64,000 nt of DNA, taken from assembly GCA_026003215.1 (NCBI GenBank), contig BPGV01000001.1:2075729-2139728 (forward strand), written 5' to 3'. Below the pieces are notes generated by a model, which worked only from the letters and a program-made list of their open reading frames with translations, made no database searches and was not told the origin of the DNA. Every line of letters begins with the position of its first letter. Position 1 is the first letter of the stretch. A program made the translations under genes and the position numbers. The stretch comes from Bacteroidia bacterium. GTDB taxonomy: Bacteria; Bacteroidota; Bacteroidia; SpSt-205. Of this stretch, positions 1-64,000 are shown piece after piece.

Positions 1-646
1 ACGCCGACTCCCAGGCATCCCCAAAGAAGCCCACTACCGCCGTAAGCGCCCCTATACCCACCCCAGCCCATCCCGTAAAAGGACTGCCAGCCCAGCCCAC
101 AGCCCAGTAACCCCACACAGCTGTACCCACTAACGCAGCCCCAAAGCCTTCCCACGTCTTATTCGGGCTTATGCGGGGGAGGATGCGGTGGCGACCGAAA
201 AACTTCCCCACGAAGTACGCACTCGTATCCGCTACCCACACTAAGGACAGAAATGCCAATAACTTCTCTGGGGCATAATCCTTCCAAAATAACCCAAGCA
301 AACTACCCCAGCCGCCCCCTATCCAAAACCAGGCCCCCATTATCCGATAGGCCCAGAAAAACCCTGCCTTCGGCTCCATAAAAAGAAGCCAGCCCCCCAA
401 AAAAGCCATTACGCCTAATACCCAGCCATAAAATAACCCCGTCGCCAAGGGAATAAACCACAACAAACCCGTGCTTACGGTGAAGCAAAATACCAGCGAG
501 GTCGGAAGCTTTTCGGCTTCGGCCCATTCGTACAGCAAGAGCCCCCCCACGACAAACCATAACCCCAAAAACCCTACCTTGCCTATCCCCAAGAGCCCGC
601 CTACGATAATAAGGCCGATTATCGCAGTGAGGATGCGCTTAGCCAC
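1..646 (-). CDS. cdsA: Phosphatidate cytidylyltransferase, partial (C-terminus beyond window edge)
   Basis: Makes CDP-diacylglycerol from CTP and phosphatidic acid in the inner membrane, the precursor of the phospholipids. About 215 residues are visible, mostly hydrophobic segments. The family signature is clear: ADTSAYF near residues 139-145, SPNKTWEG near 160-167, and a GFFGDAWES element at the window edge that corresponds to the conserved GDxxES. The GTG start at 646 lies inside the last codons of the upstream CPBP protease gene (8-base overlap GTGGCTAA), so the two are co-transcribed and probably translationally coupled. No ATG lies near the family's N-terminus in this frame. The gene reads through position 1 without a stop. 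Confidence 0.9.
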
Positions 647-1478
647 GGAGTTTTTTATAGACTTGAAAGCCGGCGGCCCCCGCTATGGCTGCACCTACAA
701 TAGCCAGCACAAAAGGCGGCCGATACGTAGAGGCTATCCATTCGGGATGTCCCAGCCAATGCACGCCGGCATACGCTACTACGGTCGCATAGGCATTATT
801 GAGGAAGTGGGCCCATGCCGCTGGCCATAGCCGCCCACTCCATAAAGTTAGATACCCCATGACCACGCCTAAAAGCCACCGCGGTACCAATCCATACACT
901 TGTAGATGCACTAAACTGAAAATAAGTCCAGTTAGCCAGACCGCAAGATGGGGATTCATCAGACGGCGAAGCTGGTACTGAAAAGCTCCCCTAAAGAAAA
1001 ACTCCTCACAAAAGCCCGGCGCCACCGCCATAAAAAGCAATAGTAAAGGGAGTGAACCGTAGGTGATGAGCTTTTGCATAATCTCTTCTACGCGGGCTTC
1101 TTGGGCTTCCAAGGCTACTTCTACCTCGTGCAGAGAAGGGGGCAGGCGAAAGGACTCCTCGTCTAATCCCAGCCAAGGGAGCACCAAAAAGAGCCCCGCC
1201 ATAAAAAGCGCAATCCACCCGTAGGTAGCTCCATCCGCGCCCACCCCTCGCAAAAGGTTCCAGCCTTCTGCTCGTCCTAATAAAGCAAAATACAAGTAAG
1301 CTGCGCCGCCAAAGGTCACCAAAAGCACAAAGGCATTCCCGCCAGCGGCTTTGTGGGCCGTAGCTGCATCCTGAATATCGGTAACCGCAAACCCCAATAA
1401 CCCGCTCAAAAGGCTGGCTACTACCAGCATAACGCCCCACAGCATGAGCAGGGCTGCTAAGCGCAAAAACTCTCGCAC
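639..1478 (-). CDS. CPBP family intramembrane metalloprotease (CAAX protease-like)
   Basis: A 279-residue multi-pass membrane protein of the CPBP/Abi family, whose members are glutamate-histidine intramembrane proteases. The three family motifs are present: EExxxR as EEFFFR near residues 158-163, a His near 191 in FSLVHLQ, and HFLNN near 224-228. At least six hydrophobic segments are visible. The substrate is unknown. I chose GTG at 1478 over TTG at 1484 because TTG overlaps the promoter box at 1482-1489. The gene overlaps cdsA downstream and is divergent from an ABC exporter 26 bases away, so the two operons share a very small promoter region. Confidence 0.85.
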
Positions 1479-1481
1479 AAG

Positions 1482-1489
1482 CAAAAGTA
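1482..1489 (-). promoter_or_regulatory. -7 box TACTTTTG for the CPBP-cdsA operon
   Basis: Exact match to the Bacteroidota -7 consensus TAnnTTTG; 3 nt before GTG 1478. One base separates it from the opposing box at 1491-1498. Confidence 0.7.
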
Positions 1490-1490
1490 C

Positions 1491-1498
1491 TACCTTTG
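1491..1498 (+). promoter_or_regulatory. -7 box TACCTTTG for the ABC exporter operon
   Basis: Exact TAnnTTTG match; 6 nt before GTG 1505. It argues against TTG 1496 as the start, because that codon lies in the box. Confidence 0.7.
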
Positions 1499-1504
1499 CT
1501 TCCA

Positions 1505-2407
1505 GTGCTTATAGAACTGCGGGAAGTCAGTAAAGTTTTTTCCACGCCGCGGGGACCTGTGGTGGCCTTAGATGCGGTGGAGGCCGCTCTCCCCGAAGGA
1601 AAGGTCATAGGGTTGTTAGGGCCAAACGGTTCAGGCAAGACCACGCTCTTGCGCATTTTGGTGGGGCTTCTGCAGCCGGACAGCGGGGAGGTTCGGTATG
1701 CAGGGCAGCCCTTGTCTCGAGAAGTGTGCCGCCGCTTCGGGTACATGCCGGAGGAACGCGGCCTCTATCCCAAAACTGCTGCTAAAGACCAACTGCGCTA
1801 CCTTTTGCAGCTACGCGGCTTTAGCCGCTCGGACGCCGAAAAAGAGATTCGCTACTGGGCAGAAAGGCTGCACATGCCTTGGCTGGATAGGCCCGCCCGA
1901 GCCCTCTCTAAAGGCATGCAACAAAAAGTACAGCTCACCTTGGCCCTGGCAGGCAGCCCCGAACTCCTGCTCTTAGATGAACCTTTTTCGGGGTTAGACC
2001 CTATCGTCGCCGCCGAAATGGAAGCCCTTCTGCGCGAGCGCGTGGCCCAAGGCGCTACCCTTCTCCTGTCTACGCATCGCTTGGAACAGGTGGATACGCT
2101 CTGCGATTATGTCCTACTCATCCATAAGGGGCGCCTCTACCTGGCCGGCGAGACAGCCACTTTACGCCGGCGGTACTGGCAAAGGCTCTATGAGATAGAG
2201 ACGACTACGCCGGTTTCGGCCCTCCCCTGGCCGGTAGGCGTGCAGGTGACCCCCCAATCCGACTATCGGGCCCTCCTCCAACTGCCTGAAAGCCTTTCTG
2301 CCAGCGCTTTGCTCCAGGAGCTTTTGCCCCATACCGAGGTGCGCTTCTTCGCTGAGAAGCTCCCCACCATACGTGAAATCTTCCTTCAAATCGTCGACAT
2401 AGCATGA
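1505..2407 (+). CDS. ABC transporter ATP-binding protein (NatA-like, ABC-2 exporter)
   Basis: ATPase subunit of an ABC-2 type exporter, 300 residues, acting at the cytoplasmic face of the inner membrane. Visible motifs: Walker A GPNGSGKTT near residues 39-47, the ABC signature in the variant form LSKGMQQK near 134-141, Walker B LLLLDEP near 154-160, and a switch His in STHRLEQ. The C-terminal 90 residues resemble the extension of NatA/YhaQ-like proteins. It overlaps the permease gene by ATGA. The substrate cannot be read from sequence; NatAB-type Na+ export or drug export are family precedents only. Confidence 0.88.
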   Translation: MLIELREVSKVFSTPRGPVVALDAVEAALPEGKVIGLLGPNGSGKTTLLRILVGLLQPDSGEVRYAGQPLSREVCRRFGYMPEERGLYPKTAAKDQLRYLLQLRGFSRSDAEKEIRYWAERLHMPWLDRPARALSKGMQQKVQLTLALAGSPELLLLDEPFSGLDPIVAAEMEALLRERVAQGATLLLSTHRLEQVDTLCDYVLLIHKGRLYLAGETATLRRRYWQRLYEIETTTPVSALPWPVGVQVTPQSDYRALLQLPESLSASALLQELLPHTEVRFFAEKLPTIREIFLQIVDIA

Positions 2408-3591
2408 AGTTCATAGGACTGGTGTGGCTGCGTGAGGTCCGCGAGCGCCTCCGAAACTGGCGCTTCTGGCTGGGGCTCCTGAGCTTACCTCTCTTGGGGA
2501 TTATAGTCATAGGCGTAGTAGCGTGGATGAATAAAGACTACGAACCGCTCCAGATTTATTACCCCAGCTCGCTGGCGTTATCCGAGGGGGAGCAGGCCAC
2601 TTTCCTAACCCTTATTCCTGTGCCGGAAAAAGCCCTCGACTCGCTCAAACAGCACCTCCACCAGCGAGAAGCCCTACTTATGCCCCAAACCCCTGCCGAT
2701 GGAAGCCCGCCTACGTACCTGCTATATAGCCGAGAACCCCTCACACCGATAGAAGAAGGGCATCTTACCACGCTTTTACAAAGGAGTTTTCTAATGCATG
2801 GCCTCCAAGCCTTGGGGCTCTCTCCCCAGCAGTACGCGCCTTTACTGACCCTACCCACGCTGCATACCTTCGTCCTCTCGGAAAAGGGGAGCCAAGCCAC
2901 TCAAGCCCTAACCCTTTTCCGTTCAGCAGTAAGTATTTTGTTTTTCATTTTGCTATTGGGGTCGGGTATGCAGGTACTTTTAAGTGTATTAGAGGAAAAA
3001 AGCAACCGCTTAGCGGAGTATCTCTTGATTTATGTGCCGCCCAAGGCGCTCCTGACAGGTAAGATCTTGGCGGCTTTGAGCCTTACGCTTTTGCAGGCGG
3101 TTTTATGGGTGGGGATGGGGATAGTAAGCCTTACCATAGTAGGGCCTAAGGTACAACTGCTTTTAGCTCTGATGAAAGGCCTGCCGTGGGGCGCGTTTTT
3201 CCTCTACTTGGTAGGTGGGCTGCTTTTGTATGCCTTTTTGTATGCGATAGGGGGCGCGTCGTCAGATGCGGTGACGGAATTGTCGGGTTTTGCCCAAAGT
3301 GTGCAATGGCCCCTTACGGTAGGGTATATGCTGGTGGTGGTAGCAAGTTTCCAGCCCAGCCATCCCGTGATGGTGTTTCTCTCGCACTTTCCTTTGACGG
3401 CGCCGCTGGCTATGCCGCTGCGCATAGCCTCGGGTACGGTATCCTTCTGGGAAATAGCCCTCTCTTTAGCGCTACTCGCCGCAAGCATACTCCTATCTCT
3501 GCGTGCTGTCGCGCGTTTCTACGCGTTTGGCTTACTCCTCTACGGCCAAAAACTCTCCTGGCGCGAGCTGTGGCACTACCTCTGGCGTTAG
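2404..3591 (+). CDS. ABC-2 type permease (NatB-like)
   Basis: Membrane partner of the preceding ATPase, 395 residues. It has one N-terminal transmembrane helix (about residues 20-42), a long extracytoplasmic loop of about 130 residues, and five or more helices in the C-terminal half. This is the ABC2_membrane_3/NatB layout. The stretch EEKSNRLAEYLL after the second helix is the typical coupling region of this family. Its stop at 3591 is two bases from the stop of the convergent icmF gene at 3594. Confidence 0.85.
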   Translation: MKFIGLVWLREVRERLRNWRFWLGLLSLPLLGIIVIGVVAWMNKDYEPLQIYYPSSLALSEGEQATFLTLIPVPEKALDSLKQHLHQREALLMPQTPADGSPPTYLLYSREPLTPIEEGHLTTLLQRSFLMHGLQALGLSPQQYAPLLTLPTLHTFVLSEKGSQATQALTLFRSAVSILFFILLLGSGMQVLLSVLEEKSNRLAEYLLIYVPPKALLTGKILAALSLTLLQAVLWVGMGIVSLTIVGPKVQLLLALMKGLPWGAFFLYLVGGLLLYAFLYAIGGASSDAVTELSGFAQSVQWPLTVGYMLVVVASFQPSHPVMVFLSHFPLTAPLAMPLRIASGTVSFWEIALSLALLAASILLSLRAVARFYAFGLLLYGQKLSWRELWHYLWR

Positions 3592-3593
3592 CT

Positions 3594-6500
3594 TTACATA
3601 TTCCGTCTGTAGCGTCCACCTACCTCGTACAACGCCGCCGAAACTTGCCCTAAGCTGGCTACTTTAACTACTTCCATCAGGGCAGCAAAGGTATTTTCGC
3701 CTTTTAGCGCAGCTTCCTGTAAAGCCTTCAAGGCCTTGGGGGCCTGCGCCTGGTTCCTTTCCTGGAAGGCTTTTAGGTTCCGTATCTGCTGTTCTTTTTC
3801 TTCCTCTGTGGAGCGCACCACTTCATTCGGGATGTCGGTAGGGGAGCCATCTTTCCCTAAGAAAGTATTCACACCGATGATAGGGAGCTGGCCGGTGTGC
3901 TTGAGGGTCTCGTAGTAGAGAGACTCTTCTTGGATTTTGTTGCGCTGGTAGCCGAGTTCCATGGCGCCGAGTACGCCGCCGCGTTCGTTGAGCCGTTCAA
4001 ACTCTTGTAGCACTGCCTCCTCCACCACATCCGTGAGCCATTCGATGAAAAAGCTCCCTTGCCAAGGGTTTTCGTTTTTGGTAAGGCCTAACTCCTTTTG
4101 GATAATAAGCTGAATAGCTACCGCTCGGCGTACTGATTCCTCCGTGGGGGTGGTGATAGCCTCATCGTAGGCGTTGGTATGAAGGGAGTTACAGTTGTCG
4201 GCGAGGGCATAGAGCGCCTGCAAGGTGGTCCGAATATCATTAAAGGCAATCTCTTGGGCGTGGAGCGAACGGCCAGAAGTTTGGATGTGGTACTTCAGCA
4301 TTTGGCTACGGGGGCTTGCTTGGTAGAGGAGCTTAAGGGCTTTGGCCCATATCCGCCGAGCTACCCGACCGATAACGACATACTCGGGGTCCATGCCGTT
4401 GGAGAAAAAGAACGAAAAATTGGGCGCGAAGTCATCTATGGCCATTCCCCGCGAGCGATAGTACTCTAAGTAGGTGAAGCCATTCGCCAGGGTGAAGGCC
4501 AGCTGGGTAATAGGATTTGCGCCGGCTTCGGCGATGTGGTAGCCGGAAATGGAGACCGAATAAAAGTTACGGACTTTGTGCTGGATGAAGTACGCTTGTA
4601 CATCGGCCATGAGGCGTAGCGCGAAATCTATCGCAAAAATGCAGGTGTTTTGGGCTTGGTCTTCTTTGAGGATGTCGGCTTGGACGGTGCCTCGCACGCG
4701 TCGGAGCGTGTCGGCTTTGATTTTTTCGTACGTCTCTCGGGGGAGGACTTCATCGCCGGTCACCCCCAAGAGCAGCAGGCCTAAGCCGTTATGTCCCTCG
4801 GGTAGGCGCCCTTCATAGGTAGGCCGAGGGAGGCCCAAACGAGCGTATTTCTCTGCAATCTTTTGTTCTACTTCTTCGACAAGGCCCGCTTCTCGGATGT
4901 GTTTTTCGCACTGCTGGTCTATCGCTGTATTGAGGAACAGAGCCAGGATGGTGGGCGCGGGGCCGTTGATAGTCATGGAGACGGAGGTCTTGGGGTCGGC
5001 CAGGTCAAAGCCGGAGTAGAGCTTTTTCATGTCGTCCAGCGTAGCGATAGAGACGCCGGAGTTTCCGATTTTACCGTAGATGTCGGGGCGATAGTCGGGG
5101 TCTTCGCCGTAGAGGGTCACTGAGTCAAAAGCCGTGCTGAGGCGTGGAGCGCTTAGCCCCGAAGCCAAGTAATGGAAGCGCCGGTTGGTGCGTTCGGGCG
5201 TGCCCTCGCCGGCAAACATGCGCGTGGCTTCTTCTTCGGTGCGCTTGAAGGGAAAGACCCCAGCCGTGTAAGGGAAGTGCCCAGGGAAGTTTTCTTGTAG
5301 GGCCCAGCGCACGCGGTCGCCCCAGTCGCGGGACCGCGGCAATGCTACCTTGGGGATTGGCGTATGGGCTAAGCTTTCGGTATGGGTAGGTACTTGGATG
5401 AGTTTATCTCGTACGGTGTATTCGTACAGGGGGGCTTGGTAACGGGCCAGAGTCTCCTCCCACCGAGCTAATATTTCTTGAACGGCCGGGTCCAGCTTGC
5501 GCTGGAGGGACTCTTTGAGGGCTTCGAGTTCGGGGGTAGGGGAGAGGGCGAGCGTTTCTTGGACGGCTTGGAGCTGGTGCGCCCGTTGGGCTTGTTCTTC
5601 GGCCCACTGGTTATAGCGGCGGACCGTCTCCGCAATCTCCGCCAAATACCGCTGCCGCTGCGGCGGAATAATCAGAGACACTTCCAGCGGCCGCGTGTCC
5701 TCAGGAATAGGGGCTGTCTCCCAGAGGGTAGGCCGCTTTTCTGCTACGGCCCCCATCAGCGCACGAAAGAAGCGATTTACCCCCGGGTCATTAAACTGAG
5801 AGGCTAAGGTAGGAAAGACGGGCATCGCTTCCAGCGGCTCCGAAAACCGCTTGAAGTTGCGCTGGTACTGTTTGCGCACGGCAAAAAGGGCATCTTGCGC
5901 CCCCTTCCTGTCAAACTTATTCAGCACTACAAGGTCCGCATACTCCAGCATGTCTATTTTTTCCAGCTGGCTGGGCGCGCCAAACTCCGGCGTCATCACA
6001 TACACGGTGAGGTCGGCGTAATCCGTGATTTCCGTATCGGCCTGACCAATACCCGCCGTTTCTACCCAGATGAGGTCAAACCCCGCCAGCTTAAGGAGGT
6101 CTATTGCTTCGCGCAGGAAGGGCGGCACGGAACGGTGCGGCGTGCGCGTCGCAAAAGAACGCATATATACGTTGGGATGGTAGATGCTATTCATGCGCAG
6201 GCGGTCGCCTAAGAGCGCACCGCCACTCTTGCGGTGGGAAGGGTCTATGGACAAGATAGCCAGCTTTTTGTCCGGGAAAAACCGCAGGAAACGTTGTACA
6301 AACTCATCGGTGAGGGAGGATTTGCCGGCGCCGCCGGTGCCGGTGACGCCAATCACGAGGGCTTTTTGGGGGATGGGGGTTTGGCGGAGGTACTCTTGGA
6401 TAACCCCGGGGTCATTTTCCAGGCGGCTAAGGGCCCGAGCCAATGGGGCGTAGTAGGGCCCTTCGGCATGGGGTAAGGCTTCCAAGGAGCCGTTCAGGTC

Positions 6501-6980
6501 GGCCCACGGCGCGAAGTCGGACTTTTCTAACACATCGTTTATCATGCCTTGGAGGCCCATGGCCCGCCCGTCATCGGGCAGGTATATGCGGGTAATGCCT
6601 CGCTGGTGGAGCTCTTCGGCTTCGTGGGGTAGGATGGTGCCGCCCCCCCCACCAAAAATGCGCATGTGCTTGTAGTCTGCCTCATCCAAAAGCGCTCGGA
6701 TGTAGGTGAAAAACTCCATGTGGCCGCCTTGGTAGGAAGTGAGGGCGACCGCTTGGGTGTCTTCTTGGATAGCCGCGGTGACGATTTCGGCGGCACTCCG
6801 ATTGTGCCCCAAGTGGATGACCTCAGCGCCGGAGGCTTGCATAAGCCGACGCATCAGGTTTATCGCCGCATCGTGTCCATCAAAAAGAGAGGCTGCCGTG
6901 ACGATGCGTAGGGGATAGCGGGACTTGTAGGGCTGCGCCTCAGCTTTCCCGGCAAAACGCTGCGTGACCGCTTGCGACAT
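3594..6980 (-). CDS. icmF: Fused isobutyryl-CoA mutase IcmF (B12-binding, G-protein chaperone and mutase in one chain)
   Basis: A 1128-residue adenosylcobalamin enzyme. IcmF proteins interconvert isobutyryl-CoA and butyryl-CoA. Domain order supports the fused form over methylmalonyl-CoA mutase: a B12-binding domain first (DGHD near 34-37, His36 being the likely cobalt ligand, and a Gly-rich loop near 110-114), then a MeaB/ArgK-like GTPase (P-loop [12 protein letters not shown] near 211-222, NKFD later), then the large mutase barrel from about residue 575. ATG 6980 is chosen because the -7 box ends 4 bases upstream; an upstream in-frame ATG at 7028 lies before the promoter. An 8-C run (6643-6650) lies in the Gly-rich loop and stays in frame here. 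Substrate preference (isobutyryl- or pivalyl-CoA type) is inferred. Confidence 0.92.
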
Positions 6981-6984
6981 AAGA

Positions 6985-6992
6985 CAAAGATA
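6985..6992 (-). promoter_or_regulatory. -7 box TATCTTTG for icmF
   Basis: Exact TAnnTTTG match; 4 nt before the icmF ATG at 6980. Confidence 0.7.
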
Positions 6993-7012
6993 AGCTTTAC
7001 CCCCCATAACCG

Positions 7013-7020
7013 TATCTTTG
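7013..7020 (+). promoter_or_regulatory. -7 box TATCTTTG for the small gene and DNA methyltransferase
   Basis: Exact TAnnTTTG match; 13 nt before ATG 7034, the longest box-to-start distance in the window. Confidence 0.6.
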
Positions 7021-7033
7021 AAAAGCATACACC

Positions 7034-7279
7034 ATGGAACCCATACTGGATGGCCATGCCCATGAGCGCCTGAGCTATCAAAACTTGAGAGAACCGAAGA
7101 CTGATCTTCTTGTTTTGGCCAACTCAGCTTTTGTGAAGTATAAGAATAAATACCATGCGGGCTTTGGGGTACATGGTGTGTTATTGGAGGCGGCGTTCCC
7201 TTCTTACGCTTTCAAGATGGTGTGTTCCAGAGACCAATACGTAGCTCTTTTCAAAGACTGGGCAAACTGGCTCCTATGA
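7034..7279 (+). CDS. Unknown 81-aa protein coupled to a DNA methyltransferase
   Basis: I do not recognise this protein. It is 81 residues, soluble, with a charged N-terminal half and an aromatic-rich C-terminal half ending in DWANWLL. No zinc, helix-turn-helix or nuclease motif is evident. Support for a real gene: its own -7 box, an ATG start, and an ATGA overlap with the DNA methyltransferase, which suggests translational coupling. The DNA is visibly more A/T-rich than the flanking genes, hinting at transfer together with the methyltransferase. It could be a truncated restriction-enzyme fragment, a methyltransferase partner, or an unrelated small protein. Confidence 0.6.
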
Positions 7280-8394
7280 TTAAGTACATCGGTTCCAAAC
7301 GTGCCCTTATCCCGTGGATTGGGGGGGGTATTCGGGCGATAGGGGAGTCGGATGCGGAGCTTTCTCGCCGTCCACATGCGGAAATACGCATTTTGGAGCC
7401 CTTTGCGGGCAGCTGCCGCGTAGGATATGAGATGAAGCGTCAAGGTTTCTTTGTGATAGCGGGCGATTATCTGTCTTTTTCCTATATTTTGGCTCGGACA
7501 TTTATAGAAGCAGATAGGAGAGACTACCCTCCTGAAAGGATTTGGCCTATCTTGCAGCGCCTTCAGGCCCTTCCCGGTGAGGAAGACTGGTTTGTACAGC
7601 GGTATGCCTGTGAGGCGCGCTATTTTCAACCCGCTAATGCCCAAAAGATAGCAGCCATTCGTAAGGCTATCCCCACCGAAGCAAAGGGAGATAGTTTATT
7701 GGAAGCAATTCTACTTACGAGCCTACTCTTGGCGGCGGATAAGGTAGATTCTACCACCGGCCTGCAGATGGCCTACCTGAAAGAGTGGGCGCCGCGTTCT
7801 TACAACCCCCTTACCTTAGAATATCCGTCGCTTTTGCCGGGAAAGGGGCTGGCTTATGTAGGGGATGCCCTGGAAAAGGCGCACACTTTTGCCGCGGACA
7901 TAGCGTACTTAGACCCGCCGTATAACCAGCATTCGTATGCGGGAAACTACCATGTGTGGGAGACGCTCGTACGGTATGATAATCCGCCCGTGTATGGGGT
8001 AGCGGTGAAACGGGCAGATGTGCGAAAGCTGCGTAGCCCCTTCAACTCCAAAAAGGAAGCGCCGCGTGCGCTCCATCGCCTCCTCCAAGCTTTGCAGGCG
8101 CGGTATGTAGTGCTTTCCTTTAGCGATGAGGGGTATTTCACGCCGGAGGAGCTCCTCCAGCTGTGTAACCAGCGAGGCCCTACTTTGGTGCTCGAACGCA
8201 CCCATAAGCGGTACATTGGAGCCCAGATAGGCATCTACAATCCCCGCGGCGAAAGAGTAGGCCAAGTCTCCCACACCCAAAATAGAGAGTTTTTGTATGT
8301 GATTGCGCCTGATGGGCACGCCTACCAGGGCTTGCAGGCGGCCCTACAACAAAAAGCCTTATCCCCCTCGGGAGGGCAAGCGAAGCTTTTTTAG
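7276..8394 (+). CDS. Adenine-specific DNA methyltransferase (D12 class)
   Basis: A 372-residue N6-adenine methyltransferase using S-adenosylmethionine. N-terminal IKYIGSKR, motif I as EPFAGS near residues 49-54 and the catalytic motif IV DPPY near 213-216 are in the order of the alpha (Dam/D12) group, with the target-recognition region between them. No recognisable restriction endonuclease lies next to it, so it is either an orphan or has lost its partner; the 81-aa upstream protein is the only candidate associate. Codons 16-18 are an uninterrupted run of 8 G (7321-7328), where slippage would truncate the protein after a few codons. The stop is directly adjacent to the convergent rnhA stop. 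Confidence 0.88.
   Translation: MIKYIGSKRALIPWIGGGIRAIGESDAELSRRPHAEIRILEPFAGSCRVGYEMKRQGFFVIAGDYLSFSYILARTFIEADRRDYPPERIWPILQRLQALPGEEDWFVQRYACEARYFQPANAQKIAAIRKAIPTEAKGDSLLEAILLTSLLLAADKVDSTTGLQMAYLKEWAPRSYNPLTLEYPSLLPGKGLAYVGDALEKAHTFAADIAYLDPPYNQHSYAGNYHVWETLVRYDNPPVYGVAVKRADVRKLRSPFNSKKEAPRALHRLLQALQARYVVLSFSDEGYFTPEELLQLCNQRGPTLVLERTHKRYIGAQIGIYNPRGERVGQVSHTQNREFLYVIAPDGHAYQGLQAALQQKALSPSGGQAKLF
7321..7328 (+). repeat. 8-G homopolymer at the 5' end of the DNA methyltransferase gene
   Basis: Eight consecutive G encode Gly16-Gly18. Runs of this kind near the start of methyltransferase genes are phase-variation switches in other bacteria; here it is in frame (ON). Confidence 0.8.
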
Positions 8395-8817
8395 CTATGC
8401 GGTTTCATTTCGGGCGAGCTTATCGGCCAGCTCGTTCCAGTGGAGGCCTTTATGGGCGGGTACTTTTACCCAGGTGATACGCACGGGCACTTTTTGGAGG
8501 AAGGCTACATAGCGCTGGGTGAGGGGGGTACGGGCTTTCCATTCGCCTGAGGCCCAACGGGCCAGCCCTTCATAATCGTGATAAATGGTACAGGCAGGGA
8601 TGCCCTGCCGAGCGCACCAGCGCAGCGCTTGCACCACAGCATAGATTTCTCCGCCGATTTGGCGATGGGCTAAAAGGTCGGGGTCGTTTTCTGGCACATA
8701 GCCTCCTTCTCTATACACTTCCTGGCCGTCTTTTCGGATGACGAAGCCATAGCCTACCCGCCCGTCGGGTCGCCAGGCCCCATCTACGTCTATCTCTATG
8801 CCCTGGTTGGCATACAT
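8395..8817 (-). CDS. rnhA: Ribonuclease HI
   Basis: Degrades the RNA strand of RNA-DNA hybrids in the cytoplasm. It has 140 residues, close to the family norm. The catalytic set is visible: Asp in IEIDVDGAW near residues 10-12, Glu in GGEIYAV near 57, Asp in YHDYEG near 81, and the C-terminal AHKGLHWNELADKLA with His and Asp. ATG 8817 follows a box-like element by 4 bases. It is divergent from the methyltransferase gene at 8845 with only 27 bases between starts, and its stop abuts the stop of the convergent DNA methyltransferase. Confidence 0.9.
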   Translation of the reverse strand: MYANQGIEIDVDGAWRPDGRVGYGFVIRKDGQEVYREGGYVPENDPDLLAHRQIGGEIYAVVQALRWCARQGIPACTIYHDYEGLARWASGEWKARTPLTQRYVAFLQKVPVRITWVKVPAHKGLHWNELADKLARNETA

Positions 8818-8821
8818 GCCT

Positions 8822-8829
8822 CAAAGTAA
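8822..8829 (-). promoter_or_regulatory. -7 box-like TTACTTTG for rnhA
   Basis: One mismatch to TAnnTTTG; 4 nt before ATG 8817. Confidence 0.45.
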
Positions 8830-8831
8830 AG

Positions 8832-8839
8832 TACCTTTG
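8832..8839 (+). promoter_or_regulatory. -7 box TACCTTTG for the SAM methyltransferase
   Basis: Exact TAnnTTTG match; 5 nt before GTG 8845. Confidence 0.68.
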
Positions 8840-8844
8840 CTTTT

Positions 8845-9795
8845 GTGGAGGATAAACCACTGTATTTTCCTCCTTTTGATAGGGAGCTGGCTTATAGATT
8901 TTTATATCTGACAAGGTGCCCCATGTGTGATAACCCTTTTCCAAAAGGCAATAAAATCTTGGGACATAGATTGAATACTTCGCAAGGGTTCAGGCCAGCC
9001 CGTAAAGTAGGGATTACTACCGCTATTTTTCAGTGTAAGGGATGTGGCCTTATAGGGTGTACGCCTCTACCGATACCTTCATCGGTCGGAGCCCATTACG
9101 ACATAGATCCACAAACTTACTGGCAGGATCCTGCATTTTTTGACATTCCTGCAGGCTTTTTTGCCCGAGAGATAGATATTGCCAAAGCGCTGTTAGGGGG
9201 GGATGTAGTTGGAAAGAGAGCTTTGGATATTGGCAGTGGTATTGGCAAAAATATCTATGTACTTTCCCAAGCTGGTTTTGATGTGTATGGCATAGAGCCT
9301 TCCAAAACTTTCAGAGATAAGGCCGTAGAACTCCAGTATGCTCAGCCGGATAGGCTTATTTTAGCCTCTTTAGAAGAGGCGGAGTTTCCTGAGGCTTTCT
9401 TTGATTTTATTACTTTCTCCGCTGTGTTAGAGCATTTATACTCGCCGGATTATGCTTTACGGAAGGCGCTGCGTTGGCTGCGCCCCGGAGGTATCTTGCA
9501 TGTAGAGGTGCCTTCAGCCAAGTGGTTGGTGGCTAAAGTACTTAATCTCTACTACCGGCTTAGGGGCACAGATTATGTAACGCACTGTAGTCCCATGCAT
9601 CCGCCTTTTCATTTGTGGGAGTTTAGTGTGGAAAGCTTCAAGAAGCATGGCGAGAAGGTGGGATATATTGTGGAAAAAGTAGAATACCTGCCTGGCGAGG
9701 TAAGGCCGCTTCGTCCCCTCATAAGGCTATTGCGCCCTATGATGAAGCTCACGCATGCCGATATGCAACTGGTGGTGTGGCTCCGTCGCCGGTAA
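8845..9795 (+). CDS. Class I SAM-dependent methyltransferase with N-terminal Cys motifs
   Basis: A 316-residue protein. The N-terminal 70 residues contain two CxxC pairs (CPMC and CKGC), a likely zinc site of the kind found in sugar or natural-product methyltransferases. A Methyltransf_23-type Rossmann domain follows, with SAM motif I ALDIGSGIGKN near residues 125-135, the acidic end of strand 2 in GIEPSK, and the later ITFSAVLEHLYSP. The C-terminal 90 residues are basic and unassigned. The substrate is unknown; a lipid, a glycan or an O-antigen sugar are possibilities. The gene stands alone with its own box and looks more A/T-rich than its neighbours. Confidence 0.8.
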   Translation: MEDKPLYFPPFDRELAYRFLYLTRCPMCDNPFPKGNKILGHRLNTSQGFRPARKVGITTAIFQCKGCGLIGCTPLPIPSSVGAHYDIDPQTYWQDPAFFDIPAGFFAREIDIAKALLGGDVVGKRALDIGSGIGKNIYVLSQAGFDVYGIEPSKTFRDKAVELQYAQPDRLILASLEEAEFPEAFFDFITFSAVLEHLYSPDYALRKALRWLRPGGILHVEVPSAKWLVAKVLNLYYRLRGTDYVTHCSPMHPPFHLWEFSVESFKKHGEKVGYIVEKVEYLPGEVRPLRPLIRLLRPMMKLTHADMQLVVWLRRR

Positions 9796-9895
9796 GGCCC
9801 CATCGCAGGGGAACTGTGCCGTCCCACTCCCCGCGTACGATCTTTTAGCTGTTGCGCAGCCCTTGATTTTTTACCGAGTCTTAACACTGTAGGCG

Positions 9896-9903
9896 TACCT
9901 TTG
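9896..9903 (+). promoter_or_regulatory. -7 box TACCTTTG for the T9SS type A protein
   Basis: Exact TAnnTTTG match; 6 nt before ATG 9910. The 9796-9895 spacer, one of the two longest in the window, otherwise shows only a short CCCC/GGGG stem near 9799-9814. Confidence 0.7.
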
Positions 9904-9909
9904 TAATAG

Positions 9910-11118
9910 ATGATACGGCTGATACTCGTAGGCTTGCTTTGGGGGGTCTTCCTGCCGGCGCAGTGCCCTTACGTACGGTATATCCTCTTTGACGCCTGCC
10001 CAGGGGGGGGTAACGAAGGAAATGACGAACACCTCATATTTTGGTCGGGCAGTGGGTTCAATACGGATCAGCTTCGGATAGGCTTCCCTAACTCCGCCAC
10101 CACAGTATGGTGCAATAGCGGCTGTGGCACAAATACGCTATCTCAATGTAATACTACGCTCATAAATAGCTGGAATACCACCTGTGGTAGTACGGTCTTT
10201 CAGTGCGCAGGGGCCAATACCAATATTCCCGCCAATAGTTGGGTAATCTTATTTACAGGGTACAGTAATGCTTCTCCGCCTCCTTCACCTACCAACTTCT
10301 GTGGGTTAGGCACAGTGTATGTTTTATTTGCAAATAATACCAATACGGGTGGGCGTTATCTAAATAACCCTACTAACGCGGAGAATCGGGCTACCCGTGT
10401 AGCTTTTACCAGCATGCCCGCCTGTTCCATGACCGTGAACTACCGAAACATCACGGGTAGCGCTGCCCAGGATGGCAACTATCTCCTGATAGATCCGTCG
10501 GTATGTATTGGCAAGACGGAAGGCCAAAACAATGTTACTCCCTCTACTTCTGCTTGTTATTATGCTGGGTCTAATGGGGAAAATGGGGTAAGCTTAGGCA
10601 ACTCTTCTAACTGTGCGCTACCGCCTGTTTCCGTTTTGCCCATTTTGTGGGCGTATGTGCGGGTAGAGGGAAACTGGCTTACTTGGCAGGCGACAGGTGT
10701 CGGTGGGGATGAAGAGGCCCGGCTTACACTATGGTATAGGCCAGAAGAGGGCGGTGCCTGGGGGCAGCTGGCAGAGCGCTTGCCGCTGATAGGACAGTAT
10801 CCTCTTTCTCTACCTGGGGCGTATCAGCTCCGGGCGCAGCTTAGGGGAGGGGGGGAGAGCTACAGCCCCTCCGTACTCTACCTGCCGGCCGGACAGCCTA
10901 TCCTGTACCCTAATCCTGCCGCCGGCGGGCCTTACCTCGCTTATCCTGAAGCCGTGGCCCAAGCCGAAGTGTATACCCTCCACGGCCAGCTTGTAAAATC
11001 TCTTCCGGCGCCTTTGCACCGAGAAAGCCTCCGAGGACTGGCACCGGGCCTCTATGTCGTGCGCCTTTTCTTGCATGAGGGCGCCTTGCTCTCGGTGCGT
11101 CTCTGGGTGACGGAGTAA
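9910..11118 (+). CDS. Secreted protein with T9SS type A sorting domain
   Basis: A 402-residue exported protein. A hydrophobic signal peptide covers about residues 1-18 (ends near PAQC). The N-terminal half is Cys-, Asn- and Thr-rich with an ILFDACPGGGNEGNDE motif, like the lamin-tail-like domains of secreted Bacteroidota proteins. After a linker comes a beta-sandwich-like segment, then a C-terminal sorting domain of about 75 residues: YPNPAAG, an AEVYTLHGQLV strand and GLAPGLYVVRL. This domain directs passage through the type IX secretion system to the cell surface. An 8-G run (10003-10010) lies in the Gly triplet and is in frame. The specific function is unknown. Confidence 0.82.
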   Translation: MIRLILVGLLWGVFLPAQCPYVRYILFDACPGGGNEGNDEHLIFWSGSGFNTDQLRIGFPNSATTVWCNSGCGTNTLSQCNTTLINSWNTTCGSTVFQCAGANTNIPANSWVILFTGYSNASPPPSPTNFCGLGTVYVLFANNTNTGGRYLNNPTNAENRATRVAFTSMPACSMTVNYRNITGSAAQDGNYLLIDPSVCIGKTEGQNNVTPSTSACYYAGSNGENGVSLGNSSNCALPPVSVLPILWAYVRVEGNWLTWQATGVGGDEEARLTLWYRPEEGGAWGQLAERLPLIGQYPLSLPGAYQLRAQLRGGGESYSPSVLYLPAGQPILYPNPAAGGPYLAYPEAVAQAEVYTLHGQLVKSLPAPLHRESLRGLAPGLYVVRLFLHEGALLSVRLWVTE

Positions 11119-11135
11119 TCAGCAGGGCTTTTGTG

Positions 11136-11143
11136 CATTTTTG
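11136..11143 (+). promoter_or_regulatory. -7 box-like CATTTTTG for the SirB1-type gene
   Basis: Matches TAnnTTTG except C for the first T; 4 nt before GTG 11148. Confidence 0.5.
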
Positions 11144-11147
11144 CGGG

Positions 11148-12014
11148 GTGGAGCTTTCTGAGATACAGGCCCTGCTCCGCCTCATAGAAGACCCCGATCC
11201 GGTGGTGCAAGAACATATAGAAACCGTCTTCCGTCAAGCCGGCAAATCGGCTATTCCCCTGTTAGAACAATATTGGCTACAAAATCCGGACCCGGTCGTC
11301 CAACGCCGGATAGAAGAGCTCCTGGAGCTTATTCAACTGGATATTGTGGGCCAAGCGTTGTACGAATGGCGCATGGATCCCGCTCAACCGCTATTTCCCG
11401 CTTTATTGCTGGTGGCTCACCTTAGATATCCTGCTTTGGACTTTGCCAAATATACTAATGCCTTTCGACGGCTGGTGCATACAACTTGGTTGGTTTTGCC
11501 GTCTTCAAGCGATCCTTTCGAAAAGCTCCTTACGCTCAATCGGCAGCTTTTTGTGCAGGAGCGCTTCCAACCTGAGCATATTCGCCCGTATCAGTCGCGT
11601 TATTTTTTTGTCAATGAGGTCTTGGACACCCGACGCGGAAACTCCTTTTCCTTAGGTGTGCTGTACTACCTCGTAGCGGCTGAGCTGGACTTAGAAGTGA
11701 GCCTTATCGCTATCGGCAATCGGTACCTGGTACGGTATTTTGATGGGACCGTGCATTTTTATATAGACCCCTATCACCGTGGGATTTTTTGGCTTCCTGA
11801 CCAGCTTAAGGAAATCTTACGAAAAGCTAATCTCTCGGATAACCTTGCGCATTATCGGCCGCTATCCCCACCATATATTATTTTGCGCAATATCGAGCAC
11901 TTAGAGGCGGCCTATGCCCGCGAGGGGGCAACCGAGAAAAAAGCGTTGTATGTTGCGCTTCGGGAACGGATAGCTATTCAGCGGGAGGGCGGCGGGACGC
12001 TATCAGGCGCATAA
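11148..12014 (+). CDS. SirB1/transglutaminase-like protein
   Basis: A 288-residue cytoplasmic protein. The N-terminal 70 residues look like short alpha-helical (HEAT-like) repeats (LLRLIEDPDPVVQEHI, then EQYWLQNPDPVVQRRI). The core matches the SirB1 N-terminal transglutaminase-like family: FFVNEVLDTRRGNSFSLGV near residues 155-175, then a His and Asp in VHFYIDPYHRG. The usual nucleophilic Cys is not evident, as in many SirB1 proteins. GTG 11148 is chosen over 11133 from box geometry. Its 3' end overlaps the convergent purB gene by 37 bases. The biochemical role of the family is not established. Confidence 0.78.
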   Translation: MELSEIQALLRLIEDPDPVVQEHIETVFRQAGKSAIPLLEQYWLQNPDPVVQRRIEELLELIQLDIVGQALYEWRMDPAQPLFPALLLVAHLRYPALDFAKYTNAFRRLVHTTWLVLPSSSDPFEKLLTLNRQLFVQERFQPEHIRPYQSRYFFVNEVLDTRRGNSFSLGVLYYLVAAELDLEVSLIAIGNRYLVRYFDGTVHFYIDPYHRGIFWLPDQLKEILRKANLSDNLAHYRPLSPPYIILRNIEHLEAAYAREGATEKKALYVALRERIAIQREGGGTLSGA

Positions 12015-13291
12015 CCTACATATGCTTGCGGGGGCAAAGGCGGCGTGAAGGTTCCCGCAGCTAAGGCCTGTAGGGCTTCTTCGTAGCCCTCGGTGTGGCC
12101 GTCTTTTCGGCGGAGGATTTGCCAGGCTTCGGCCAGCACCTCGGGATGTGCGGTCAAATCTGCTTGGAGGGCAGCAGGTACGACCTCGACGGTGTTGAGG
12201 CCTTCGTGTAAGGCTTTGACTCCAATCAGCCCATGCCCTAAGGCCATGCCGAGATTCCGAAGGATAGTGGAGTCGGAAAGGTCCCGCTGGAGGCGGGAAA
12301 TAGGCAGCTTGTCGGTAAAGAAAGCCCACAGCGCATTGGAGAGGCGGAGGTTTCCTTCGGCCAGCTCAAATAAGATGGGATTGGACTTATGGGGCATGGT
12401 AGAGGAACCTATTTGGCCTTCGGCGCGGCGAATGCGTAGATACCCTCGGTGGGCATACAGCCATACATCTTGGGCCAGGTCTATGAGGATGGTTTGGAGG
12501 CGGCGGAGGCTGTCCCAGAGTTCGGCCCAGCGTTCGTAGGGGGCGATCTGGGTGGTGCAGGGGAATCGCCGCAGCCCTAACTGTTCCGCCAGTCGGTCAA
12601 AAAAACTCGGCCAATCCACTTCTGGAAAGGCCAAGCGGTGGGCGTTTAGGTTTCCGACGGCACCGCCTAACTTGGCCCAAAAAGGCACGCGCCGCAGCAC
12701 TTCTATCTCGGCCTGCAGGCGCACTACATACACATACAGCTCTTTGCCTAAGGTGGTGGGAGAAGCCGGCTGGCCGTGCGTAAAGGCCAGCATAGGAATC
12801 TCGCGCCAAGCATAGGCATGCTCATGCAGCCGCTGGAGAAGCCCTTCTACCGCCGGCAGAAACACCTGCTGGAGGGCATCACGCATCATCAAAGGTTGAG
12901 CTGTGTTATTGACATCCTGAGAAGTCAGCCCGAAGTGGATGAAACTTAGCGCAGACTGCCATTCTGGTGGAAGGAGGGCGCTCCACTTGTGGCGGAGGTA
13001 GTATTCGAGGGCTTTTACATCATGGCGGGTGCGGCTTTCTATGGCGCGGATTTCCGACAGGTGTTCTTCGGTAAAAGGGGTAAAAGTATTTTTGAGAACA
13101 GGTAGAAGCTCCTTTGGGAAGTTTTGTAGGGGTGTGAGCGGGAGTTTTACGAGAGTTTCAAAGTAAGCATATTCTACTTGGAGGCGGTAAAAGAAAAAAG
13201 CGGCTTCACTGAGGAAAGGGCGTAAAGCCTCGGTGTAAGAAAGATAACGGCCATCTATGGGAGAGAGGGCCCACAGGGGAGAGGCAGTCAT
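11978..13291 (-). CDS. purB: Adenylosuccinate lyase
   Basis: Catalyses two fumarate-releasing steps in purine synthesis: SAICAR to AICAR, and adenylosuccinate to AMP. It has 437 residues. The fumarase/aspartase superfamily signature GSSTMPHKSNPI is present near residues 283-294, and the N-terminal substrate-binding WALSPIDGRY matches PurB. It is the last gene of an operon after the NYN-like gene and fabI, 35 bases behind fabI. The 3' end overlaps the convergent SirB1-type gene, so read-through from either side would give antisense RNA. Confidence 0.93.
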   Translation of the reverse strand: MTASPLWALSPIDGRYLSYTEALRPFLSEAAFFFYRLQVEYAYFETLVKLPLTPLQNFPKELLPVLKNTFTPFTEEHLSEIRAIESRTRHDVKALEYYLRHKWSALLPPEWQSALSFIHFGLTSQDVNNTAQPLMMRDALQQVFLPAVEGLLQRLHEHAYAWREIPMLAFTHGQPASPTTLGKELYVYVVRLQAEIEVLRRVPFWAKLGGAVGNLNAHRLAFPEVDWPSFFDRLAEQLGLRRFPCTTQIAPYERWAELWDSLRRLQTILIDLAQDVWLYAHRGYLRIRRAEGQIGSSTMPHKSNPILFELAEGNLRLSNALWAFFTDKLPISRLQRDLSDSTILRNLGMALGHGLIGVKALHEGLNTVEVVPAALQADLTAHPEVLAEAWQILRRKDGHTEGYEEALQALAAGTFTPPLPPQAYVGYAPDSVPPPSR

Positions 13292-13326
13292 AAGTAGCGG
13301 CAGTGAGGCCAGCCGTTTAGACGGGG

Positions 13327-14124
13327 CTATAGTAAGTCTTCGGAGATGCCCATTGCCGAGAAGCCGCCATCATGGTAAAGTGTCTGCAGGGTGATACTGC
13401 GGGTGAGGTCAGAGAAAAGGGCTACGACAAAATCTGCGCAGGCTTCGGCGGAGGCGTTGCCTAAGGGGCTCATTTTGTGGGCGTAGTCATACATTTTGTC
13501 AAAGCCGGCGATGCCAGTGCCTGCGGTGGTGGGGGTGGGCGACTGAGAGACAATATTGACTCGGGCGCCCAGCTCCTTCCCGAGGAAGTAGCCAAACATA
13601 CGGGCAATAGATTCCAGGAGGGCTTTGGCATCCGACATATCGCCGTATTTGGGGAAGACGCGCTGGGCCGCTATGTAGCTTAGCGCCACGATAGAAGCCC
13701 CGCGCGCAAAGGCCCCTTTCTTACGCCCTACTTGCAGAAGCTTATGAAAGGAGATGGCAGAGACATCTAAGGTTTTGAAGTAAAACTCATAATCTATTTC
13801 GGGGTAAGCCTTGCCCTTGCGGACGTTGGGGGACATGCCTACCGAGTGGAGGAGGAAGTCTATTGGGCGCCCTGTATGGCGGAGGGTTTCGTCGTACAGG
13901 CGTTCAATATCGCTAAGCTGCGTAAGGTCTGCGGGGATGAGTGGGGCCGAGAGGGACTCGGCCAGTTCTTTGGGCTTGCCCAAGCGAAGGGCCACCGGGG
14001 CGTTAGTCATGATAACGTGGGCACCTTCTTCGTGGGCTCGGCGCGCTACATGCCAAGCGATAGATTTTTCATCTAAGGCCCCCGTAATAATCCCACATTT
14101 ACCTTTGAGTAATCCGTACGCCAT
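13327..14124 (-). CDS. fabI: Enoyl-[acyl-carrier-protein] reductase (NADH)
   Basis: Last reductive step of each fatty-acid elongation cycle, reducing trans-2-enoyl-ACP. It has 265 residues, the normal FabI length. The SDR fold starts with GLLKGKCGIITGALDEKSI, the FabI form of the nucleotide loop. The catalytic Tyr and Lys are in KYGDMSDAKA near residues 166-175. The start is 3 bases after the stop of the NYN-like gene, so they are co-transcribed. FabI is the target of triclosan-type inhibitors in other bacteria. Substrate preference cannot be read here. Confidence 0.93.
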   Translation of the reverse strand: MAYGLLKGKCGIITGALDEKSIAWHVARRAHEEGAHVIMTNAPVALRLGKPKELAESLSAPLIPADLTQLSDIERLYDETLRHTGRPIDFLLHSVGMSPNVRKGKAYPEIDYEFYFKTLDVSAISFHKLLQVGRKKGAFARGASIVALSYIAAQRVFPKYGDMSDAKALLESIARMFGYFLGKELGARVNIVSQSPTPTTAGTGIAGFDKMYDYAHKMSPLGNASAEACADFVVALFSDLTRSITLQTLYHDGGFSAMGISEDLL

Positions 14125-14127
14125 AGC

Positions 14128-14940
14128 TTATGTAACAGGAAGGAAAGTACCGTCTTCTTGCTTGCGTAAGATACCGCGTTTGACTAACTGCTCTAAAAAG
14201 TAGGTTAGGCTTCCACTGGGCACTTGTTTTTTTATCCGAATGCCTGCATCCATGAGCATTTTTTTGATATCTTCCCGAGTTAGAGAGGTGTTTTCAGGTT
14301 GATTTTTGAGGATTTTTTGGATAAGCTCATATATGTAGATGGACTTATTTTGGGTTTTTTGTGTAGAAGAGCCTTTTTTAGAAGGGGATTTTGAGGTGGC
14401 AAGCGTTTGGGAAGGGGTTTTAGCTGGGCTTTTTACTGGAGTTTGGCGGGAAGGGCCTCGCTCAGGGGGCGCTGACGTTTTGGCGGGCTGGGAGGTGGAG
14501 GAGTCAGAAGTCGTTTTGGGCGTGGGCAGACTGGGAGGCGTAGCAGCTGATGATTCTACCCGATAATCCTCTGCTAATATGTGGGTGCAGGCAAAGTCCC
14601 TTTCTCGGAGAAACTGTACCAAGCCTTCCCAAATAGGATGGTGGCCGCCGATAAGGAGTATTTTTCGGTACCGTTCTCGGCGTCGTCCCAGCTCGAAGCA
14701 CACCCGCTTTAGGAGATACAGATGCAGATCTTCTTCGTACCGGGGGGTTACAATATTATGGGCGGAAAAGTCGCGCCTCAGCTGAAAAGAATGGTGAATG
14801 CGTTCTCGGTAAAAGAACCATATTTCTAAGCGCTTTTCTTTTTCTAAGAAGGAGAAATCGTAGTGTTTATTTTCTCTCAGGGCATCGCCATCTATGACCA
14901 CGAGGGTGCGTTTCTTTTTGCTTTTTTTCTCGCTTTCCAT
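14128..14940 (-). CDS. NYN/PIN-like protein with low-complexity linker and C-terminal winged-helix-like domain
   Basis: A 270-residue protein of uncertain function. Residues 1-130 look like a NYN/PIN nuclease fold: first strand LVVIDGDAL, later strand ILLIGGHHPIWEGLVQFLRE. The usual SGDxDF motif is replaced by GGHHPI, so catalysis may be lost or altered. Residues 130-200 are a Ser/Thr/Pro/Lys-rich linker. The last 70 residues (YIYELIQKILKN to the end) look like an OST-HTH/LOTUS-type winged helix, a pairing known in NYN proteins that act on RNA. It is the first gene of the fabI-purB operon. Its -7 box contains the stop codon of era. Confidence 0.65.
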   Translation of the reverse strand: MESEKKSKKKRTLVVIDGDALRENKHYDFSFLEKEKRLEIWFFYRERIHHSFQLRRDFSAHNIVTPRYEEDLHLYLLKRVCFELGRRRERYRKILLIGGHHPIWEGLVQFLRERDFACTHILAEDYRVESSAATPPSLPTPKTTSDSSTSQPAKTSAPPERGPSRQTPVKSPAKTPSQTLATSKSPSKKGSSTQKTQNKSIYIYELIQKILKNQPENTSLTREDIKKMLMDAGIRIKKQVPSGSLTYFLEQLVKRGILRKQEDGTFLPVT

Positions 14941-14948
14941 AGGTAGGA

Positions 14949-14956
14949 CAAAGTTA
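14949..14956 (-). promoter_or_regulatory. -7 box TAACTTTG for the NYN-fabI-purB operon
   Basis: Exact TAnnTTTG match; 8 nt before ATG 14940. The first three bases are the TAA stop codon of era. Confidence 0.65.
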
Positions 14957-15841
14957 CGGAAGTTGATAGCCTAAGCTATGGAGGCGGCGCTGGGAATGGC
15001 GCCATGCGGGCGCTACCTTCACATATAGCTCTAAAAAGACGGACTTCCCTAAGAACTGTTCTATTTCTTTGCGGGCTTCCATGCCTATTTTTTTAATCAT
15101 TTGGCCTTTAGTACCGATGATCATGGGTTTGTGGCTTTCTTTTTCTACATAGATGGTAGCGGCGATATAGTCTTTTTCGGGGCTTTCGCGGTAGGTGGTG
15201 ATTTCCACTTCGGTGCCGTAGGGGAGCTCCTCATGGAGGTGCTGGTAGAGTTTTTCTCGTAGGATTTCTGCTACGAAAAAGCGGGTAGGGAGGGTAGTGA
15301 GCTCCTCAGGGGGGTATAAGAAGGGGCTCTTCGGGAGCAGCTGGGCGATCGCTTCTAAGAGCGGCTCGAGGGGTTGGTCGGTAGAGACATCTATGAGGGC
15401 TTTTAGGGGGAAAGGGCTAAGGTCGCTGCGCCATAGAGCTATCCGTGTAGATCGTTCCGTGGGCGGGAGTAGGTCTAAATGAGTTAGCGCGCCAATCAAA
15501 GTAGCGCAGCCTTCTAAAAATGTCTGTATGGCTTCGGGAAAGGCTTCCAGGGGTTTGTGGCCGGGGATGACCCATACCACTACATCGGCTTCTTTGGCGG
15601 TGGTGAGGCTCTGGTGATTGAGGCTGTGATGCCAAACGTTTTTAGGTGCCCCTATCCAGCCTGGGGTATCCACGAAGATGTACTGTACTTCGCCTTTAGT
15701 GAGGATACCGGGTATGCGGAAGCGGGTAGTTTGCGGTTTGGGAGTGATAGCGGCGAGCCGCTCGCCTACCAGGCGATTGAAGAGCGTAGATTTCCCTGCA
15801 TTAGGTGTACCTACCAGGGCTACAAAACCGGCTTTACTCAT
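14954..15841 (-). CDS. era: GTPase Era
   Basis: Ribosome-associated GTPase that assists 16S rRNA and 30S maturation. It has 295 residues. The G1 loop GTPNAGKST lies near residues 11-19, G3 DTPGW near 58-62, and a G4-like position is TH(L)D in ALTHLDLL instead of the usual NKxD. The KH domain follows with KPMIIGTKGQMIKKIG near 235-250, the family's RNA-binding loop. It is the last gene of the ruvX operon; its ATG overlaps the end of tlpA by 8 bases. Confidence 0.93.
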   Translation of the reverse strand: MSKAGFVALVGTPNAGKSTLFNRLVGERLAAITPKPQTTRFRIPGILTKGEVQYIFVDTPGWIGAPKNVWHHSLNHQSLTTAKEADVVVWVIPGHKPLEAFPEAIQTFLEGCATLIGALTHLDLLPPTERSTRIALWRSDLSPFPLKALIDVSTDQPLEPLLEAIAQLLPKSPFLYPPEELTTLPTRFFVAEILREKLYQHLHEELPYGTEVEITTYRESPEKDYIAATIYVEKESHKPMIIGTKGQMIKKIGMEARKEIEQFLGKSVFLELYVKVAPAWRHSQRRLHSLGYQLP

Positions 15842-17144
15842 GGAATATTTCTTTGAGCCTCTGTTCTAAGGAGGGGCCGCGTAAGCCTTTGGCCGCTATT
15901 CGACCTTCTGGATCTACCAATACTGTAAAGGGGATGCCTGAGACCCGGTAGGTTTGAGCACCGGCGCTTTGCCAGCCTTTGAGGTCGCTTACGTGCGTCC
16001 AAGTGAGCTGGTCTTTTTGGATGGCTTGGAGCCAAGCTTCTTTATTGTAATCTAAGCTTACGCCGAAGATTTCAAAGCCTTTGGGGTGGTATTTTTGGTA
16101 TAGGCGTACGACGTTGGGGTTTTCCATGCGGCAGGGGCGACACCAGCTGGCCCAAAAGTCAATAAGAACCCACTTGCCGCGCAGGTCAGAGAGGCGGCGT
16201 ACCTGCCCCTCGGGGTCGGGGAGAGCTATATCGGGGGCCAGTTGGCCTTTACGAAGGGTGCCCTCCGCCGCGAGAAACTGTTCTATTTGAGGCTTGCGGG
16301 GGTCTGCGGGCGCCACTTTAAGAAACGCTTCCGCGGCCATCAGCATGGTCTCTGAGCGCTGGAAGCGCTGGGCTGCATCTAAGAGGGCCATCCATGCGCT
16401 GGGGCGTATGCCCGGTGGTAGGCCTTGAATCCACGCTTGGGCATACGTGTGAAGGCTATCCTCTGGCAAGAGGGCAAGGGCATTCTGCCAGAAAGCTTGA
16501 AAGCGGGTGAAAGTTTCTGGCAGCTGAGCTACATAGGGAAGGTCCCACGGAAGCTTTTCCCAGAAAGCGGTAATGAGCTTTTGCCAAACGGAGGCCGGTT
16601 TATCTTCGGCGGGGGAAAGCGTAGGGCTACGAAAGAGCACAGCATACACGCGCCCCGGGGGATATTCACTTTTTTCGGCCGTTTGGAGCAGGCTGTCAAT
16701 CTGCTTTTGGGCCATAGCTCGGGCCTCAGCTGTGGGTGAGTTCATGGCTTGATAAGCTGTGGTTATCTCTCGACGAAAGCGATACAAAAACGCATTCGTT
16801 GGGCTTTGTTCGTAGGTGTATTTTTGGAAAAGTTCGCTGACTTGGCCGCGTACGAAGGGTTTTTCTTTTTCGGAGAGCCACACCAGGTCGCCTTCTTGGG
16901 CGCTAAAGCCCCACAAGTATATGCCGGGGGTGATTTTCCCTTTGAAGGAAAACTTACCCTCGCTTATGGGGGCAGAAGCGGCTTTTTCCCAGGTGCCGGC
17001 GCTCCATTTAAAAAGATAGACCGAATCTCGGCGCAGGCCCTCAATATCGCCGGAGAAGTAAACGGGTTGGGATTGGCAAGCGCTACCCCAGAGGAGGAGT
17101 AGGTATAGGCTAAAGGTGCGGGATGAGGCGCTTCTCAGGAACAT
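15834..17144 (-). CDS. TlpA-like thioredoxin-fold lipoprotein (DUF4369-like N-terminus)
   Basis: A 436-residue exported thiol-disulfide protein. The N-terminus has a hydrophobic segment ending in GSAC, a plausible lipobox. Residues about 25-120 resemble the DUF4369 beta domain common in Bacteroidota TlpA proteins, then a helical region, then a thioredoxin/AhpC-TSA domain with the active site WCRPC near residue 335 and a cis-Pro in GIPFTVLVDPEGR. It likely reduces periplasmic disulfides, for example in cytochrome maturation (family inference). It overlaps the O-antigen ligase gene upstream by 35 bases and era downstream by 8. Confidence 0.85.
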   Translation of the reverse strand: MFLRSASSRTFSLYLLLLWGSACQSQPVYFSGDIEGLRRDSVYLFKWSAGTWEKAASAPISEGKFSFKGKITPGIYLWGFSAQEGDLVWLSEKEKPFVRGQVSELFQKYTYEQSPTNAFLYRFRREITTAYQAMNSPTAEARAMAQKQIDSLLQTAEKSEYPPGRVYAVLFRSPTLSPAEDKPASVWQKLITAFWEKLPWDLPYVAQLPETFTRFQAFWQNALALLPEDSLHTYAQAWIQGLPPGIRPSAWMALLDAAQRFQRSETMLMAAEAFLKVAPADPRKPQIEQFLAAEGTLRKGQLAPDIALPDPEGQVRRLSDLRGKWVLIDFWASWCRPCRMENPNVVRLYQKYHPKGFEIFGVSLDYNKEAWLQAIQKDQLTWTHVSDLKGWQSAGAQTYRVSGIPFTVLVDPEGRIAAKGLRGPSLEQRLKEIFHE

Positions 17145-18528
17145 GTGGCGAAGGTAAGTTTTCTTCTTGGAGGCGTAGGAGCATGAGGAGCCCCCAGTGG
17201 AGATAGACCAAGGCCGCTATATGCCCATGGTCCATGAAGTTGTTAATGAAGCCGTGGAGGTAGTAGGTGAGGAGAGGAAAGGTAAGGAGGGCATATTGGG
17301 CTTTTTTGTCGCGGCTCCTGGCTTTGAGGAAGCTGCGAAGGCCGGTAATGAGGCTGCTTAGATAAATGCCTATCAAGAGGAGTAAGCCAGGACCCCCCAT
17401 TTCACTGGCGGCGGTGAGGTACTCGCTGTGGGCACCACCCACTTCGCCCATTTCTACGCTTATTTTGGTACGAGTTAGGCTGCTTTGGTAGGCAGAATAC
17501 TCCTGCGCAAAGGTGTTGGGACCAAACCCCCAAATAGGGCGCTCTACAAACATCTGCAAAGCCGCATACCAGCGATTTACTCTTTCCAGGTTAGAGGCAT
17601 TTTCTCTGATATCAAAGCTGGAGGTGAGGTGCTTGCCAATTTCGCCGCCACTTTGATAGGCGTATATTTCTAATATCTGGGGATTGTACTGAAATAAAGT
17701 TATGATAGCTACTAATAAACCACCTCCGCCTATACCTAAAAAGCTCACTCGCAGGACAGGCGGGAGCCGACGCAGCCCTTCTACTGCCCCAAATAGCCCT
17801 AAGGCGCCCAAAGCACTTAGCCATCCCCCTCGGCTATAGCTCAAAATTAGGCCTGCTCCTGTGAGAATGCTCAGTAATAAGTAAACTGGCGAAGTAGAGT
17901 ACAAAAGAAAAACCAAAGAAGCAATAAAAAACCACGAAGTATAGGCCCCATACACAGTATGATCTCGTAGAAATGGTCGCGTGACCCAAATATTTATTTT
18001 GCTTAGTCCTAAGTAAATATGGTTTTTTATGCAAAACAGTAGTACTATTGCTGCTGTCCAAAAAAGAGCGTTTTTGTACAAGCTTAGGGGAGTATAAGAG
18101 GGTTTTCTATTGTAAAGCCATACCACGGCTCCAAGGCCAAAAGCTATAAAATAAGCCCCTTGAGCTATCCAAAACTTCATAGAAACAAGCATGTCGGATG
18201 AGAAAAGCGTGGCTATCCCCATCCATAAGAAATAAAGCGCTATCCATCGAAAAAGAGTGACCTTCTGCCAAAGCTGTTGAAGAATACCCGGCTGGAGAAA
18301 TATCGTATAAAAAAAAGTTATCATACCTAATGCCAGACCAAAGGCATCGGTGGGGAGAACGAGGGTAAATGTACCTATGTTGAAAAGTTCTGCGGCTAAG
18401 GGGATGGTCATTACGGCCCACCAGAATCCCAAAGCTGGTCGCAAAGGAAAGGTTGCCAGACTCAAAAGTATGCTCAAACCGGTAAAGGCCACAAGCATGT
18501 AGATGTAAACAGGCTCTACTAACATCAT
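17110..18528 (-). CDS. O-antigen ligase/polymerase family membrane protein (Wzy_C)
   Basis: A 472-residue protein with about 11-12 hydrophobic segments and one large extracytoplasmic loop (about residues 290-360). The conserved GGAHSEYL motif in that loop carries the His typical of WaaL/Wzy enzymes, which join or polymerise O-antigen on a lipid carrier. Ligase and polymerase cannot be separated from sequence alone. The ATG overlaps the def stop by ATGA. No other glycan cluster surrounds it; the gene sits in a housekeeping operon. Confidence 0.8.
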   Translation of the reverse strand: MMLVEPVYIYMLVAFTGLSILLSLATFPLRPALGFWWAVMTIPLAAELFNIGTFTLVLPTDAFGLALGMITFFYTIFLQPGILQQLWQKVTLFRWIALYFLWMGIATLFSSDMLVSMKFWIAQGAYFIAFGLGAVVWLYNRKPSYTPLSLYKNALFWTAAIVLLFCIKNHIYLGLSKINIWVTRPFLRDHTVYGAYTSWFFIASLVFLLYSTSPVYLLLSILTGAGLILSYSRGGWLSALGALGLFGAVEGLRRLPPVLRVSFLGIGGGGLLVAIITLFQYNPQILEIYAYQSGGEIGKHLTSSFDIRENASNLERVNRWYAALQMFVERPIWGFGPNTFAQEYSAYQSSLTRTKISVEMGEVGGAHSEYLTAASEMGGPGLLLLIGIYLSSLITGLRSFLKARSRDKKAQYALLTFPLLTYYLHGFINNFMDHGHIAALVYLHWGLLMLLRLQEENLPSPHVPEKRLIPHL

Positions 18529-19064
18529 AGCGTAGGATATTGCACCTCTATCAACCCTTGCTGGATTTCCCGCAGCCTGGCTCGAATAAGCTGTTTTTTT
18601 ATCGGAGAGAGATAATCAATAAAAAGCCGCCCTAAGAGGTGGTCATATTCGTGTTGAATGATGCGTGCTACTATCCCCGCAAACCGGGCTTGTACGGGCT
18701 GGCCGTTTTCGTCATAGTAGAAAACTTCTATGCTGTCGGGGCGATAGATCTTTTCACGGAGGCCGGGGATACTTAGGCACCCTTCCTCGTGGGGCACGCA
18801 AGTAGGGCTACTGCCTATAATCTGCGGGTTGATAAATATCCCTTTGAAGGGCGGTTCATCGGGCGGCTGAAGCGGGGCTGCATCTACGACGAAGACTTGC
18901 AGGGAAACGCCTATCTGGGGGGCAGCCAGGCCTACGCCTTCGGCGTTGTACATGGTGTCCCATAAGTCCTGAATGAGCTGGGGCAAAGTGGGGTCGTTTA
19001 CGTCTACAAGTTGGGCTTCCTTGCGGAGGATAGGGGAGCCGTAGAGGAGGATGGGGCGGATCAT
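18525..19064 (-). CDS. def: Peptide deformylase
   Basis: Removes the formyl group from N-terminal Met of new proteins, using a metal ion. It has 179 residues. All three family motifs are present: GVGLAAPQIG near 43-52, EGCLSIPG near 94-101 (metal ligand Cys96), and QHEYDHLLG near 137-145 (His138, Glu139, His142). It overlaps ruvX upstream and the O-antigen ligase gene downstream by ATGA at both ends. Confidence 0.95.
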   Translation of the reverse strand: MIRPILLYGSPILRKEAQLVDVNDPTLPQLIQDLWDTMYNAEGVGLAAPQIGVSLQVFVVDAAPLQPPDEPPFKGIFINPQIIGSSPTCVPHEEGCLSIPGLREKIYRPDSIEVFYYDENGQPVQARFAGIVARIIQHEYDHLLGRLFIDYLSPIKKQLIRARLREIQQGLIEVQYPTL

Positions 19065-19462
19065 CGCCGGCGCAAGAGGTAGTTTGCTAAAAGGAGGCTG
19101 GCGGCGATTCGGTCGTAGGTGCCTTTATCTCGGCGGTGCCGCGCAGGAAGGGCCCGTACGTAGGGCGCAGCGGCGTAGGTGCTGAACCGCTCATCTACGT
19201 ATTCCACCGTGAGGTGGGGATAGCGGCGACACAGCTCCGCTCGGAAAGCCTCTACGAGGGGGGTCATAGCGGTGGACTGGCCGTTGGGCTGGCGCGGATA
19301 GCCAATAATCACTTTTTCTATCTCGGGCAGAAGCGGCTGTAACGCAGACCAGAGGGCCTCAGTAGGGACGGTAGAGAGCGGCAAAGCCACCTGCTGCAGC
19401 GGGTCGGTCCAAGCCAGCCCCGTACGCTTCTCCCCGTAGTCTATCGCCAAAATGCGCCCCAC
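19061..19462 (-). CDS. ruvX: Putative pre-16S rRNA nuclease / Holliday junction resolvase-like YqgF
   Basis: An RNase H-fold nuclease of 133 residues, implicated in 16S rRNA 5' processing. Visible: AIDYGEKRTGLAW at the N-terminus (catalytic Asp), IGYPRQPNGQ mid-protein, VDERFSTYAA (Glu) and DRIAASLLLANYL at the C-terminus (last catalytic Asp). The open frame extends far upstream, to 19906, but that part is low-quality, Arg/Ser-rich sequence antisense to the next gene. GTG 19462, 4 bases after an exact -7 box, fits the family N-terminus. It heads the ruvX-def-ligase-tlpA-era operon. Confidence 0.88.
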   Translation of the reverse strand: MGRILAIDYGEKRTGLAWTDPLQQVALPLSTVPTEALWSALQPLLPEIEKVIIGYPRQPNGQSTAMTPLVEAFRAELCRRYPHLTVEYVDERFSTYAAAPYVRALPARHRRDKGTYDRIAASLLLANYLLRRR

Positions 19463-19466
19463 ACCC

Positions 19467-19474
19467 CAAAGATA
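19467..19474 (-). promoter_or_regulatory. -7 box TATCTTTG for the ruvX operon
   Basis: Exact TAnnTTTG match; 4 nt before GTG 19462. Confidence 0.7.
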
Positions 19475-19523
19475 CACAAATGCGGTCGGAGGGGACCTTG
19501 GAGCTATCTGGGCTTTTTTTTTA

Positions 19524-19531
19524 TACCTTTG
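19524..19531 (+). promoter_or_regulatory. -7 box TACCTTTG for the S74 protein
   Basis: Exact TAnnTTTG match after a T-rich stretch; 3 nt before ATG 19535. Confidence 0.7.
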
Positions 19532-19534
19532 CTT

Positions 19535-21028
19535 ATGCGAAGGGTAGTTTTTCTGGTTTGTGTAAGTGGGCTTATGTGGGCCCAGAATGTAGGTATAGGA
19601 ACTTCTACGCCGGCTTCTCGCTTGCATGTGGCCGGTTTGAATGCTACGCTCACGGTGGGTCCCTTTGGGATAGGTCAGGCTGAGGGGCGTATAGTGGCCG
19701 TGGGAAGCAGTGCAGAGATTAGCTTTGTGCGGCGGACACTCGTCAGCTGGCCTGGAACCCCTGCTGCTGGGGATAGGTTTGTGTGGTATAATCCTGATGG
19801 TACGGCTCGCCTTTGGACAGAGGGGAACGGCGATTTGGTTACTGTCACGGCTGCAGGAAACGTCGGTATGGGTACGGCGACACCGCATGCAGCGGCGCGG
19901 TTGCATGTAGCTGGCGCAGATATGGGGGTACTTTTGCCTACGGCTGCGCTTACGAGTGCGACGGCATGGTCGCCGCTGGGGGGTACGCCGCAGGCAGGGA
20001 TGATCGTGTATAATACGGCCACGGCGGGAACTCCCCCTAATGATGTAGGCCCGGGGTACTATTATTGGGATGGCACTCGGTGGGTTCGGATGGATGGGGG
20101 AACTGAAGCGTGGTTACTTACTGGGAATGCGGGGACGGATCCTACGATAAACTTTTTAGGGACGACGGATGGTCAGCCGCTGGTGATACGGGTAAACAAT
20201 CAAGAGACCTTTCGTTTCAATGCGCCCGGCACGACAGCGCCGGGGTGGAGCCTTCAGCGTGGGGGCGGGAACACCCGTGGGGTGCATGCGGTGGATTTGC
20301 AGAGTGGGCGTACTACTGCTACGCAAGTAGCCAGCGGCGATTACGGCGTCATTAGCGGGGGTTTTATGAACACTGCCAGCGGCCTATTAAGCGTTGTAGT
20401 TGGTGGATATTCTAATACAGCTAATGGTAGTTACAACCTTGTCTTTGGTGAAAATACCGACCCCAGCGTCACTGAAAGCCACCGCGTGTATTTCTTCGGC
20501 GACGGCTCTTCGCCAGGGGGTTTCGCTAACCCCTCTGGTTTTCTGGTTATCAATCGTCTAAATGGCGACTACCCCATCCACGTAGGCACCAATGGCACCA
20601 ACGGCAACGGGGCCTATTTGAGCGCTGGGGGCGTCTGGACAAACGCCTCCTCCCGGGTTAAGAAGGACCGCTTTCGTCCGCTGGATGCTGGGGAGGTGCT
20701 TGAGAGGATTCGGGCGCTGCCGGTGGAGGGTTGGTACTACAAGGGGACGAATGAGTACCACATCGGACCGTATGCCGAGGGTTTCCACGATGCGTTTGGC
20801 ACGGGGGTGTTGGACAATCCTGAGGACGCCCGGACGTCGCTGGCGGCGTTGGATGTGGCTGGGGTAGCGCTTCTTGGGATACAAGCGCTGGCGGAGCGGG
20901 ATGAGGCGTATGAGCGGCGTATCGCGGCCTTAGAGGCCGAAAATGCCCAGCTTCGGGCGGCGGTGGAGGGCCTCCGCGCGGAGGTCCAGCGCCTGCGCGA
21001 GATAGTGGTGGCCCGCGCAGAAAAGTAA
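19535..21028 (+). CDS. Exported adhesin/fibre-like protein with C-terminal peptidase S74 (intramolecular chaperone) domain
   Basis: A 497-residue protein. A short signal peptide (MRRVVFLVCVSGLMWAQ) precedes VGIGTSTPASRLHVAG, a repeat type of surface fibre proteins that recurs near residue 110 as VGMGTATPHAAARLHVAG. Residues about 265-310 resemble trimeric adhesin head repeats (NTASGLLSVVVGGYSNTANG). The C-terminal 130 residues are an S74/endosialidase chaperone domain (SSRVKKDRFRPLDAGEVLERI) followed by a leucine/alanine coiled coil. Such domains trimerise the fibre and cleave themselves off. No phage genes lie nearby, so a cellular surface role is more likely than a tail fibre. Confidence 0.82.
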   Translation: MRRVVFLVCVSGLMWAQNVGIGTSTPASRLHVAGLNATLTVGPFGIGQAEGRIVAVGSSAEISFVRRTLVSWPGTPAAGDRFVWYNPDGTARLWTEGNGDLVTVTAAGNVGMGTATPHAAARLHVAGADMGVLLPTAALTSATAWSPLGGTPQAGMIVYNTATAGTPPNDVGPGYYYWDGTRWVRMDGGTEAWLLTGNAGTDPTINFLGTTDGQPLVIRVNNQETFRFNAPGTTAPGWSLQRGGGNTRGVHAVDLQSGRTTATQVASGDYGVISGGFMNTASGLLSVVVGGYSNTANGSYNLVFGENTDPSVTESHRVYFFGDGSSPGGFANPSGFLVINRLNGDYPIHVGTNGTNGNGAYLSAGGVWTNASSRVKKDRFRPLDAGEVLERIRALPVEGWYYKGTNEYHIGPYAEGFHDAFGTGVLDNPEDARTSLAALDVAGVALLGIQALAERDEAYERRIAALEAENAQLRAAVEGLRAEVQRLREIVVARAEK

Positions 21029-21040
21029 CCCGCTGCGCGC

Positions 21041-21048
21041 TACCTTTG
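21041..21048 (+). promoter_or_regulatory. -7 box TACCTTTG for nuoA
   Basis: Exact TAnnTTTG match; 4 nt before GTG 21053. Confidence 0.68.
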
Positions 21049-21052
21049 GCGC

Positions 21053-21562
21053 GTGGAGCTCGGGGTATTTCTTCTCTATGTAACTCTGGCGGCAGGCGTA
21101 GTGGTGGGCGGGCTTTTGGTGGGGCGGGTGCTGCGGCACGCAGCACCCGCCCCCTCCCCCGAACCCTACGAATGCGGCGAGACCCCGGCCGGCTCGCCGT
21201 ATGTGCCCTTTCGCTGGCCGTACCTACCCCTTGTGGCCCTCTTGGTCGTCCTGGAAGCCGAAATCGTCTTAGCGCTCCCGTGGGTGTGGGTTTATCGCAC
21301 TCTGACCCGTGAGCTCCTCTGGTTGGAGCTCACCGTCTTAGCGCTACCCTTGGTAGGGGTATATGGGTATATGCTTTGGCGGGACTGGCTTAAGCCTACT
21401 CTGCCACACCGCCCCCCGCAGCCTTCCCTTCCTGCTCCTTACCAGGCGTTGAACGCTTACTTGGCTTCGCTGGGGCCAAAACCATCGTCATATTCTTCCC
21501 ATCCAGCCGAGGCGGAGCCTCCACCTTCGCCAGGTGTGCCAGCCGTTCCGCAAAGTGGTTGA
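21053..21562 (+). CDS. nuoA: NADH-quinone oxidoreductase subunit A-like protein (orphan)
   Basis: Membrane subunit A of respiratory complex I, 169 residues. Three hydrophobic helices are visible. The diagnostic PYECGETPAG lies near residues 38-47 and is followed by a variant of the conserved acidic helix: VLEAEIVLALPW instead of FDVExxFLxPW. The rest of the nuo operon is not in the window. The protein is about 40 residues longer than usual: a Pro/Ser-rich tail that is coded antisense to the last 56 codons of infC. A perfect 15-bp hairpin lies in codons 23-34. Whether it works in complex I or is a divergent paralogue is open. Confidence 0.78.
   Translation: MELGVFLLYVTLAAGVVVGGLLVGRVLRHAAPAPSPEPYECGETPAGSPYVPFRWPYLPLVALLVVLEAEIVLALPWVWVYRTLTRELLWLELTVLALPLVGVYGYMLWRDWLKPTLPHRPPQPSLPAPYQALNAYLASLGPKPSSYSSHPAEAEPPPSPGVPAVPQSG
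21121..21153. repeat. Perfect 15-bp inverted repeat with 3-base loop, inside nuoA
   Basis: Arms 21121-21135 and 21139-21153 are exact reverse complements, rich in G/C, with loop GCA. The C-rich side is followed by CTCCCCC. It resembles the hairpin at 45753-45788 in size, loop length and composition. Confidence 0.8.
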
Positions 21563-21980
21563 GCAGCCGCTCCCCAAACTCCGGATGTACAATACTGCGT
21601 CCTCGGAAAAAAACAATCGCTCGTATCTTGTTGCCTTCCTTCAAAAAGTTTTCGGCATGGCGCAGCTTAAACTCGAAGTCATGGTCGTCGGTATAGGGTC
21701 GGAAGCGGATTTCTTTGACTTCGATTTGGTGGAGTTTTTGCTTGGCTTCTTTGGCTTTTTTCTTTTGTTCAAAGCGCAGACGCGAGTATTCTACAATGCG
21801 GCAGACGGGGGGATTAGCGTGGGGGGCGATTTCTACGAGGTCCATGCCCCGTTCTTCGGCCATGCGAAGGGCTTGTTCTAAGGGATAGACGCCGTTTAGT
21901 TCGGCGGGCTCAAGCCCCACGACCCGTACTTCTGGGGCGGTGATTTCTCGGTTTACGCGGTAGTTGAGTTCTTTGCTCAC
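21396..21980 (-). CDS. infC: Translation initiation factor IF-3
   Basis: Binds the 30S subunit and checks start-codon and tRNA selection. It has 194 residues. The N-domain starts with NYRVNREITAPEVRVV; the linker carries RFEQKKKAKEAKQK; the C-domain has IRFRPYTDDHDFEFK and FFRGRSIVHPEFG. The last 25 residues are an Ala/Gly/Lys-rich tail. GTG 21980 follows a -7 box by 7 bases. The gene stands alone here, while rpmI-rplT, its usual partners, are 40 kb away at 61110-61655. Its 3' end overlaps the convergent nuoA by 167 bases. Confidence 0.94.
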   Translation of the reverse strand: MSKELNYRVNREITAPEVRVVGLEPAELNGVYPLEQALRMAEERGMDLVEIAPHANPPVCRIVEYSRLRFEQKKKAKEAKQKLHQIEVKEIRFRPYTDDHDFEFKLRHAENFLKEGNKIRAIVFFRGRSIVHPEFGERLLNHFAERLAHLAKVEAPPRLDGKNMTMVLAPAKPSKRSTPGKEQEGKAAGGGVAE

Positions 21981-21987
21981 TGCTGGG

Positions 21988-21995
21988 CAAAGGTA
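21988..21995 (-). promoter_or_regulatory. -7 box TACCTTTG for infC
   Basis: Exact TAnnTTTG match; 7 nt before GTG 21980. It sits directly beyond the stop of the upstream DUF1573 gene. Confidence 0.68.
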
Positions 21996-21996
21996 G

Positions 21997-22380
21997 TTAG
22001 TCTCCGTCGTAGGGCGAGGGGGCTTCTACTTCGCCGACGAGGTAAAAGAGGGTAGGGCTATTGGCAGCGTTACTGAGGATGGTGAAGCTTTTGCGTTGGC
22101 GGCCCACTTTACCGGCGGTATTGAAGGCGATTTCTACGGGGAGGGAGTCGCCTGGGGCTATGGTCCGCCGCTCCCAGGAGAGGACGGAGCAGCTGCAGCT
22201 GGGCTTTATTTCTTGGATTTGGAGGGGGGCCTTGCCTTCGTTGAGCACCACAAAGCGGGCTTTAACCAAGGTCCCCTGTGCCACCCGGCCGAAGTTATAT
22301 TCTGGCGGTTGTACGTGTACTTGTGGAGTTTGGCCCCACGCTAAGAGCGAGAGCAAGGGAATGAAAGCATAGGCACGCAT
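21997..22380 (-). CDS. DUF1573 domain protein, exported
   Basis: A 127-residue periplasmic or surface protein. Signal peptide: MRAYAFIPLLSLLAWGQ. The single DUF1573 beta domain is recognisable by YNFGRVAQGT, then VLNEGKAPLQI, then KPSCSCS and IAPGDSLPVEIAFNTAGK. The family is very common in Bacteroidota; its role is not established. ATG 22380 is preferred to the in-frame codon at 22410 because it gives a clean signal peptide and follows a box-like element by 8 bases. Confidence 0.83.
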   Translation of the reverse strand: MRAYAFIPLLSLLAWGQTPQVHVQPPEYNFGRVAQGTLVKARFVVLNEGKAPLQIQEIKPSCSCSVLSWERRTIAPGDSLPVEIAFNTAGKVGRQRKSFTILSNAANSPTLFYLVGEVEAPSPYDGD

Positions 22381-22388
22381 CGGCCGGG

Positions 22389-22396
22389 CAAAGTTG
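22389..22396 (-). promoter_or_regulatory. -7 box-like CAACTTTG for the DUF1573 gene
   Basis: TAnnTTTG with C for the first T; 8 nt before ATG 22380. Confidence 0.5.
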
Positions 22397-22402
22397 CAAA
22401 AA

Positions 22403-23278
22403 TCATGCACAAGCGGGCAGCGAAAAGGAGAAAGTCGTACCTCGGCCTACGGTGCTCTCCACGGTGATGCGTTCGCCGTGAGCCTCTAAGAGTTCTTTTA
22501 CGATGGAGAGGCCCAGGCCTGTGCCTCCGCTCTGGCGAGAGCGGCTCTTATCTACCCGATAGAAACGGTCAAAGATGTGGGGGAGGTGCTCAGGGGGAAT
22601 ACCCATGCCTTCGTCGTGTATAGAGAGGGTTACACGGTGGTCTTTGGACTGATACGTCCAGGAGACGGTGATAATGGTGCCTTCAGGGCTGTAGAGGATA
22701 GCGTTCTCTAAGAGGTTTTTGAATACTTTTCGGAGGGCGAAGGGGTCGGCTTCTACGGTGAGGTCTTGGAGGTGGTGGGGGGGCCAGCGGAGGGAGATGC
22801 GTTTGGCCCCCCAGAGGGGCTCCAGCTCGCCCCATACTTCTTCTAAGAGGGGGTACAGGGGGGTAGGTTCGGGCTGGAGAGACCAGCCGCCGCTCTCTAT
22901 CTGTGCCAGGAGCAAAGTATCCTGCACGAGGGCATTCATGCGATGGACTTGGGCCAGGGCTTTTGCTAAGAAGGGCCTGAGTACCTCGGGGTCTTTATAG
23001 GCACCTTGGACGAGGGTGTCTAAGTACCCCAGCAAGATGGTGAGGGGGGTTTTGAGCTCATGCGAGAGGGCCGAGAGAAAGGCTTGTTGGGCGTGGGTAG
23101 CGGCTTCTTGCTGTTTCAAACGATGGAGGAGGGCATGTAGAGCGCTTTGCCACTGGGGAGTGCCCAAGGTGATTCGGAGAGAGTGTTCTAAGCGTAGGTG
23201 TTTTTTACGCTCGTAAAAGGCCCATAGGGTAGCCGCTGCGGCCACTATTCCGAGGATCACCACGCCGATAGCCCACAT
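22403..23278 (-). CDS. Membrane sensor histidine kinase
   Basis: A 291-residue two-component sensor kinase. One N-terminal membrane helix (about residues 3-21) and no extracellular sensor domain. The HisKA H-box is SALSHELKTPL near residues 69-79, then the ATPase N-box NLLENAILYSPEG, the G1 box DEGMGIP, the F-box HIFDRFYRVDKS and the G2 box GGTGLGLSIVKE. No response regulator lies in the window, so it is an orphan here. It lies 9 bases behind the SPFH gene and is probably co-transcribed with it, which could link the kinase to a membrane-integrity signal (inference). Confidence 0.9.
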   Translation of the reverse strand: MWAIGVVILGIVAAAATLWAFYERKKHLRLEHSLRITLGTPQWQSALHALLHRLKQQEAATHAQQAFLSALSHELKTPLTILLGYLDTLVQGAYKDPEVLRPFLAKALAQVHRMNALVQDTLLLAQIESGGWSLQPEPTPLYPLLEEVWGELEPLWGAKRISLRWPPHHLQDLTVEADPFALRKVFKNLLENAILYSPEGTIITVSWTYQSKDHRVTLSIHDEGMGIPPEHLPHIFDRFYRVDKSRSRQSGGTGLGLSIVKELLEAHGERITVESTVGRGTTFSFSLPACA

Positions 23279-23287
23279 GGCCGGCGC

Positions 23288-24298
23288 TCAGAGGCGGCTT
23301 AGGAGCTCCTTCTTTTTGGCTTCAAACTCCTCTTGGGTGAGGACGCCGGCGTCTTTGAGTTCGGCGAGTTCTTTGAGGGTCTGGAGGATTTGGGCGCGCT
23401 CTTCGGGGGACGCCTTGCCTGTGCTCTGCTGCATCTGCTGGGCCATTTGCATGCCCAAGCTCAGCTCTACCGCCGAACGGGCAACGCCGGTGCTCCCCTC
23501 CCCTTTTTCTAAACCTTGTCCGGCTTGAAATTGCAGAAACTTGTTCATGTCTTGCACCTCCTGCGACATGCCTACCTTTTTGCGCAGGCGCCGCAGTTCT
23601 AAGTCTTGGTCTAAGAGCTGTTTTTGGATGTCTTCGGGGAGGGTGACGCTTTCGACGAGGAAGCGTGTCAGTTCTACGCCGGAGCGTTCAAACTCGGGTT
23701 TGAGGAGGGGGAGGAGATCCTCACCGAGCGCGTTGGCGCGGGCGTTGATTTCGGCGAGGGTACGGCCGGACTGTTTGAGCGCATTAGAGAAATAGGTCAC
23801 CACCAGGCTGCGGAAGCCCCCGTCTAAAAACTCTTCTATGGTGACTACGGGGTCTGTGCCGGCAAACTCGCGGAAGAAGGTGGCGGCGTCTTTGACCCGC
23901 ATCCCGAAGGTGCCAAAGGCGCGCAACGGCACGAGGCTGAGTTCGGGGTCTTGGACCATCACCGGCTGTTGGGTGCCCCACCGCAGGCCCTGAAACTCCC
24001 GCGTGCTGACAAAATACACATCTACTTTGAAGGGCGAGTTGAAGCCGTACTTCCAGCCGCGCAGGTCTGAAAGAATAGGCATATTGCGGGTGGTAAGCTC
24101 GTATCGGCCGGGGGGATACACATCGGCCAGCTTGCCTTCATTCACGAGGAGGGCCACTTGTGACTCGCGTACAGTCAGCTGGGCCCCCATCTTGATTTCT
24201 CGGTCTTCGTCGGGAAACTTCCAAATCAGGGTATTGCGGGTCTCATCTACCCATTCAATAATCTCTATGAACTGCCGGCGCAGGAAGGAGAGCACCAT
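23288..24298 (-). CDS. SPFH domain protein with C-terminal SHOCT motif (YdjI-like)
   Basis: A 336-residue protein. Residues about 20-240 form an SPFH/band-7 domain of the virion-core-like YdjI group (VRESQVALLVNEGKLADVYPPGRYEL is typical). A helical stretch follows, and the end is a SHOCT motif (LKELAELKDAGVLTQEEFE, then KKKELL), a small oligomerisation unit. There is no membrane helix, so it is peripheral. In Bacillus this family is linked to membrane-stress responses; the role here is inferred. ATG 24298 lies 3 bases after an exact -7 box. The histidine kinase follows in the same operon. Confidence 0.85.
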   Translation of the reverse strand: MVLSFLRRQFIEIIEWVDETRNTLIWKFPDEDREIKMGAQLTVRESQVALLVNEGKLADVYPPGRYELTTRNMPILSDLRGWKYGFNSPFKVDVYFVSTREFQGLRWGTQQPVMVQDPELSLVPLRAFGTFGMRVKDAATFFREFAGTDPVVTIEEFLDGGFRSLVVTYFSNALKQSGRTLAEINARANALGEDLLPLLKPEFERSGVELTRFLVESVTLPEDIQKQLLDQDLELRRLRKKVGMSQEVQDMNKFLQFQAGQGLEKGEGSTGVARSAVELSLGMQMAQQMQQSTGKASPEERAQILQTLKELAELKDAGVLTQEEFEAKKKELLSRL

Positions 24299-24301
24299 AA
24301 C

Positions 24302-24309
24302 CAAAGGTA
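24302..24309 (-). promoter_or_regulatory. -7 box TACCTTTG for the SPFH-kinase operon
   Basis: Exact TAnnTTTG match; 3 nt before ATG 24298. Confidence 0.7.
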
Positions 24310-24333
24310 TGGCTTTTTAAGAAGAAGTAGGGC

Positions 24334-27210
24334 TTAGGGTTTTGGGGTGGTAGGCCCGAGGTTCCAGTTGAGGCCTATGAAGGCTTGGGTAGGCGGGAGG
24401 TAGCGGGCCGGGTTGGTGGGGGGCGGGCCAGTGTCTAAGGGGTTAGGATACTTAGGGTCCCGCCAGGAGTTAGGCACATCATCGGGGTATTCATAGGCGC
24501 GGCCGGTGACGGGGTTGATGATAGCGGCGTTTTTCCAGCCAAAGAGGTTGCGTATTTCTATAAATGCGGAGAGGCGTTCTTTCCAGAAGCTGCGGGTGAG
24601 GCGCAGGTCTACCCATCGCCAAGGGCTACCTATGGCGCTATTGGGGGGGCCATCCACGGGGTCATAGATGGGGCGGCCAGTGTAATCATCCACGCCTGTT
24701 TGCCTATAAGGAGTATAGCGCAAGCCAGACTTCCAAGTGAAAGAGAGGAAGAGGGTCCAGTTGCGGAGGTAAGGGGAGGCTTGCCAGGCCGAGGGCGAGT
24801 TGAAGATACCCCAGAGCTTGATGTCCCAGGGGCGGTCCCAGGCCAAGAAAAACTCCTGGGTGGCATCGTTGCGGCCGGTCTGGCGGATTTGCAGGAGGGA
24901 TTCTAAGGCGGAGTTGGACTTGCCGGTGGCGACCTGGTAGGTCACCGCCCCTGCGACCTTACCCCACGAGCTAAACTGCTTTTGGAGGAATACATCTATG
25001 CCGCGCACCCGAGCATAATCCAGATTCACGGCGAAGACCCGCTCCGTAAAGCGTCCTGTCTGGTCCCGAATGGTGATAACCCGATTGACGATAAAGTCAA
25101 ACTTGTCGTTGTAAAAGGCGCTGGTTTGGAGGCTCCAGCCGTGGCCGAGGTTGGATTTGAGGCCAATCTCATAGCCTACATTGACTTCGGGGTTGAGGTT
25201 GGGGTTGCCGAGGTTCGCTAAGAAGGAACGATCTTGATAGGTCGGGTCTAACCCGGCATACACGAAGCGGGGATGCGGTAGGCGCGTAGCATGGCTGTAG
25301 TTGAAAAAGAGGACGTGGTTATCGGTGACGGGGAAGGACACCCGCAGGCGTGGTAGGAGCCGACCTTTGAAGCGCCGGCCTAAAAGCGGTATAGTTTGCT
25401 TGCGGTAGGCCTCGCGCACGGTTTCTAAGATGGGGGCACGCGGGTCTTCTATGGCGTTATCTACGAAGCGGCCCGGGGCCCAGTACATCAACCGAGCCCC
25501 CAAGCTTGCCACAATCCCCTTGTACCGAATGCGGTCTTCTACAAAAATCCCGCCGGTGGCTGGCTGCACCCGCCATATATCGTTGCTGCTGCCGATGCGG
25601 TTGGAGGCAAAAACTTGACCGTTGTCTAAGACGATGGGGGCGCCTACCCAGGGGCGGGTCACATCTATCCACTGGTAGTACTGCTCGCGGTGTTCTATGC
25701 CAAAGACCCAGAAGTGGGCCGTACTTTTGGGCTGGTAGGTGAGCTTGAGCTTGACGGTGTATTCCTCAGCGAAGTGGTCATGCCAGAGGGTAGCGATGCC
25801 GCCATTATTATAGAGTCCTGGGCCGGGATTGACGTAGACGATGCTGTCGCCGGGGTTATGAATGCTCACGGGGTCAGTGACGATGGAAGCTGGGTCGTAA
25901 ATCTGTCGAATCACCGAGTCGCGAAAAGGCCGGCCGTTGGCATCGGCGCGCAGATTCACGAAGAGGCGAGAAACGGTCAGCTCACCCGTCCATACCCGAG
26001 AAAGGATGCGATTGAGCTTGAGCACAATGAGGTTAGAGCGGTGGGTATAGGTATTGGCGTTATCGGGCTGGAGGCTAAAAAGGTACTGGAAGCCGGGAAC
26101 CATGATTTGGTCGCTGCCGATGATCTGGAGGGAACGGGTATTTTGGTTGATGGCGAGGCTTTGTTGGAGGGAGAGGGAGAGGCGGGTGCGGGCATCTATC
26201 CGGTAGGCCCATTTGGCGGTGGCGGACCATTTATTGTCTTGGCGTGGGGCGAAAAACGCGCTTTTGGTGGGGCTTCCGAAGGTGCGGCTCACGAGGCGGT
26301 ACAGGGGGTCTCGGGGGGTACTTTCTTCCAGTAGGCTGCTATGCAGCTGGGAAGCCTTCACGCCGAAGTATTCATCGGTCAGGCGCAGGTCAAAGCTCCC
26401 GAAGAAGGTGAGGCGGGGCTTGCCGGTGCTGTCGCGCCAGAGAGGCCCCCCTGTCCCGAAGTTGAAGATATCGGTATTCCAGCCCCAGCGGGGCGCGAGG
26501 CCGCCTAAGCCATCTCGCATGTACCGGCCAAAGAAGCGCCATCTATCACCGCCTTCTTTGAGGCGCACAGCTACCACGCCGGAGGTGCCATCGCCGTATT
26601 CGGCATCTACGCCGCCGGTGATGACTTCCATTTCCTCAATCGCTACTTGGGAGACATCCACGCCGAAGCCTGTACCGGCCAGCGGGTCTTGGGCATTTAC
26701 GCCTTCAACGACGTATTGGGTTTCGTAGACTCTGCCGCCTCGCAATTGGAGGCCGTCCAAGGTGAGGGCTACCCCCGGCAGGAGGGTGGCCATGCTTTGC
26801 ACATCCACGGCGGTGGTTTGGGCGATGTCTTGGCCGGAGATGCGCAGGTCGGATTTGCCCGACTCTAAGTTTACGGTGGGGCGCTCGCCGACGATTTCCA
26901 CAGTTTGCAGAGAGGTACCCACAGGGGCTAAGGTCAGGGTGAGGTTGAGGGTTTGGTCGGGCTTAAGGGTGAGGTTTGTGAGGAGGAGTTCGTTGTAGCC
27001 CACGTAGTTGACGCGCAGGGTATAGGTGCCGGGACTAAGGTCAGCGAGGGTAAAGCGGCCGTTTTCATCTGTATAGGCGCCCTTGTAGGTGCCGACCAGG
27101 GTGACCGTAGCGCCTATAAGGGGTTCGCGGGTGGATTTGTCTATGACGGTGCCGGTGATGCGGGCTTTTTGGGCCCAGAGTAGCGAGAGTAGAGCGAGTA
27201 AATGTCTCAT
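24334..27210 (-). CDS. TonB-dependent receptor with carboxypeptidase-regulatory-like domain
   Basis: A 958-residue outer-membrane transporter. Short signal peptide (about residues 1-14), then a CarboxypepD_reg-like domain (GTVIDKSTREPLIGATV near 20-36, DENGRFTLADLSPGTYTLRV), then a TonB plug (VDVQSMATLLPGV, then the LRGGR and EVITGGVDAEYGDGTSG segments), then a 22-strand-type barrel ending with an aromatic-rich strand. No clear SusC signature, and no SusD gene is beside it. It overlaps the upstream lipoprotein gene by ATGA, so the pair may form a receptor plus surface lipoprotein unit. The substrate is unknown. TonB and ExbBD are encoded nearby at 32356-34124. Confidence 0.9.
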   Translation of the reverse strand: MRHLLALLSLLWAQKARITGTVIDKSTREPLIGATVTLVGTYKGAYTDENGRFTLADLSPGTYTLRVNYVGYNELLLTNLTLKPDQTLNLTLTLAPVGTSLQTVEIVGERPTVNLESGKSDLRISGQDIAQTTAVDVQSMATLLPGVALTLDGLQLRGGRVYETQYVVEGVNAQDPLAGTGFGVDVSQVAIEEMEVITGGVDAEYGDGTSGVVAVRLKEGGDRWRFFGRYMRDGLGGLAPRWGWNTDIFNFGTGGPLWRDSTGKPRLTFFGSFDLRLTDEYFGVKASQLHSSLLEESTPRDPLYRLVSRTFGSPTKSAFFAPRQDNKWSATAKWAYRIDARTRLSLSLQQSLAINQNTRSLQIIGSDQIMVPGFQYLFSLQPDNANTYTHRSNLIVLKLNRILSRVWTGELTVSRLFVNLRADANGRPFRDSVIRQIYDPASIVTDPVSIHNPGDSIVYVNPGPGLYNNGGIATLWHDHFAEEYTVKLKLTYQPKSTAHFWVFGIEHREQYYQWIDVTRPWVGAPIVLDNGQVFASNRIGSSNDIWRVQPATGGIFVEDRIRYKGIVASLGARLMYWAPGRFVDNAIEDPRAPILETVREAYRKQTIPLLGRRFKGRLLPRLRVSFPVTDNHVLFFNYSHATRLPHPRFVYAGLDPTYQDRSFLANLGNPNLNPEVNVGYEIGLKSNLGHGWSLQTSAFYNDKFDFIVNRVITIRDQTGRFTERVFAVNLDYARVRGIDVFLQKQFSSWGKVAGAVTYQVATGKSNSALESLLQIRQTGRNDATQEFFLAWDRPWDIKLWGIFNSPSAWQASPYLRNWTLFLSFTWKSGLRYTPYRQTGVDDYTGRPIYDPVDGPPNSAIGSPWRWVDLRLTRSFWKERLSAFIEIRNLFGWKNAAIINPVTGRAYEYPDDVPNSWRDPKYPNPLDTGPPPTNPARYLPPTQAFIGLNWNLGPTTPKP

Positions 27211-28625
27211 GGTTGGAGGGCGTTTTGTAGTGCTGTAAGAAAGCCTACCCTATCGCCGCTCAGCTGGTGCAGCGGGAGGATACAGAAGACCTGCGTGTAT
27301 TTACTGGGGGTAGCGGCAGGAAAGGCTAAGGCTGCGATGCGCGGGAGGCCCGAAGGCCAAGGCTGACCGTTCCCTTGCTGGAGAGTCGGCATCTCATAAA
27401 GCACAACGGCCGTGCCCTTAGGATAAGGCGGATTGATACCACTCATGTAGTAGGGAAGGCCATTTGCCAAGGAGGGGAAAGCAGCCACCAGGTTAGTTAC
27501 TGCGCCGCCCGGTGCCAAGAGGCCATTCATGTACGTAGAAGAAAGGCTGTCACAGGGGCTCCAGCGGAAAATAGGTGAGTTGGGGTCCAAGGTGCTGGGC
27601 AAGGGAAAGTTGATAAAGAGGCGGCCTCCGCCAGCGAGGTAGCGTTCTATGAGGGTTTCGGCAGCTTCTAAGTCCGGAATGCGGGTGACCCCCCCCAGCC
27701 AGTAGACCCGGGGATACAGGCGCCATATATGTAGCCAGGTGGGGATAAGGAGTGGGGGGCGTTGGGCGGGGAGTCGAAGGTTCCAGTAATCGTAGGCGCC
27801 CCAGGCCGCCTGCCAATCTGCAGCTAAGGTCGTGGCCGCATCATCGTTTTGCCAGCTGTCCATGACGAGCCAGTCGCTGCTTTTCCGCCGAACGAAAATA
27901 GGCCTCGTGCTATCCGGCTCCGAGAAAAGCCCGCCTTGGTCTTTTACCCGCACGTAGAGGCGATTTGTATCGTCCAAGGCGAGAGGCGTAGGCAGGGTGA
28001 GAAGGGGCGTGAGGGTCGTGCCGGCATATAAGAGGGTGGGGGAGCCGGTGAGGGTGGGATTCTGGGGGACGAAAGTGAGCAGGGTATAGCGGGGGGAGAG
28101 ACTTATCCATGGCCCGCTTCCGATGCGTACATAGAGGCTTTCTACGGTTTCGGCGCCGTCGGGGTCCTCTATGCGTAAGGAAAGCGTGATAGCCGGTAAG
28201 GTCGTATCCGGCGGAAGCAGCACGGGGTCAATCGTACAGGTAGGGGGGGAGTTGCGCAGCGGCACGCGCAGGCGAGCAGGCACAGGCGTGCGCGCCCCTA
28301 AGTTGTCTATGGCCCGCACCTCAAATACCCAGTCTTTGTACATCTCTCCGGGTCGAAACGCTACCACAAAGGTGCTCTCTTGGGCGGCGGTGAAGGCCCA
28401 GGCCCCCCCTTCCGTGCGTAGCTCATACCCTACTACATAACCATCCGGGTCTTCGCCGTACCACGAGAGGGTGAAGCGAGAAGGTAGGCGATTACTGCTG
28501 TCTAAGGCAATAGTATCCAAAAAGAAACGCGCAAAAGGCGGCTGGTTAGGGACTGGGTTATCTTTCTTTGTACAAGCTACCCACCCGAGAGCCCAAAGCC
28601 CCAGCGGCCACGTCCACCGATACAT
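27207..28625 (-). CDS. Lipoprotein with Ig/fibronectin-like repeats, partner of the TonB receptor
   Basis: A 472-residue predicted lipoprotein I cannot name. The signal peptide ends in LGWVAC, a good lipobox, followed by a Thr/Lys/Asp spacer. Two beta-sandwich-like repeats (FTLSWYGEDPDGYVVGYELR and ITLSLRIEDPDGAETVESLYV) resemble fibronectin-III/cadherin-like units. The C-terminal half has alternating strands and helices (SSDWLVMDSWQND, then ETLIERYLAGGGRLFINF), like a Rossmann or glutamine-amidotransferase-like fold. ATG 28625 lies 5 bases after an exact -7 box; the open frame upstream is ignored. It is first in the operon with the TonB receptor. Confidence 0.8.
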   Translation of the reverse strand: MYRWTWPLGLWALGWVACTKKDNPVPNQPPFARFFLDTIALDSSNRLPSRFTLSWYGEDPDGYVVGYELRTEGGAWAFTAAQESTFVVAFRPGEMYKDWVFEVRAIDNLGARTPVPARLRVPLRNSPPTCTIDPVLLPPDTTLPAITLSLRIEDPDGAETVESLYVRIGSGPWISLSPRYTLLTFVPQNPTLTGSPTLLYAGTTLTPLLTLPTPLALDDTNRLYVRVKDQGGLFSEPDSTRPIFVRRKSSDWLVMDSWQNDDAATTLAADWQAAWGAYDYWNLRLPAQRPPLLIPTWLHIWRLYPRVYWLGGVTRIPDLEAAETLIERYLAGGGRLFINFPLPSTLDPNSPIFRWSPCDSLSSTYMNGLLAPGGAVTNLVAAFPSLANGLPYYMSGINPPYPKGTAVVLYEMPTLQQGNGQPWPSGLPRIAALAFPAATPSKYTQVFCILPLHQLSGDRVGFLTALQNALQP

Positions 28626-28630
28626 CCCCC

Positions 28631-28638
28631 CAAAAGTA
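28631..28638 (-). promoter_or_regulatory. -7 box TACTTTTG for the lipoprotein-receptor operon
   Basis: Exact TAnnTTTG match; 5 nt before ATG 28625. Confidence 0.7.
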
Positions 28639-28691
28639 CTTTCTCTGGGCAAAGCTTGCGTAAAGGGGAACCGTTGTAGGGGAAAAAGCGT

Positions 28692-28699
28692 TATCTTTG
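28692..28699 (+). promoter_or_regulatory. -7 box TATCTTTG for the sigma-factor operon
   Basis: Exact TAnnTTTG match; 5 nt before ATG 28705. It therefore looks like a primary-sigma promoter and not an autoregulated ECF promoter. Confidence 0.7.
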
Positions 28700-28704
28700 T
28701 ATAA

Positions 28705-29316
28705 ATGGAGATCCGCACTCGGGGGCGTAAGCCCAAGAAGATGCCCGAGATGACACCGGAGGAGAAGGCGGCCTATGATGCGCTCTTTGAGCGGGAGATT
28801 ATGCCGCACGCTTCCTCGGTGTATCATTTTGCGGTACGGCTGGTGGGGGACCGGGATGTAGCTCGGGATCTGGCGCAAGAAACGCTCTTTCGGGCGTATC
28901 GCTTTTTGTACCAGTATAAGCCTTCGACCAATGCCAAAGCATGGGTCTTCCGCATACTCCGCAATACTTTTATAAACCACTACCGCAAGGCGATAAAACA
29001 GCCCTACTCTCTGGAGGAACACAACGAAGAAGCTATTTACGCAGCGGAGGATACCTATGCCTATTACAACTATCAGGACCCCGTAGAAGGAAACTTTGGC
29101 GATGAAGTGACAAAGGCGCTCATGCAGCTGCCAGAGGACTTCCGCCTGATAGTGATGCTTGCAGATATTGAAGGGCTTTCGTATAAAGAAATCAGCCAGA
29201 TTTTGCGCATACCAGTGGGTACTATTCGGTCTCGGCTGCACCGGGCGCGAAAAATATTACGAGAACTTCTGGTAGATTATGCGGCTTCTCAGGGATATGA
29301 AATCGCGGAAGACTAA
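28705..29316 (+). CDS. ECF-type RNA polymerase sigma factor
   Basis: A 203-residue sigma-70 family factor with regions 2 and 4 only. Region 2: VRLVGDRDVARDLAQETLFRAYR near residues 45-68, then AWVFRILRNTFINHYRK. Region 4: LPEDFRLIVMLADIEGLSYKEISQIL, with the helix-turn-helix GTIRSRLHRARKILRELL. A basic, Pro-rich N-terminal tail of about 20 residues precedes region 2. It overlaps a small Cys-containing gene that fits an anti-sigma factor, then murB. The overlap order suggests control of an envelope-related regulon (inference). Confidence 0.92.
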   Translation: MEIRTRGRKPKKMPEMTPEEKAAYDALFEREIMPHASSVYHFAVRLVGDRDVARDLAQETLFRAYRFLYQYKPSTNAKAWVFRILRNTFINHYRKAIKQPYSLEEHNEEAIYAAEDTYAYYNYQDPVEGNFGDEVTKALMQLPEDFRLIVMLADIEGLSYKEISQILRIPVGTIRSRLHRARKILRELLVDYAASQGYEIAED

Positions 29317-29596
29317 ACCTCAGGTAGGTCTTTATCGGCCGGATTCGCCGTATTCGGAGGAGGAGTGTGAGGCTATCATCCAGAAGTTAGAGCTTTTTCT
29401 GGATGGCCAGCTTAAAGGGAAGGATAAGGAGGAGGTAGAACGGCTCATACGAGAGTGTGCGTATTGTGCGGAGCAGTATTCGTTTGAGCGGCGGCTGCGC
29501 GAGCTATTGGCCCGAAGCTGGCGTTCTGTCAGTGCGGATGTCCAAGAAGTAGTGACCCGTGTACGACGCCGGATCTGGGGGAGTTCCGCTGAATGA
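29297..29596 (+). CDS. Putative anti-sigma factor (zinc-finger-like)
   Basis: A 99-residue cytoplasmic protein overlapping the sigma-factor gene by 20 bases. Residues about 25-70 (AIIQKLELFLDGQLKGKDKE, then VERLIRECAYCAEQYSFERR) match the helix layout of ZAS-type anti-sigma domains. The CxxC pair is present, but the upstream His of the HxxxCxxC motif is replaced by Arg, so zinc binding is uncertain. No membrane helix follows, so it is a soluble type. I start it at ATG 29297; an earlier in-frame ATG exists at 29279. Confidence 0.75.
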   Translation: MKSRKTKPQVGLYRPDSPYSEEECEAIIQKLELFLDGQLKGKDKEEVERLIRECAYCAEQYSFERRLRELLARSWRSVSADVQEVVTRVRRRIWGSSAE

Positions 29597-30575
29597 GGCC
29601 CACACGTTTGGCCTCTCGGTCCGAACCCAGGCTTTACTCCTGCCGAAGGACGAGTCTGAGGTCCCCGACGCAGCCTCCCAAGCTACCTACATCATAGGCG
29701 AGGGCAGTAATATCTTGCCGCTGGGAGACTTACCCCCGGTGCTTTCTACACGCTATCTAAGAGGGTATCAGGTATTGCGGGCGGATGGCCCTGAAGTAGA
29801 GGTCGCGGCAGGCGAAAACTGGGACGCATGGGTACGCTTTTGCATAGCCCAAGGGTGGCATGGCCTGGAAAACCTTGCGGCTATACCCGGGTCAGTCGGG
29901 GCGGCGGCTGTCCAAAATATCGGGGCCTATGGGGTGGAGCTTGCGCCTTTCCTGCTGTATGTCTACGGCTGGAATAAACGGATTGAAGCCTGGCAGCGCA
30001 TCCCTGCGGAGGCTTGTAAGCTTGGCTATCGGCATAGTGTGTTTCAGGCGCCAGAGTGGCGGGACCAGTTTGTGATTACCCGGGTGGCTTTCCGGCTCTC
30101 TCGGCGGTTTGCGCCGGTGCTTTCGTACCCCGATGTGGCCCGACGCGTACATCCCCAGCGCCAACATGACCCTTGGCATCTATACGAGACTGTACGCGCC
30201 ATACGCACCGAGAAGCTCCCAGCCAGGGGCAGTGCGGGAAGCTTCTTTAAGAATCCTGTGCTGTCTGCCTCTCAGTTAGAAGCCCTTTTACAGCGTGTCC
30301 CGGAGGTACCCTATTACCCCGCCGGGGAAGGCTACTTCAAAGTGCCGGCGGCTTGGCTCATAGACAAAGCCGGGCTTAAGGGGTATCAGATAGGCGATGC
30401 CCAAGTGCATCCTCGTCAGCCGCTCGTACTGGTCAATCGGGGGGCTGCTACGCCTGAGGACCTCTGGGCCTTGGCGCGCTATGTGCAGGAAACAGTACAG
30501 GAACGCTGGGGTATCCCCTTGGAGCCCGAGGTACGGGTTTTGCCTGCGCTTTCCTCGCAGGCTTCCCATAGCTAA
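29559..30575 (+). CDS. murB: UDP-N-acetylenolpyruvoylglucosamine reductase
   Basis: FAD enzyme that completes UDP-MurNAc in peptidoglycan synthesis. It has 338 residues, E. coli type I by length and motif. FAD-binding IIGEGSNIL lies near 46-54, LAAIPGSVGAAAVQNIGAYG near 107-126, the catalytic-Ser motif GSAGSFFKNPV near 225-235, and a late Glu in LEPEVRVL. The GTG start at 29559 lies 38 bases inside the anti-sigma gene; a later start would remove little. It is the third gene of the sigma-factor operon, an unusual place for murB. The stop overlaps the convergent M23 gene by 4 bases. Confidence 0.92.
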   Translation: MYDAGSGGVPLNEAHTFGLSVRTQALLLPKDESEVPDAASQATYIIGEGSNILPLGDLPPVLSTRYLRGYQVLRADGPEVEVAAGENWDAWVRFCIAQGWHGLENLAAIPGSVGAAAVQNIGAYGVELAPFLLYVYGWNKRIEAWQRIPAEACKLGYRHSVFQAPEWRDQFVITRVAFRLSRRFAPVLSYPDVARRVHPQRQHDPWHLYETVRAIRTEKLPARGSAGSFFKNPVLSASQLEALLQRVPEVPYYPAGEGYFKVPAAWLIDKAGLKGYQIGDAQVHPRQPLVLVNRGAATPEDLWALARYVQETVQERWGIPLEPEVRVLPALSSQASHS

Positions 30576-32359
30576 AACCGAACAGTTTTCTTTTGTGTAT
30601 TGCCCACCCGGTCCGTGGCCTGAATAGTGAATACCCGCCCTTTATTGCGGGGGAGGTACAGGAGCCGCTGGGGCTCGTAGTACTCAGGGAAGAGCTTTTC
30701 GCTACCCGCCCATACCTGTAAGGCGTACGGATGTACGCCACTGCCCAAGTCTTCTATGGAGACGAGGTAATAGGGACCGACGGCTTTGAGCGCGCGGATT
30801 TGCGGGGGGAAGGTATCCACCATCACCGCGTAGTACCCGAAGGCCCGGATAGGAATACGCCATAGGGGCCCTTCGCGTTGTGCCCCACTTACAGGGGACC
30901 AAACCCCGCTTCCTTCGGGTCGATAGAGCGGATAAGTCTTGGCAATAAGCTTTTCCGAAAGCAGAACTTTCCACCGAAGCTCGGCGGGAAAGCGGAGAGG
31001 GATGAGTGGGTCGCCAACCCAAAGGCCTTCGCCCCAAGGGGTAGCGATAGGGCGAGCCTGGCAGTACAGGGTATCCATGAGGCTTTCTCGGAAAAGAACC
31101 AGCGTACAAGACGGCGTGAGCGCTACTTTCAGCTCATGGCCGGGGGGGAGGCAGGCTTTGAGGTGGGTCTGGAGGGTGTCGCCTCGCAGAGAGACCAACT
31201 TGTCGGGGCATCGCCCAGCCAAGAGAATTGGATGTAAGGGCGTGACGGTATCTCCCCAAGGAAGGAGCAGGGGTTCTTGACTCAGGAGTAGGCCTTCTTC
31301 TATGCTCCAGCGCCATTGGCGGGAGAGCGGCCGGCGGGGTGCTATGGTAGCGGTAGGTGTTTCACCCCGCAGCGTGAGTTGTACCTCGGCTTCATTGCCT
31401 GCAAAGTCGCGAGCTATGATGCGATAAGTGTGTATTTTGTGCGGGGCCAGGGTGATAAGGCCATTCCCTTGGGTCCAAGGAGGAGATTCTGTAGGGGGGC
31501 GGTATAGCCGAGCATAGCCTATCCGGAATACCTGCTGAGCCGCGTAATCAATATGCCAGCGGAGGAAGCGCCGCCAATCAAAGTCCAGGGTTTCCCAGCT
31601 GGCATGGAAGAGCCGCTCCCCAGCCTCGTTGTACAAAGAGATGGTAGCCAGGCCTAACCAGGCGGTGCCGCCGCCCGCTCGGTCTCCAGCGGCAAACTCT
31701 ATACCTACGTTTCCTTGGATTGGGAGGGTGTCTGAGCAGCGGTAGAGCCGCTTGGAGCTTGGGTGGGTGACTTGACGGAGGCGCAGGTTTTTTCGTTCGC
31801 CACGGCCGGCCACGCGGCTAAAAGGGCCTAAGGGTTTCACAGCTACCCGAAAAAACACGGGGGGTTGGGCGTCTGGGATACGAGGCAGGTAATAGAGCGG
31901 GCAAAGGGGCTTGTCAGCAGAAGTGCGCACCTCAAAGTGCAGGTGTGGGCCAAAGGAATAGCCGCTATTGCCCGCCCAGGCTAAGGTATCGCCGGCTTTT
32001 ACGGGCCAGTCGGTGGGGGAGAGGTATTTTTCTACTTCGAAGCGGTTTTGGGCTTTTTGGAGGGCCTGGGCGATAGCTTCGCCGCAGGGACCAAAATGGG
32101 AAAGATGGCCATATACGGTAACCAGTCCATTAGGATGGCGCACATACAGGACCTTCCCAAAACCACTGTGGCTTATGCGGAGGCGATAGACGTAGCCATC
32201 ACCAGCCGCTCGTACGGGTACTGTACCGATTTTTTCACCGACGGCTATGTCAATCCCTGTGTGGAAGGTCTGCCCGCGTATTTCTCCGTAGCTGCCGGTG
32301 AGGGTGATAGGTCCCGCTATGGGCCACACGAGCTGGAGCCAGACCCATAGGCCTATCAT
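30572..32359 (-). CDS. M23 family metallopeptidase (LytM-like endopeptidase)
   Basis: A 595-residue exported peptidoglycan hydrolase candidate. N-terminal hydrophobic segment, then the LytM domain directly at the start: HTGID near 33-37 (zinc ligands His and Asp) and HLHFE near 142-146. All catalytic residues are present, so it is probably active. The remaining 430 residues are beta-rich and unassigned, including a long middle region and an IRALKAVGPYYLVSIEDLGSG segment. The gene is the last of the exbB-exbD-tonB operon and overlaps tonB by ATGA, which suggests a link between TonB energy and cell-wall remodelling (inference). Confidence 0.88.
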   Translation of the reverse strand: MIGLWVWLQLVWPIAGPITLTGSYGEIRGQTFHTGIDIAVGEKIGTVPVRAAGDGYVYRLRISHSGFGKVLYVRHPNGLVTVYGHLSHFGPCGEAIAQALQKAQNRFEVEKYLSPTDWPVKAGDTLAWAGNSGYSFGPHLHFEVRTSADKPLCPLYYLPRIPDAQPPVFFRVAVKPLGPFSRVAGRGERKNLRLRQVTHPSSKRLYRCSDTLPIQGNVGIEFAAGDRAGGGTAWLGLATISLYNEAGERLFHASWETLDFDWRRFLRWHIDYAAQQVFRIGYARLYRPPTESPPWTQGNGLITLAPHKIHTYRIIARDFAGNEAEVQLTLRGETPTATIAPRRPLSRQWRWSIEEGLLLSQEPLLLPWGDTVTPLHPILLAGRCPDKLVSLRGDTLQTHLKACLPPGHELKVALTPSCTLVLFRESLMDTLYCQARPIATPWGEGLWVGDPLIPLRFPAELRWKVLLSEKLIAKTYPLYRPEGSGVWSPVSGAQREGPLWRIPIRAFGYYAVMVDTFPPQIRALKAVGPYYLVSIEDLGSGVHPYALQVWAGSEKLFPEYYEPQRLLYLPRNKGRVFTIQATDRVGNTQKKTVRF

Positions 32360-33048
32360 CGCAGGCGGAAGCGGATGGTGACGGTGATGCGCTGTACTTG
32401 ATTACCCGCGATAGGCGAGAAGCGCCACTGCCGTATGGCTTCTTCGCCGGCTTGGCGGAGCTCCGGCGGGGCTTGCAGGTTCAGCGCTCGGGCACGGGAT
32501 ACGCTCCCATCCGGCTGGACAAATAGCTCAAACTTGATTCGGGCTTCTTTTTGGACGGTGTAGCGCGGGGCTACGAAGTACATAAGGCGCCGATTTTGGA
32601 GGCCTTCTTCGCCTTCGCCCCACTCTAAGAGGCCTTGGCCTAAGTCGCCGGGCTGGGAGGCGTCAGGCCTTCCGCCAGATTCGAAGGTCTCAGTTTCTTC
32701 TTCGTCGCTTTCTTCTGCGTTGGTAGGCGGTGTGGTCGGAGATGGGGACCTCTTGGCCGACTTAGAGGCATGAGGAATTTTGACCGGGCTGGGTTCTGGG
32801 GTGGTAATGGGGCTTTCTTCAGCCAGGGAAGAAGGGGCTTTAGGCGAGGGGCTGCCTGCGGCTTGGGTATAGCCAAAGTCTATGCGTCCTGCGACAATGT
32901 ACGGATTTTCGTCTTGGGGTGGGATGGTCCCTCGTACGATTACCCACAGGTAAGCGATGAGAAAAAACAGCAGGAGCGCCAGCAGTGTAACCAGACCGCT
33001 GATGGAGCGGGCGCGGCGTTCGTCTTGGACGTAAGAAGGCGGAGTCAT
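32356..33048 (-). CDS. tonB: Energy transducer TonB
   Basis: Carries proton-motive energy from ExbBD to outer-membrane receptors. It has 230 residues: one N-terminal membrane helix near 19-40 (VTLLALLLFFLIAYLWVIV), a Pro/Ser/Glu-rich periplasmic spacer of about 90 residues, and a C-terminal TonB domain of about 75 residues (YTVQKEARIKFELFVQPDGS, then EEAIRQWRFSPIAG). It overlaps exbD and the M23 gene by ATGA. The likely client in the window is the receptor at 24334-27210. Confidence 0.88.
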   Translation of the reverse strand: MTPPSYVQDERRARSISGLVTLLALLLFFLIAYLWVIVRGTIPPQDENPYIVAGRIDFGYTQAAGSPSPKAPSSLAEESPITTPEPSPVKIPHASKSAKRSPSPTTPPTNAEESDEEETETFESGGRPDASQPGDLGQGLLEWGEGEEGLQNRRLMYFVAPRYTVQKEARIKFELFVQPDGSVSRARALNLQAPPELRQAGEEAIRQWRFSPIAGNQVQRITVTIRFRLR

Positions 33049-33443
33049 GGGCGACGCGTGGCGATAACTACGCTTCCCCGGTTTTCGGCGATGAGGGAGA
33101 TGGCATAGGCGACTTCCTCCATGGTGACGGTGCGGTCTGTCCGTAGCGTAATCACCCGTTTTTGCGGGTCGGTAGCCTTAGCCAGCGCAGCTCGCACATA
33201 CCGAGGAAGGTCATTTTTAGAGATGCGCTCAGTATCCCAGTACCACTCGCCTTTGGCGGTGATGGTGATACTGTGGGGCGCCGGACTGGGCTGCATGGAG
33301 GAACCCTGTGGGAGTTCTACCCGCACGCCCGTCTGGCTGACAAAGCTGGACGTGAGCATAAAATAAATCAAGAGCAAAAACACCATATCCGCAATACTGG
33401 CTAAAGAAAACTCGGATTGGGGTTGGAGACGCCGGCGAAACAT
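33045..33443 (-). CDS. exbD: ExbD/TolR family biopolymer transport protein
   Basis: Proton-channel partner of ExbB. It has 132 residues: a short basic N-terminus, one membrane helix with the essential Asp in SLASIADMVFLLLIYFM near residue 19, and a periplasmic domain (ITLRTDRTVTMEEVAYAISL). It starts 3 bases after the exbB stop and overlaps tonB by ATGA. Confidence 0.9.
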   Translation of the reverse strand: MFRRRLQPQSEFSLASIADMVFLLLIYFMLTSSFVSQTGVRVELPQGSSMQPSPAPHSITITAKGEWYWDTERISKNDLPRYVRAALAKATDPQKRVITLRTDRTVTMEEVAYAISLIAENRGSVVIATRRP

Positions 33444-33446
33444 ACT

Positions 33447-34124
33447 TTATCGTACAGGTTCTTGGAGCACATCTAAGAAGCCCATGCTTACCGCCTCCAT
33501 CTTGAGGATGAAGCTTTGGATGCGATTCACGAGCACATTGTAGGCGAAGTGCATGGGGATAGCCACGATAAGGCCTGCGGCGGTGGTAATCATGGCTTCG
33601 TAAATGCCGTCGGCTAATACGGCGGGATTGACATTGCCCTGCAGGTGGGCAATCTTCATGAAGGCTTGTATCAGACCCGTGACCGTGCCTAAGAAACCTA
33701 ACATGGGGGAGAGGGCTGATATGGTGGCCAAGTAAGGGATATTTTTTTCCAGTTGGAGGATTTCTAAGTTGCCTTGGTTTTGTATGGCGGCGGCGATATC
33801 GGGTAGGGGCGAACCGAGCCGACTGATGCCCTTCCCCACCATACGGGCAAAGGGGGTAGCCGTAGCCATGCAGAGCGCCTCAGCTTTGCGTACATCTCCT
33901 TGTCGGATAGCACTTTTGACCTGTTCCATGAAGGCAGAGGGGTCTTTGTCGTATTTAGCAATGAGCAGGTAGCGCTCTAAGAAGATATACAGTCCAATAG
34001 CCGCCAGTAAGATAATGGGCACCATAGCCCATCCGCCCATGACAATAAAATCCCATAAAGTGAGCTCTACGGGCTTAGGGGTGGGCAGGGCTATTTCTCC
34101 TGCGGGTGTTTGTAGCCAGAACAT
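33447..34124 (-). CDS. exbB: MotA/TolQ/ExbB family proton channel protein
   Basis: Forms the inner-membrane proton channel with ExbD. It has 225 residues with three helices: near residues 30-50, near 130-155 in the conserved LSPMLGFLGTVTGLIQAF, and near 175-200 with AMITTAAGLIVAIPMHFAYN. ATG 34124 is chosen because it lies 4 bases after an exact -7 box; the longer reading to 34145 would include the promoter. First gene of exbB-exbD-tonB-M23. Confidence 0.9.
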   Translation of the reverse strand: MFWLQTPAGEIALPTPKPVELTLWDFIVMGGWAMVPIILLAAIGLYIFLERYLLIAKYDKDPSAFMEQVKSAIRQGDVRKAEALCMATATPFARMVGKGISRLGSPLPDIAAAIQNQGNLEILQLEKNIPYLATISALSPMLGFLGTVTGLIQAFMKIAHLQGNVNPAVLADGIYEAMITTAAGLIVAIPMHFAYNVLVNRIQSFILKMEAVSMGFLDVLQEPVR

Positions 34125-34128
34125 ACAC

Positions 34129-34136
34129 CAAAGGTA
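34129..34136 (-). promoter_or_regulatory. -7 box TACCTTTG for exbB-exbD-tonB-M23
   Basis: Exact TAnnTTTG match; 4 nt before ATG 34124. Confidence 0.7.
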
Positions 34137-34141
34137 CGCGG

Positions 34142-34912
34142 TCAATCGTACCCTGCCGCTATGTATTGGCGGAGGGCTTCGTGGATGGCTTGGGCGATGT
34201 AGGTTTGGCCCGACTCCGAGGCTAAAAACTTTTCTTCTTGGGGATTGGAGATGAAGCCGATTTCACACAGGACAGCCGGCATGCTGGTGCGCCAAAGCAC
34301 CAAGAATCCGGCTTGACGCACACCTCGGCTGGGACGTTTTGTTTTGGCGGTGAGGTTATCTTCTATTTTTTTGGCTAAGCGTAGGCTTTGTTTCAAGAAC
34401 GCATGCTGCATGAGGGAGAAAATGATATAAGCTTCTTCAGAGTTGGGGTCGAAGCCCTCATAGGTGCGCTTATGGTCTTCTTCCAGGAGGATGGAAGCAT
34501 TCTCGCGCATGACGACGGTGAGGTTCTCTTGGGTTTTGTGTTCGCCTAAGGCGTAGGTTTCGGAGCCGTGGATGTCTTTTTTCGGGTTAGAGTTGCAGTG
34601 AATACTGATAAAGAAGTCGGCGTGGGCTTTGTTAGCGGTGTCGGCACGCCTGGCCAGCTCTACGAAGGTATCGGTATCTCGGCTCAGTATCACTTCAAAC
34701 TTGGGGTCTTTTTTGAGGAGGTCAGCCAGTTTGAGGGCGACCGCTAAGGTGATGTCTTTTTCTTTATAGACTTTTCCGCTGGCGCCGGGGTCTTTCCCGC
34801 CGTGGCCGGCATCTACCGCGACGCGGATAGGCTTGAGCACACGAAAGGAAGCGAGGCAGAGGGCCATCACCCCTATCCCTATGACTGTGAGGACCCGCTT
34901 ACCTTTGCTCAT
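34142..34912 (-). CDS. N-acetylmuramoyl-L-alanine amidase (Amidase_3)
   Basis: A 256-residue zinc amidase that cuts the peptide from MurNAc in peptidoglycan. An N-terminal hydrophobic segment (about residues 8-24) exports or anchors it. The catalytic layout is VAVDAGHGGKDPGA near 33-46 (zinc His), SIHCNSNP near 105-112 (second zinc His), and EIGFISNPQEE near 222-232 (catalytic Glu). ATG 34912 lies only 7 bases from the lptD start on the other strand. Its first codons contain the lptD promoter box. Located just upstream of the exbB operon, whose box lies beyond its stop. Confidence 0.9.
   Translation of the reverse strand: MSKGKRVLTVIGIGVMALCLASFRVLKPIRVAVDAGHGGKDPGASGKVYKEKDITLAVALKLADLLKKDPKFEVILSRDTDTFVELARRADTANKAHADFFISIHCNSNPKKDIHGSETYALGEHKTQENLTVVMRENASILLEEDHKRTYEGFDPNSEEAYIIFSLMQHAFLKQSLRLAKKIEDNLTAKTKRPSRGVRQAGFLVLWRTSMPAVLCEIGFISNPQEEKFLASESGQTYIAQAIHEALRQYIAAGYD
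34900..34907 (+). promoter_or_regulatory. -7 box TACCTTTG for lptD
   Basis: Exact TAnnTTTG match; 11 nt before ATG 34919. It lies inside codons 2-5 of the divergent amidase gene. Confidence 0.6.
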
Positions 34913-34918
34913 AGCCTC

Positions 34919-37393
34919 ATGCAAATATGCAAAAACTGGGGCATTCTACTCGGAGCGTGCATAGGATATGCCCAAGTGATAGCGCTACCTCGGCCGGATA
35001 CTTTGCCTACCACGCTACGCGATTCGCTGCTAAGGGGGAGTGGCTATATGGATACCGTTTTTTACGAAGCCGCTGACTCTATCACATTTGACCTTTTGCG
35101 TAAAGAGGCCCACTTATATCGGCAGGTGCGGGTGCGGCAGGGAGAGCTTCGCTTAGAAGCAGGCTATGGACGGCTGGATTGGGGACAGGGCCTCCTGTAT
35201 GGGTACGGCCGCTGGGCAGGCGACTCCCTCAAAGAACTGCCCGTTTTCTATCAGCGCACGGAACGCTACGAAATGGACAGCTTGCGGTATGATATAAAAA
35301 GGCGGCGCGGGCAGGTCTTCGGCATGCGCCAGCAGCTCTCGGAAGAAGTATTGGCCGGCAAGGTACTCCAAATGAATCCTGATGGTTCCTTTTATGCTAC
35401 GGGCGGTTATTATACCACTTGCACCGCTCGGCCCCCCCACTTTTATATTGCCTCTACCCGGATGGTGCTTGTGGATGAAAAAATCATCAGTGGCCCTCTT
35501 TATGCCGTCGTGGGTGAGGTGCCCCTGCCGGTGTTTTTGCCTTTTGGTTATTTCCCCTTGATGGATAGGCGAAGCTCGGGGCTAATCCTACCCCTGATTG
35601 GGCAAGCGGCGGATAGGGGTTTTTTTCTGCGCGGCTTGGGCTACTACTGGGCCATTAATCGGTATATGGATGCCCGGTTGGAGGCGGATATTTTTACTCG
35701 GGGGGGCTTCCGTAGCGAGCTGCGGTGGACTTATCGGAAAAGATACGGGTACGACGGACTGCTTTCCCTGCAGTATGCCTATCAGACCTACAACGAGCCG
35801 GAGGATCCGGACTACCAAGCTACCCGCATGTACTTTGTGCGGTGGAGCCATCGGCAGACGCTCTCCCCGTCGGCTTCCTTCACTGCCAGCGTGCAAGGAG
35901 GGAGTTCTACTTTTTTAGCTCGGCAGAGCTATACGGCTTTGGACTTTCTTTCTACAAACCTACAATCCAGTATCGCGTTTCAAAAGAGCTTTCCGGGTAC
36001 GCCGTGGCAGCTTACCCTCTCCGCTAATCATACTCAAAACCTCATCCAGAAAACCTGGGCTATCCAGGTGCCGGTTATAGCGTTGTATCAAAATCGCGCC
36101 TTTCCTTTCCAGCGTAAAAAGCGGGTGGGTTCGCCGCGCTGGTATGAGAAGATTGGGTACACTTATCGGTTAGACGGGCAAGGCTTTATTGAGGTGCCGG
36201 AGAGTCTCCTTTTTACGCCAGTGATGCAGGATACGTTTCGGTGGGGGCTGCGCCACAGCATGCAGGTAGCGGCAGGCTATACAGTCCTGCGTTACTTCCA
36301 ACTGGCTCCTACGTTCAGCTATAATGAGTACCTGTACAGCGAGTATAAGGCCTACGCTGTGGATACTGCAGGGCAGCTCGTGACGGAGCGGGTACGGCGG
36401 CTTCGGGCGGCACGGGATTTTGCGGCGGGCGTCTCGCTCACTACGCGCATATATGGGATTCGGAGCTTCCGAGGGAAGAAAGCTTTTGCGCTGCGGCACA
36501 CGATTATCCCTACGCTGAGCTATGCGTGGCGTCCCGATTTTTCTGAAGTCCGCTGGGGCTTCTATCAAGAGTTACCCGTGGGCGGGAAGGTACAGCGGCT
36601 CAATCCCCTATCTGGAGGCTTTTATGGCTCCCCCCCTGCTGGTCGCCAAAGCGCCCTCCAACTGAGCCTTAACAACCTCTTAGAGGCCCGTTATAAAGAC
36701 TCCCACGATACCACCGGCAAAAAATACCGCTACCTCACCCTATTAGATAACTTCGGTGCCAGTCTCAGCTATAACTTCGCCGCGGATAGCTTTGCTCTCT
36801 CGCCCGTGGCCCTCTATGCTCGGACTAACCTCCTGGGTTCGCTCCTCAACCTTAACTACACCGCCACGCTGGACCCTTATCGCTACGACTCGGGTGGGGT
36901 GCGCCGGCCCCTCTATCGCTGGGAAAGCGACCGTAGAATAGGCACTATTACCCAGATGAACTGGGCCTTAGTCACCTCCCTCCAGCCCAAAAAGGTCTCT
37001 ACCCCCCCCGGCGAAAAAGAAGAAACCCTCGTTTTCTTCAATCTACCGTGGCGCTTGGATATAAGCTATAACCTCGTGGGCACCCGGCAGTTTTTCCCCG
37101 ACTCGGCCAAATACAAATGGATACAGACGCTGGGCTTTAGCGGCGAAGTCAATCTCACCCGCTATTGGCGTATCCAAGTCAGCTCGGGCTATGACTTCAT
37201 CCAAAAGCGACTGTCTTTTACGAGCGTGAATATTTATAGGGATTTGCACTGCTGGGAGCTGAGCTTTAACTGGATTCCATTTGGACCGCGGCAGAGTTAT
37301 TTTCTCACCATTTCGGCGCGCTCACCGAAGCTCCAAGATGTGCGTATTACGAAACGAAGGGACTGGCAAGACCGATTTGTTCGGGGATTGTGA
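34919..37393 (+). CDS. lptD: LPS-assembly protein LptD-like outer-membrane protein
   Basis: An 824-residue outer-membrane protein that, by family, inserts lipopolysaccharide into the outer leaflet. Signal peptide near residues 1-19. The N-terminal OstA-like beta-jellyroll is recognisable by YEAADSITFDLLRKEAHLYR and the repeating RVRQGELRLEAGYGRLDW pattern. Cys near 160 (YYTTCTA) is at the place where LptD has its disulfide. The C-terminal half is an aromatic-rich barrel. The sequence upstream to 34802 overlaps the amidase gene and is rejected. A glycosyltransferase gene follows after 1 base, consistent with an envelope-glycan role. Confidence 0.87.
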   Translation: MQICKNWGILLGACIGYAQVIALPRPDTLPTTLRDSLLRGSGYMDTVFYEAADSITFDLLRKEAHLYRQVRVRQGELRLEAGYGRLDWGQGLLYGYGRWAGDSLKELPVFYQRTERYEMDSLRYDIKRRRGQVFGMRQQLSEEVLAGKVLQMNPDGSFYATGGYYTTCTARPPHFYIASTRMVLVDEKIISGPLYAVVGEVPLPVFLPFGYFPLMDRRSSGLILPLIGQAADRGFFLRGLGYYWAINRYMDARLEADIFTRGGFRSELRWTYRKRYGYDGLLSLQYAYQTYNEPEDPDYQATRMYFVRWSHRQTLSPSASFTASVQGGSSTFLARQSYTALDFLSTNLQSSIAFQKSFPGTPWQLTLSANHTQNLIQKTWAIQVPVIALYQNRAFPFQRKKRVGSPRWYEKIGYTYRLDGQGFIEVPESLLFTPVMQDTFRWGLRHSMQVAAGYTVLRYFQLAPTFSYNEYLYSEYKAYAVDTAGQLVTERVRRLRAARDFAAGVSLTTRIYGIRSFRGKKAFALRHTIIPTLSYAWRPDFSEVRWGFYQELPVGGKVQRLNPLSGGFYGSPPAGRQSALQLSLNNLLEARYKDSHDTTGKKYRYLTLLDNFGASLSYNFAADSFALSPVALYARTNLLGSLLNLNYTATLDPYRYDSGGVRRPLYRWESDRRIGTITQMNWALVTSLQPKKVSTPPGEKEETLVFFNLPWRLDISYNLVGTRQFFPDSAKYKWIQTLGFSGEVNLTRYWRIQVSSGYDFIQKRLSFTSVNIYRDLHCWELSFNWIPFGPRQSYFLTISARSPKLQDVRITKRRDWQDRFVRGL
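34922..34929 (-). promoter_or_regulatory. -7 box-like CATATTTG for the amidase
   Basis: TAnnTTTG with C for the first T; 9 nt before ATG 34912. It lies inside codons 2-4 of lptD. Confidence 0.45.
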
Positions 37394-37394
37394 T

Positions 37395-38255
37395 ATGCGG
37401 GTGATAGGGTTTATGATTTTGCGCAATGGGATTAAGATGGACTATCCCTTCCGAGAGGCGATAGGGTCGGCGCTACCGTTGTGTGAGGCGTTTTATGTGT
37501 CGGTAGGGCAGAGTGATGATGGGACGTACGAGGCTTTAGCAGCGATGGGAGAACCCCGCCTTCGTCTTTTGCGCAGCGAATGGAATCTGGCCCTTCGCCA
37601 GGGAGGGGTCGTGCTGGCCGAAGAGACCAATAAGCTTTTAGCCCAGCTTCCCCCGGCCGATTGGTACTTATACCTGCAAGCCGATGAGGTGCTTCATGAA
37701 GCGGATTACCCGTCCTTGCAAGAGGCGATGGAGCGGTGGGTAGCGGTGCCGGCGGTGGAGGGACTGGTATTTGATTATGTGCATTTTTACGGAAGTTATC
37801 GGTGGGTGGGTGCTTCTCGGCGGTGGTATAGGCGCGAGGTGCGGGTGATTCGGCCGCTGCCAGGGATTCATTCTTATCGGGATGCGCAGGGGTTTCGGCG
37901 GTGGGGCCGGAAGCTACGGGTCAAGCCAGCCCAAGCACGTATTTTTCATTATGGCTGGGTGCGGCCCCCCGAGCTCCAGCGGGCCAAACTCGCCGAGCTC
38001 CACCGCTACTGGCATGACGACACCTGGATCGCCCAAAACCTTCCTGAGCAGTTTATTTATACAGGCCACGATAAACTCAACCCTTTTACCGGTACCCATC
38101 CCGCCGTAATGCAGGCGCGGGTGCAATCCGAAAACTGGACGTTTGTGTATGATCCGGCGCAGGTGCGCTTGCCGCTTCGCCAGCGGGTCTTAGAATGGAT
38201 AGAAGCGAAAACTGGCTGGCGGATAGGAGAGTTTCGCAACTACCGCCTAATCTGA
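37395..38255 (+). CDS. Family 2-like glycosyltransferase
   Basis: A 286-residue cytoplasmic glycosyltransferase candidate. The N-terminus (MRVIGFMILRNGIKMDYPF) and the acidic YLYLQADEVLHEADYP near residues 93-108 fit the GT2 type. The Asp of QADEV stands where a DxD motif binds the nucleotide sugar. A His/Tyr-rich C-terminal third (FHYGWVRPPELQRAKLAELH) follows. Start ATG 37395 is 1 base after the lptD stop, so it is probably co-transcribed with lptD. Donor and acceptor sugars cannot be told. The stop overlaps the convergent gene by 9 bases. Confidence 0.8.
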   Translation: MRVIGFMILRNGIKMDYPFREAIGSALPLCEAFYVSVGQSDDGTYEALAAMGEPRLRLLRSEWNLALRQGGVVLAEETNKLLAQLPPADWYLYLQADEVLHEADYPSLQEAMERWVAVPAVEGLVFDYVHFYGSYRWVGASRRWYRREVRVIRPLPGIHSYRDAQGFRRWGRKLRVKPAQARIFHYGWVRPPELQRAKLAELHRYWHDDTWIAQNLPEQFIYTGHDKLNPFTGTHPAVMQARVQSENWTFVYDPAQVRLPLRQRVLEWIEAKTGWRIGEFRNYRLI

Positions 38256-39807
38256 GATTTCTACGCCATCCAGCGGGAGCCATACGGGGAGCGGACTCTT
38301 AGGGAAAGCCCGCACCCGCTGGCTGACAGTCCATATCCCATGGGCGTGATATAGCGGGATAACGGGCGCTTCTGCTTGTAAGAGGCTTTCGGCGCGGGTA
38401 TAGAGTTTTTTACGGGCTTTTTCGTCTAAGGTGCGGCGTGCCTCGGTAATCAAGCTGTCCATGAGCGGATGGCTAAACAAGGTGGTGTTGGGGCCTGCAG
38501 GCATTTTTTGGGCCGACTCAAAGAGGATGAGGAAGTTTTCGCCATCGGGGAAGTCTGCCAGCCAGCTGGCTTTCCAAAGGGCGATTTGCCCCTTACTGAG
38601 GAACTCTCGGAGCGAAGGACCTAAAAGGTATTCTACTTGGAGGGGTAGGCCTGCAGCCTCAAAGGCTTGACGCAGGTATTCGCACAGCTCCCGAAAGGTA
38701 GGGGCTGCGTAGAGCGTAAGAGAGAGCTGACGCAAGCGGGCCAAGGCTTCGGGGGTAAGGGGGGCTGTATCTAAGGGAGGCACATACAGGAGGAGCGGCG
38801 GTGGTAAGAACGTCCGTGCGGGCGTAGCATGCCCTTGAAAAAGTACCTCGGTGAGGGGTAGGCGGGCAATCAGGGTGCGCAGACTTCGGCGCAAAGCTCG
38901 GTCCGCCACAGGGCTATTCTTATCCACACGCAGGCCTAAGTATTCGGTGCCTATTTGGGGCGTTTCTATTTGGTAAGCGTAGGCGTGCCAGGTGGAGTCT
39001 TTTTGGAGGAGATAGGTGAGGGCGCGGTCGGAGCCCTCGAAGGCGTCTATTTCGCCGCGCCGCAGGGCTTCCCAGGCCCAGAGGCGATTAGGGAGCCAGC
39101 GGAAGATGAGCTTTTGGGCGGCGGGGTTTGGTGCCGGCTGCCAGCGACTCAGCACCAAGAGGCGCCCTACCTCATGGTATTCTACCGCAAAAGGCCCACA
39201 GCCAACGGGATACTGCCCAAAGTCTTTACCTAAGCTTTCTGCGGCTTCGGGCAGCACGACCGCCGCATAGGGCAAGGTAAGGAGATGCAAAAAGGGCGCA
39301 TACGGGGTTTCCAGTTCTACCTCTAAGAGGGAATCGCTTAGGGCAGTAAGGCCGGCGATGGTAGGGGCTTCACCGCTTTGGTAGGCGGCCCATCCTCGAA
39401 TAATCCCCCGAAAGAGGTACCCCCCCCGGCGAAGCATGACGGGGATGCGCCAGCCTATGCCAGCTATATACGACATCTTGTGCTTTGAGGAAGCGTTGGG
39501 GCCGGCCTTGATAGGGAACGCCCCTGCGCAGGTAGAAACGATATTTTTTCCCGTCGGGCGATATTTCCCATTTATAAGCGAGGGCGGGGGCAGGCGAGAG
39601 GTTTTCATCATAGTGCACCAATCCGCTAAATATTTGTTGGACGAGCCACACACTCACTTGGTCCCGGGCGTAGATGGGGTCTAAACTGGTATAAGGGCTG
39701 AAAAGGGCTATACGCAAGGCCCCCTTGGGTGGCTGAGGCGGGGAGCCGCAGCCGGCCCAGTAGTAGAGTCCGGCCAGTAGGAGAGTTTTCCACCACTTAT
39801 ACGGCAT
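38247..39807 (-). pseudogene. ABC transporter peptide-binding lipoprotein (SBP_bac_5), frameshifted
   Basis: Reads as one 520-codon gene split by a single frameshift. The N-terminal 120-odd residues start at ATG 39807 with a signal peptide ending in YWAGC (lipobox), then SPYTSLDPIYARDQVSVWLV, typical of OppA/DppA-like binding proteins. The C-terminal part continues in another frame to 38247 (ELETPYAPFLHLLTLPYAAV, then GVEISD). The frames meet at a run of 8 C/G (39420-39427); 7 or 10 would restore the reading frame. No permease genes are nearby. It may be a real pseudogene, a phase-variable switch or a sequencing error. Confidence 0.75.
39420..39427. repeat. 8-base C/G homopolymer at the frameshift of the peptide-binding lipoprotein gene
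   Basis: Eight C on the + strand. One base fewer would fuse SPGG directly to YLFRGIIRGW and restore a full-length protein. Confidence 0.8.
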
Positions 39808-39817
39808 GGGATTTCCG

Positions 39818-39824
39818 CAAAGTA
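39818..39824 (-). promoter_or_regulatory. -7 box-like TACTTTG for the peptide-binding lipoprotein gene
   Basis: One base shorter than TAnnTTTG; 10 nt before ATG 39807. Weak match. Confidence 0.3.
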
Positions 39825-39837
39825 CGCAGGGTTTCCG

Positions 39838-39845
39838 TAGCTTTG
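39838..39845 (+). promoter_or_regulatory. -7 box TAGCTTTG for parAB
   Basis: Exact TAnnTTTG match; 9 nt before ATG 39855. Confidence 0.62.
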
Positions 39846-39854
39846 TCCTACGGT

Positions 39855-40640
39855 ATGGGTAAAGTCATCGCCATAGCCAACCAGAAAGGGGGCGTCGGAA
39901 AAACCACCACAGCTATCAACCTGGCGGCTTCGCTGGCGGCGTACGAGTTTAAAGTGCTCCTTATAGACGTAGACCCGCAAGCCAACGCTACCTCTGGCTT
40001 AGGTATAGACCCCCGCAATGTCACCCAGACGATTTATGATGTGATTTTGGGGAACCTCCCCGATCCGCATCCGCTTATTCATCGGGTGGCGGGTCTGGAA
40101 AACCTTCACCTCATCCCGGCCCATATTGATTTGGTCGGGGCAGAAGTGGATATGATAAACTTACCCCAGCGCGAATATCGCCTGCGGAAAGCCATAGAGC
40201 CCATCCGCAGTGAATATGATTTTATTTTCTTAGATTGTGCGCCCTCGTTGGGGCTTATCACGGTAAATGCCCTGGTAGCCGCAGATAGTGTGCTTATTCC
40301 TGTGCAGTGTGAGTATTTCGCTTTAGAAGGGTTGGGCAAGCTTCTCAATACTATCAAGATCGTGCAGCAGCGTTTGAATCCCAGTTTGACGATAGAGGGT
40401 ATTTTGCTCACGATGCATGATGCCCGTTTGCGTCTCTCGCGCCAGGTAGTGGAAGAAGTGTCGCATCATTTTGAGGGGATTGTGTTTAAGACGGTTATTC
40501 AACGGAATACGCGCCTGAGTGAAGCCCCCAGCTATGGTAAGCCGGTTATTCTATATGATGCCAGCTCAAGAGGTGCACAGGATTATATGGCCTTAGCTAC
40601 CGAACTCTTGCAACGAAATAACATTCCTGTTCCTGCATGA
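39855..40640 (+). CDS. parA: Chromosome partitioning ATPase ParA (Soj)
   Basis: A 261-residue ParA ATPase that acts with ParB in chromosome segregation. The deviant Walker A is [17 protein letters not shown] near residues 8-24, followed by [14 protein letters not shown] near 40-53 and [10 protein letters not shown] (Walker B). There is no N-terminal DNA-binding extension, so it is the small chromosomal (Soj) type. ATG 39855 is in line with the family start; the open frame back to 39729 is antisense to the binding-protein gene. It overlaps parB by ATGA. Confidence 0.95.
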
Positions 40641-41500
40641 AGAATAAAGGGTTAGGGCGTGGTTTAGGGGCGATTTTGCCGGTGGAAGAGACGGTGATAG
40701 AGCGTTCGCATGCGGTGCAGGAGATACCCATTGACCGTATAGAACCGAATCCCTTGCAGCCGCGGCTGGAGTTTCCGGAGGAGGAGTTAGAGGCGCTGGC
40801 AGAGTCTATTCGGCAGCATGGGCTTATCCAGCCGATTACGGTACGGCAAGTCGGAGATAAGTATCAGCTTATAGCCGGGGAGCGGCGGTGGCGCGCCGCC
40901 AAGCGCGCCGGTCTAACTCACCTGCCGGCCTACATACGGACAGCCGATAGCACCGAAATGCTGGCCTTTGCCCTCGTAGAAAATGTCCAGCGGCAAAATC
41001 TCAACCCGATTGAGCTGGCGCTCGCTTATAAGCGTCTCATGGAAGAGTGTGGTCTGACCCAGGAACAGGTAGCCCAATATGTGGGGAAAAGCCGTCCCGC
41101 AGTAGCTAACACCCTTCGTCTTTTACGGTTGCCGCCTGAAATACAAAAAGCCCTCAAAGAAGGTACCCTTACCGAAGGGCAGGCACGCCCGCTTTTAGCG
41201 CTGGATTCGCCAGACCTCCAGCTCCAAGTCTTCCATGAAATCCTCAAAAAAGGCCTCAACGCCCGCCAGGTAGAGGCGTTAGTGGCGCAGTACACGACCC
41301 CGAGACCGAAAAAACCGGCCCGCGAACCTTCCTTGGCGGAGCTGCAGCTAACAGAGCTCCAAAAGACCTTATCCTATCGGTTCCATGCTCCGGTCACCTT
41401 CAAGAGCCGGCCGGATGGTAGCGGAGAAATACGCATCCAATACAGCTCATGGGAGGATCTGGAACGGTTACTGGAACTCTTACAGGGACGCAGCGCCTGA
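40637..41500 (+). CDS. parB: ParB family CTPase, chromosome partitioning protein
   Basis: A 287-residue parS-binding CTPase clamp. It starts with the short GLGRGLGAI motif typical of chromosomal ParB (ParA contact). The N-domain has [20 protein letters not shown] near 38-57 and the CTP-binding [10 protein letters not shown] near 78-87. A helix-turn-helix follows ([20 protein letters not shown]), and the C-terminal 50 residues form a dimerisation domain. I looked for a parS palindrome of the TGTTCCACGTGGAACA type in the region and did not see one. Confidence 0.95.
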
Positions 41501-42726
41501 GGCACTTTACGCTACCGAACGGCCTTCGGGTCTTCCTTTTGCCTGCCGATAGTCCCTTTACAGCGGTGGTTTTAGGCTATGGGGTGGGTGCAGCGCACGA
41601 AGGCCCAGGCCAAGCCGGCATAGCCCACTTGTTAGAACACCTGCTTTTTGAGGATGAGGCTATCGCGTACGATGCGCGTTTGCAGGCTGTGGGCGGTAGC
41701 ACTAACGCCTATACCAGCCAAGATTATACGGTGTATTATGCCCGAGTCCCGCGGGAGGCTGCTTCCCTCGCCTTGGAGTTAGAAGCAGCACGGCTTTTTA
41801 ACCTGCGGATTACGGAGGAAAAGGTGGCCATCCAGCGGCAGGTGGTAGCGGAGGAGTTTCGGCAGCGGTACCTCAATCCGCCCTACGCAGATAAGTTTTT
41901 CTGGCTGAGCCAGGCGGCTTTTAGGGGGCATCCCTACCAAACTATGGTGATTGGGGAAACCCCCGAGCAGGTTCTCGCCCTTCCTTATGAAGGGGTGCGC
42001 GCCTTTTATGAGGCCTACTATGTGCCTGAGCATGCGGTATTGTGTGTAGCTGGGGGGATCGAGGAAACCATAGAAGCACAGATACACTCGCTTTTTGGAG
42101 GGCATAAGGTCGGCAAGCCCTTACCTGAGGTGCCTTCTCTGGAGGGGCTGCCCTCCCCGCAACCTTTTATTCAGCGGGAAGGGGCGGTTCCACAAATAGC
42201 GGTGCTTTGGGCTTTTCGTTTGCCGCCGCTGGAGCACCCCGATATGCCGGCGGTGGATATTTTGGATGACTTTCTGGGTGACCCCGAAGCGGGTTATTTG
42301 GTGCGGCAGCTGGTGCATAAACAAGGTGTGGCTTCTCGGCTGAGTACCTACGTGTGGTCTTTGCACCAAGGGGGCCTTTGGGTGATAGAAGCTTACCTAC
42401 CGGCGGGGATTGCGCCAGAGCGGTATGAAGCGGCCTTAGAGGAGGTGCTGGAAGGGCTTAGGGGAGCTTCTTTGGCGGAAGCTTTGGCGGTGTATCGGCC
42501 GCAGCGCTATTATGAGGTGCTGGCCCAGCGCGAGAAGGTTCTCGGCCGGGCCTTGGCCCTTATCCATGCCGTGTTAGCGGGGCACTTGGAGTGGTATGAA
42601 GACCCCTTAGCCCCTTACGAAGTCCTCACGCCGGAAACCCTACAAGCGGTGACGCAAAAGTATTTAGTGCCTGAGCGGCGAGTGCGGCTGTATTATTTAC
42701 CGAGCAAGGCGGGGGCCACGGGATAA
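41449..42726 (+). CDS. M16 family zinc peptidase (processing-peptidase-like)
   Basis: A 425-residue metalloprotease. The inverted zinc motif HLLEHLLF near residues 61-68 supplies two His and the catalytic Glu, and the third ligand Glu lies about 75 residues later in ITEEKVAIQRQVVAEEFRQ. It is thus the catalytic (B-type) subunit. The C-terminal half is the second M16 domain. No signal peptide, so it is probably cytoplasmic. It starts at ATG 41449, 52 bases inside parB; an alternative non-ATG start near the parB stop would remove only the first 15-20 residues. The 3' end overlaps the convergent gene by 34 bases. Confidence 0.87.
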   Translation: MGGSGTVTGTLTGTQRLRHFTLPNGLRVFLLPADSPFTAVVLGYGVGAAHEGPGQAGIAHLLEHLLFEDEAIAYDARLQAVGGSTNAYTSQDYTVYYARVPREAASLALELEAARLFNLRITEEKVAIQRQVVAEEFRQRYLNPPYADKFFWLSQAAFRGHPYQTMVIGETPEQVLALPYEGVRAFYEAYYVPEHAVLCVAGGIEETIEAQIHSLFGGHKVGKPLPEVPSLEGLPSPQPFIQREGAVPQIAVLWAFRLPPLEHPDMPAVDILDDFLGDPEAGYLVRQLVHKQGVASRLSTYVWSLHQGGLWVIEAYLPAGIAPERYEAALEEVLEGLRGASLAEALAVYRPQRYYEVLAQREKVLGRALALIHAVLAGHLEWYEDPLAPYEVLTPETLQAVTQKYLVPERRVRLYYLPSKAGATG

Positions 42727-43322
42727 ACCCCGGCGCCGTAGTCGGCGCTCAGGGCTTGTACAATATCGCGTACATGAGCCCAGCCTATGCGTTCGCCCCA
42801 CTCGGAGAGGGTGTAGGGGTAGTTGAGGCCCAGTTTTACGGCGGTATCTAAAACTTCTATGGGGAGGTAGGCTTCGCTTTGGAGGAGGAGGGCTTCGTTA
42901 AGGATGAGGCATAGGATACGGGCGCTGACTAAGCCGGTGGTATCGGGCACGCGAATGGCGTTGGGTTCCCAGGCTATGAAACGGTTCCAGGCTTCGTCGG
43001 AGAGGGCAGTGGCCTCTACGATGTCTCTTTCGCAAAAGGCGGGGAGGAGGTTCGCCCCCACGCATCGGGAAGCAAACCGCTTCTCTGGGAGGAGGCGGTG
43101 CAGGGGCTTTTTGACACTGGAGAGTACCCACAAGGCCTCTGTAACCACACGAAAAGCCGGCGAGGGGCGTTCATCCGCTTCTAAGTCAATGATGATGTCA
43201 TATAAGCGCCAGTTAGGGGCGGTGCGCGCGGGCCACTCCCAGAGGTCGGGGTTCCAGCGACGGCCTATCCCCCGCATGAGGGCCTCTATGCGCACCTTGG
43301 AACCTATAACTAAGGCAGGCAT
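42693..43322 (-). CDS. 3-hydroxyacyl-CoA dehydrogenase C-terminal domain protein with degenerate N-terminus
   Basis: A 209-residue protein. Residues about 120-205 match the HCDH C-terminal domain ([20 protein letters not shown] and [19 protein letters not shown]). The N-terminal part has a Rossmann-like start ([13 protein letters not shown]), but the GxGxxG nucleotide loop is missing, so NAD binding is doubtful. Proteins of this short type recur in Bacteroidota; their function is not established. Its 3' end overlaps the M16 gene by 34 bases. It is divergent from metK with 38 bases between the starts. Confidence 0.78.
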
Positions 43323-43327
43323 CCCAC

Positions 43328-43335
43328 CAAAGTTG
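43328..43335 (-). promoter_or_regulatory. -7 box-like CAACTTTG for the HCDH-like gene
   Basis: TAnnTTTG with C for the first T; 5 nt before ATG 43322. Confidence 0.5.
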
Positions 43336-43347
43336 CTTGGTTTTATG

Positions 43348-43355
43348 CATATTTG
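43348..43355 (+). promoter_or_regulatory. -7 box-like CATATTTG for metK
   Basis: TAnnTTTG with C for the first T; 5 nt before GTG 43361. Confidence 0.5.
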
Positions 43356-43360
43356 CCGCC

Positions 43361-44659
43361 GTGTCGTACCTCTTCACCTCTGAGTCGGTGGCCGAAGGCC
43401 ATCCGGATAAGGTAGCGGACCAAATATCGGATGCTGTATTGGATGCGGTTTTGGCTCAAGACCCGTATGGACGCGTAGCCTGTGAAACGCTGGTCACGAC
43501 GGGTTTGGTGGTTCTGGCGGGAGAGATTACCACCACGGCCCGCGTAGACTATGAGGAAGTGGCCCGCCAGACTATTCGGGCGATTGGGTATAACCGTTCG
43601 GAGCTGCGGTTTGATGCCGACAGCTGTGGGGTGATAGTGACTATTCATCGGCAGTCGCCGGACATCGCCCAGGGGGTCAACAAGGGGCAAGGCTTAGACC
43701 CGGACTTAGGCGCAGGCGACCAAGGGATGATGTTCGGGTATGCGTGCCGCGAGACAGAGGAGTTTATGCCGATGCCGATAGCGTATGCCCACCGCATCTT
43801 ACGTGAGCTGGCCCATATCCGGAAACGAGAGCCTCAGCTCATGCCGTACCTCCGGCCGGATGCGAAATGCCAGGTAACCATAGAATACACCGATGAAGGG
43901 CGGCCGTTGCGGGTCCATACGATTGTGCTTTCTACGCAGCATGAGGAGTTCGCGGAAGATTGGCGCAGCATGCACCGCCGCATAGAAGAAGACATACGAA
44001 CGATACTCCTACCCCGCGTGCTCCCGCCGGAAATGCTGGACGAACGCACGCGCTTGTTTGTCAATCCTACGGGGCGCTTTGTGCTCGGGGGGCCCCATGC
44101 CGATACAGGGCTCACCGGCCGAAAAATCATCGTAGATACCTATGGGGGACGGGCTCCGCATGGAGGCGGTGCTTTTTCCGGTAAAGACCCCACCAAAGTA
44201 GATAGAAGCGCAGCTTATATGGCCCGCTATATCGCCAAAAATCTGGTTGCAGCCGGTATAGCCGATGAAGTGCTCATTCAGGTGGCGTATGCGATAGGGA
44301 TTGCCCAACCTGTGGCCGTGTATGTGCATACCTACGGTTCTGCCCGCGTGCCCCTCTCCGATGCCGAAATAGCCCAAAAGCTTACGACCCTCTTTGACCT
44401 GCGTCCTGCCGCTATCATAGAACACTTGGGGCTACAAGCGCCTATTTATCGCCCAACCGCTGCTTACGGACACTTAGGCCGTCAGCCAGAACCCCTATCC
44501 TATAAGCATACCACCTGCATAGTGGAACAAACCCCCCATGGCCCTAAGGAGACCTTTCAAGAGCAAACCCTTACCGCTCAGACTTTTCCTTGGGAGCGTT
44601 TAGATGCAGTGGAAAAGCTCCGAGAAGCTTTCTCTGTAAAAGAAACCCTTTCAAACTGA
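43361..44659 (+). CDS. metK: S-adenosylmethionine synthetase
   Basis: Makes S-adenosylmethionine from ATP and methionine. It has 432 residues. Family motifs: [19 protein letters not shown] near residues 7-25, [12 protein letters not shown] near 115-126, and [18 protein letters not shown] near 270-287. The GTG start at 43361 begins the conserved SYLFTSESV; an ATG 24 bases upstream sits before the promoter box. It supplies the methyl donor for both methyltransferases in the window. The aldolase gene starts 7 bases behind it. Confidence 0.95.
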
Positions 44660-44666
44660 ATAGCCT

Positions 44667-45752
44667 ATGGCGACAGCTACTGCCTTAAAAGAGGTGCGTT
44701 CGTATAAAGACATTGTGGCGCTCCTGGGTGATGAAGCGGAGAGCCTGCTCCAGCATAAATGCCAGACCATTCCCGCAGCGCAGCTTCACCTGCCGGGGCC
44801 GGACTTTGTGGATAGGGTATGGGCCCACAGCGACCGTAACCCGCAAGTGCTGCGCAATATGCAGGCGCTCTTCTCCCATGGAGCCTTAGCGGGTACGGGC
44901 TATTTGTCCATCCTACCTGTGGACCAAGGGGTAGAACATTCGGCCGGGGCCTCCTTTGCGCCTAACCCCATGTACTTTGACCCCGAAAACATCGTGCGGC
45001 TGGCGTTAGAAGCCGGCTGTAATGCCGTCGCTTCTACCTTCGGCGTCTTGGGAAGCGTGGCCCGTAAATACGCCCACAAAATCCCCTTCATCGTTAAAAT
45101 AAACCACAACGAACTGCTCACCTACCCTAATAAGTACGACCAAATCCTTTTTGGTACCGTCAAGCAAGCTTGGGATATGGGGGCGGTGGCGGTGGGTGCT
45201 ACCATCTACTTCGGCTCCGAAGAGTCCTCCCGACAAATCCAAGAGATTGCGGAGGCTTTTGCTTATGCCCACGAGCTGGGGATGGTGACCATATTGTGGT
45301 GCTACTTGCGCAATAAAGCCTTCAACGCCGATAAAGACTACCATCTGGCGGCGGACCTCACGGGCCAAGCCAACCACCTCGGCGTCACTCTCCAAGCCGA
45401 CATCATCAAACAAAAACTGCCGGAGAATAACGGCGGTTACACAGCGCTTAAGTTTGGTAAGACCAGTAGCAAAGTGTATGAAAAGCTCACGACAGACCAC
45501 CCGATAGACTTGTGCCGCTACCAAGTGGTGAATAACTACATGGGACGGGTGGGCCTGATCAACTCGGGTGGGGCTTCGTCGGGGCAGTCGGACTTAGCGG
45601 AGGCGGTGCGCACCGCCGTGATAAACAAGCGAGCCGGTGGTATGGGACTGATACTGGGACGGAAGGCATTTCAGCGGCCGATGGCGGAGGGGATAGCGAT
45701 TATTCGGGCGGTGCAAGCGGTGTATTTGGAGCCGCAGATATATGTGGCGTGA
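44667..45752 (+). CDS. fbaB: Class I fructose-bisphosphate aldolase (archaeal/DhnA type)
   Basis: A Schiff-base aldolase of 361 residues of the DhnA/FbaB family, splitting fructose-1,6-bisphosphate to triose phosphates in the cytoplasm. Supporting stretches: [71 protein letters not shown] and the C-terminal phosphate-binding [12 protein letters not shown]. It is longer at the N-terminus (about 60 residues) than archaeal members. I cannot assign the catalytic Lys with certainty. It follows metK directly and ends at a strong hairpin. Confidence 0.88.
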
Positions 45753-45788
45753 GGGCGGGCGGCGGGCCGTAGGCCCGCCGCCGCGCCC
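45753..45788. terminator. G/C-rich hairpin between convergent fbaB and lipB
   Basis: Arms 45753-45768 and 45772-45788 pair over about 16 bp with one bulged base and a GTA loop. The hairpin starts right after the fbaB stop and ends 4 bases before the lipB stop, the position of a bidirectional terminator. There is no T-tract on either side, so it may act as an RNA 3'-end block or be a repeat element. Confidence 0.55.
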
Positions 45789-45792
45789 CCCC

Positions 45793-46485
45793 TCATCTCT
45801 CCCCCCACACCGCCGCTACCCCAAACACCTCCGCAAAATGGCGTACTACTTCGCCCTTCACTTCCTCCAGCGGAACCGTCCGGCCTATCTCTCGTTCTAT
45901 GGAGGTCACGGCTTTGTCTTTTATCCCGCACGGCACGATGAAGGAAAAACCCCTCAGGTCGGTATTCACATTCAAGGCGAAGCCATGCATACTTACCCAG
46001 CGGGAGAGTTTCACGCCTAAGGCGGCGATTTTGCGGGGTGGGTTCAAAAGCCATACCCCTGTCAGGCCAGGCAGACGGGTAGCGGAGAGGCCCCAAGTGC
46101 CGACGGTGCGTATGAGCACTTCTTCTAAGCTGCGCATATACCAGCTTATATCGCAGCGGAAACGTTCCAGCCAGAGAATAGGATACCCTACCAGTTGGCC
46201 GGGACCGTGGTAGGTCACATCGCCGCCGCGTTCTATGGCATACAGCTCTATGCCTTTTTCGCGCAGGCGCTCTTCTGGGAAGAGTAGGTGTTCTTTATGG
46301 GCATTTCGGCCTAAGGTAATGACGGGGGGGTGTTCGCATAGGATGAGGCGGTCTTGCCAGTGGGGTAGGTCTGCCAAGGCTTCTTGCACATAGGCTTTTT
46401 GGCGGTTCCAAGCTTCTTTATAGGGGATGAAGCCCCAATCTTCTATGAGGAGGGTTTTTGTCGTAGGTGCAGGAGGAGTAGCCAT
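45793..46485 (-). CDS. lipB: Lipoyl(octanoyl) transferase
   Basis: Transfers octanoyl from ACP to lipoyl domains, the first step of lipoate assembly. It has 230 residues. The family signature RGGDVTYHGPGQLVGYPIL lies near residues 84-102; the catalytic Lys is in KIAALGVKLSRWVSMHGFAL and the catalytic Cys in VPCGI near 194. Last gene of the ileS-dksA-lspA-lipB operon; it begins 43 bases inside lspA. LipA is not in the window. Confidence 0.94.
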   Translation of the reverse strand: MATPPAPTTKTLLIEDWGFIPYKEAWNRQKAYVQEALADLPHWQDRLILCEHPPVITLGRNAHKEHLLFPEERLREKGIELYAIERGGDVTYHGPGQLVGYPILWLERFRCDISWYMRSLEEVLIRTVGTWGLSATRLPGLTGVWLLNPPRKIAALGVKLSRWVSMHGFALNVNTDLRGFSFIVPCGIKDKAVTSIEREIGRTVPLEEVKGEVVRHFAEVFGVAAVWGER

Positions 46486-47039
46486 ACCACACCGATGGAG
46501 ATGCAGCTATCAGCGATATTGAAAATCGGCCAGAGGGCTATGTATTCCCCGCCCCAGAGGGGAACCCACTCGGGTACTATGCCTTGCCACAGGTCTAAGT
46601 AGATGAAATCCACCACATGACCTTGGAACCATCCCCCTTCGTAAGCGTTGCGGCTGGCAAAGAGCACCCCGTAGAAGATGCGGTCTATGAGGTTCCCAAA
46701 AGCTCCGCCTAAAATAAGTCCCGCAGGTATAGCTAAGGGGGGCTCTTTCTGAGCCAGTCGTCCCAGGTATACCCCGATACCTGTAGCGATACCTAAAGAG
46801 AGGAGGGTAAGTAACACTTTGGGGAGGGTGTCTGCGGTGGAGGTTTCCTGCCCAAACAGTCCTGCCAGCGAGAGACCAAAGGCTGCCCCGGGGTTTTCTA
46901 CGTAATGAAGCTTGAGCCAGTGCCCTATCCACCGAATCTCATGCCCAAGGGGATAGCTGAGCTTGATGTAAATCTTAGTGGCTTGGTCGGTCAGGAGGGC
47001 AATACCGGCGGTGATACATAGCTTGAGCAGCGGTTTCAT
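46443..47039 (-). CDS. lspA: Lipoprotein signal peptidase II
   Basis: Aspartic protease of the inner membrane that cleaves prolipoprotein signal peptides. It has 198 residues with four helices. The two catalytic-Asp motifs are GGAFGNLIDRI near 111-121 and PIFNIADSCISIGVV near 170-184. It carries an insertion of about 20 residues after the first helices. It follows the dksA-like gene by ATGA overlap; ileS and lspA are classical neighbours. It would process the predicted lipoproteins of this window (27207, 15834 and 38247). Confidence 0.94.
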   Translation of the reverse strand: MKPLLKLCITAGIALLTDQATKIYIKLSYPLGHEIRWIGHWLKLHYVENPGAAFGLSLAGLFGQETSTADTLPKVLLTLLSLGIATGIGVYLGRLAQKEPPLAIPAGLILGGAFGNLIDRIFYGVLFASRNAYEGGWFQGHVVDFIYLDLWQGIVPEWVPLWGGEYIALWPIFNIADSCISIGVVWLLLLHLRQKPSS

Positions 47040-47413
47040 CGAGGGCGCTTTTGCTTCACTTCTACCAAGGTCTCTGCTACGGGTACGGCCAAGAGGCGCT
47101 CTTTGGGGATGAGCTTACCTGTGACTTTGCATATGCCATAGGTGCCGTTTTCTATGCGGATAAGGGCGCGTTTCAGGGCATCTATGTACTTGACCGTGTG
47201 TTGTAGGAGCCGTTCTATCTGGACTTTTTCGGAGTATTCGTTGCTCATATACTCGCCTGTGCGATATTGGTCTTCGGCGGCGACTACCAGCTCATCCAAG
47301 CTTTGTTTGAGACGGTGGTATTCTTTCTCTGCTTCTTCTAACTTCTGCAAGATGAGTTGTTTGAATTCGGCCAGCTCTTCGGCTGTGTAGCGATTTTTTT
47401 CAGGCGTGCTCAT
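47036..47413 (-). CDS. DksA/TraR family protein lacking the zinc cysteines
   Basis: A 125-residue protein: a long N-terminal coiled coil (residues about 10-85) and a C-terminal DksA-like segment, ALIRIENGTYGICKVTGKLI followed by PKERL. The four zinc Cys of DksA are reduced to one, which is common in the Bacteroidota form of this family. DksA-type proteins act on RNA polymerase via the coiled coil; whether this one does is inferred. It overlaps ileS by 14 bases and lspA by 4. Confidence 0.85.
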   Translation of the reverse strand: MSTPEKNRYTAEELAEFKQLILQKLEEAEKEYHRLKQSLDELVVAAEDQYRTGEYMSNEYSEKVQIERLLQHTVKYIDALKRALIRIENGTYGICKVTGKLIPKERLLAVPVAETLVEVKQKRPR

Positions 47414-50400
47414 AGGCTCGGGAAATGTCTATGTAGAGAGGAAGGGTATCTAAGAAAGAGATAGGCTCCAAAGGCGGAGGTGTTTCCAACCAAGTAAGGG
47501 TTTCGGCCAGGGTTTCTTGGGCAATCAGGGGGGAGAAGGCTTTCAGGGCGCTTTGGTAAGGCTCAGGGAGGTGCAGGGCCAAATGGATACGATCGGTCAC
47601 GGCGAGGCCTGCATTTTTGCGGGCGTTTTGGAGGAGGTGTATCAGTTCGCGGGCCCAGCCTTCGTGTTCCAGCTCGGGGGAGAGGCGAGTGTCTAAGGCT
47701 ACGGTGAGGCCGCCTTCGGAGGCATGTAGCCACCCCGGCAGCGCCCGCGCCCGCACTTCTAAGTCCCCTTGTGCCAAGGACAAGGTCTCTCCTTCCCACA
47801 CCAAGGTCCCTTGCTGTATGACTCTGAGCAGAGCTTCTTGGGAGAGGGAGCGCAAGTAGGCCGCTAAGGCTTGGATATGCGCCCCCAGCCGCGGCCCTAA
47901 GGTCTTGTAGTTAGGCCGAATCTCATAAGTCACGGCCTCGCTGTGGTCATCTATGTAGGTGAGCTGCTTGAGATTGACTTCACTCAGCAAGAGAGGGGCC
48001 AGCGGTTCTAACCAGCTCTTGTAGCTGGCAGGTACCAGCGCCTGTGGTAGCGGTTGGCGCACGCGTATGCCGCTTTGCTTGCGTAGGCTGTGGAGGAGAG
48101 AGGCCAGCCGACGCGTCTTATCCATGGCCTCCTCCAACGCAGGGTCTCGTAAGGCAGAGTCGGCCGCAGGAAAGTCGCTTTCATGCACAGAGCCTTTTTC
48201 CTTGAGGTTTTCCCACAGCACTTCCGCATAGAATGGCGCAATCGGCGCCATCAACTGGGCCACGCGTACCAAAGCATAGCGCAATACCGTAAAAGCCGCC
48301 CACTTATCCGAGTCTTTCTCCCCTTTCCAGAAGCGTCGCCGATTGAGCCGTACATACCAGTTTGAGAGCTTTTCTATCACAAAATCCTCTATAAGCCGTG
48401 CGGCCTCTGTGGGGAAGTAGCCCTCATACGCCTCTGTAACCTTTTCCGTAAGCTTTTCCACTTCACTAAGCAGCCATCTATCTGTCATGCTGAGCTGCTG
48501 TATAGGGGGCAGGGGCTGAATCTCATACCCATCTATGCCCGCATACAAGGCGAAAAACTCATAGGTATTGTGCAGAGTCCCGAAGAAGGAGCGTACCTTT
48601 TCGGCCAAGCGCTTTTCGTCAAAACGCACATTCTCCCATGGGGGGGCATTACTGACTAAATACCAACGCGTGGCATCGGCTCCATACTGTTCCATCAGAG
48701 CGAAGGGATCTACTACATTCCCTAAGCGCTTGGACATTTTGTTACCTTCTTTATCCAAGACCAGGCCATTTACTAAGACGCGTTTATAAGCCACGCTGTC
48801 AAAGAGGGCAGCCGCTATCACATGGAGGGTATAGAACCAGCCGCGGGTTTGGTCTACCCCTTCGGCGATGAAGTCCGCCGGAAACTGGCTCTGGAAGAGG
48901 GCTTCGTTTTCAAAGGGATAGTGCCATTGGGCATACGGCATCGCTCCTGAGTCAAACCACACATCTATGACTTCGGGCTCTCGGTACATGGGCGAGCCAT
49001 CTGGTGCCTTCAAGATGATTTCATCCACGTAGGGCCGATGGGGGTCAAAGTCGGGCGCATCTAAGGGGTTGGTGGTCATGAGGCCTGCTTGCCGGGCTTC
49101 TTCTACGGCGGCGTGCAGCTCCGCAAAAGAACCTATACACCGTTCGTAACGGCCATCCCGCGTGCGCCATATCGGCAGCGGAATGCCCCAAAAACGCGTC
49201 CGAGACAGATTCCAGTCTTCAGCGTTCGCTATCCAGTTGCCAAAGCGCCCTTCCCCGATGCTGGGCGGGAACCATTGTATCGTCTTATTGAGGGCTACGA
49301 GCTTTTCCCGCAGGGCTGAAACCCGAATAAACCACGCTTCCACCGGATAGTATAAAATGGGCTTGTCGGTGCGCCAGCAGTGGGGATAGTTGTGTTCGTA
49401 GGTTTCTTTGCGGAAAAGTAAGCCTCGCTGACGTAGGTGCTGGGCAATGTCTTCATCTACGGGCTTATAGTCGGGGTCATCTTTATAGTTTTTGACATAC
49501 CGTCCAGCAAAATCGGTGACTTCTGGTACGAAGCGCCCTTCTTTATCTACGAGGGGGAGGAGGTGGCCCTGGGCATCTCGGAGCGCAATAGGGGGTATGC
49601 CGTGTTTGCGGGCTACGCGCAGGTCATCTGCGCCAAAGGTAGGCGCAATATGTACAATCCCTGTCCCTTCTTCGAGGCTCACGAAGTCGCCGGGGAGGAT
49701 ACGCCAAGCCTCACCTTCTGGCTCCACGTAGCGGAAAAGCGGCTCGTAACGACGCCCTATCAGTTCCTTCCCGCTGAACCGCCGTCTTATCCGATAGGGT
49801 AGCCGACCCGTGCGTAGGTCAACTTCCTCGGGAGAAAGGGGGAGGCTGGCTCCTTCCGGGGTAAAGTAGCGGGGTAGCGCTGCTTCTGCTAATACCACAC
49901 GTATAGGCGTTCGCGTGTAGGGCTGGAAAGTTTCTACTTCTACATATACGAAGTTCTCCCCTACGGCTAAGGCGGCGTTACTCGGGAGGGTCCACGGGGT
50001 GGTCGTCCAAGCGAGGTAGTAGAGCCCTTGCTCCTGAATATCGGCAAACTGGACGGTAATAGACGGGTCTTTTACGGGTCGGTAGGCGCCGGGAAGGTTG
50101 AGTTCGTGCTGGCTTAGGGCGGTCCCCGCTGCGGGTGAGTAGGGCTGGATGGTGTAGTCTTTATACAAAAGGCCTTTTTCGTAAAACTTTTTGAGGAGCC
50201 ACCAGACGCTTTCTATGTATTGGGCGTCGAAGGTGATGTAGGGGTCATCTAAGGCCACCCAGTAGCCCATGCGTTCGGTGAGTTCGTCCCAGGCGGCTTT
50301 GTAGCGCATGACGGCTTCTTTGCAGGCGCGGTTGTAGTCGGCGATGGCGATGCGGGTGCCGATGTCGGCTTTGGTGAGGCCGAGTTCTTTTTCTACGGCA

Positions 50401-50678
50401 AGTTCTACGGGGAGGCCGTGGGTGTCCCAGCCCGCCCGCCGAAGCACATAAGCCCCCCGCATGGTCTGATAGCGACACACCAGGTCTTTGAGAGTGCGGG
50501 CAAAGACATGGTGGATGCCGGGTTTGCCATTAGCAGAAGGAGGACCTTCATAAAAAACGAAAGTAGGGCCGCCTTTCCGCTGCGCTAAGCTCCGCTGGAA
50601 GGTTTTTTCGGCCCGCCAGCGTGCCAAGACCTCTTGTTCCCACTGGGGTAGGTTGAGCGGCCCTAAGCTACGCCACAT
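47400..50678 (-). CDS. ileS: Isoleucyl-tRNA synthetase
   Basis: Charges tRNA-Ile. It has 1092 residues, the long form. The class I HIGH region is GPPSANGKPGIHHVFA near residues 44-59, followed by RRAGWDTHGLPVE. KMSKRLGN lies near 607-614. The editing domain is between them, with the conserved WTTTPWTLPSN. The anticodon domain and a C-terminal extension follow. ATG 50678 is chosen over 50693 because the -7 box lies 4 bases upstream and the longer reading would include it. First gene of the ileS-dksA-lspA-lipB operon. Confidence 0.95.
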   Translation of the reverse strand: MWRSLGPLNLPQWEQEVLARWRAEKTFQRSLAQRKGGPTFVFYEGPPSANGKPGIHHVFARTLKDLVCRYQTMRGAYVLRRAGWDTHGLPVELAVEKELGLTKADIGTRIAIADYNRACKEAVMRYKAAWDELTERMGYWVALDDPYITFDAQYIESVWWLLKKFYEKGLLYKDYTIQPYSPAAGTALSQHELNLPGAYRPVKDPSITVQFADIQEQGLYYLAWTTTPWTLPSNAALAVGENFVYVEVETFQPYTRTPIRVVLAEAALPRYFTPEGASLPLSPEEVDLRTGRLPYRIRRRFSGKELIGRRYEPLFRYVEPEGEAWRILPGDFVSLEEGTGIVHIAPTFGADDLRVARKHGIPPIALRDAQGHLLPLVDKEGRFVPEVTDFAGRYVKNYKDDPDYKPVDEDIAQHLRQRGLLFRKETYEHNYPHCWRTDKPILYYPVEAWFIRVSALREKLVALNKTIQWFPPSIGEGRFGNWIANAEDWNLSRTRFWGIPLPIWRTRDGRYERCIGSFAELHAAVEEARQAGLMTTNPLDAPDFDPHRPYVDEIILKAPDGSPMYREPEVIDVWFDSGAMPYAQWHYPFENEALFQSQFPADFIAEGVDQTRGWFYTLHVIAAALFDSVAYKRVLVNGLVLDKEGNKMSKRLGNVVDPFALMEQYGADATRWYLVSNAPPWENVRFDEKRLAEKVRSFFGTLHNTYEFFALYAGIDGYEIQPLPPIQQLSMTDRWLLSEVEKLTEKVTEAYEGYFPTEAARLIEDFVIEKLSNWYVRLNRRRFWKGEKDSDKWAAFTVLRYALVRVAQLMAPIAPFYAEVLWENLKEKGSVHESDFPAADSALRDPALEEAMDKTRRLASLLHSLRKQSGIRVRQPLPQALVPASYKSWLEPLAPLLLSEVNLKQLTYIDDHSEAVTYEIRPNYKTLGPRLGAHIQALAAYLRSLSQEALLRVIQQGTLVWEGETLSLAQGDLEVRARALPGWLHASEGGLTVALDTRLSPELEHEGWARELIHLLQNARKNAGLAVTDRIHLALHLPEPYQSALKAFSPLIAQETLAETLTWLETPPPLEPISFLDTLPLYIDISRAYEHA

Positions 50679-50682
50679 GCCG

Positions 50683-50690
50683 CAAAAGTA
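50683..50690 (-). promoter_or_regulatory. -7 box TACTTTTG for the ileS operon
   Basis: Exact TAnnTTTG match; 4 nt before ATG 50678. Confidence 0.7.
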
Positions 50691-50729
50691 CAACCTTGGC
50701 AGAGGAAGGGGGGAACCCTTTAAGAAAAG

Positions 50730-50737
50730 TATCTTTG
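50730..50737 (+). promoter_or_regulatory. -7 box TATCTTTG for the TPR-CHAT gene
   Basis: Exact TAnnTTTG match; 3 nt before ATG 50741. Confidence 0.7.
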
Positions 50738-50740
50738 GGC

Positions 50741-53614
50741 ATGCGATTTTGGCTATGGGGGCTTAGTAGCTTACTCGGGGCGCAGACGACTCTTTTACGG
50801 CAGGCGGACAGCCTACGCGCTGCGCGTCAGTACGCAGCCGCTTACAGCCTGTATGACTCGCTGGTACGGCAGCCGGGCGTAGCGGATACGATGCGTCTGC
50901 GGGCGTATATGGGAGGGGCGGAGTGTTTAGCGGAGCAGCGGAAGGTGGCGGAGCTTGAGCGCTGGGCGGAGGCGGGTGGTCGCTGGGCGTTGGCTCGTGG
51001 AGATACCCATAGCTATGCAGCGGTGTGGCAGTGGGTAGGGCGGGGGTATTATCTTACGGGCAGAGTATCTAAGGCGGAAGATGTTTTAGCAGGGCTTTTA
51101 GATAGGCTGCGTGGTCTGAGGCAGGTGGACTCGGTGGTGTATGCGGGGGTAGGGCATCATCTGGGGACGGCATGGTATTACAAAGGCTCCTATGAAGCAG
51201 CGGAGAGTCTTTTCAAGGCGGTGATAGGGATACGCCAGCGTAGGTTGGGACCAGACCATCCGGCGTATCTCGGTTCGCTGAATAACCTGGCGAATGTGTA
51301 TCTCGGTCAAGGGCGATATGTAGAGGCGGAGAGTTTGTATAGGGTAGTGGCCGAGATACAGTATCGTGTGTTGGGTGGAAATCATCCAGCATATCTGGTT
51401 TCGCTGAATAACTTGGCGAATGTGTATTACCGTCAAGGGCGGTATGTAGAGGCGGAGAGTTTGTATAGGACTGTGGCTGCGGTACAGTATCGTGTGCTGG
51501 GCGGAGAACATCCAGCATATTTGCTTTCGCTGAATAATCTGGCTAGTGCATATCGTAGTCAAGGGCGGTATGTGGAGGCGGAGAGTTTGTATAGGGCTGT
51601 GGCTGTGGTACAGTATCGTGTGCTGGGTGGGGAGCATCTGGAGTATTTGGGTTCGCTGAATAACTTGGGGCTTGTGTATCTTGAGCAAGGGCGGCATGTG
51701 GAAGCGGAGAGTCTACATAAGGTAGTGACGGGGATACGGTATCGTTTGCTGGGCCATGAGCATCCGGAGTATCTGATGTCGCTGAATAACTTGGGGCTTG
51801 TATATTTTGCTCAAGGGCGGTATGTGGAGGCGGAGAGTTTGTATAGGGTAGTGGCTGGGGTAATGTATCGCGTGCTGGGTGGGGAACATCCGGAGTATCT
51901 GGGTTTGCTGAATAACTTGGCGCTTGTGTATGCCGCCCAAGGGCGGTATATGGAGGCGGAGAGTTTGCATAGGGTGGTAGCTGGGATACGTTATCGTTTG
52001 TTAGGTAGGGAGCATCCGAACTACTTAAGATCTGTTCATGGGTTATCTTTGGCCTGTGCAGCGCAGGGTAAATACGGCGTAGCGGATAGTTTGTGGGGCG
52101 AGGTGATACAGGGCACGTTTATGCTGATACGGCGAGAGTTTGTAGGGCTTGCAGGGGTGCACCAGCTTTCGTTTTTAGAGAACAACCTCATAGAGCGTTT
52201 TGCGGATTTTCAGCGCTATGTAGGGGAGCGGGGATCGGCTAATCCTGCCCTTTTGCGGTTGGGGTATCGTGCGGCTCGGAGCGTGAAGGGCTTAGTGCTG
52301 AGTTCGGTGGAGGGGCTGCGGTATTTAGCGGAGCAAAGTAGGGATAGTGTGACGCAGGGGTTATACCAGCGATGGCTGCGGCTCACCCAGCAGTATGCGG
52401 CGCTGATGCTGCGGGAGGACTACGAGCAGGCGGGGCGGGTACAGAAGGAGGCGGAAGCAGTGGAGGGGGAGCTGGCTCGACGCTTGCCGGAGGTGCGTAG
52501 CTTTTTGCCGGACATAGAGCGGGAGGGAGAACCTGCGCTGCGGCGGGGAGAGGCAGTAGTGGAGATAGTGCGCTTGGCCCGGAAGGACACGGTGTGGTAT
52601 CTGTACTATGTCTTGACGCCGGGGCGGCGAGGGGTGGATATACGGCTTTTGGTGCGGCGGATACGGCGAGCGGAAGAGGAGCGGTGGGAGCGCGTGTATG
52701 AGCTGCTGCGTTCTCCTGGGGCACAGATGAGTGGGGGGGCTTATGAGGCACTATGGGCGCCAGTGGATAGCCTGCTCCTGAGGGGCATTAGGCGGGTCTA
52801 TGTGTCGCCGGATGGGGTGTACTATCGGGTGAATGTAGGGACTCTCTACGATGGACGGCGGTATGTGATAGAGCGGTATGGGGTGAGCTACGTAGCAAGC
52901 AGTCGGCGGCTTGCGGTGAGCAAACGAAGATTTGAAGGCAAAAGGCCTGTGGTGGTTGGAGGTCCAGACTTTGGTGGGGAAGCGCCGTTGGGGCAACCGG
53001 TGCGCGGTAGTCGCATGTTTCCGTATGGGATACCGCCATTGCCGGGAGCGGAGGCGGAGGCGCGGGCGGTAGCTCGGCTATTAGGCGTGGAGGCGGTGAC
53101 GGGTGCCGCTGCGCGGGAGGAGTCTGTGAAGGGTGCGGTATCGCCGAGGGTGGTACATATAGCGACGCATGGGTACTATGATGCTGGGGCGAGGAGTGGT
53201 TTATTGGGTTCGGGTTTGTTATTTGCGGGTGCGGCGGTGTGGGATAGTGTGTATCCGCCAGCTGGGGTAGAGGACGGCCGTTTGACGGCTAAGGAGGTCA
53301 GCGGTATGAATCTGCTTGGGACGGACTTGGTGGTACTCTCAGCGTGTGAGACGGGGTTAGGGGAGATAAAGGGGGAGGGCTTGTATGGGTTGCAGCGGGC
53401 GTTTTTGGAGGCGGGGGCTTCTCGGGTGATGGCGGCGTTATGGCAGGTGGATGATGCGGCGACGCGTGCGTTTATGGAGGTCTTTTATCGGCGCTGGGGC
53501 GAGGCGGGTTGGCAGGCCGACGCGATAGATACGGTGTATGAGGTTACCGTTCGGGAGTTTCGGCAGCGGTATCTGGAGCCGTACTACTGGGGGGCCTTTG
53601 TGCTGATGCGGTAG
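50741..53614 (+). CDS. Exported TPR-repeat protein with C-terminal CHAT (caspase-like) protease domain
   Basis: A 957-residue protein. A short signal peptide (about residues 1-15, ending LLGAQ) points to the periplasm or cell surface. TPR-like helices fill residues 20-470, with six almost identical 42-residue units from residue 176, each with a LNNL...QGRYVEAESLYR core. A helical linker follows. The CHAT domain (about 640-957) keeps the His-Cys dyad: VVHIATHG (His810) and VLSACETGLGE (Cys869), then AGASRVMAALWQVDD. CHAT-TPR proteins are caspase-like proteases; in some bacteria they act in defence or cell death. An exported one needs a different target. No partner is adjacent. The 3' end abuts the convergent T9SS gene. 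Confidence 0.88.
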   Translation: MRFWLWGLSSLLGAQTTLLRQADSLRAARQYAAAYSLYDSLVRQPGVADTMRLRAYMGGAECLAEQRKVAELERWAEAGGRWALARGDTHSYAAVWQWVGRGYYLTGRVSKAEDVLAGLLDRLRGLRQVDSVVYAGVGHHLGTAWYYKGSYEAAESLFKAVIGIRQRRLGPDHPAYLGSLNNLANVYLGQGRYVEAESLYRVVAEIQYRVLGGNHPAYLVSLNNLANVYYRQGRYVEAESLYRTVAAVQYRVLGGEHPAYLLSLNNLASAYRSQGRYVEAESLYRAVAVVQYRVLGGEHLEYLGSLNNLGLVYLEQGRHVEAESLHKVVTGIRYRLLGHEHPEYLMSLNNLGLVYFAQGRYVEAESLYRVVAGVMYRVLGGEHPEYLGLLNNLALVYAAQGRYMEAESLHRVVAGIRYRLLGREHPNYLRSVHGLSLACAAQGKYGVADSLWGEVIQGTFMLIRREFVGLAGVHQLSFLENNLIERFADFQRYVGERGSANPALLRLGYRAARSVKGLVLSSVEGLRYLAEQSRDSVTQGLYQRWLRLTQQYAALMLREDYEQAGRVQKEAEAVEGELARRLPEVRSFLPDIEREGEPALRRGEAVVEIVRLARKDTVWYLYYVLTPGRRGVDIRLLVRRIRRAEEERWERVYELLRSPGAQMSGGAYEALWAPVDSLLLRGIRRVYVSPDGVYYRVNVGTLYDGRRYVIERYGVSYVASSRRLAVSKRRFEGKRPVVVGGPDFGGEAPLGQPVRGSRMFPYGIPPLPGAEAEARAVARLLGVEAVTGAAAREESVKGAVSPRVVHIATHGYYDAGARSGLLGSGLLFAGAAVWDSVYPPAGVEDGRLTAKEVSGMNLLGTDLVVLSACETGLGEIKGEGLYGLQRAFLEAGASRVMAALWQVDDAATRAFMEVFYRRWGEAGWQADAIDTVYEVTVREFRQRYLEPYYWGAFVLMR
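51266..52021 (+). repeat. Six tandem 126-bp TPR-coding units
   Basis: Six in-frame units of exactly 126 bases, each starting with a TAT codon of the YLxSLNNL motif. DNA identity between units is high. A degenerate unit follows at 52022 and a partial one precedes. Copy number could change by recombination. Confidence 0.85.
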
Positions 53615-53616
53615 AT

Positions 53617-56497
53617 TTAGCGGAGGAGGGTGACACTCCCTGCCCGCTCAAAGCGCAAAAGCGGACCGCTACCACTCAAGAGCCGCAGCTCCAATAGGTA
53701 GAAATATGTCCCCTCTGGGGCTGGGCCGTGCGGTGTTTGGCCATTCCATTCTTGGCCCCACTCCCCGGCAAAAGTCAGTCGTCCCCACCTATCCCATACT
53801 TGCAGACGCCAGGCCATCACACCGGCTAAGTGGTAAGGCCGCAGTTGGTCGTTTATTCCATCACCGTTGGGGGTAAAGACATTAGGGAGTATGCCATGGC
53901 AGAGGTGGGTTTCTATCCACAGGGTGTCGCATACCTGCCAACGCTCGCTGGGATCACAGCTCGTAGTGTCCTCTGCACATACTATCGCCGGGAAGCGGAG
54001 ACCCTGGGCATAGCAATTAAGCTGAGCGCATAGCCGTAGAGAGAGCGGGTTATGTCCGGAGGCTGAGGCGGTAAAATGCGACCCATGATAAAAGTCGGGT
54101 GAGAAGGGAGGCCCTATTAGGGTGTAACTAAGCAAGGCAAAGGTATCGGGGTCTATTATAGTGAGCGTGTAGCAGAGGGTGTCCCCTGTAATCTCTGCGG
54201 GCCAGGGGTTGGGCACATCTCGGCTGAGGGTAGGAGGCCGATTCTGGGGTAGGTTTTGGGGAAGAAGCCAAAGGGTATCCATTACATCGGGGGGAGCCAA
54301 TGCGCAGGCAGGCCGATTTCCGCCTTGGATGACCCACGGGTAAGGCTGACCCGGCGGGAGGCTTCCGCAGGCGATGGTGAAGCACACCTGCACGCGCAGG
54401 CTATCCCCCGCCGAATCTTGAACCTGCACGGTGAAAGGAAAAGGGGGCTGCCCCACATCTATGAAATAAGTTCCGCCATTATGGGCGGTGTCGCGTAGGG
54501 TGACAAAAAAGCAATAGGGATGTTGAAAGGTAGGGGCAAAGGGGCTATCTTGCGTCCATGGGGGGCTGAAAAGCGCTATCGGGTAGGTGGGGCGGGATTG
54601 GATGAAGAGCTGTAGCGTATCGTAGGGGCGGTGGAGCTCTGCACAGCTGAGGGAATCGCGTACCTCTACGATGAGGGTGAGCCATTGGTTTAGGGCCTCA
54701 CAGCGGGGCTTGAAGCACACAGTGGCTTCCCAAGAAAGGCTTCCTTGGGAGGGGGGTGAACGTAAGGGAGTCTACCAGGGGCGGAATGGCTTGGATGTAA
54801 AGGGTATGTTGGCTGGGCGGCGGTGGGTCTTCTATGCGCACACGCAGGCACACGCTACTGTCCGGCCGGAGGATGAGGGTATCTGGCGCCAAGATCGTCA
54901 CGGAAGGAGCGGGATTATTCGGGAAAGGCACCAGGAAGGAAAGGCTATCTTGCCAAGTGGGATAGGGGGGGCAGGTACCCTGGGCTTCGGCGAAGAGGTA
55001 GAGGCGGACAGGAGCGGAAAAGGCTTCACATCCGCCTGTGTAGCAGACCTCTCCGAAAAGGGTGTCGTTGCGCCAGAGGGTAGAAAGGCTCACCTGGGCA
55101 GAGGGGGGTACAACCTGCGTCTGCACCGTAGGCGGAGGAGTGGGGGGGGAAGCCACCAAAAAGAAGCTTGCACAGGCCGTGTTGTCCAGTTCTACCACAA
55201 AATGTCCTCCTTGGGTGGGTAAGGCCGGCGGGGTGAGACTGCCGGTGAGAGAGCGGTAAGGGGGCGGTAGTACTTCTACCCATATAGTGTCGTGGGCTTC
55301 CGTAGTGCCGCAGGGTTCGGTTTTGCGGCCGGTGAGGTATAAGGGAAGTACCCGCCCTGTATCGGCGCACCCAAGCCGGCCACAGATAGAAAGAAGTAAA
55401 GGGTTAGTGCCACTGGCTTGGACAGAAAAGCTGCTGGGTGAGAAGGCATAAGAGAGCACAGCGGGCGGCGTAAGGGGGGCAGCGGTATCTGCTATGGTAG
55501 CGGTGAAGCAAAAGAGATTTTCGGCTACCATTTGGAGGGTGTCGCCGTGGTGGGGGAGTGCCCCGAAGTCATGGGCAACGAGGGGAGGGGGACTCGGGGG
55601 TCGGCACGGCGCCACATAAAACTGCATGTCTCGCCGTGTCTCTCCCAGAAACTGCCCATTTCGGTATTCCAGCACGGCGATGGCTACCACATAGAGGCCC
55701 GGGTTAGGAGCGCGCAAGTGAAGCAAGCCTGTGATGGGGTCTATTTGGCAGATTCCATTTGGGCCGAAAGGTTGCGAGGCGCTGTAGCCCGGAGCATAGG
55801 TGACGGTCTGGTAAGGGGGCGGACCCATGGGGTTGTTAGGGCCGACTGCGGGTGACCCTCCCTGGGCGGGGTTGACAGCTCCTTGCCCTTGCGTATTGAC
55901 GCTGTGGTAAGCCGCTACGATCTGATATACCAGCGAGTCGCCGTCGGCATCGGTAGCGCTATGGTCAAAGTAAAAGTCATTCCCAGCGCATAGAAAGAAG
56001 GGCGGACGGCGGGTAAAGCGTGGGCTATTGTTGCAGTCGGCTCGGCGGGCAGGTGGGATACGAGCCAGGTAAGTAATGCCCATATAGAGGGGCTCTTGGA
56101 GGTTAGTGATAGTGGCATTTCGGCAGCAGCGCGCCCATGCTACATAATACCCATCAGTTTGGGGTGGAAGCGTGAGATAAAAGCGATACACCCCTTCCTC
56201 TAAGCAGGTTCCCGGTCGTTGGAGAAAACACGCATCCACTCCTGCTGGGTCCCAAGGGCCATACTGCGTAAGGTATGCGGTGGTAGCCGTGTAAAGGGTC
56301 CCATCGCCTTTGAAGACATATACCGTAATCGGATTATCGTAATCAGCGCCCTGAGGGTCGGTGCAGTCGCGGTATAGCCATAACTCAAATTCATACCGGT
56401 GCTGGGCTGGATATACGCACTTGTAATACAAGTCCGCTCCTGCGATATGCCGAGCCAGCAGCTCCGAAAAGAACCCCAGCAGCAGGCCCCGCCACAT
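53617..56497 (-). pseudogene. Large secreted protein with T9SS type B (CHU_C) sorting domain, frameshifted
   Basis: Reads as one 960-codon gene broken by a single frameshift. The N-terminal part (ATG 56497, 599 residues) has a weak signal peptide, then the Cys-rich GADLYYKCVYPAQHRYEFEL, then LWLYRDC, typical of gliding-associated surface proteins, and several beta repeats. The C-terminal part (to 53617) ends with LPNVFTPNGDGINDQLRPYH, then VWDRWGRLTF and GTYFYLLELR, the type B sorting domain. The frames meet at a 6-G run (54751-54756); joining there gives TPPSQGSLSWEATVCF. It may be a real break, a switch or a sequencing error. It faces the CHAT gene with 2 bases between the stops. Confidence 0.75.
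54751..54756. repeat. 6-base G/C homopolymer at the frameshift of the T9SS type B gene
   Basis: Six G on the + strand, where the frame of the N-terminal part passes to that of the C-terminal part. Confidence 0.65.
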
Positions 56498-56501
56498 AAT
56501 A

Positions 56502-56509
56502 CGAAGGTA
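56502..56509 (-). promoter_or_regulatory. -7 box-like TACCTTCG for the T9SS type B gene
   Basis: One mismatch to TAnnTTTG; 4 nt before ATG 56497. Confidence 0.5.
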
Positions 56510-56552
56510 GGACTTTCAGGCCGCGGGCGCGGTATTTCCCCTCATGAAAGGC

Positions 56553-56560
56553 TAACTTTG
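56553..56560 (+). promoter_or_regulatory. -7 box TAACTTTG for the tsf operon
   Basis: Exact TAnnTTTG match; 5 nt before ATG 56566. Confidence 0.7.
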
Positions 56561-56565
56561 CGGCC

Positions 56566-57408
56566 ATGAGCACCATCACAGCTGACCAAGTGAAAAAGCT
56601 CCGTGAAGTCACCGGGGCCGGCATCATGGATTGTAAAAAGGCTTTGGAAGAAGCACAAGGAGACTTTGAGAAGGCTATAGAAATCTTGCGTAAGAAGGGC
56701 CATAAAATGGCTGCAGCTCGTCAAGAACGGGACGCGAATGAAGGCGCTGTTTTTGCTGCCGTAGAAGAAGGCGAAGGACATCTCATACTTTTGGCTTGTG
56801 AAACGGATTTTGTGGCTAAAAATGAAGACTTTCGGGCGTTTGGGCAAAAAGTTGCGGAGGCTGCCTTGAAAAATCACATTAGTTCGGCGGAGGAGATAAG
56901 TTCGTTGGTGATAGAGGGTCTACCTCTGCCGGAGAAGCTGGCGGAGCTCACGGCGCGCATCGGCGAAAAAATGGAAGTAGCCAAATGGGCCAGCGTGAAA
57001 GGCGAGTATGTGACCCATTACATACACATGGGCGGCCGCATAGGGGTATTAGTGGCGCTCAAGGGCACAGCCGGGCTGGCTCCAGAAAAGTTAGAAGAGG
57101 TAGGGAAAAATGTGGCTATGCAGATAGCAGCGCTACGGCCTGTCAGCGTAAGCCGTGAGACTGTGCCGGCCGATATTTTGGAAAAAGAAAAAGAGATTGC
57201 CCGCGCGCAAGCGATGGCCGAAGGTAAGCCGCCGGCTATCGCGGAAAAAATCGCAGTGGGTAAGTTAGAGAAGTTTTTCAAGGAGGCGGTCCTGGTAGAA
57301 CAGGAGTTCTTTTTAGACCCGCAAAAGACGGTGGGGCAGTATATTCGTTCGGTATCTCCTTCGTTGGAGGTCTCGAGCTTTGTGCGGCTCCAAGTAGGGG
57401 GTAAATGA
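56566..57408 (+). CDS. tsf: Elongation factor Ts
   Basis: Nucleotide exchange factor for EF-Tu. It has 280 residues. The N-terminal module is [19 protein letters not shown] near residues 9-27, and the EF-Tu contact [15 protein letters not shown] lies near 74-88. A C-terminal motif ([19 protein letters not shown]) completes it. It overlaps pyrH by ATGA. rpsB, its usual upstream neighbour, is absent here, and the gene has its own -7 box. Confidence 0.95.
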
Positions 57409-58121
57409 TGAGGTACAAGCGGGTTCTTTTGAAGCTGAGCGGCGAAGCCCTCATGGGCGATAAGGGCTATGGCATAGATGCACGCAAGCTGCGGTATTTT
57501 GCGGAGGAGATATCGTCGGTGGTCCGGGTGGGGGTGCAGATGGCCGTCGTGATAGGCGGGGGGAATATCTTTCGGGGGTCAGAAGGTAAGGAGCAGGGTT
57601 TAGACAAGGCGCAGGCAGATTATATGGGCATGCTGGCCACGGTCATCAATGCGCTCGCCCTCCAAAATGCGCTGGAACAAATAGGGGTTCCCACACGCGT
57701 GCAATCGGCGATAGAGATGCAGCGGATTTGTGAGCCGTTTATTCGGCGGCGGGCTATCCGCCACTTAGAAAAAGGCCGAGTCGTCATTTTCGCCGCAGGC
57801 ACCGGCAATCCCTTTTTTACCACCGATACGGCGGCTACGCTCCGAGCTATTGAGATTGGCGCCGAACTCCTTCTCAAGGGTACCCGCGTAGATGGTATTT
57901 ATACGGCTGACCCTGAAAAAGATGCTTCGGCCCAGCGCCTCGCCCATATCTCTTATCAAGAAGCCTTGGAGAGACGCCTGGAAGTGATGGACCTTACGGC
58001 TTTTACCCTCTCCCAAGAACATAAGCTGCCCATGGCCGTCTTTAATATCAATGAGCCGGGAGCGCTCTATCGCATCTTAGCCGGCGAAGCCGTGGGTACC
58101 ATTGTCTCTGAGGGCCTATGA
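57405..58121 (+). CDS. pyrH: Uridylate kinase
   Basis: Phosphorylates UMP to UDP; forms hexamers and is regulated by UTP and GTP in other bacteria. It has 238 residues. It starts with [20 protein letters not shown] (ATP and phosphate loop), then [10 protein letters not shown] near 48-57, then [13 protein letters not shown] near 131-143 and YTADPEKD. It overlaps tsf and mscS by ATGA at both ends. Confidence 0.96.
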
Positions 58122-59251
58122 GCTGGTGGAGGTGGCTATCGGAGACGGCTTGGGCTGGGATCCCGCTGATGCGTTGGGGGGGAGCCCTGCTGTTGCTGGT
58201 GGGGGGATATTTTTTGGCGCGTCTTTTGGCCAAGGGACTCAGCCGGCTCTTTTACCTCACGCTGGGGAAGGCCCAAGCCGATATCTCGCGCAAGGAACTC
58301 CATCGCCTCATGCGGCCGGCTTGGCTCTTTCCCCTTTTCTTGTTTTTGGCGTATGGGGCGGGATTGTTGGTGGAGTTCGGCCGGGTAAGCCCTACCCTCT
58401 TAGAATGGGGACAGCGTGTCTTTCAAGCGCTGGCCTTGCTCTCCATAGGCCTATTGGGTAGCCGGCTCTTGGCCGTAGCAGAAACGATTTTAGCCAGCCG
58501 GTACCAAGTCGCCGGCGAAACCTATAAGCTCCAACTCGTCCATCCCCTCTTTACTATCGGACGCATAGTACTTTTTTTGCTCGTGGGCTTCCTCATGCTG
58601 GAGCTCATCCTCAAAGTCAATGTGGCGCCCTTTTTTACGACCTTAGGGTTGGGGGGCTTAGCCGTAGCTTTGGCCGCCCAAGAAACCCTCCAGCATTTCT
58701 TGGGGGCCGTAGTCATTTTCGCGGATAAACCCTTCCAAATTGGTGATGTTATCCGATTAGACCCTAATACCATCGGCACCGTGGAAAAAATAGGCCTACG
58801 TTCTACGCATATCCGCACCGTAGACAACCTCTTGCTGGTTATCCCGAATAAAAAGTTAGCGGATAGCCCCTTAGAAAACCTCACCCGTGCCCCAGAACGC
58901 CGTATTCTATTTCGGATTGGTCTCTTGTACAGTACGCCGACCGATACCCTCCGTGCTGTAATAAATGATCTCCAAGAATCCTTAGCTAAGCTCGACTTCC
59001 TTTCACGTCCTCCAATGGTATTTTTTGCTAACTTTCAGGAATCGGCTTTGGAGGTTACAATCATCACTTTCGTGAATGTTCTCTATAAAGAACCCGAAAG
59101 CCAAGAACCTCTCCCGTTGTTTTACTTTCAAGACAGGATAGCGTGGGTGATTTTAGAGACGGTGCGCAAACATGCCCCCGTTGCAGATTTTGCTTTCCCT
59201 ACGCGTACGCTTCATATAGAGCGCCTGCCGGCCCATGCTTCGCTTTCGTAA
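58118..59251 (+). CDS. MscS family mechanosensitive channel
   Basis: A 377-residue small-conductance channel protein that releases solutes under osmotic shock. Four or five membrane helices, then the pore helix in [21 protein letters not shown] near residues 185-205, rich in Gly and Ala as in TM3 of MscS. The cytoplasmic beta domain follows ([12 protein letters not shown], then [15 protein letters not shown], then [17 protein letters not shown]). It begins by ATGA overlap with pyrH and ends 17 bases inside dapF. It is a passenger in an operon of central enzymes. Confidence 0.92.
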
Positions 59252-60041
59252 GTTTCAAGCTACGGGAAACGATTTTATTGTATTAGAGGGGGTTCATCCC
59301 GGCAGCTTATCGGAGGAGGAGCGCCGGCGTCTCTGTGACAGGCACTTTGGCGTGGGGGCGGATGGCATAGTACAGGTAGGACCTACTATCGGACGTGTTT
59401 CGGCCTCAGACCTAGGGATAGCTTCAGAAATTCGGCAGTTTTTTTACTGGAATGCAGATGGACGGCCGGGCAGTTTTTGTGGTAATGGCGCGCGCGTGGC
59501 CACGTGGGTAGCGTATCAAGAGTGGCCTTTCACGGAGGCCCTACTCATAGCTTCGGATGGCGAGCACCGAGTTGAGGTCCGGCGGGGCTGGCCCCCTCTT
59601 ATCGCCGTAGAGCTTTTCGTGCGCAAGCCGCCAGCTCAAATAGGGGAGGGGGTCTGGTTTGTGGATACGGGTTCGCCGCATGTGCTTTATGAAGTGCCTT
59701 CAGTGGCCGAGTGGGAGACCTTCCCCCTCACCGATTGGGCGCCTAAGGCCTGGCGATGGTGCACCGATTTAGACCCAGGTGGGGTGAATGTGAGTGTATT
59801 CGCTCAGGGAGACGGACGGTGGCACCTCCGCACGTACGAGCGGGGCGTAGAAGCTGAAACCCTCAGCTGTGGTACCGCTTGCGTGGCTTTGGCCGCTCTC
59901 TTGGAAAAAGAACGGCGAGATACTTTCCTCATTTCCATCACTACCCGTGGCGGACTTTTACAGGTTGAGCACAAAACAGGAACCTTTTGGCTTGTCGGAC
60001 CTGTGGAGGAAGTTTTCCGCGGGGAATGGTTTCGGGCTTAA
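59235..60041 (+). CDS. dapF: Diaminopimelate epimerase
   Basis: Converts LL- to meso-diaminopimelate for lysine and peptidoglycan. It has 268 residues. Both active-site Cys are present: GSFCGNGARV near residues 77-86 and LSCGTACVA near 212-220. The N-terminus [16 protein letters not shown] is typical. The frame has an insertion (GPTIGRVSASDLGIASEI near residues 50-67) compared with the usual DAP epimerase loop. Last gene of tsf-pyrH-mscS-dapF; the stop overlaps the convergent small gene by 4 bases. Confidence 0.94.
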   Translation: MLRFRKFQATGNDFIVLEGVHPGSLSEEERRRLCDRHFGVGADGIVQVGPTIGRVSASDLGIASEIRQFFYWNADGRPGSFCGNGARVATWVAYQEWPFTEALLIASDGEHRVEVRRGWPPLIAVELFVRKPPAQIGEGVWFVDTGSPHVLYEVPSVAEWETFPLTDWAPKAWRWCTDLDPGGVNVSVFAQGDGRWHLRTYERGVEAETLSCGTACVALAALLEKERRDTFLISITTRGGLLQVEHKTGTFWLVGPVEEVFRGEWFRA

Positions 60042-60211
60042 GTATTTTCCTTAGCCAGTTTTTCGGCTTGTTCTAAGAGCTTTTTGCGTTCGTCTTCGGG
60101 CAAAGTGGGATTCGTAAGCTCCTCTAAGGCTTGCTGAAGGATGCCTTTAACGGACTTACGCAGGTCGGGTTTTTGAAGAGCGTTCTGGATGAGCTCTGCC
60201 AAGCTGGCCAT
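60038..60211 (-). CDS. Unknown 57-aa alpha-helical protein
   Basis: A 57-residue protein, easily missed because the open frame continues upstream. It starts at ATG 60211 (MASLAELIQNALQK), 6 bases after an exact -7 box. The sequence is helical and charged with a Lys/Glu-rich end (EDERKKLLEQAEKLAKENT). No Cys or membrane segment. I do not recognise the family; small proteins of this sort can be assembly factors or toxin-antitoxin parts, but nothing here shows that. It lies between the stop of fabD and dapF. Confidence 0.65.
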   Translation of the reverse strand: MASLAELIQNALQKPDLRKSVKGILQQALEELTNPTLPEDERKKLLEQAEKLAKENT

Positions 60212-60217
60212 ACTACG

Positions 60218-60225
60218 CAAATATA
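60218..60225 (-). promoter_or_regulatory. -7 box TATATTTG for the 57-aa gene
   Basis: Exact TAnnTTTG match; 6 nt before ATG 60211. It lies between the fabD stop (60232) and the gene. Confidence 0.65.
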
Positions 60226-60231
60226 CGGATT

Positions 60232-61113
60232 TTAGTGGTCGTAGGTGGCGGTTTGGGCTTCGGGCAAGGTGCGTTTGACCAGGCCTGTGAGCACATTGCC
60301 CGGGCCAAGCTCGTAGAAGGTGCGCAGGCCATCGGCCCACATGGCTTGCAAGGTTTGGGTCCAACGCACGGGGGCCGTGAGCTGTTGGATCAAAAGCTCC
60401 CGCAGTTTTTCGGGGTCTTGTTCGGCCTGTGCGGTGACATTCGGGTAGACGGGGCACCGGGGTGCGCGGAAGGAAGCTTTCTGTATAGCTTCTGCCAGTT
60501 TTTGGCGGGCGGGCTCCATAAGCGGCGAATGGAAGGCCCCATTCACCGCTAACTTTTTCACGAGGCGGGCGCCGGCGGTCTTGGCTTGAGCCATGACCGC
60601 TTCTACGGCGGCGGTTTCGCCGGAGACGACCACTTGCCCGGGCGAGTTGTAGTTTGCGGGCACTACTATCCCCTCAGAAACTTCTTGGCAGAGTTTTTCT
60701 ACGGCTTCGTCGGAGAGGCCGATGATAGCGGCCATGGTGCTGGGACGGGCATCGCAGGCTTCTTGCATGGCCTGCGCCCGCACCTGGACAAGATGGAGGC
60801 CTTCCTCAAAAGAAAATACGCCTGCCACCGCGAGGGCTGTAAACTCCCCCAAGGAGTGCCCGGCTGCCGCAGCAGGAGCAAATCCTTGTACTTGGGCTAC
60901 AGCGTAGCCATGGAGATACAGCGCAGGCTGGGTCACAGAAGTGCGTTGGAGCGCTTCGGCCGGCCCTTCAAACATCAGCTCACGCAAGGGTAAGCCGGTC
61001 ACTTCCTCCGCTACTGTAAATAATCTATGTACTTGTGGATGGGCCTCATATAAAGCCTTCCCCATCCCTACGGTTTGGGACCCTTGCCCCGGAAAAAGGA
61101 GGGCGATATTCAT
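60232..61113 (-). CDS. fabD: Malonyl CoA-acyl carrier protein transacylase
   Basis: Loads malonyl onto ACP for fatty-acid synthesis. It has 293 residues. The N-terminal [14 protein letters not shown], the nucleophile motif GHSLGEF near residues 85-91, and the catalytic His in NGAFHSPLM near 191-199 are all present. The ATG overlaps the rplT stop by ATGA, so fabD is co-transcribed with two ribosomal protein genes, an unusual arrangement. Confidence 0.94.
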
Positions 61114-61460
61114 CCGGCGGCTTTTACCTGCGCTACAATCGCTGCGAAAGCTTCAGGCTGCGTCACCGCCAGGTCAGCCAGCATCTTTCTATTGAGGGCG
61201 ATGTTGGCTCTTTTGAGGCCGTTTATGAACTGACTATAGCTCAGGCCATGAGGACGCACAGCGGCATTAATGCGGATGATCCACAGCCGCCTAAAGTCGC
61301 GTTTTTTGCGCCGGCGGTGGATATAAGCATACACCCAGCCTTTTTGCAGTTGGTTGTGGGCGTGGCGAAAGACATTTTTCTTGCGGCCCCAGTAGCCTTT
61401 TGTCAGGCGAAGGATGCGCCGGCGGCGCTCCCGAGACGCTACATGATTTTTCGCACGCAT
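61110..61460 (-). CDS. rplT: 50S ribosomal protein L20
   Basis: Assembly protein of the large ribosomal subunit; 116 residues. Basic N-terminal helix ([20 protein letters not shown]) and the conserved [13 protein letters not shown] near 55-67, then [18 protein letters not shown]. It starts 3 bases after the rpmI stop and overlaps fabD. L20 often represses its own operon through an mRNA site; none is visible here because the leader is very short. Confidence 0.96.
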
Positions 61461-61463
61461 AAG

Positions 61464-61655
61464 CTATTTCAGATAAACGGTTAGCAAGGAGAGGCGAGGA
61501 AGGTCAGCCAGCTTTACGATACGACTTTTGCGCAAAGCGCGCTTACGACGCGTGCTCTTTGCCGAGAAGTTATGGCGACGTCCGGTGGCTTTGTGTAGGA
61601 GCTTACCGGTAGCGGTGCGCTTGAAGCGCTTTTGACTGCCGGAATGGCCTTTCAT
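61464..61655 (-). CDS. rpmI: 50S ribosomal protein L35
   Basis: 63-residue basic ribosomal protein (KGHSGSQKRFKRTATGKLLH, then FSAKSTRRKRALRK). ATG 61655 starts the conserved MKGHSGSQKR and lies 6 bases after an exact -7 box; the longer TTG reading is rejected. First gene of rpmI-rplT-fabD. infC is not with it. Confidence 0.93.
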   Translation of the reverse strand: MKGHSGSQKRFKRTATGKLLHKATGRRHNFSAKSTRRKRALRKSRIVKLADLPRLSLLTVYLK

Positions 61656-61661
61656 GGTGGG

Positions 61662-61669
61662 CAAAGGTA
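61662..61669 (-). promoter_or_regulatory. -7 box TACCTTTG for rpmI-rplT-fabD
   Basis: Exact TAnnTTTG match; 6 nt before ATG 61655. Between this box and the purS stop (61777) I see only a short CCCAC/GTGGG stem near 61722-61737. Confidence 0.7.
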
Positions 61670-61776
61670 CAAAAACCTTTGGACGTCCTCCCTAAAAGAA
61701 ATCAACGGCTGAGCATGGACTCCCACTGAGCTGTGGGCTTCGGGATAGATTAGCTACTGGGGGCTATGGGACAAGT

Positions 61777-62046
61777 CTATACTTCTTTTGCTGAGGTCGT
61801 GGCTATATGAATAGCGACTACCTCCACTACGGGATTGTGGAGGAGCTTTTGGGCCAGGGTGTGGGCGATGGCCGAGGCTTCTTCGGGGGTAGGGGCTTGG
61901 ATGTGCAGCTCAAAGGCCCGGCCGGCTCGTACCGTTTTCACCCTGGGCTCCCCTATGCGGTGGATGGCCTGGGTAATCGTATCCCCCTCCGGATCCAGTA
62001 ACTCAGGCCGGGGCAGTACCGTCACCAAAACTTGATATTCTGGCAT
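61777..62046 (-). CDS. purS: Phosphoribosylformylglycinamidine synthase subunit PurS
   Basis: Small scaffold subunit of FGAM synthase in purine synthesis, bridging PurL and PurQ. It has 89 residues; the N-terminal YQVLVTVLPRPELLDPEG and the central RVKTVRAGRAFELHI match the family. The ATG shares its A with the infB stop (TAATG). PurL and PurQ are not in the window. It is the only sign of a purine link in this operon. Confidence 0.88.
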   Translation of the reverse strand: MPEYQVLVTVLPRPELLDPEGDTITQAIHRIGEPRVKTVRAGRAFELHIQAPTPEEASAIAHTLAQKLLHNPVVEVVAIHIATTSAKEV

Positions 62047-64000
62047 TAGAGCGAACGTTTCACTTGCACTTCTTCAAAGCACTCTATGGTATCTCCTACC
62101 TTTACATCCTGGAAGCCTTCTACGGTCAGGCCGCACTCAAACCCTTCTGCCACTTCTCGCACATCGTCTTTGAATCTTTTCAAAGAGGCGATAGTACTGG
62201 TGTAAATGACGATGCCTTCGCGGATAACGTGGGCTTTGGCGCCGCGCTGGATTTTACCTTCTATGACTTTACAGCCGGCCACGGTACCTATTTTAGGGAT
62301 TTTGAAGACTTCTCGTACCTCTGCCACGCCGATAGTTTGTTCTTGGATGACGGGGGCCAGCATGCCAGAAAGCGCACTTTTTACCTCGTCTATGATATCG
62401 TAAATCACGTTATAGAGCCGTATCTCTACATTTTGCTGCTTAGCCAGTTGACGGGCGGTGTGGCTTGGCCGTACTTGGAAGCCCACGATGAGGGCATTAG
62501 AGGCCCGAGCTAAAAGTACATCGCTGTCAGTGATTTGGCCGACGCCCCGATGGATAACATTCACTTGGACTTCGGGGGTGGAGAGCTTAACAAGGGAGTC
62601 GGTCAGAGCTTCCAAGGAACCGCTCACGTCGGCTTTGACGATGAGGTTGAGCTGTTTGGCTTGGCCAGAAGCTATACCTTCTAATACGCTGCCGGAGAGG
62701 CGTCGCCGCTCATGTTCTCGCATAAGCTCAGCTCGGCGATGGGCCATATCCCGAGCGATACTTTCGTCGGGAAGCACATAGAGTTTTTCGCCGACTTCTG
62801 GGACGCCATTGAGTCCCAGTACTTGCACAGGCTGAGAAGGGCCGGCTTGGTCTATGCGTTTGCCGCGTTCGTCTAAGAGGGCCCGCACGCGACCGAAGTA
62901 CTGCCCGGCTAAAATAATGTCCCCTACTTTCAGCGTACCTGTCTGCACCAGTATGGTTGCAAGCGGCCCTCGTGCTTTATCCAGCTGCGCTTCAATGATA
63001 GTGCCCTTAGCTGGGCGATCGGGGTTTGCTTTGAGGTCTAAAAGCTCGGCCAAAATGAGTACTTTTTCTAAGAGTTCTTGAACACCTATACCCTTTTTGG
63101 CGGAGATCAGCTGAGAAGGATGGGGACCGCCCCATTCTTCCACGAGGAAGCCAGCTTCGGCGAGTTCCTGGCGGATGCGGTCGGGGTTAGCGGTATCTTT
63201 GTCTATCTTGTTGATAGCGAAGATAATAGGCACATTGGCGGCTTGGGCGTGGCTGAGGGCTTCTAAGGTTTGGGGGCGTACATGGTCATCGGCCGCTACG
63301 ACAATAATGGCGATGTCGGTGACTTGGGCACCTCGGGCCCGCATGGCGGTAAAGGCCTCATGGCCCGGCGTGTCCAAGAAGGTGATTCTCTGGCCAGAGG
63401 GTAAAGTTACCTCATAAGCGCCGATGTGCTGGGTTATCCCTCCTGCCTCGCCAGCTACGACATTTGTGTTGCGGATGTAGTCCAGGAGGGTGGTTTTGCC
63501 ATGATCTACATGGCCCATGACGGTCACAATAGGGGGGCGGGGAACCAAATCTTCGGGCGATTCTTCTACCGTGGTGAGCTGCTCTAAGGTATCATCTAAG
63601 GAGATAAACGCTACCTGGTAGCCAAACTCTTCCGCAATAATAGCCGCTAAATCCCTTTCCAGTCGTTGGTTGATAGAAGTGGGGTAGCCTAACTCTAAGC
63701 ATTTAGCGATTACTTGATTGACCGGCACGTTGAGGGCTTTGGCCAGCTCAGCGGCGGTGATGTATTCGGCGATTTGGATGGTAGAAGCGGCCGCTTGCGC
63801 GGTGAGCTCCTCCAGGGCGCGCTTGCGTTCCTTTTGTTTGGTTTTCTCTTGGCGGAAACGGCGTCTCGTGGCGATATCACCAGAAGCTTTGAGTTGAGAC
63901 TTGACAGGGCGTTTATGGGCTGGGGCAGAAGGAGCGGTCTGGATAGGAGCTGGTGGGGTAGAGCCTATCTCTTTACGCTTCTTACGGGCTCTTTTTCTTT
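62046..64000 (-). CDS. infB: Translation initiation factor IF-2, partial (N-terminus beyond window edge)
   Basis: GTPase that delivers initiator tRNA to the 30S subunit. The frame is open to the window edge; about 650 residues are visible, so the apparent start at 63728 is internal. Visible from the N-terminus: a basic, Pro/Ala-rich linker, the IF2_N domain ([17 protein letters not shown]), the G-domain with [15 protein letters not shown] and NKIDK, then domains II-IV. IF-2 is usually longer at the N-terminus in Bacteroidota. It shares one base with purS downstream. Confidence 0.95.

Follow-up and report, generated by a model that had tools for sequence, protein, structure and literature searches.

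The window analyzed here, a 64,000-nt stretch of the single-contig, 2.27-Mb genome of a Bacteroidia bacterium (GCA_026003215.1), contains a TPR-CHAT gene, one of five close paralogues in that genome, among which the TPR arm is diversifying while the protease half is held more constant. There is in our view an even chance that these genes make up a probably exported receptor-protease repertoire, with a diversifying TPR groove that acts as the gate of a caspase-like protease. A sequence-only reading of the window had singled out the gene as coding for an exported TPR-CHAT protease; that observation as a whole was confirmed, its interpretation only partly supported. Export is not the unusual feature; the repertoire and the place of its variation are the interesting part.

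Gene and predicted protein

The gene (Table 1) lies in an open frame of 972 aa (50696–53614), and the ATG at 50741 starts a 957-aa product beginning with MRFWLWGLSSLLGAQ. The protein starts with a short hydrophobic N-terminus with an Ala-Gln-like site, followed in order by helical pairs, eight TPR units, a conserved middle portion, and the CHAT domain. Membership in the CHAT family is established by a Pfam match (PF12770) to residues 668–956 (E 8.4e-60), which takes in profile positions 8–287 of 289. The intact His810/Cys869 dyad proposed earlier stood up, both residues being invariant across 20 aligned sequences. By profile and dyad the protein is a CHAT peptidase, with proteolysis itself predicted.

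Table 1. Coordinates of the features discussed (window positions except where a locus is named).
Feature	Position	Strand	Basis
TPR-CHAT protease gene, probably exported, 957 aa	50741..53614	+	Open frame, Pfam, codons, AlphaFold model
Signal-peptide-like N-terminus MRFWLWGLSSLLGAQ	50741..50785	+	Sequence; pattern common to family
Eight consecutive 42-aa KLC-type TPR units	51152..52159	+	Profile matches, residues 153–447 of the 972-aa frame; KLC1 match E 2.2e-40
Six homogeneous 126-bp repeats (array described earlier, phase moved 12 bases)	51278..52033	+	TRF, unit profile, repeat comparison
CHAT domain (PF12770)	52742..53608	+	Pfam match
Catalytic His810 codon	53168..53170	+	Invariant in alignment; codon read
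Catalytic Cys869 codon	53345..53347	+	Invariant in alignment; codon read
C-terminal frame of broken T9SS type B (CHU_C) protein; judged incidental	53617..54720	-	Open frames, Pfam, T9SS type B sorting domain
N-terminal frame of this T9SS type B protein; judged incidental	54698..56497	-	Open frames, relatives' homologue
Stop-to-stop junctions	Window 53612–53619; L017 10396–10402; L040 567–577; L047 814–824; L031 9053–9065		

The AlphaFold model has a mean pLDDT of 87.8 and a pTM of 0.83, with three short loops of the CHAT part below pLDDT 50, including 870–875 directly behind Cys869. The first Foldseek matches are DdvA, Csx29, separase, and KLC1 (E 1e-13 to 1e-10). Csx29, the best-studied TPR-CHAT protein, is an RNA-triggered CRISPR protease; it matches the model structurally over residues 206–957 (Z 25, rmsd 9.3; rmsd 9–13 over Csx29 superpositions in general), and by profile the CHAT part of the window protein matches CHAT proteins of type III-E systems (E 0.001). 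For the TPR part, a second aligner added APPBP2, a degron receptor, at Z 32, together with Rap and NprR, which are receptors for peptides, at Z values of up to 30. These fold matches were not taken as indicating function, because TPR superhelices match many peptide receptors whatever the ligand.

The top Foldseek match raises the question of a different role. DdvA (8rot/8rw5) is a transmembrane anti-sigma factor named as CHAT domain-containing in the PDB, and the window protein might likewise serve in envelope signaling by sigma/anti-sigma modulation, with a CHAT domain that is structural rather than proteolytic. The E-value of the match (1.3e-13) comes with a TM-score of just 0.24 and an rmsd of 31, however; the sequence profile match is not significant (E 0.12), Pfam finds no anti-sigma domain in the window protein such as would fit the anti-sigma role of DdvA, and the dyad is invariant. 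Such a role therefore seems very improbable.

Repeat array and position of its variation

TRF places an array at 51253–52018 (period 126, 6.1 copies, 80% matches, 0% indels); the array of six exact 126-base units noted earlier at 51266–52021 is the same one in a different phase. Its regularity was borne out, the period-126 array being free of indels, and by unit profile there are eight consecutive 42-aa units in all, the first and last diverged. The units had also been called highly alike, which is true in part. Compared with all units of the five close copies, each of the six interior repeats has its nearest relative in the same gene, at 77–87% nt identity, in agreement with the recent duplication or gene conversion that had been suggested; the likeness is nevertheless moderate, averaging 64% across all eight units. 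Copy number does vary, with 8, 9, 11, 9, and 9 units in the five close copies (between paralogues, not alleles), and from 4 to 12 by unit profile across 25 long genes.

The concave, ligand-binding face is defined here by published positions rather than from model coordinates: in the Magliery and Regan paper (PMC1261162), the most variable, concave TPR positions are given as 2, 5, 9, 12, 13, 33, and 34. Unit positions 41, 6, 9, and 10 in our numbering are standard TPR positions 2, 9, 12, and 13. Across 45 units of the five copies, the most variable unit positions are, in descending order, 9, 10, 41, 34, 26, 38, and 6. The fit is poor in places, as unit positions 34, 26, and 38 are equally variable though outside the published set, and published positions 5 and 33 are at about average variability or below.

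Between adjacent interior repeats (31 pairs), pN is 0.505 at TPR positions 2, 5, 9, 12, and 13 versus 0.186 elsewhere, an excess equalled by one in 20000 random position sets and by 72 in 20000 sets drawn from the 29 variable positions. For 20 close repeat pairs from the five copies, pN is 0.286 in the seven groove positions versus 0.084 elsewhere, and pS is 0.195 versus 0.387. The resulting pN/pS ratios for groove and remainder are 1.46 versus 0.22, compared to 0.71 versus 0.27 in a G007 pair and 0.51 versus 0.24 among more distant repeats of other genes; the value of 1.46 falls to 0.74 if scaled by the synonymous rate outside the groove. Positive selection and relaxed constraint are both compatible with this groove variation, and the sequence comparisons do not separate them.

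Between genes from other genomes (eight sequences, three of them partial, with one self-comparison excluded), the first and last units mostly pair with their counterparts. A common offset links no more than four of nine units to their best matches, end units included, and identity along the shared offset is 0.10–0.40 at the five groove positions versus 0.43–0.70 elsewhere. To judge from these alignments, the interior repeats are largely without positional correspondence between related genes of the genus.

The pattern could come about through ordinary repeat evolution, with duplicated TPRs drifting under relaxed constraint in an exported protein that has a housekeeping role, as a scaffold or a processing protease, and a repertoire without any role in recognition. 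PMC5120217 reports fast divergence of new repeats, with relaxed and positive selection, as universal; groove change here is near the synonymous rate and not clearly above it, and variation is strong outside the groove set too. Drift would however predict later fixation of the repeats, yet so few units share an offset in comparisons of genes with C-half likeness reaching 71%. On the ligand face, the excess stands against the other variable positions too, and Asn is retained at unit positions 2 and 3 (in 28/45 and 35/45 units of the five copies, respectively). On balance we consider drift without recognition somewhat unlikely.

A diversity-generating route by DGR was considered for the array and rejected, as no reverse transcriptase (RVT_1, Pfam) was found in this genome.

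Paralogues and the histories of the two halves

A profile search found seven CHAT genes in the genome. Four besides the window copy are 85–90% identical to it over the compared C-terminal stretch; they are located at 157 kb, with the remnant of a CHAT-gene 3' end just upstream, at 400–403 kb (two in tandem), and at 2.207 Mb. The remaining two are 56% and 37% identical to the window copy. The idea that these TPRs are also joined to other kinds of effector was rejected: there are at least 47 TPR_10 matches in the genome (150 of 165 candidates scored), and among the matches listed 42 are in CHAT genes, the remaining five being weak and spread over three other frames. CHAT matches were also found in all 10 congeners, at 2–9 each with fragments counted. 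The highest number in the 41 genomes searched is 29, in a 7.2-Mb genome of the same class (G013). In a C-terminal tree (without support values) the five close copies cluster together, and so do three from G003, two from G001, and two from G007; one group spans four genomes.

The product of the 37% copy is 1,351 aa long, and its gene belongs to a block that also contains rplS, rpsF, rpsR, rplI, and ExbB/ExbD/TonB genes (Pfam). A counterpart occupies this block in 10 of the 11 genus genomes, with a fragment in G007, and also in G011, which belongs to another genus. By the unit profile, the TPR units of these syntenic proteins are weak and number no more than 3 to 6 in each. Vertical inheritance of this TPR-CHAT gene across the genus is a further point in favor of ordinary repeat evolution.

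Two other loci may be mentioned. A more diverged TPR-CHAT gene of this genome (L019 3741–11035, at about 2.174–2.181 Mb) is flanked by four paralogous 158–186-aa proteins and a PD40-OmpA protein; the small flanking proteins have signal-like starts, and the one that was scanned has no Pfam match. The carA region holds a TPR-CHAT gene both in this genome (L017) and in G009 (L022); the two genes belong to separate branches of the family and are oppositely oriented.

The two halves of the close copies have different histories. Amino acid identity among the five is 84–91% in the C half and 53–85% in the N half, the latter taken as running from past the first 25 aligned residues up to the first TPR unit. 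Identical synonymous codons make up 63–75% in the C half versus 31–54% in the N half for nine of the ten pairs (p 6.9e-8 to 8.6e-3, Fisher); the pairs are not mutually independent. The tenth, the window copy with L017, is reversed (75% versus 83%, p 0.14). Twelve pairs from six other genomes include one each from G001 (p 0.011) and G007 (p 0.008) with the same contrast and ten with none, at synonymous identities of 0.34–0.42 in the C half and 0.23–0.50 in the N half that are largely saturated. These low C-half values mean that codon bias is no explanation for the five copies. The C halves from G001 are sisters and its N halves are not (again in trees without support values). Within the C half, run-length tests for conversion gave raw p<0.05 in four of ten cases, none after Bonferroni correction. 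The contrast would fit converted C halves as well as replaced N halves.

Predicted export

The N-terminus of the protein looks like a signal peptide, and the earlier proposal of one was upheld at the level of sequence. By a crude hydropathy test (8-residue stretch, cut at 1.6), 33 of 36 genus proteins are above the cut, and the window protein, at 1.54, is one of the three below it; an Ala-Gln-like site is present by pattern in 33 of the 36, and the window protein has one. That such a start would be unusual for the family did not hold. Of 40 homologues found in genome contigs, 30 were examined for their N-termini; a crude test showed a hydrophobic stretch there in 26 of the 30, and L128, one of the four without it, is incomplete at its start. 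DdvA, as a transmembrane CHAT protein already in the PDB, also counts against it. Going by hydropathy, the window protein is probably exported, either to the periplasm or carried by vesicles. It has no sorting-domain match and ends in the CHAT domain, so it has no T9SS-substrate signature.

Gene neighborhoods

Downstream, the gene faces the broken T9SS type B protein described earlier, which was found as two overlapping minus-strand frames with 2 bases between the stops. The homologue is a single open frame of 963–1024 aa in four relatives, and the interruption seen here is therefore either genuine or an indel from misassembly. Overlapping parts of the T9SS gene are present in G007 (L146) as well. 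A link to the TPR-CHAT gene was not seen: no TPR-CHAT gene is present in 16 fetched regions around relatives' T9SS and tsf homologues, several of them cut by contig ends, and the T9SS neighbor looks incidental.

It had been noted that no neighbor supports a defense role, and this agrees with the neighbors identified for the close copies outside the tandem pair, namely carA, uvrA (Pfam), and ileS (by eye), where no defense link was found. PADLOC-DB 2.0.0 has no specific defense model for the protein. Membership in an anti-phage defense system was rejected, as PADLOC gave a generic TPR model alone (E 1.9e-5).

The check for conserved neighbors that had been suggested gave one candidate. This is c10, a small protein of 130–165 aa if complete, with a signal-like start, a coiled coil, and one TM segment (features judged by eye). 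It has matches at 19 places in 8 of 11 genomes, some degenerate, and a TPR-CHAT gene or remnant is within about 200 bases of it at 11 of 18 fetched places: stop to stop at seven, start to start at three, and degenerate at one. Six of the stop-to-stop junctions have about 2–5 bases between the genes. In 119 genomes of the class, four genus members included, there was one non-genus match, at 29% identity. In relatives, c10 is thus a candidate partner of TPR-CHAT proteins.

The protease might then be half of a two-gene envelope system, in which it acts on c10 or is held by it, for example with an effector or inhibitor freed by cleavage. Besides its frequent proximity, c10 is itself amplified in tandem, and there is a precedent in Csx29, which cuts Csx30, a protein of its own system (PMC10028731). 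However, c10 relatives in this genome (38–49% identical) stand alone at three places without TPR-CHAT, five of them in tandem at 1.29 Mb, and the five close TPR-CHAT copies are without c10. Genes on opposite strands are no operon, the export and TM features of c10 were assigned by inspection, and the co-residence may be hitchhiking, because c10 and TPR-CHAT are both multicopy families. A two-gene system of this kind is distinctly unlikely as an account of the family. The c10-like genes of this genome (L165 5670–8022, L166 4766–5242, and L167 4421–4915) comprise a tandem array and singles, some with stops.

TPR-CHAT stop codons recurrently face the stop of a neighbor at a distance of one to a few bases, and the neighbors differ (Table 1). 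This is perhaps a matter of compactness only, or a trace of the mode of gene insertion.

Proposed mechanism and significance

For the reading as a receptor-protease repertoire, which we prefer, the KLC-type TPR superhelix would be the recognition arm and its ligand presumably a peptide. The mostly conserved Asn-Asn pair of each repeat could grip an extended peptide backbone, with specificity set by the hypervariable helix-A positions 2, 9, 12, and 13. Binding in the groove might be relayed allosterically, through the final TPR and the conserved middle portion, to the CHAT domain, which would then cleave a substrate, by analogy with Csx29 on movement of its eighth TPR. TPR arms may be renewed by repeat duplication and shuffling, and catalytic halves shared more recently among the dispersed copies; from this we propose that several sensors feed one cutting activity, which could serve recognition or envelope surveillance.

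A bolder version would have these proteins as envelope counterparts of NLRs: exported, caspase-armed, and recombination-driven, with a common protease half, a peptide-reading TPR groove that tells kin, phage, or neighbor peptides apart, and, in some lineages, c10 as the cognate partner or the substrate. We think it rather unlikely in this full form. In any case, a form that is multicopy, probably exported, and variable on its recognition face would put a caspase-type switch outside the cytoplasm, such a family would give bacteria diversifying receptors without a STAND NTPase or a DGR, and c10 supplies a directly testable candidate partner or substrate. No prior description of exported TPR-CHAT repertoires was found in the open-access literature searched, and on that basis they seem to be undescribed before.

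Comparison with known systems

DdvA is like the window protein as a membrane CHAT protein and differs in its anti-sigma role. KLC TPRs, APPBP2, Rap, and NprR match the TPR part by sequence (KLC1) or by fold; to our knowledge none of them has a CHAT domain. Csx29 (type III-E, Craspase) shares the overall plan, a TPR arm and then a protease region with an active CHAT domain. According to PMC10028731, it is bound to Cas7-11 and activated by RNA, with a change at the eighth TPR relayed to the active site. The window protein, unlike Csx29 so described, has a signal-like start, a multicopy family, and a diversifying array, and no Cas7-11 (gRAMP) gene was found beside it, where the neighbors are ileS (by eye) and the T9SS gene.

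EACC1-caspase two-gene systems, as outlined in PMC7159879, join a caspase-superfamily protein to a small single-TM protein, much as TPR-CHAT and c10 would be paired here. They differ in that c10 has a coiled coil and its gene is mostly on the strand opposite the protease gene, and EACC1 is absent from its Pfam listing. In Acropora corals, an independent TPR-CHAT expansion with widely varying TPR length is described in PMC12314368; the architecture is the same and the expansion likewise lineage-specific, but the coral families are eukaryotic, with hundreds of copies and extensive tandem duplication.

Fungal NLRs differ from the window protein, which is bacterial and probably exported, has its protease domain at the C-terminus, and has no NACHT or NB-ARC match in Pfam at E 0.001. 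Their TPR, WD, and ANK repeats, as described in PMC4986451, are internally conserved and variable in number, under concerted evolution, with variation on the concave TPR face as modelled on KLC2. The window family resembles them in its homogeneous repeats, their variable number, and the variation on the concave face, here between paralogues rather than alleles.
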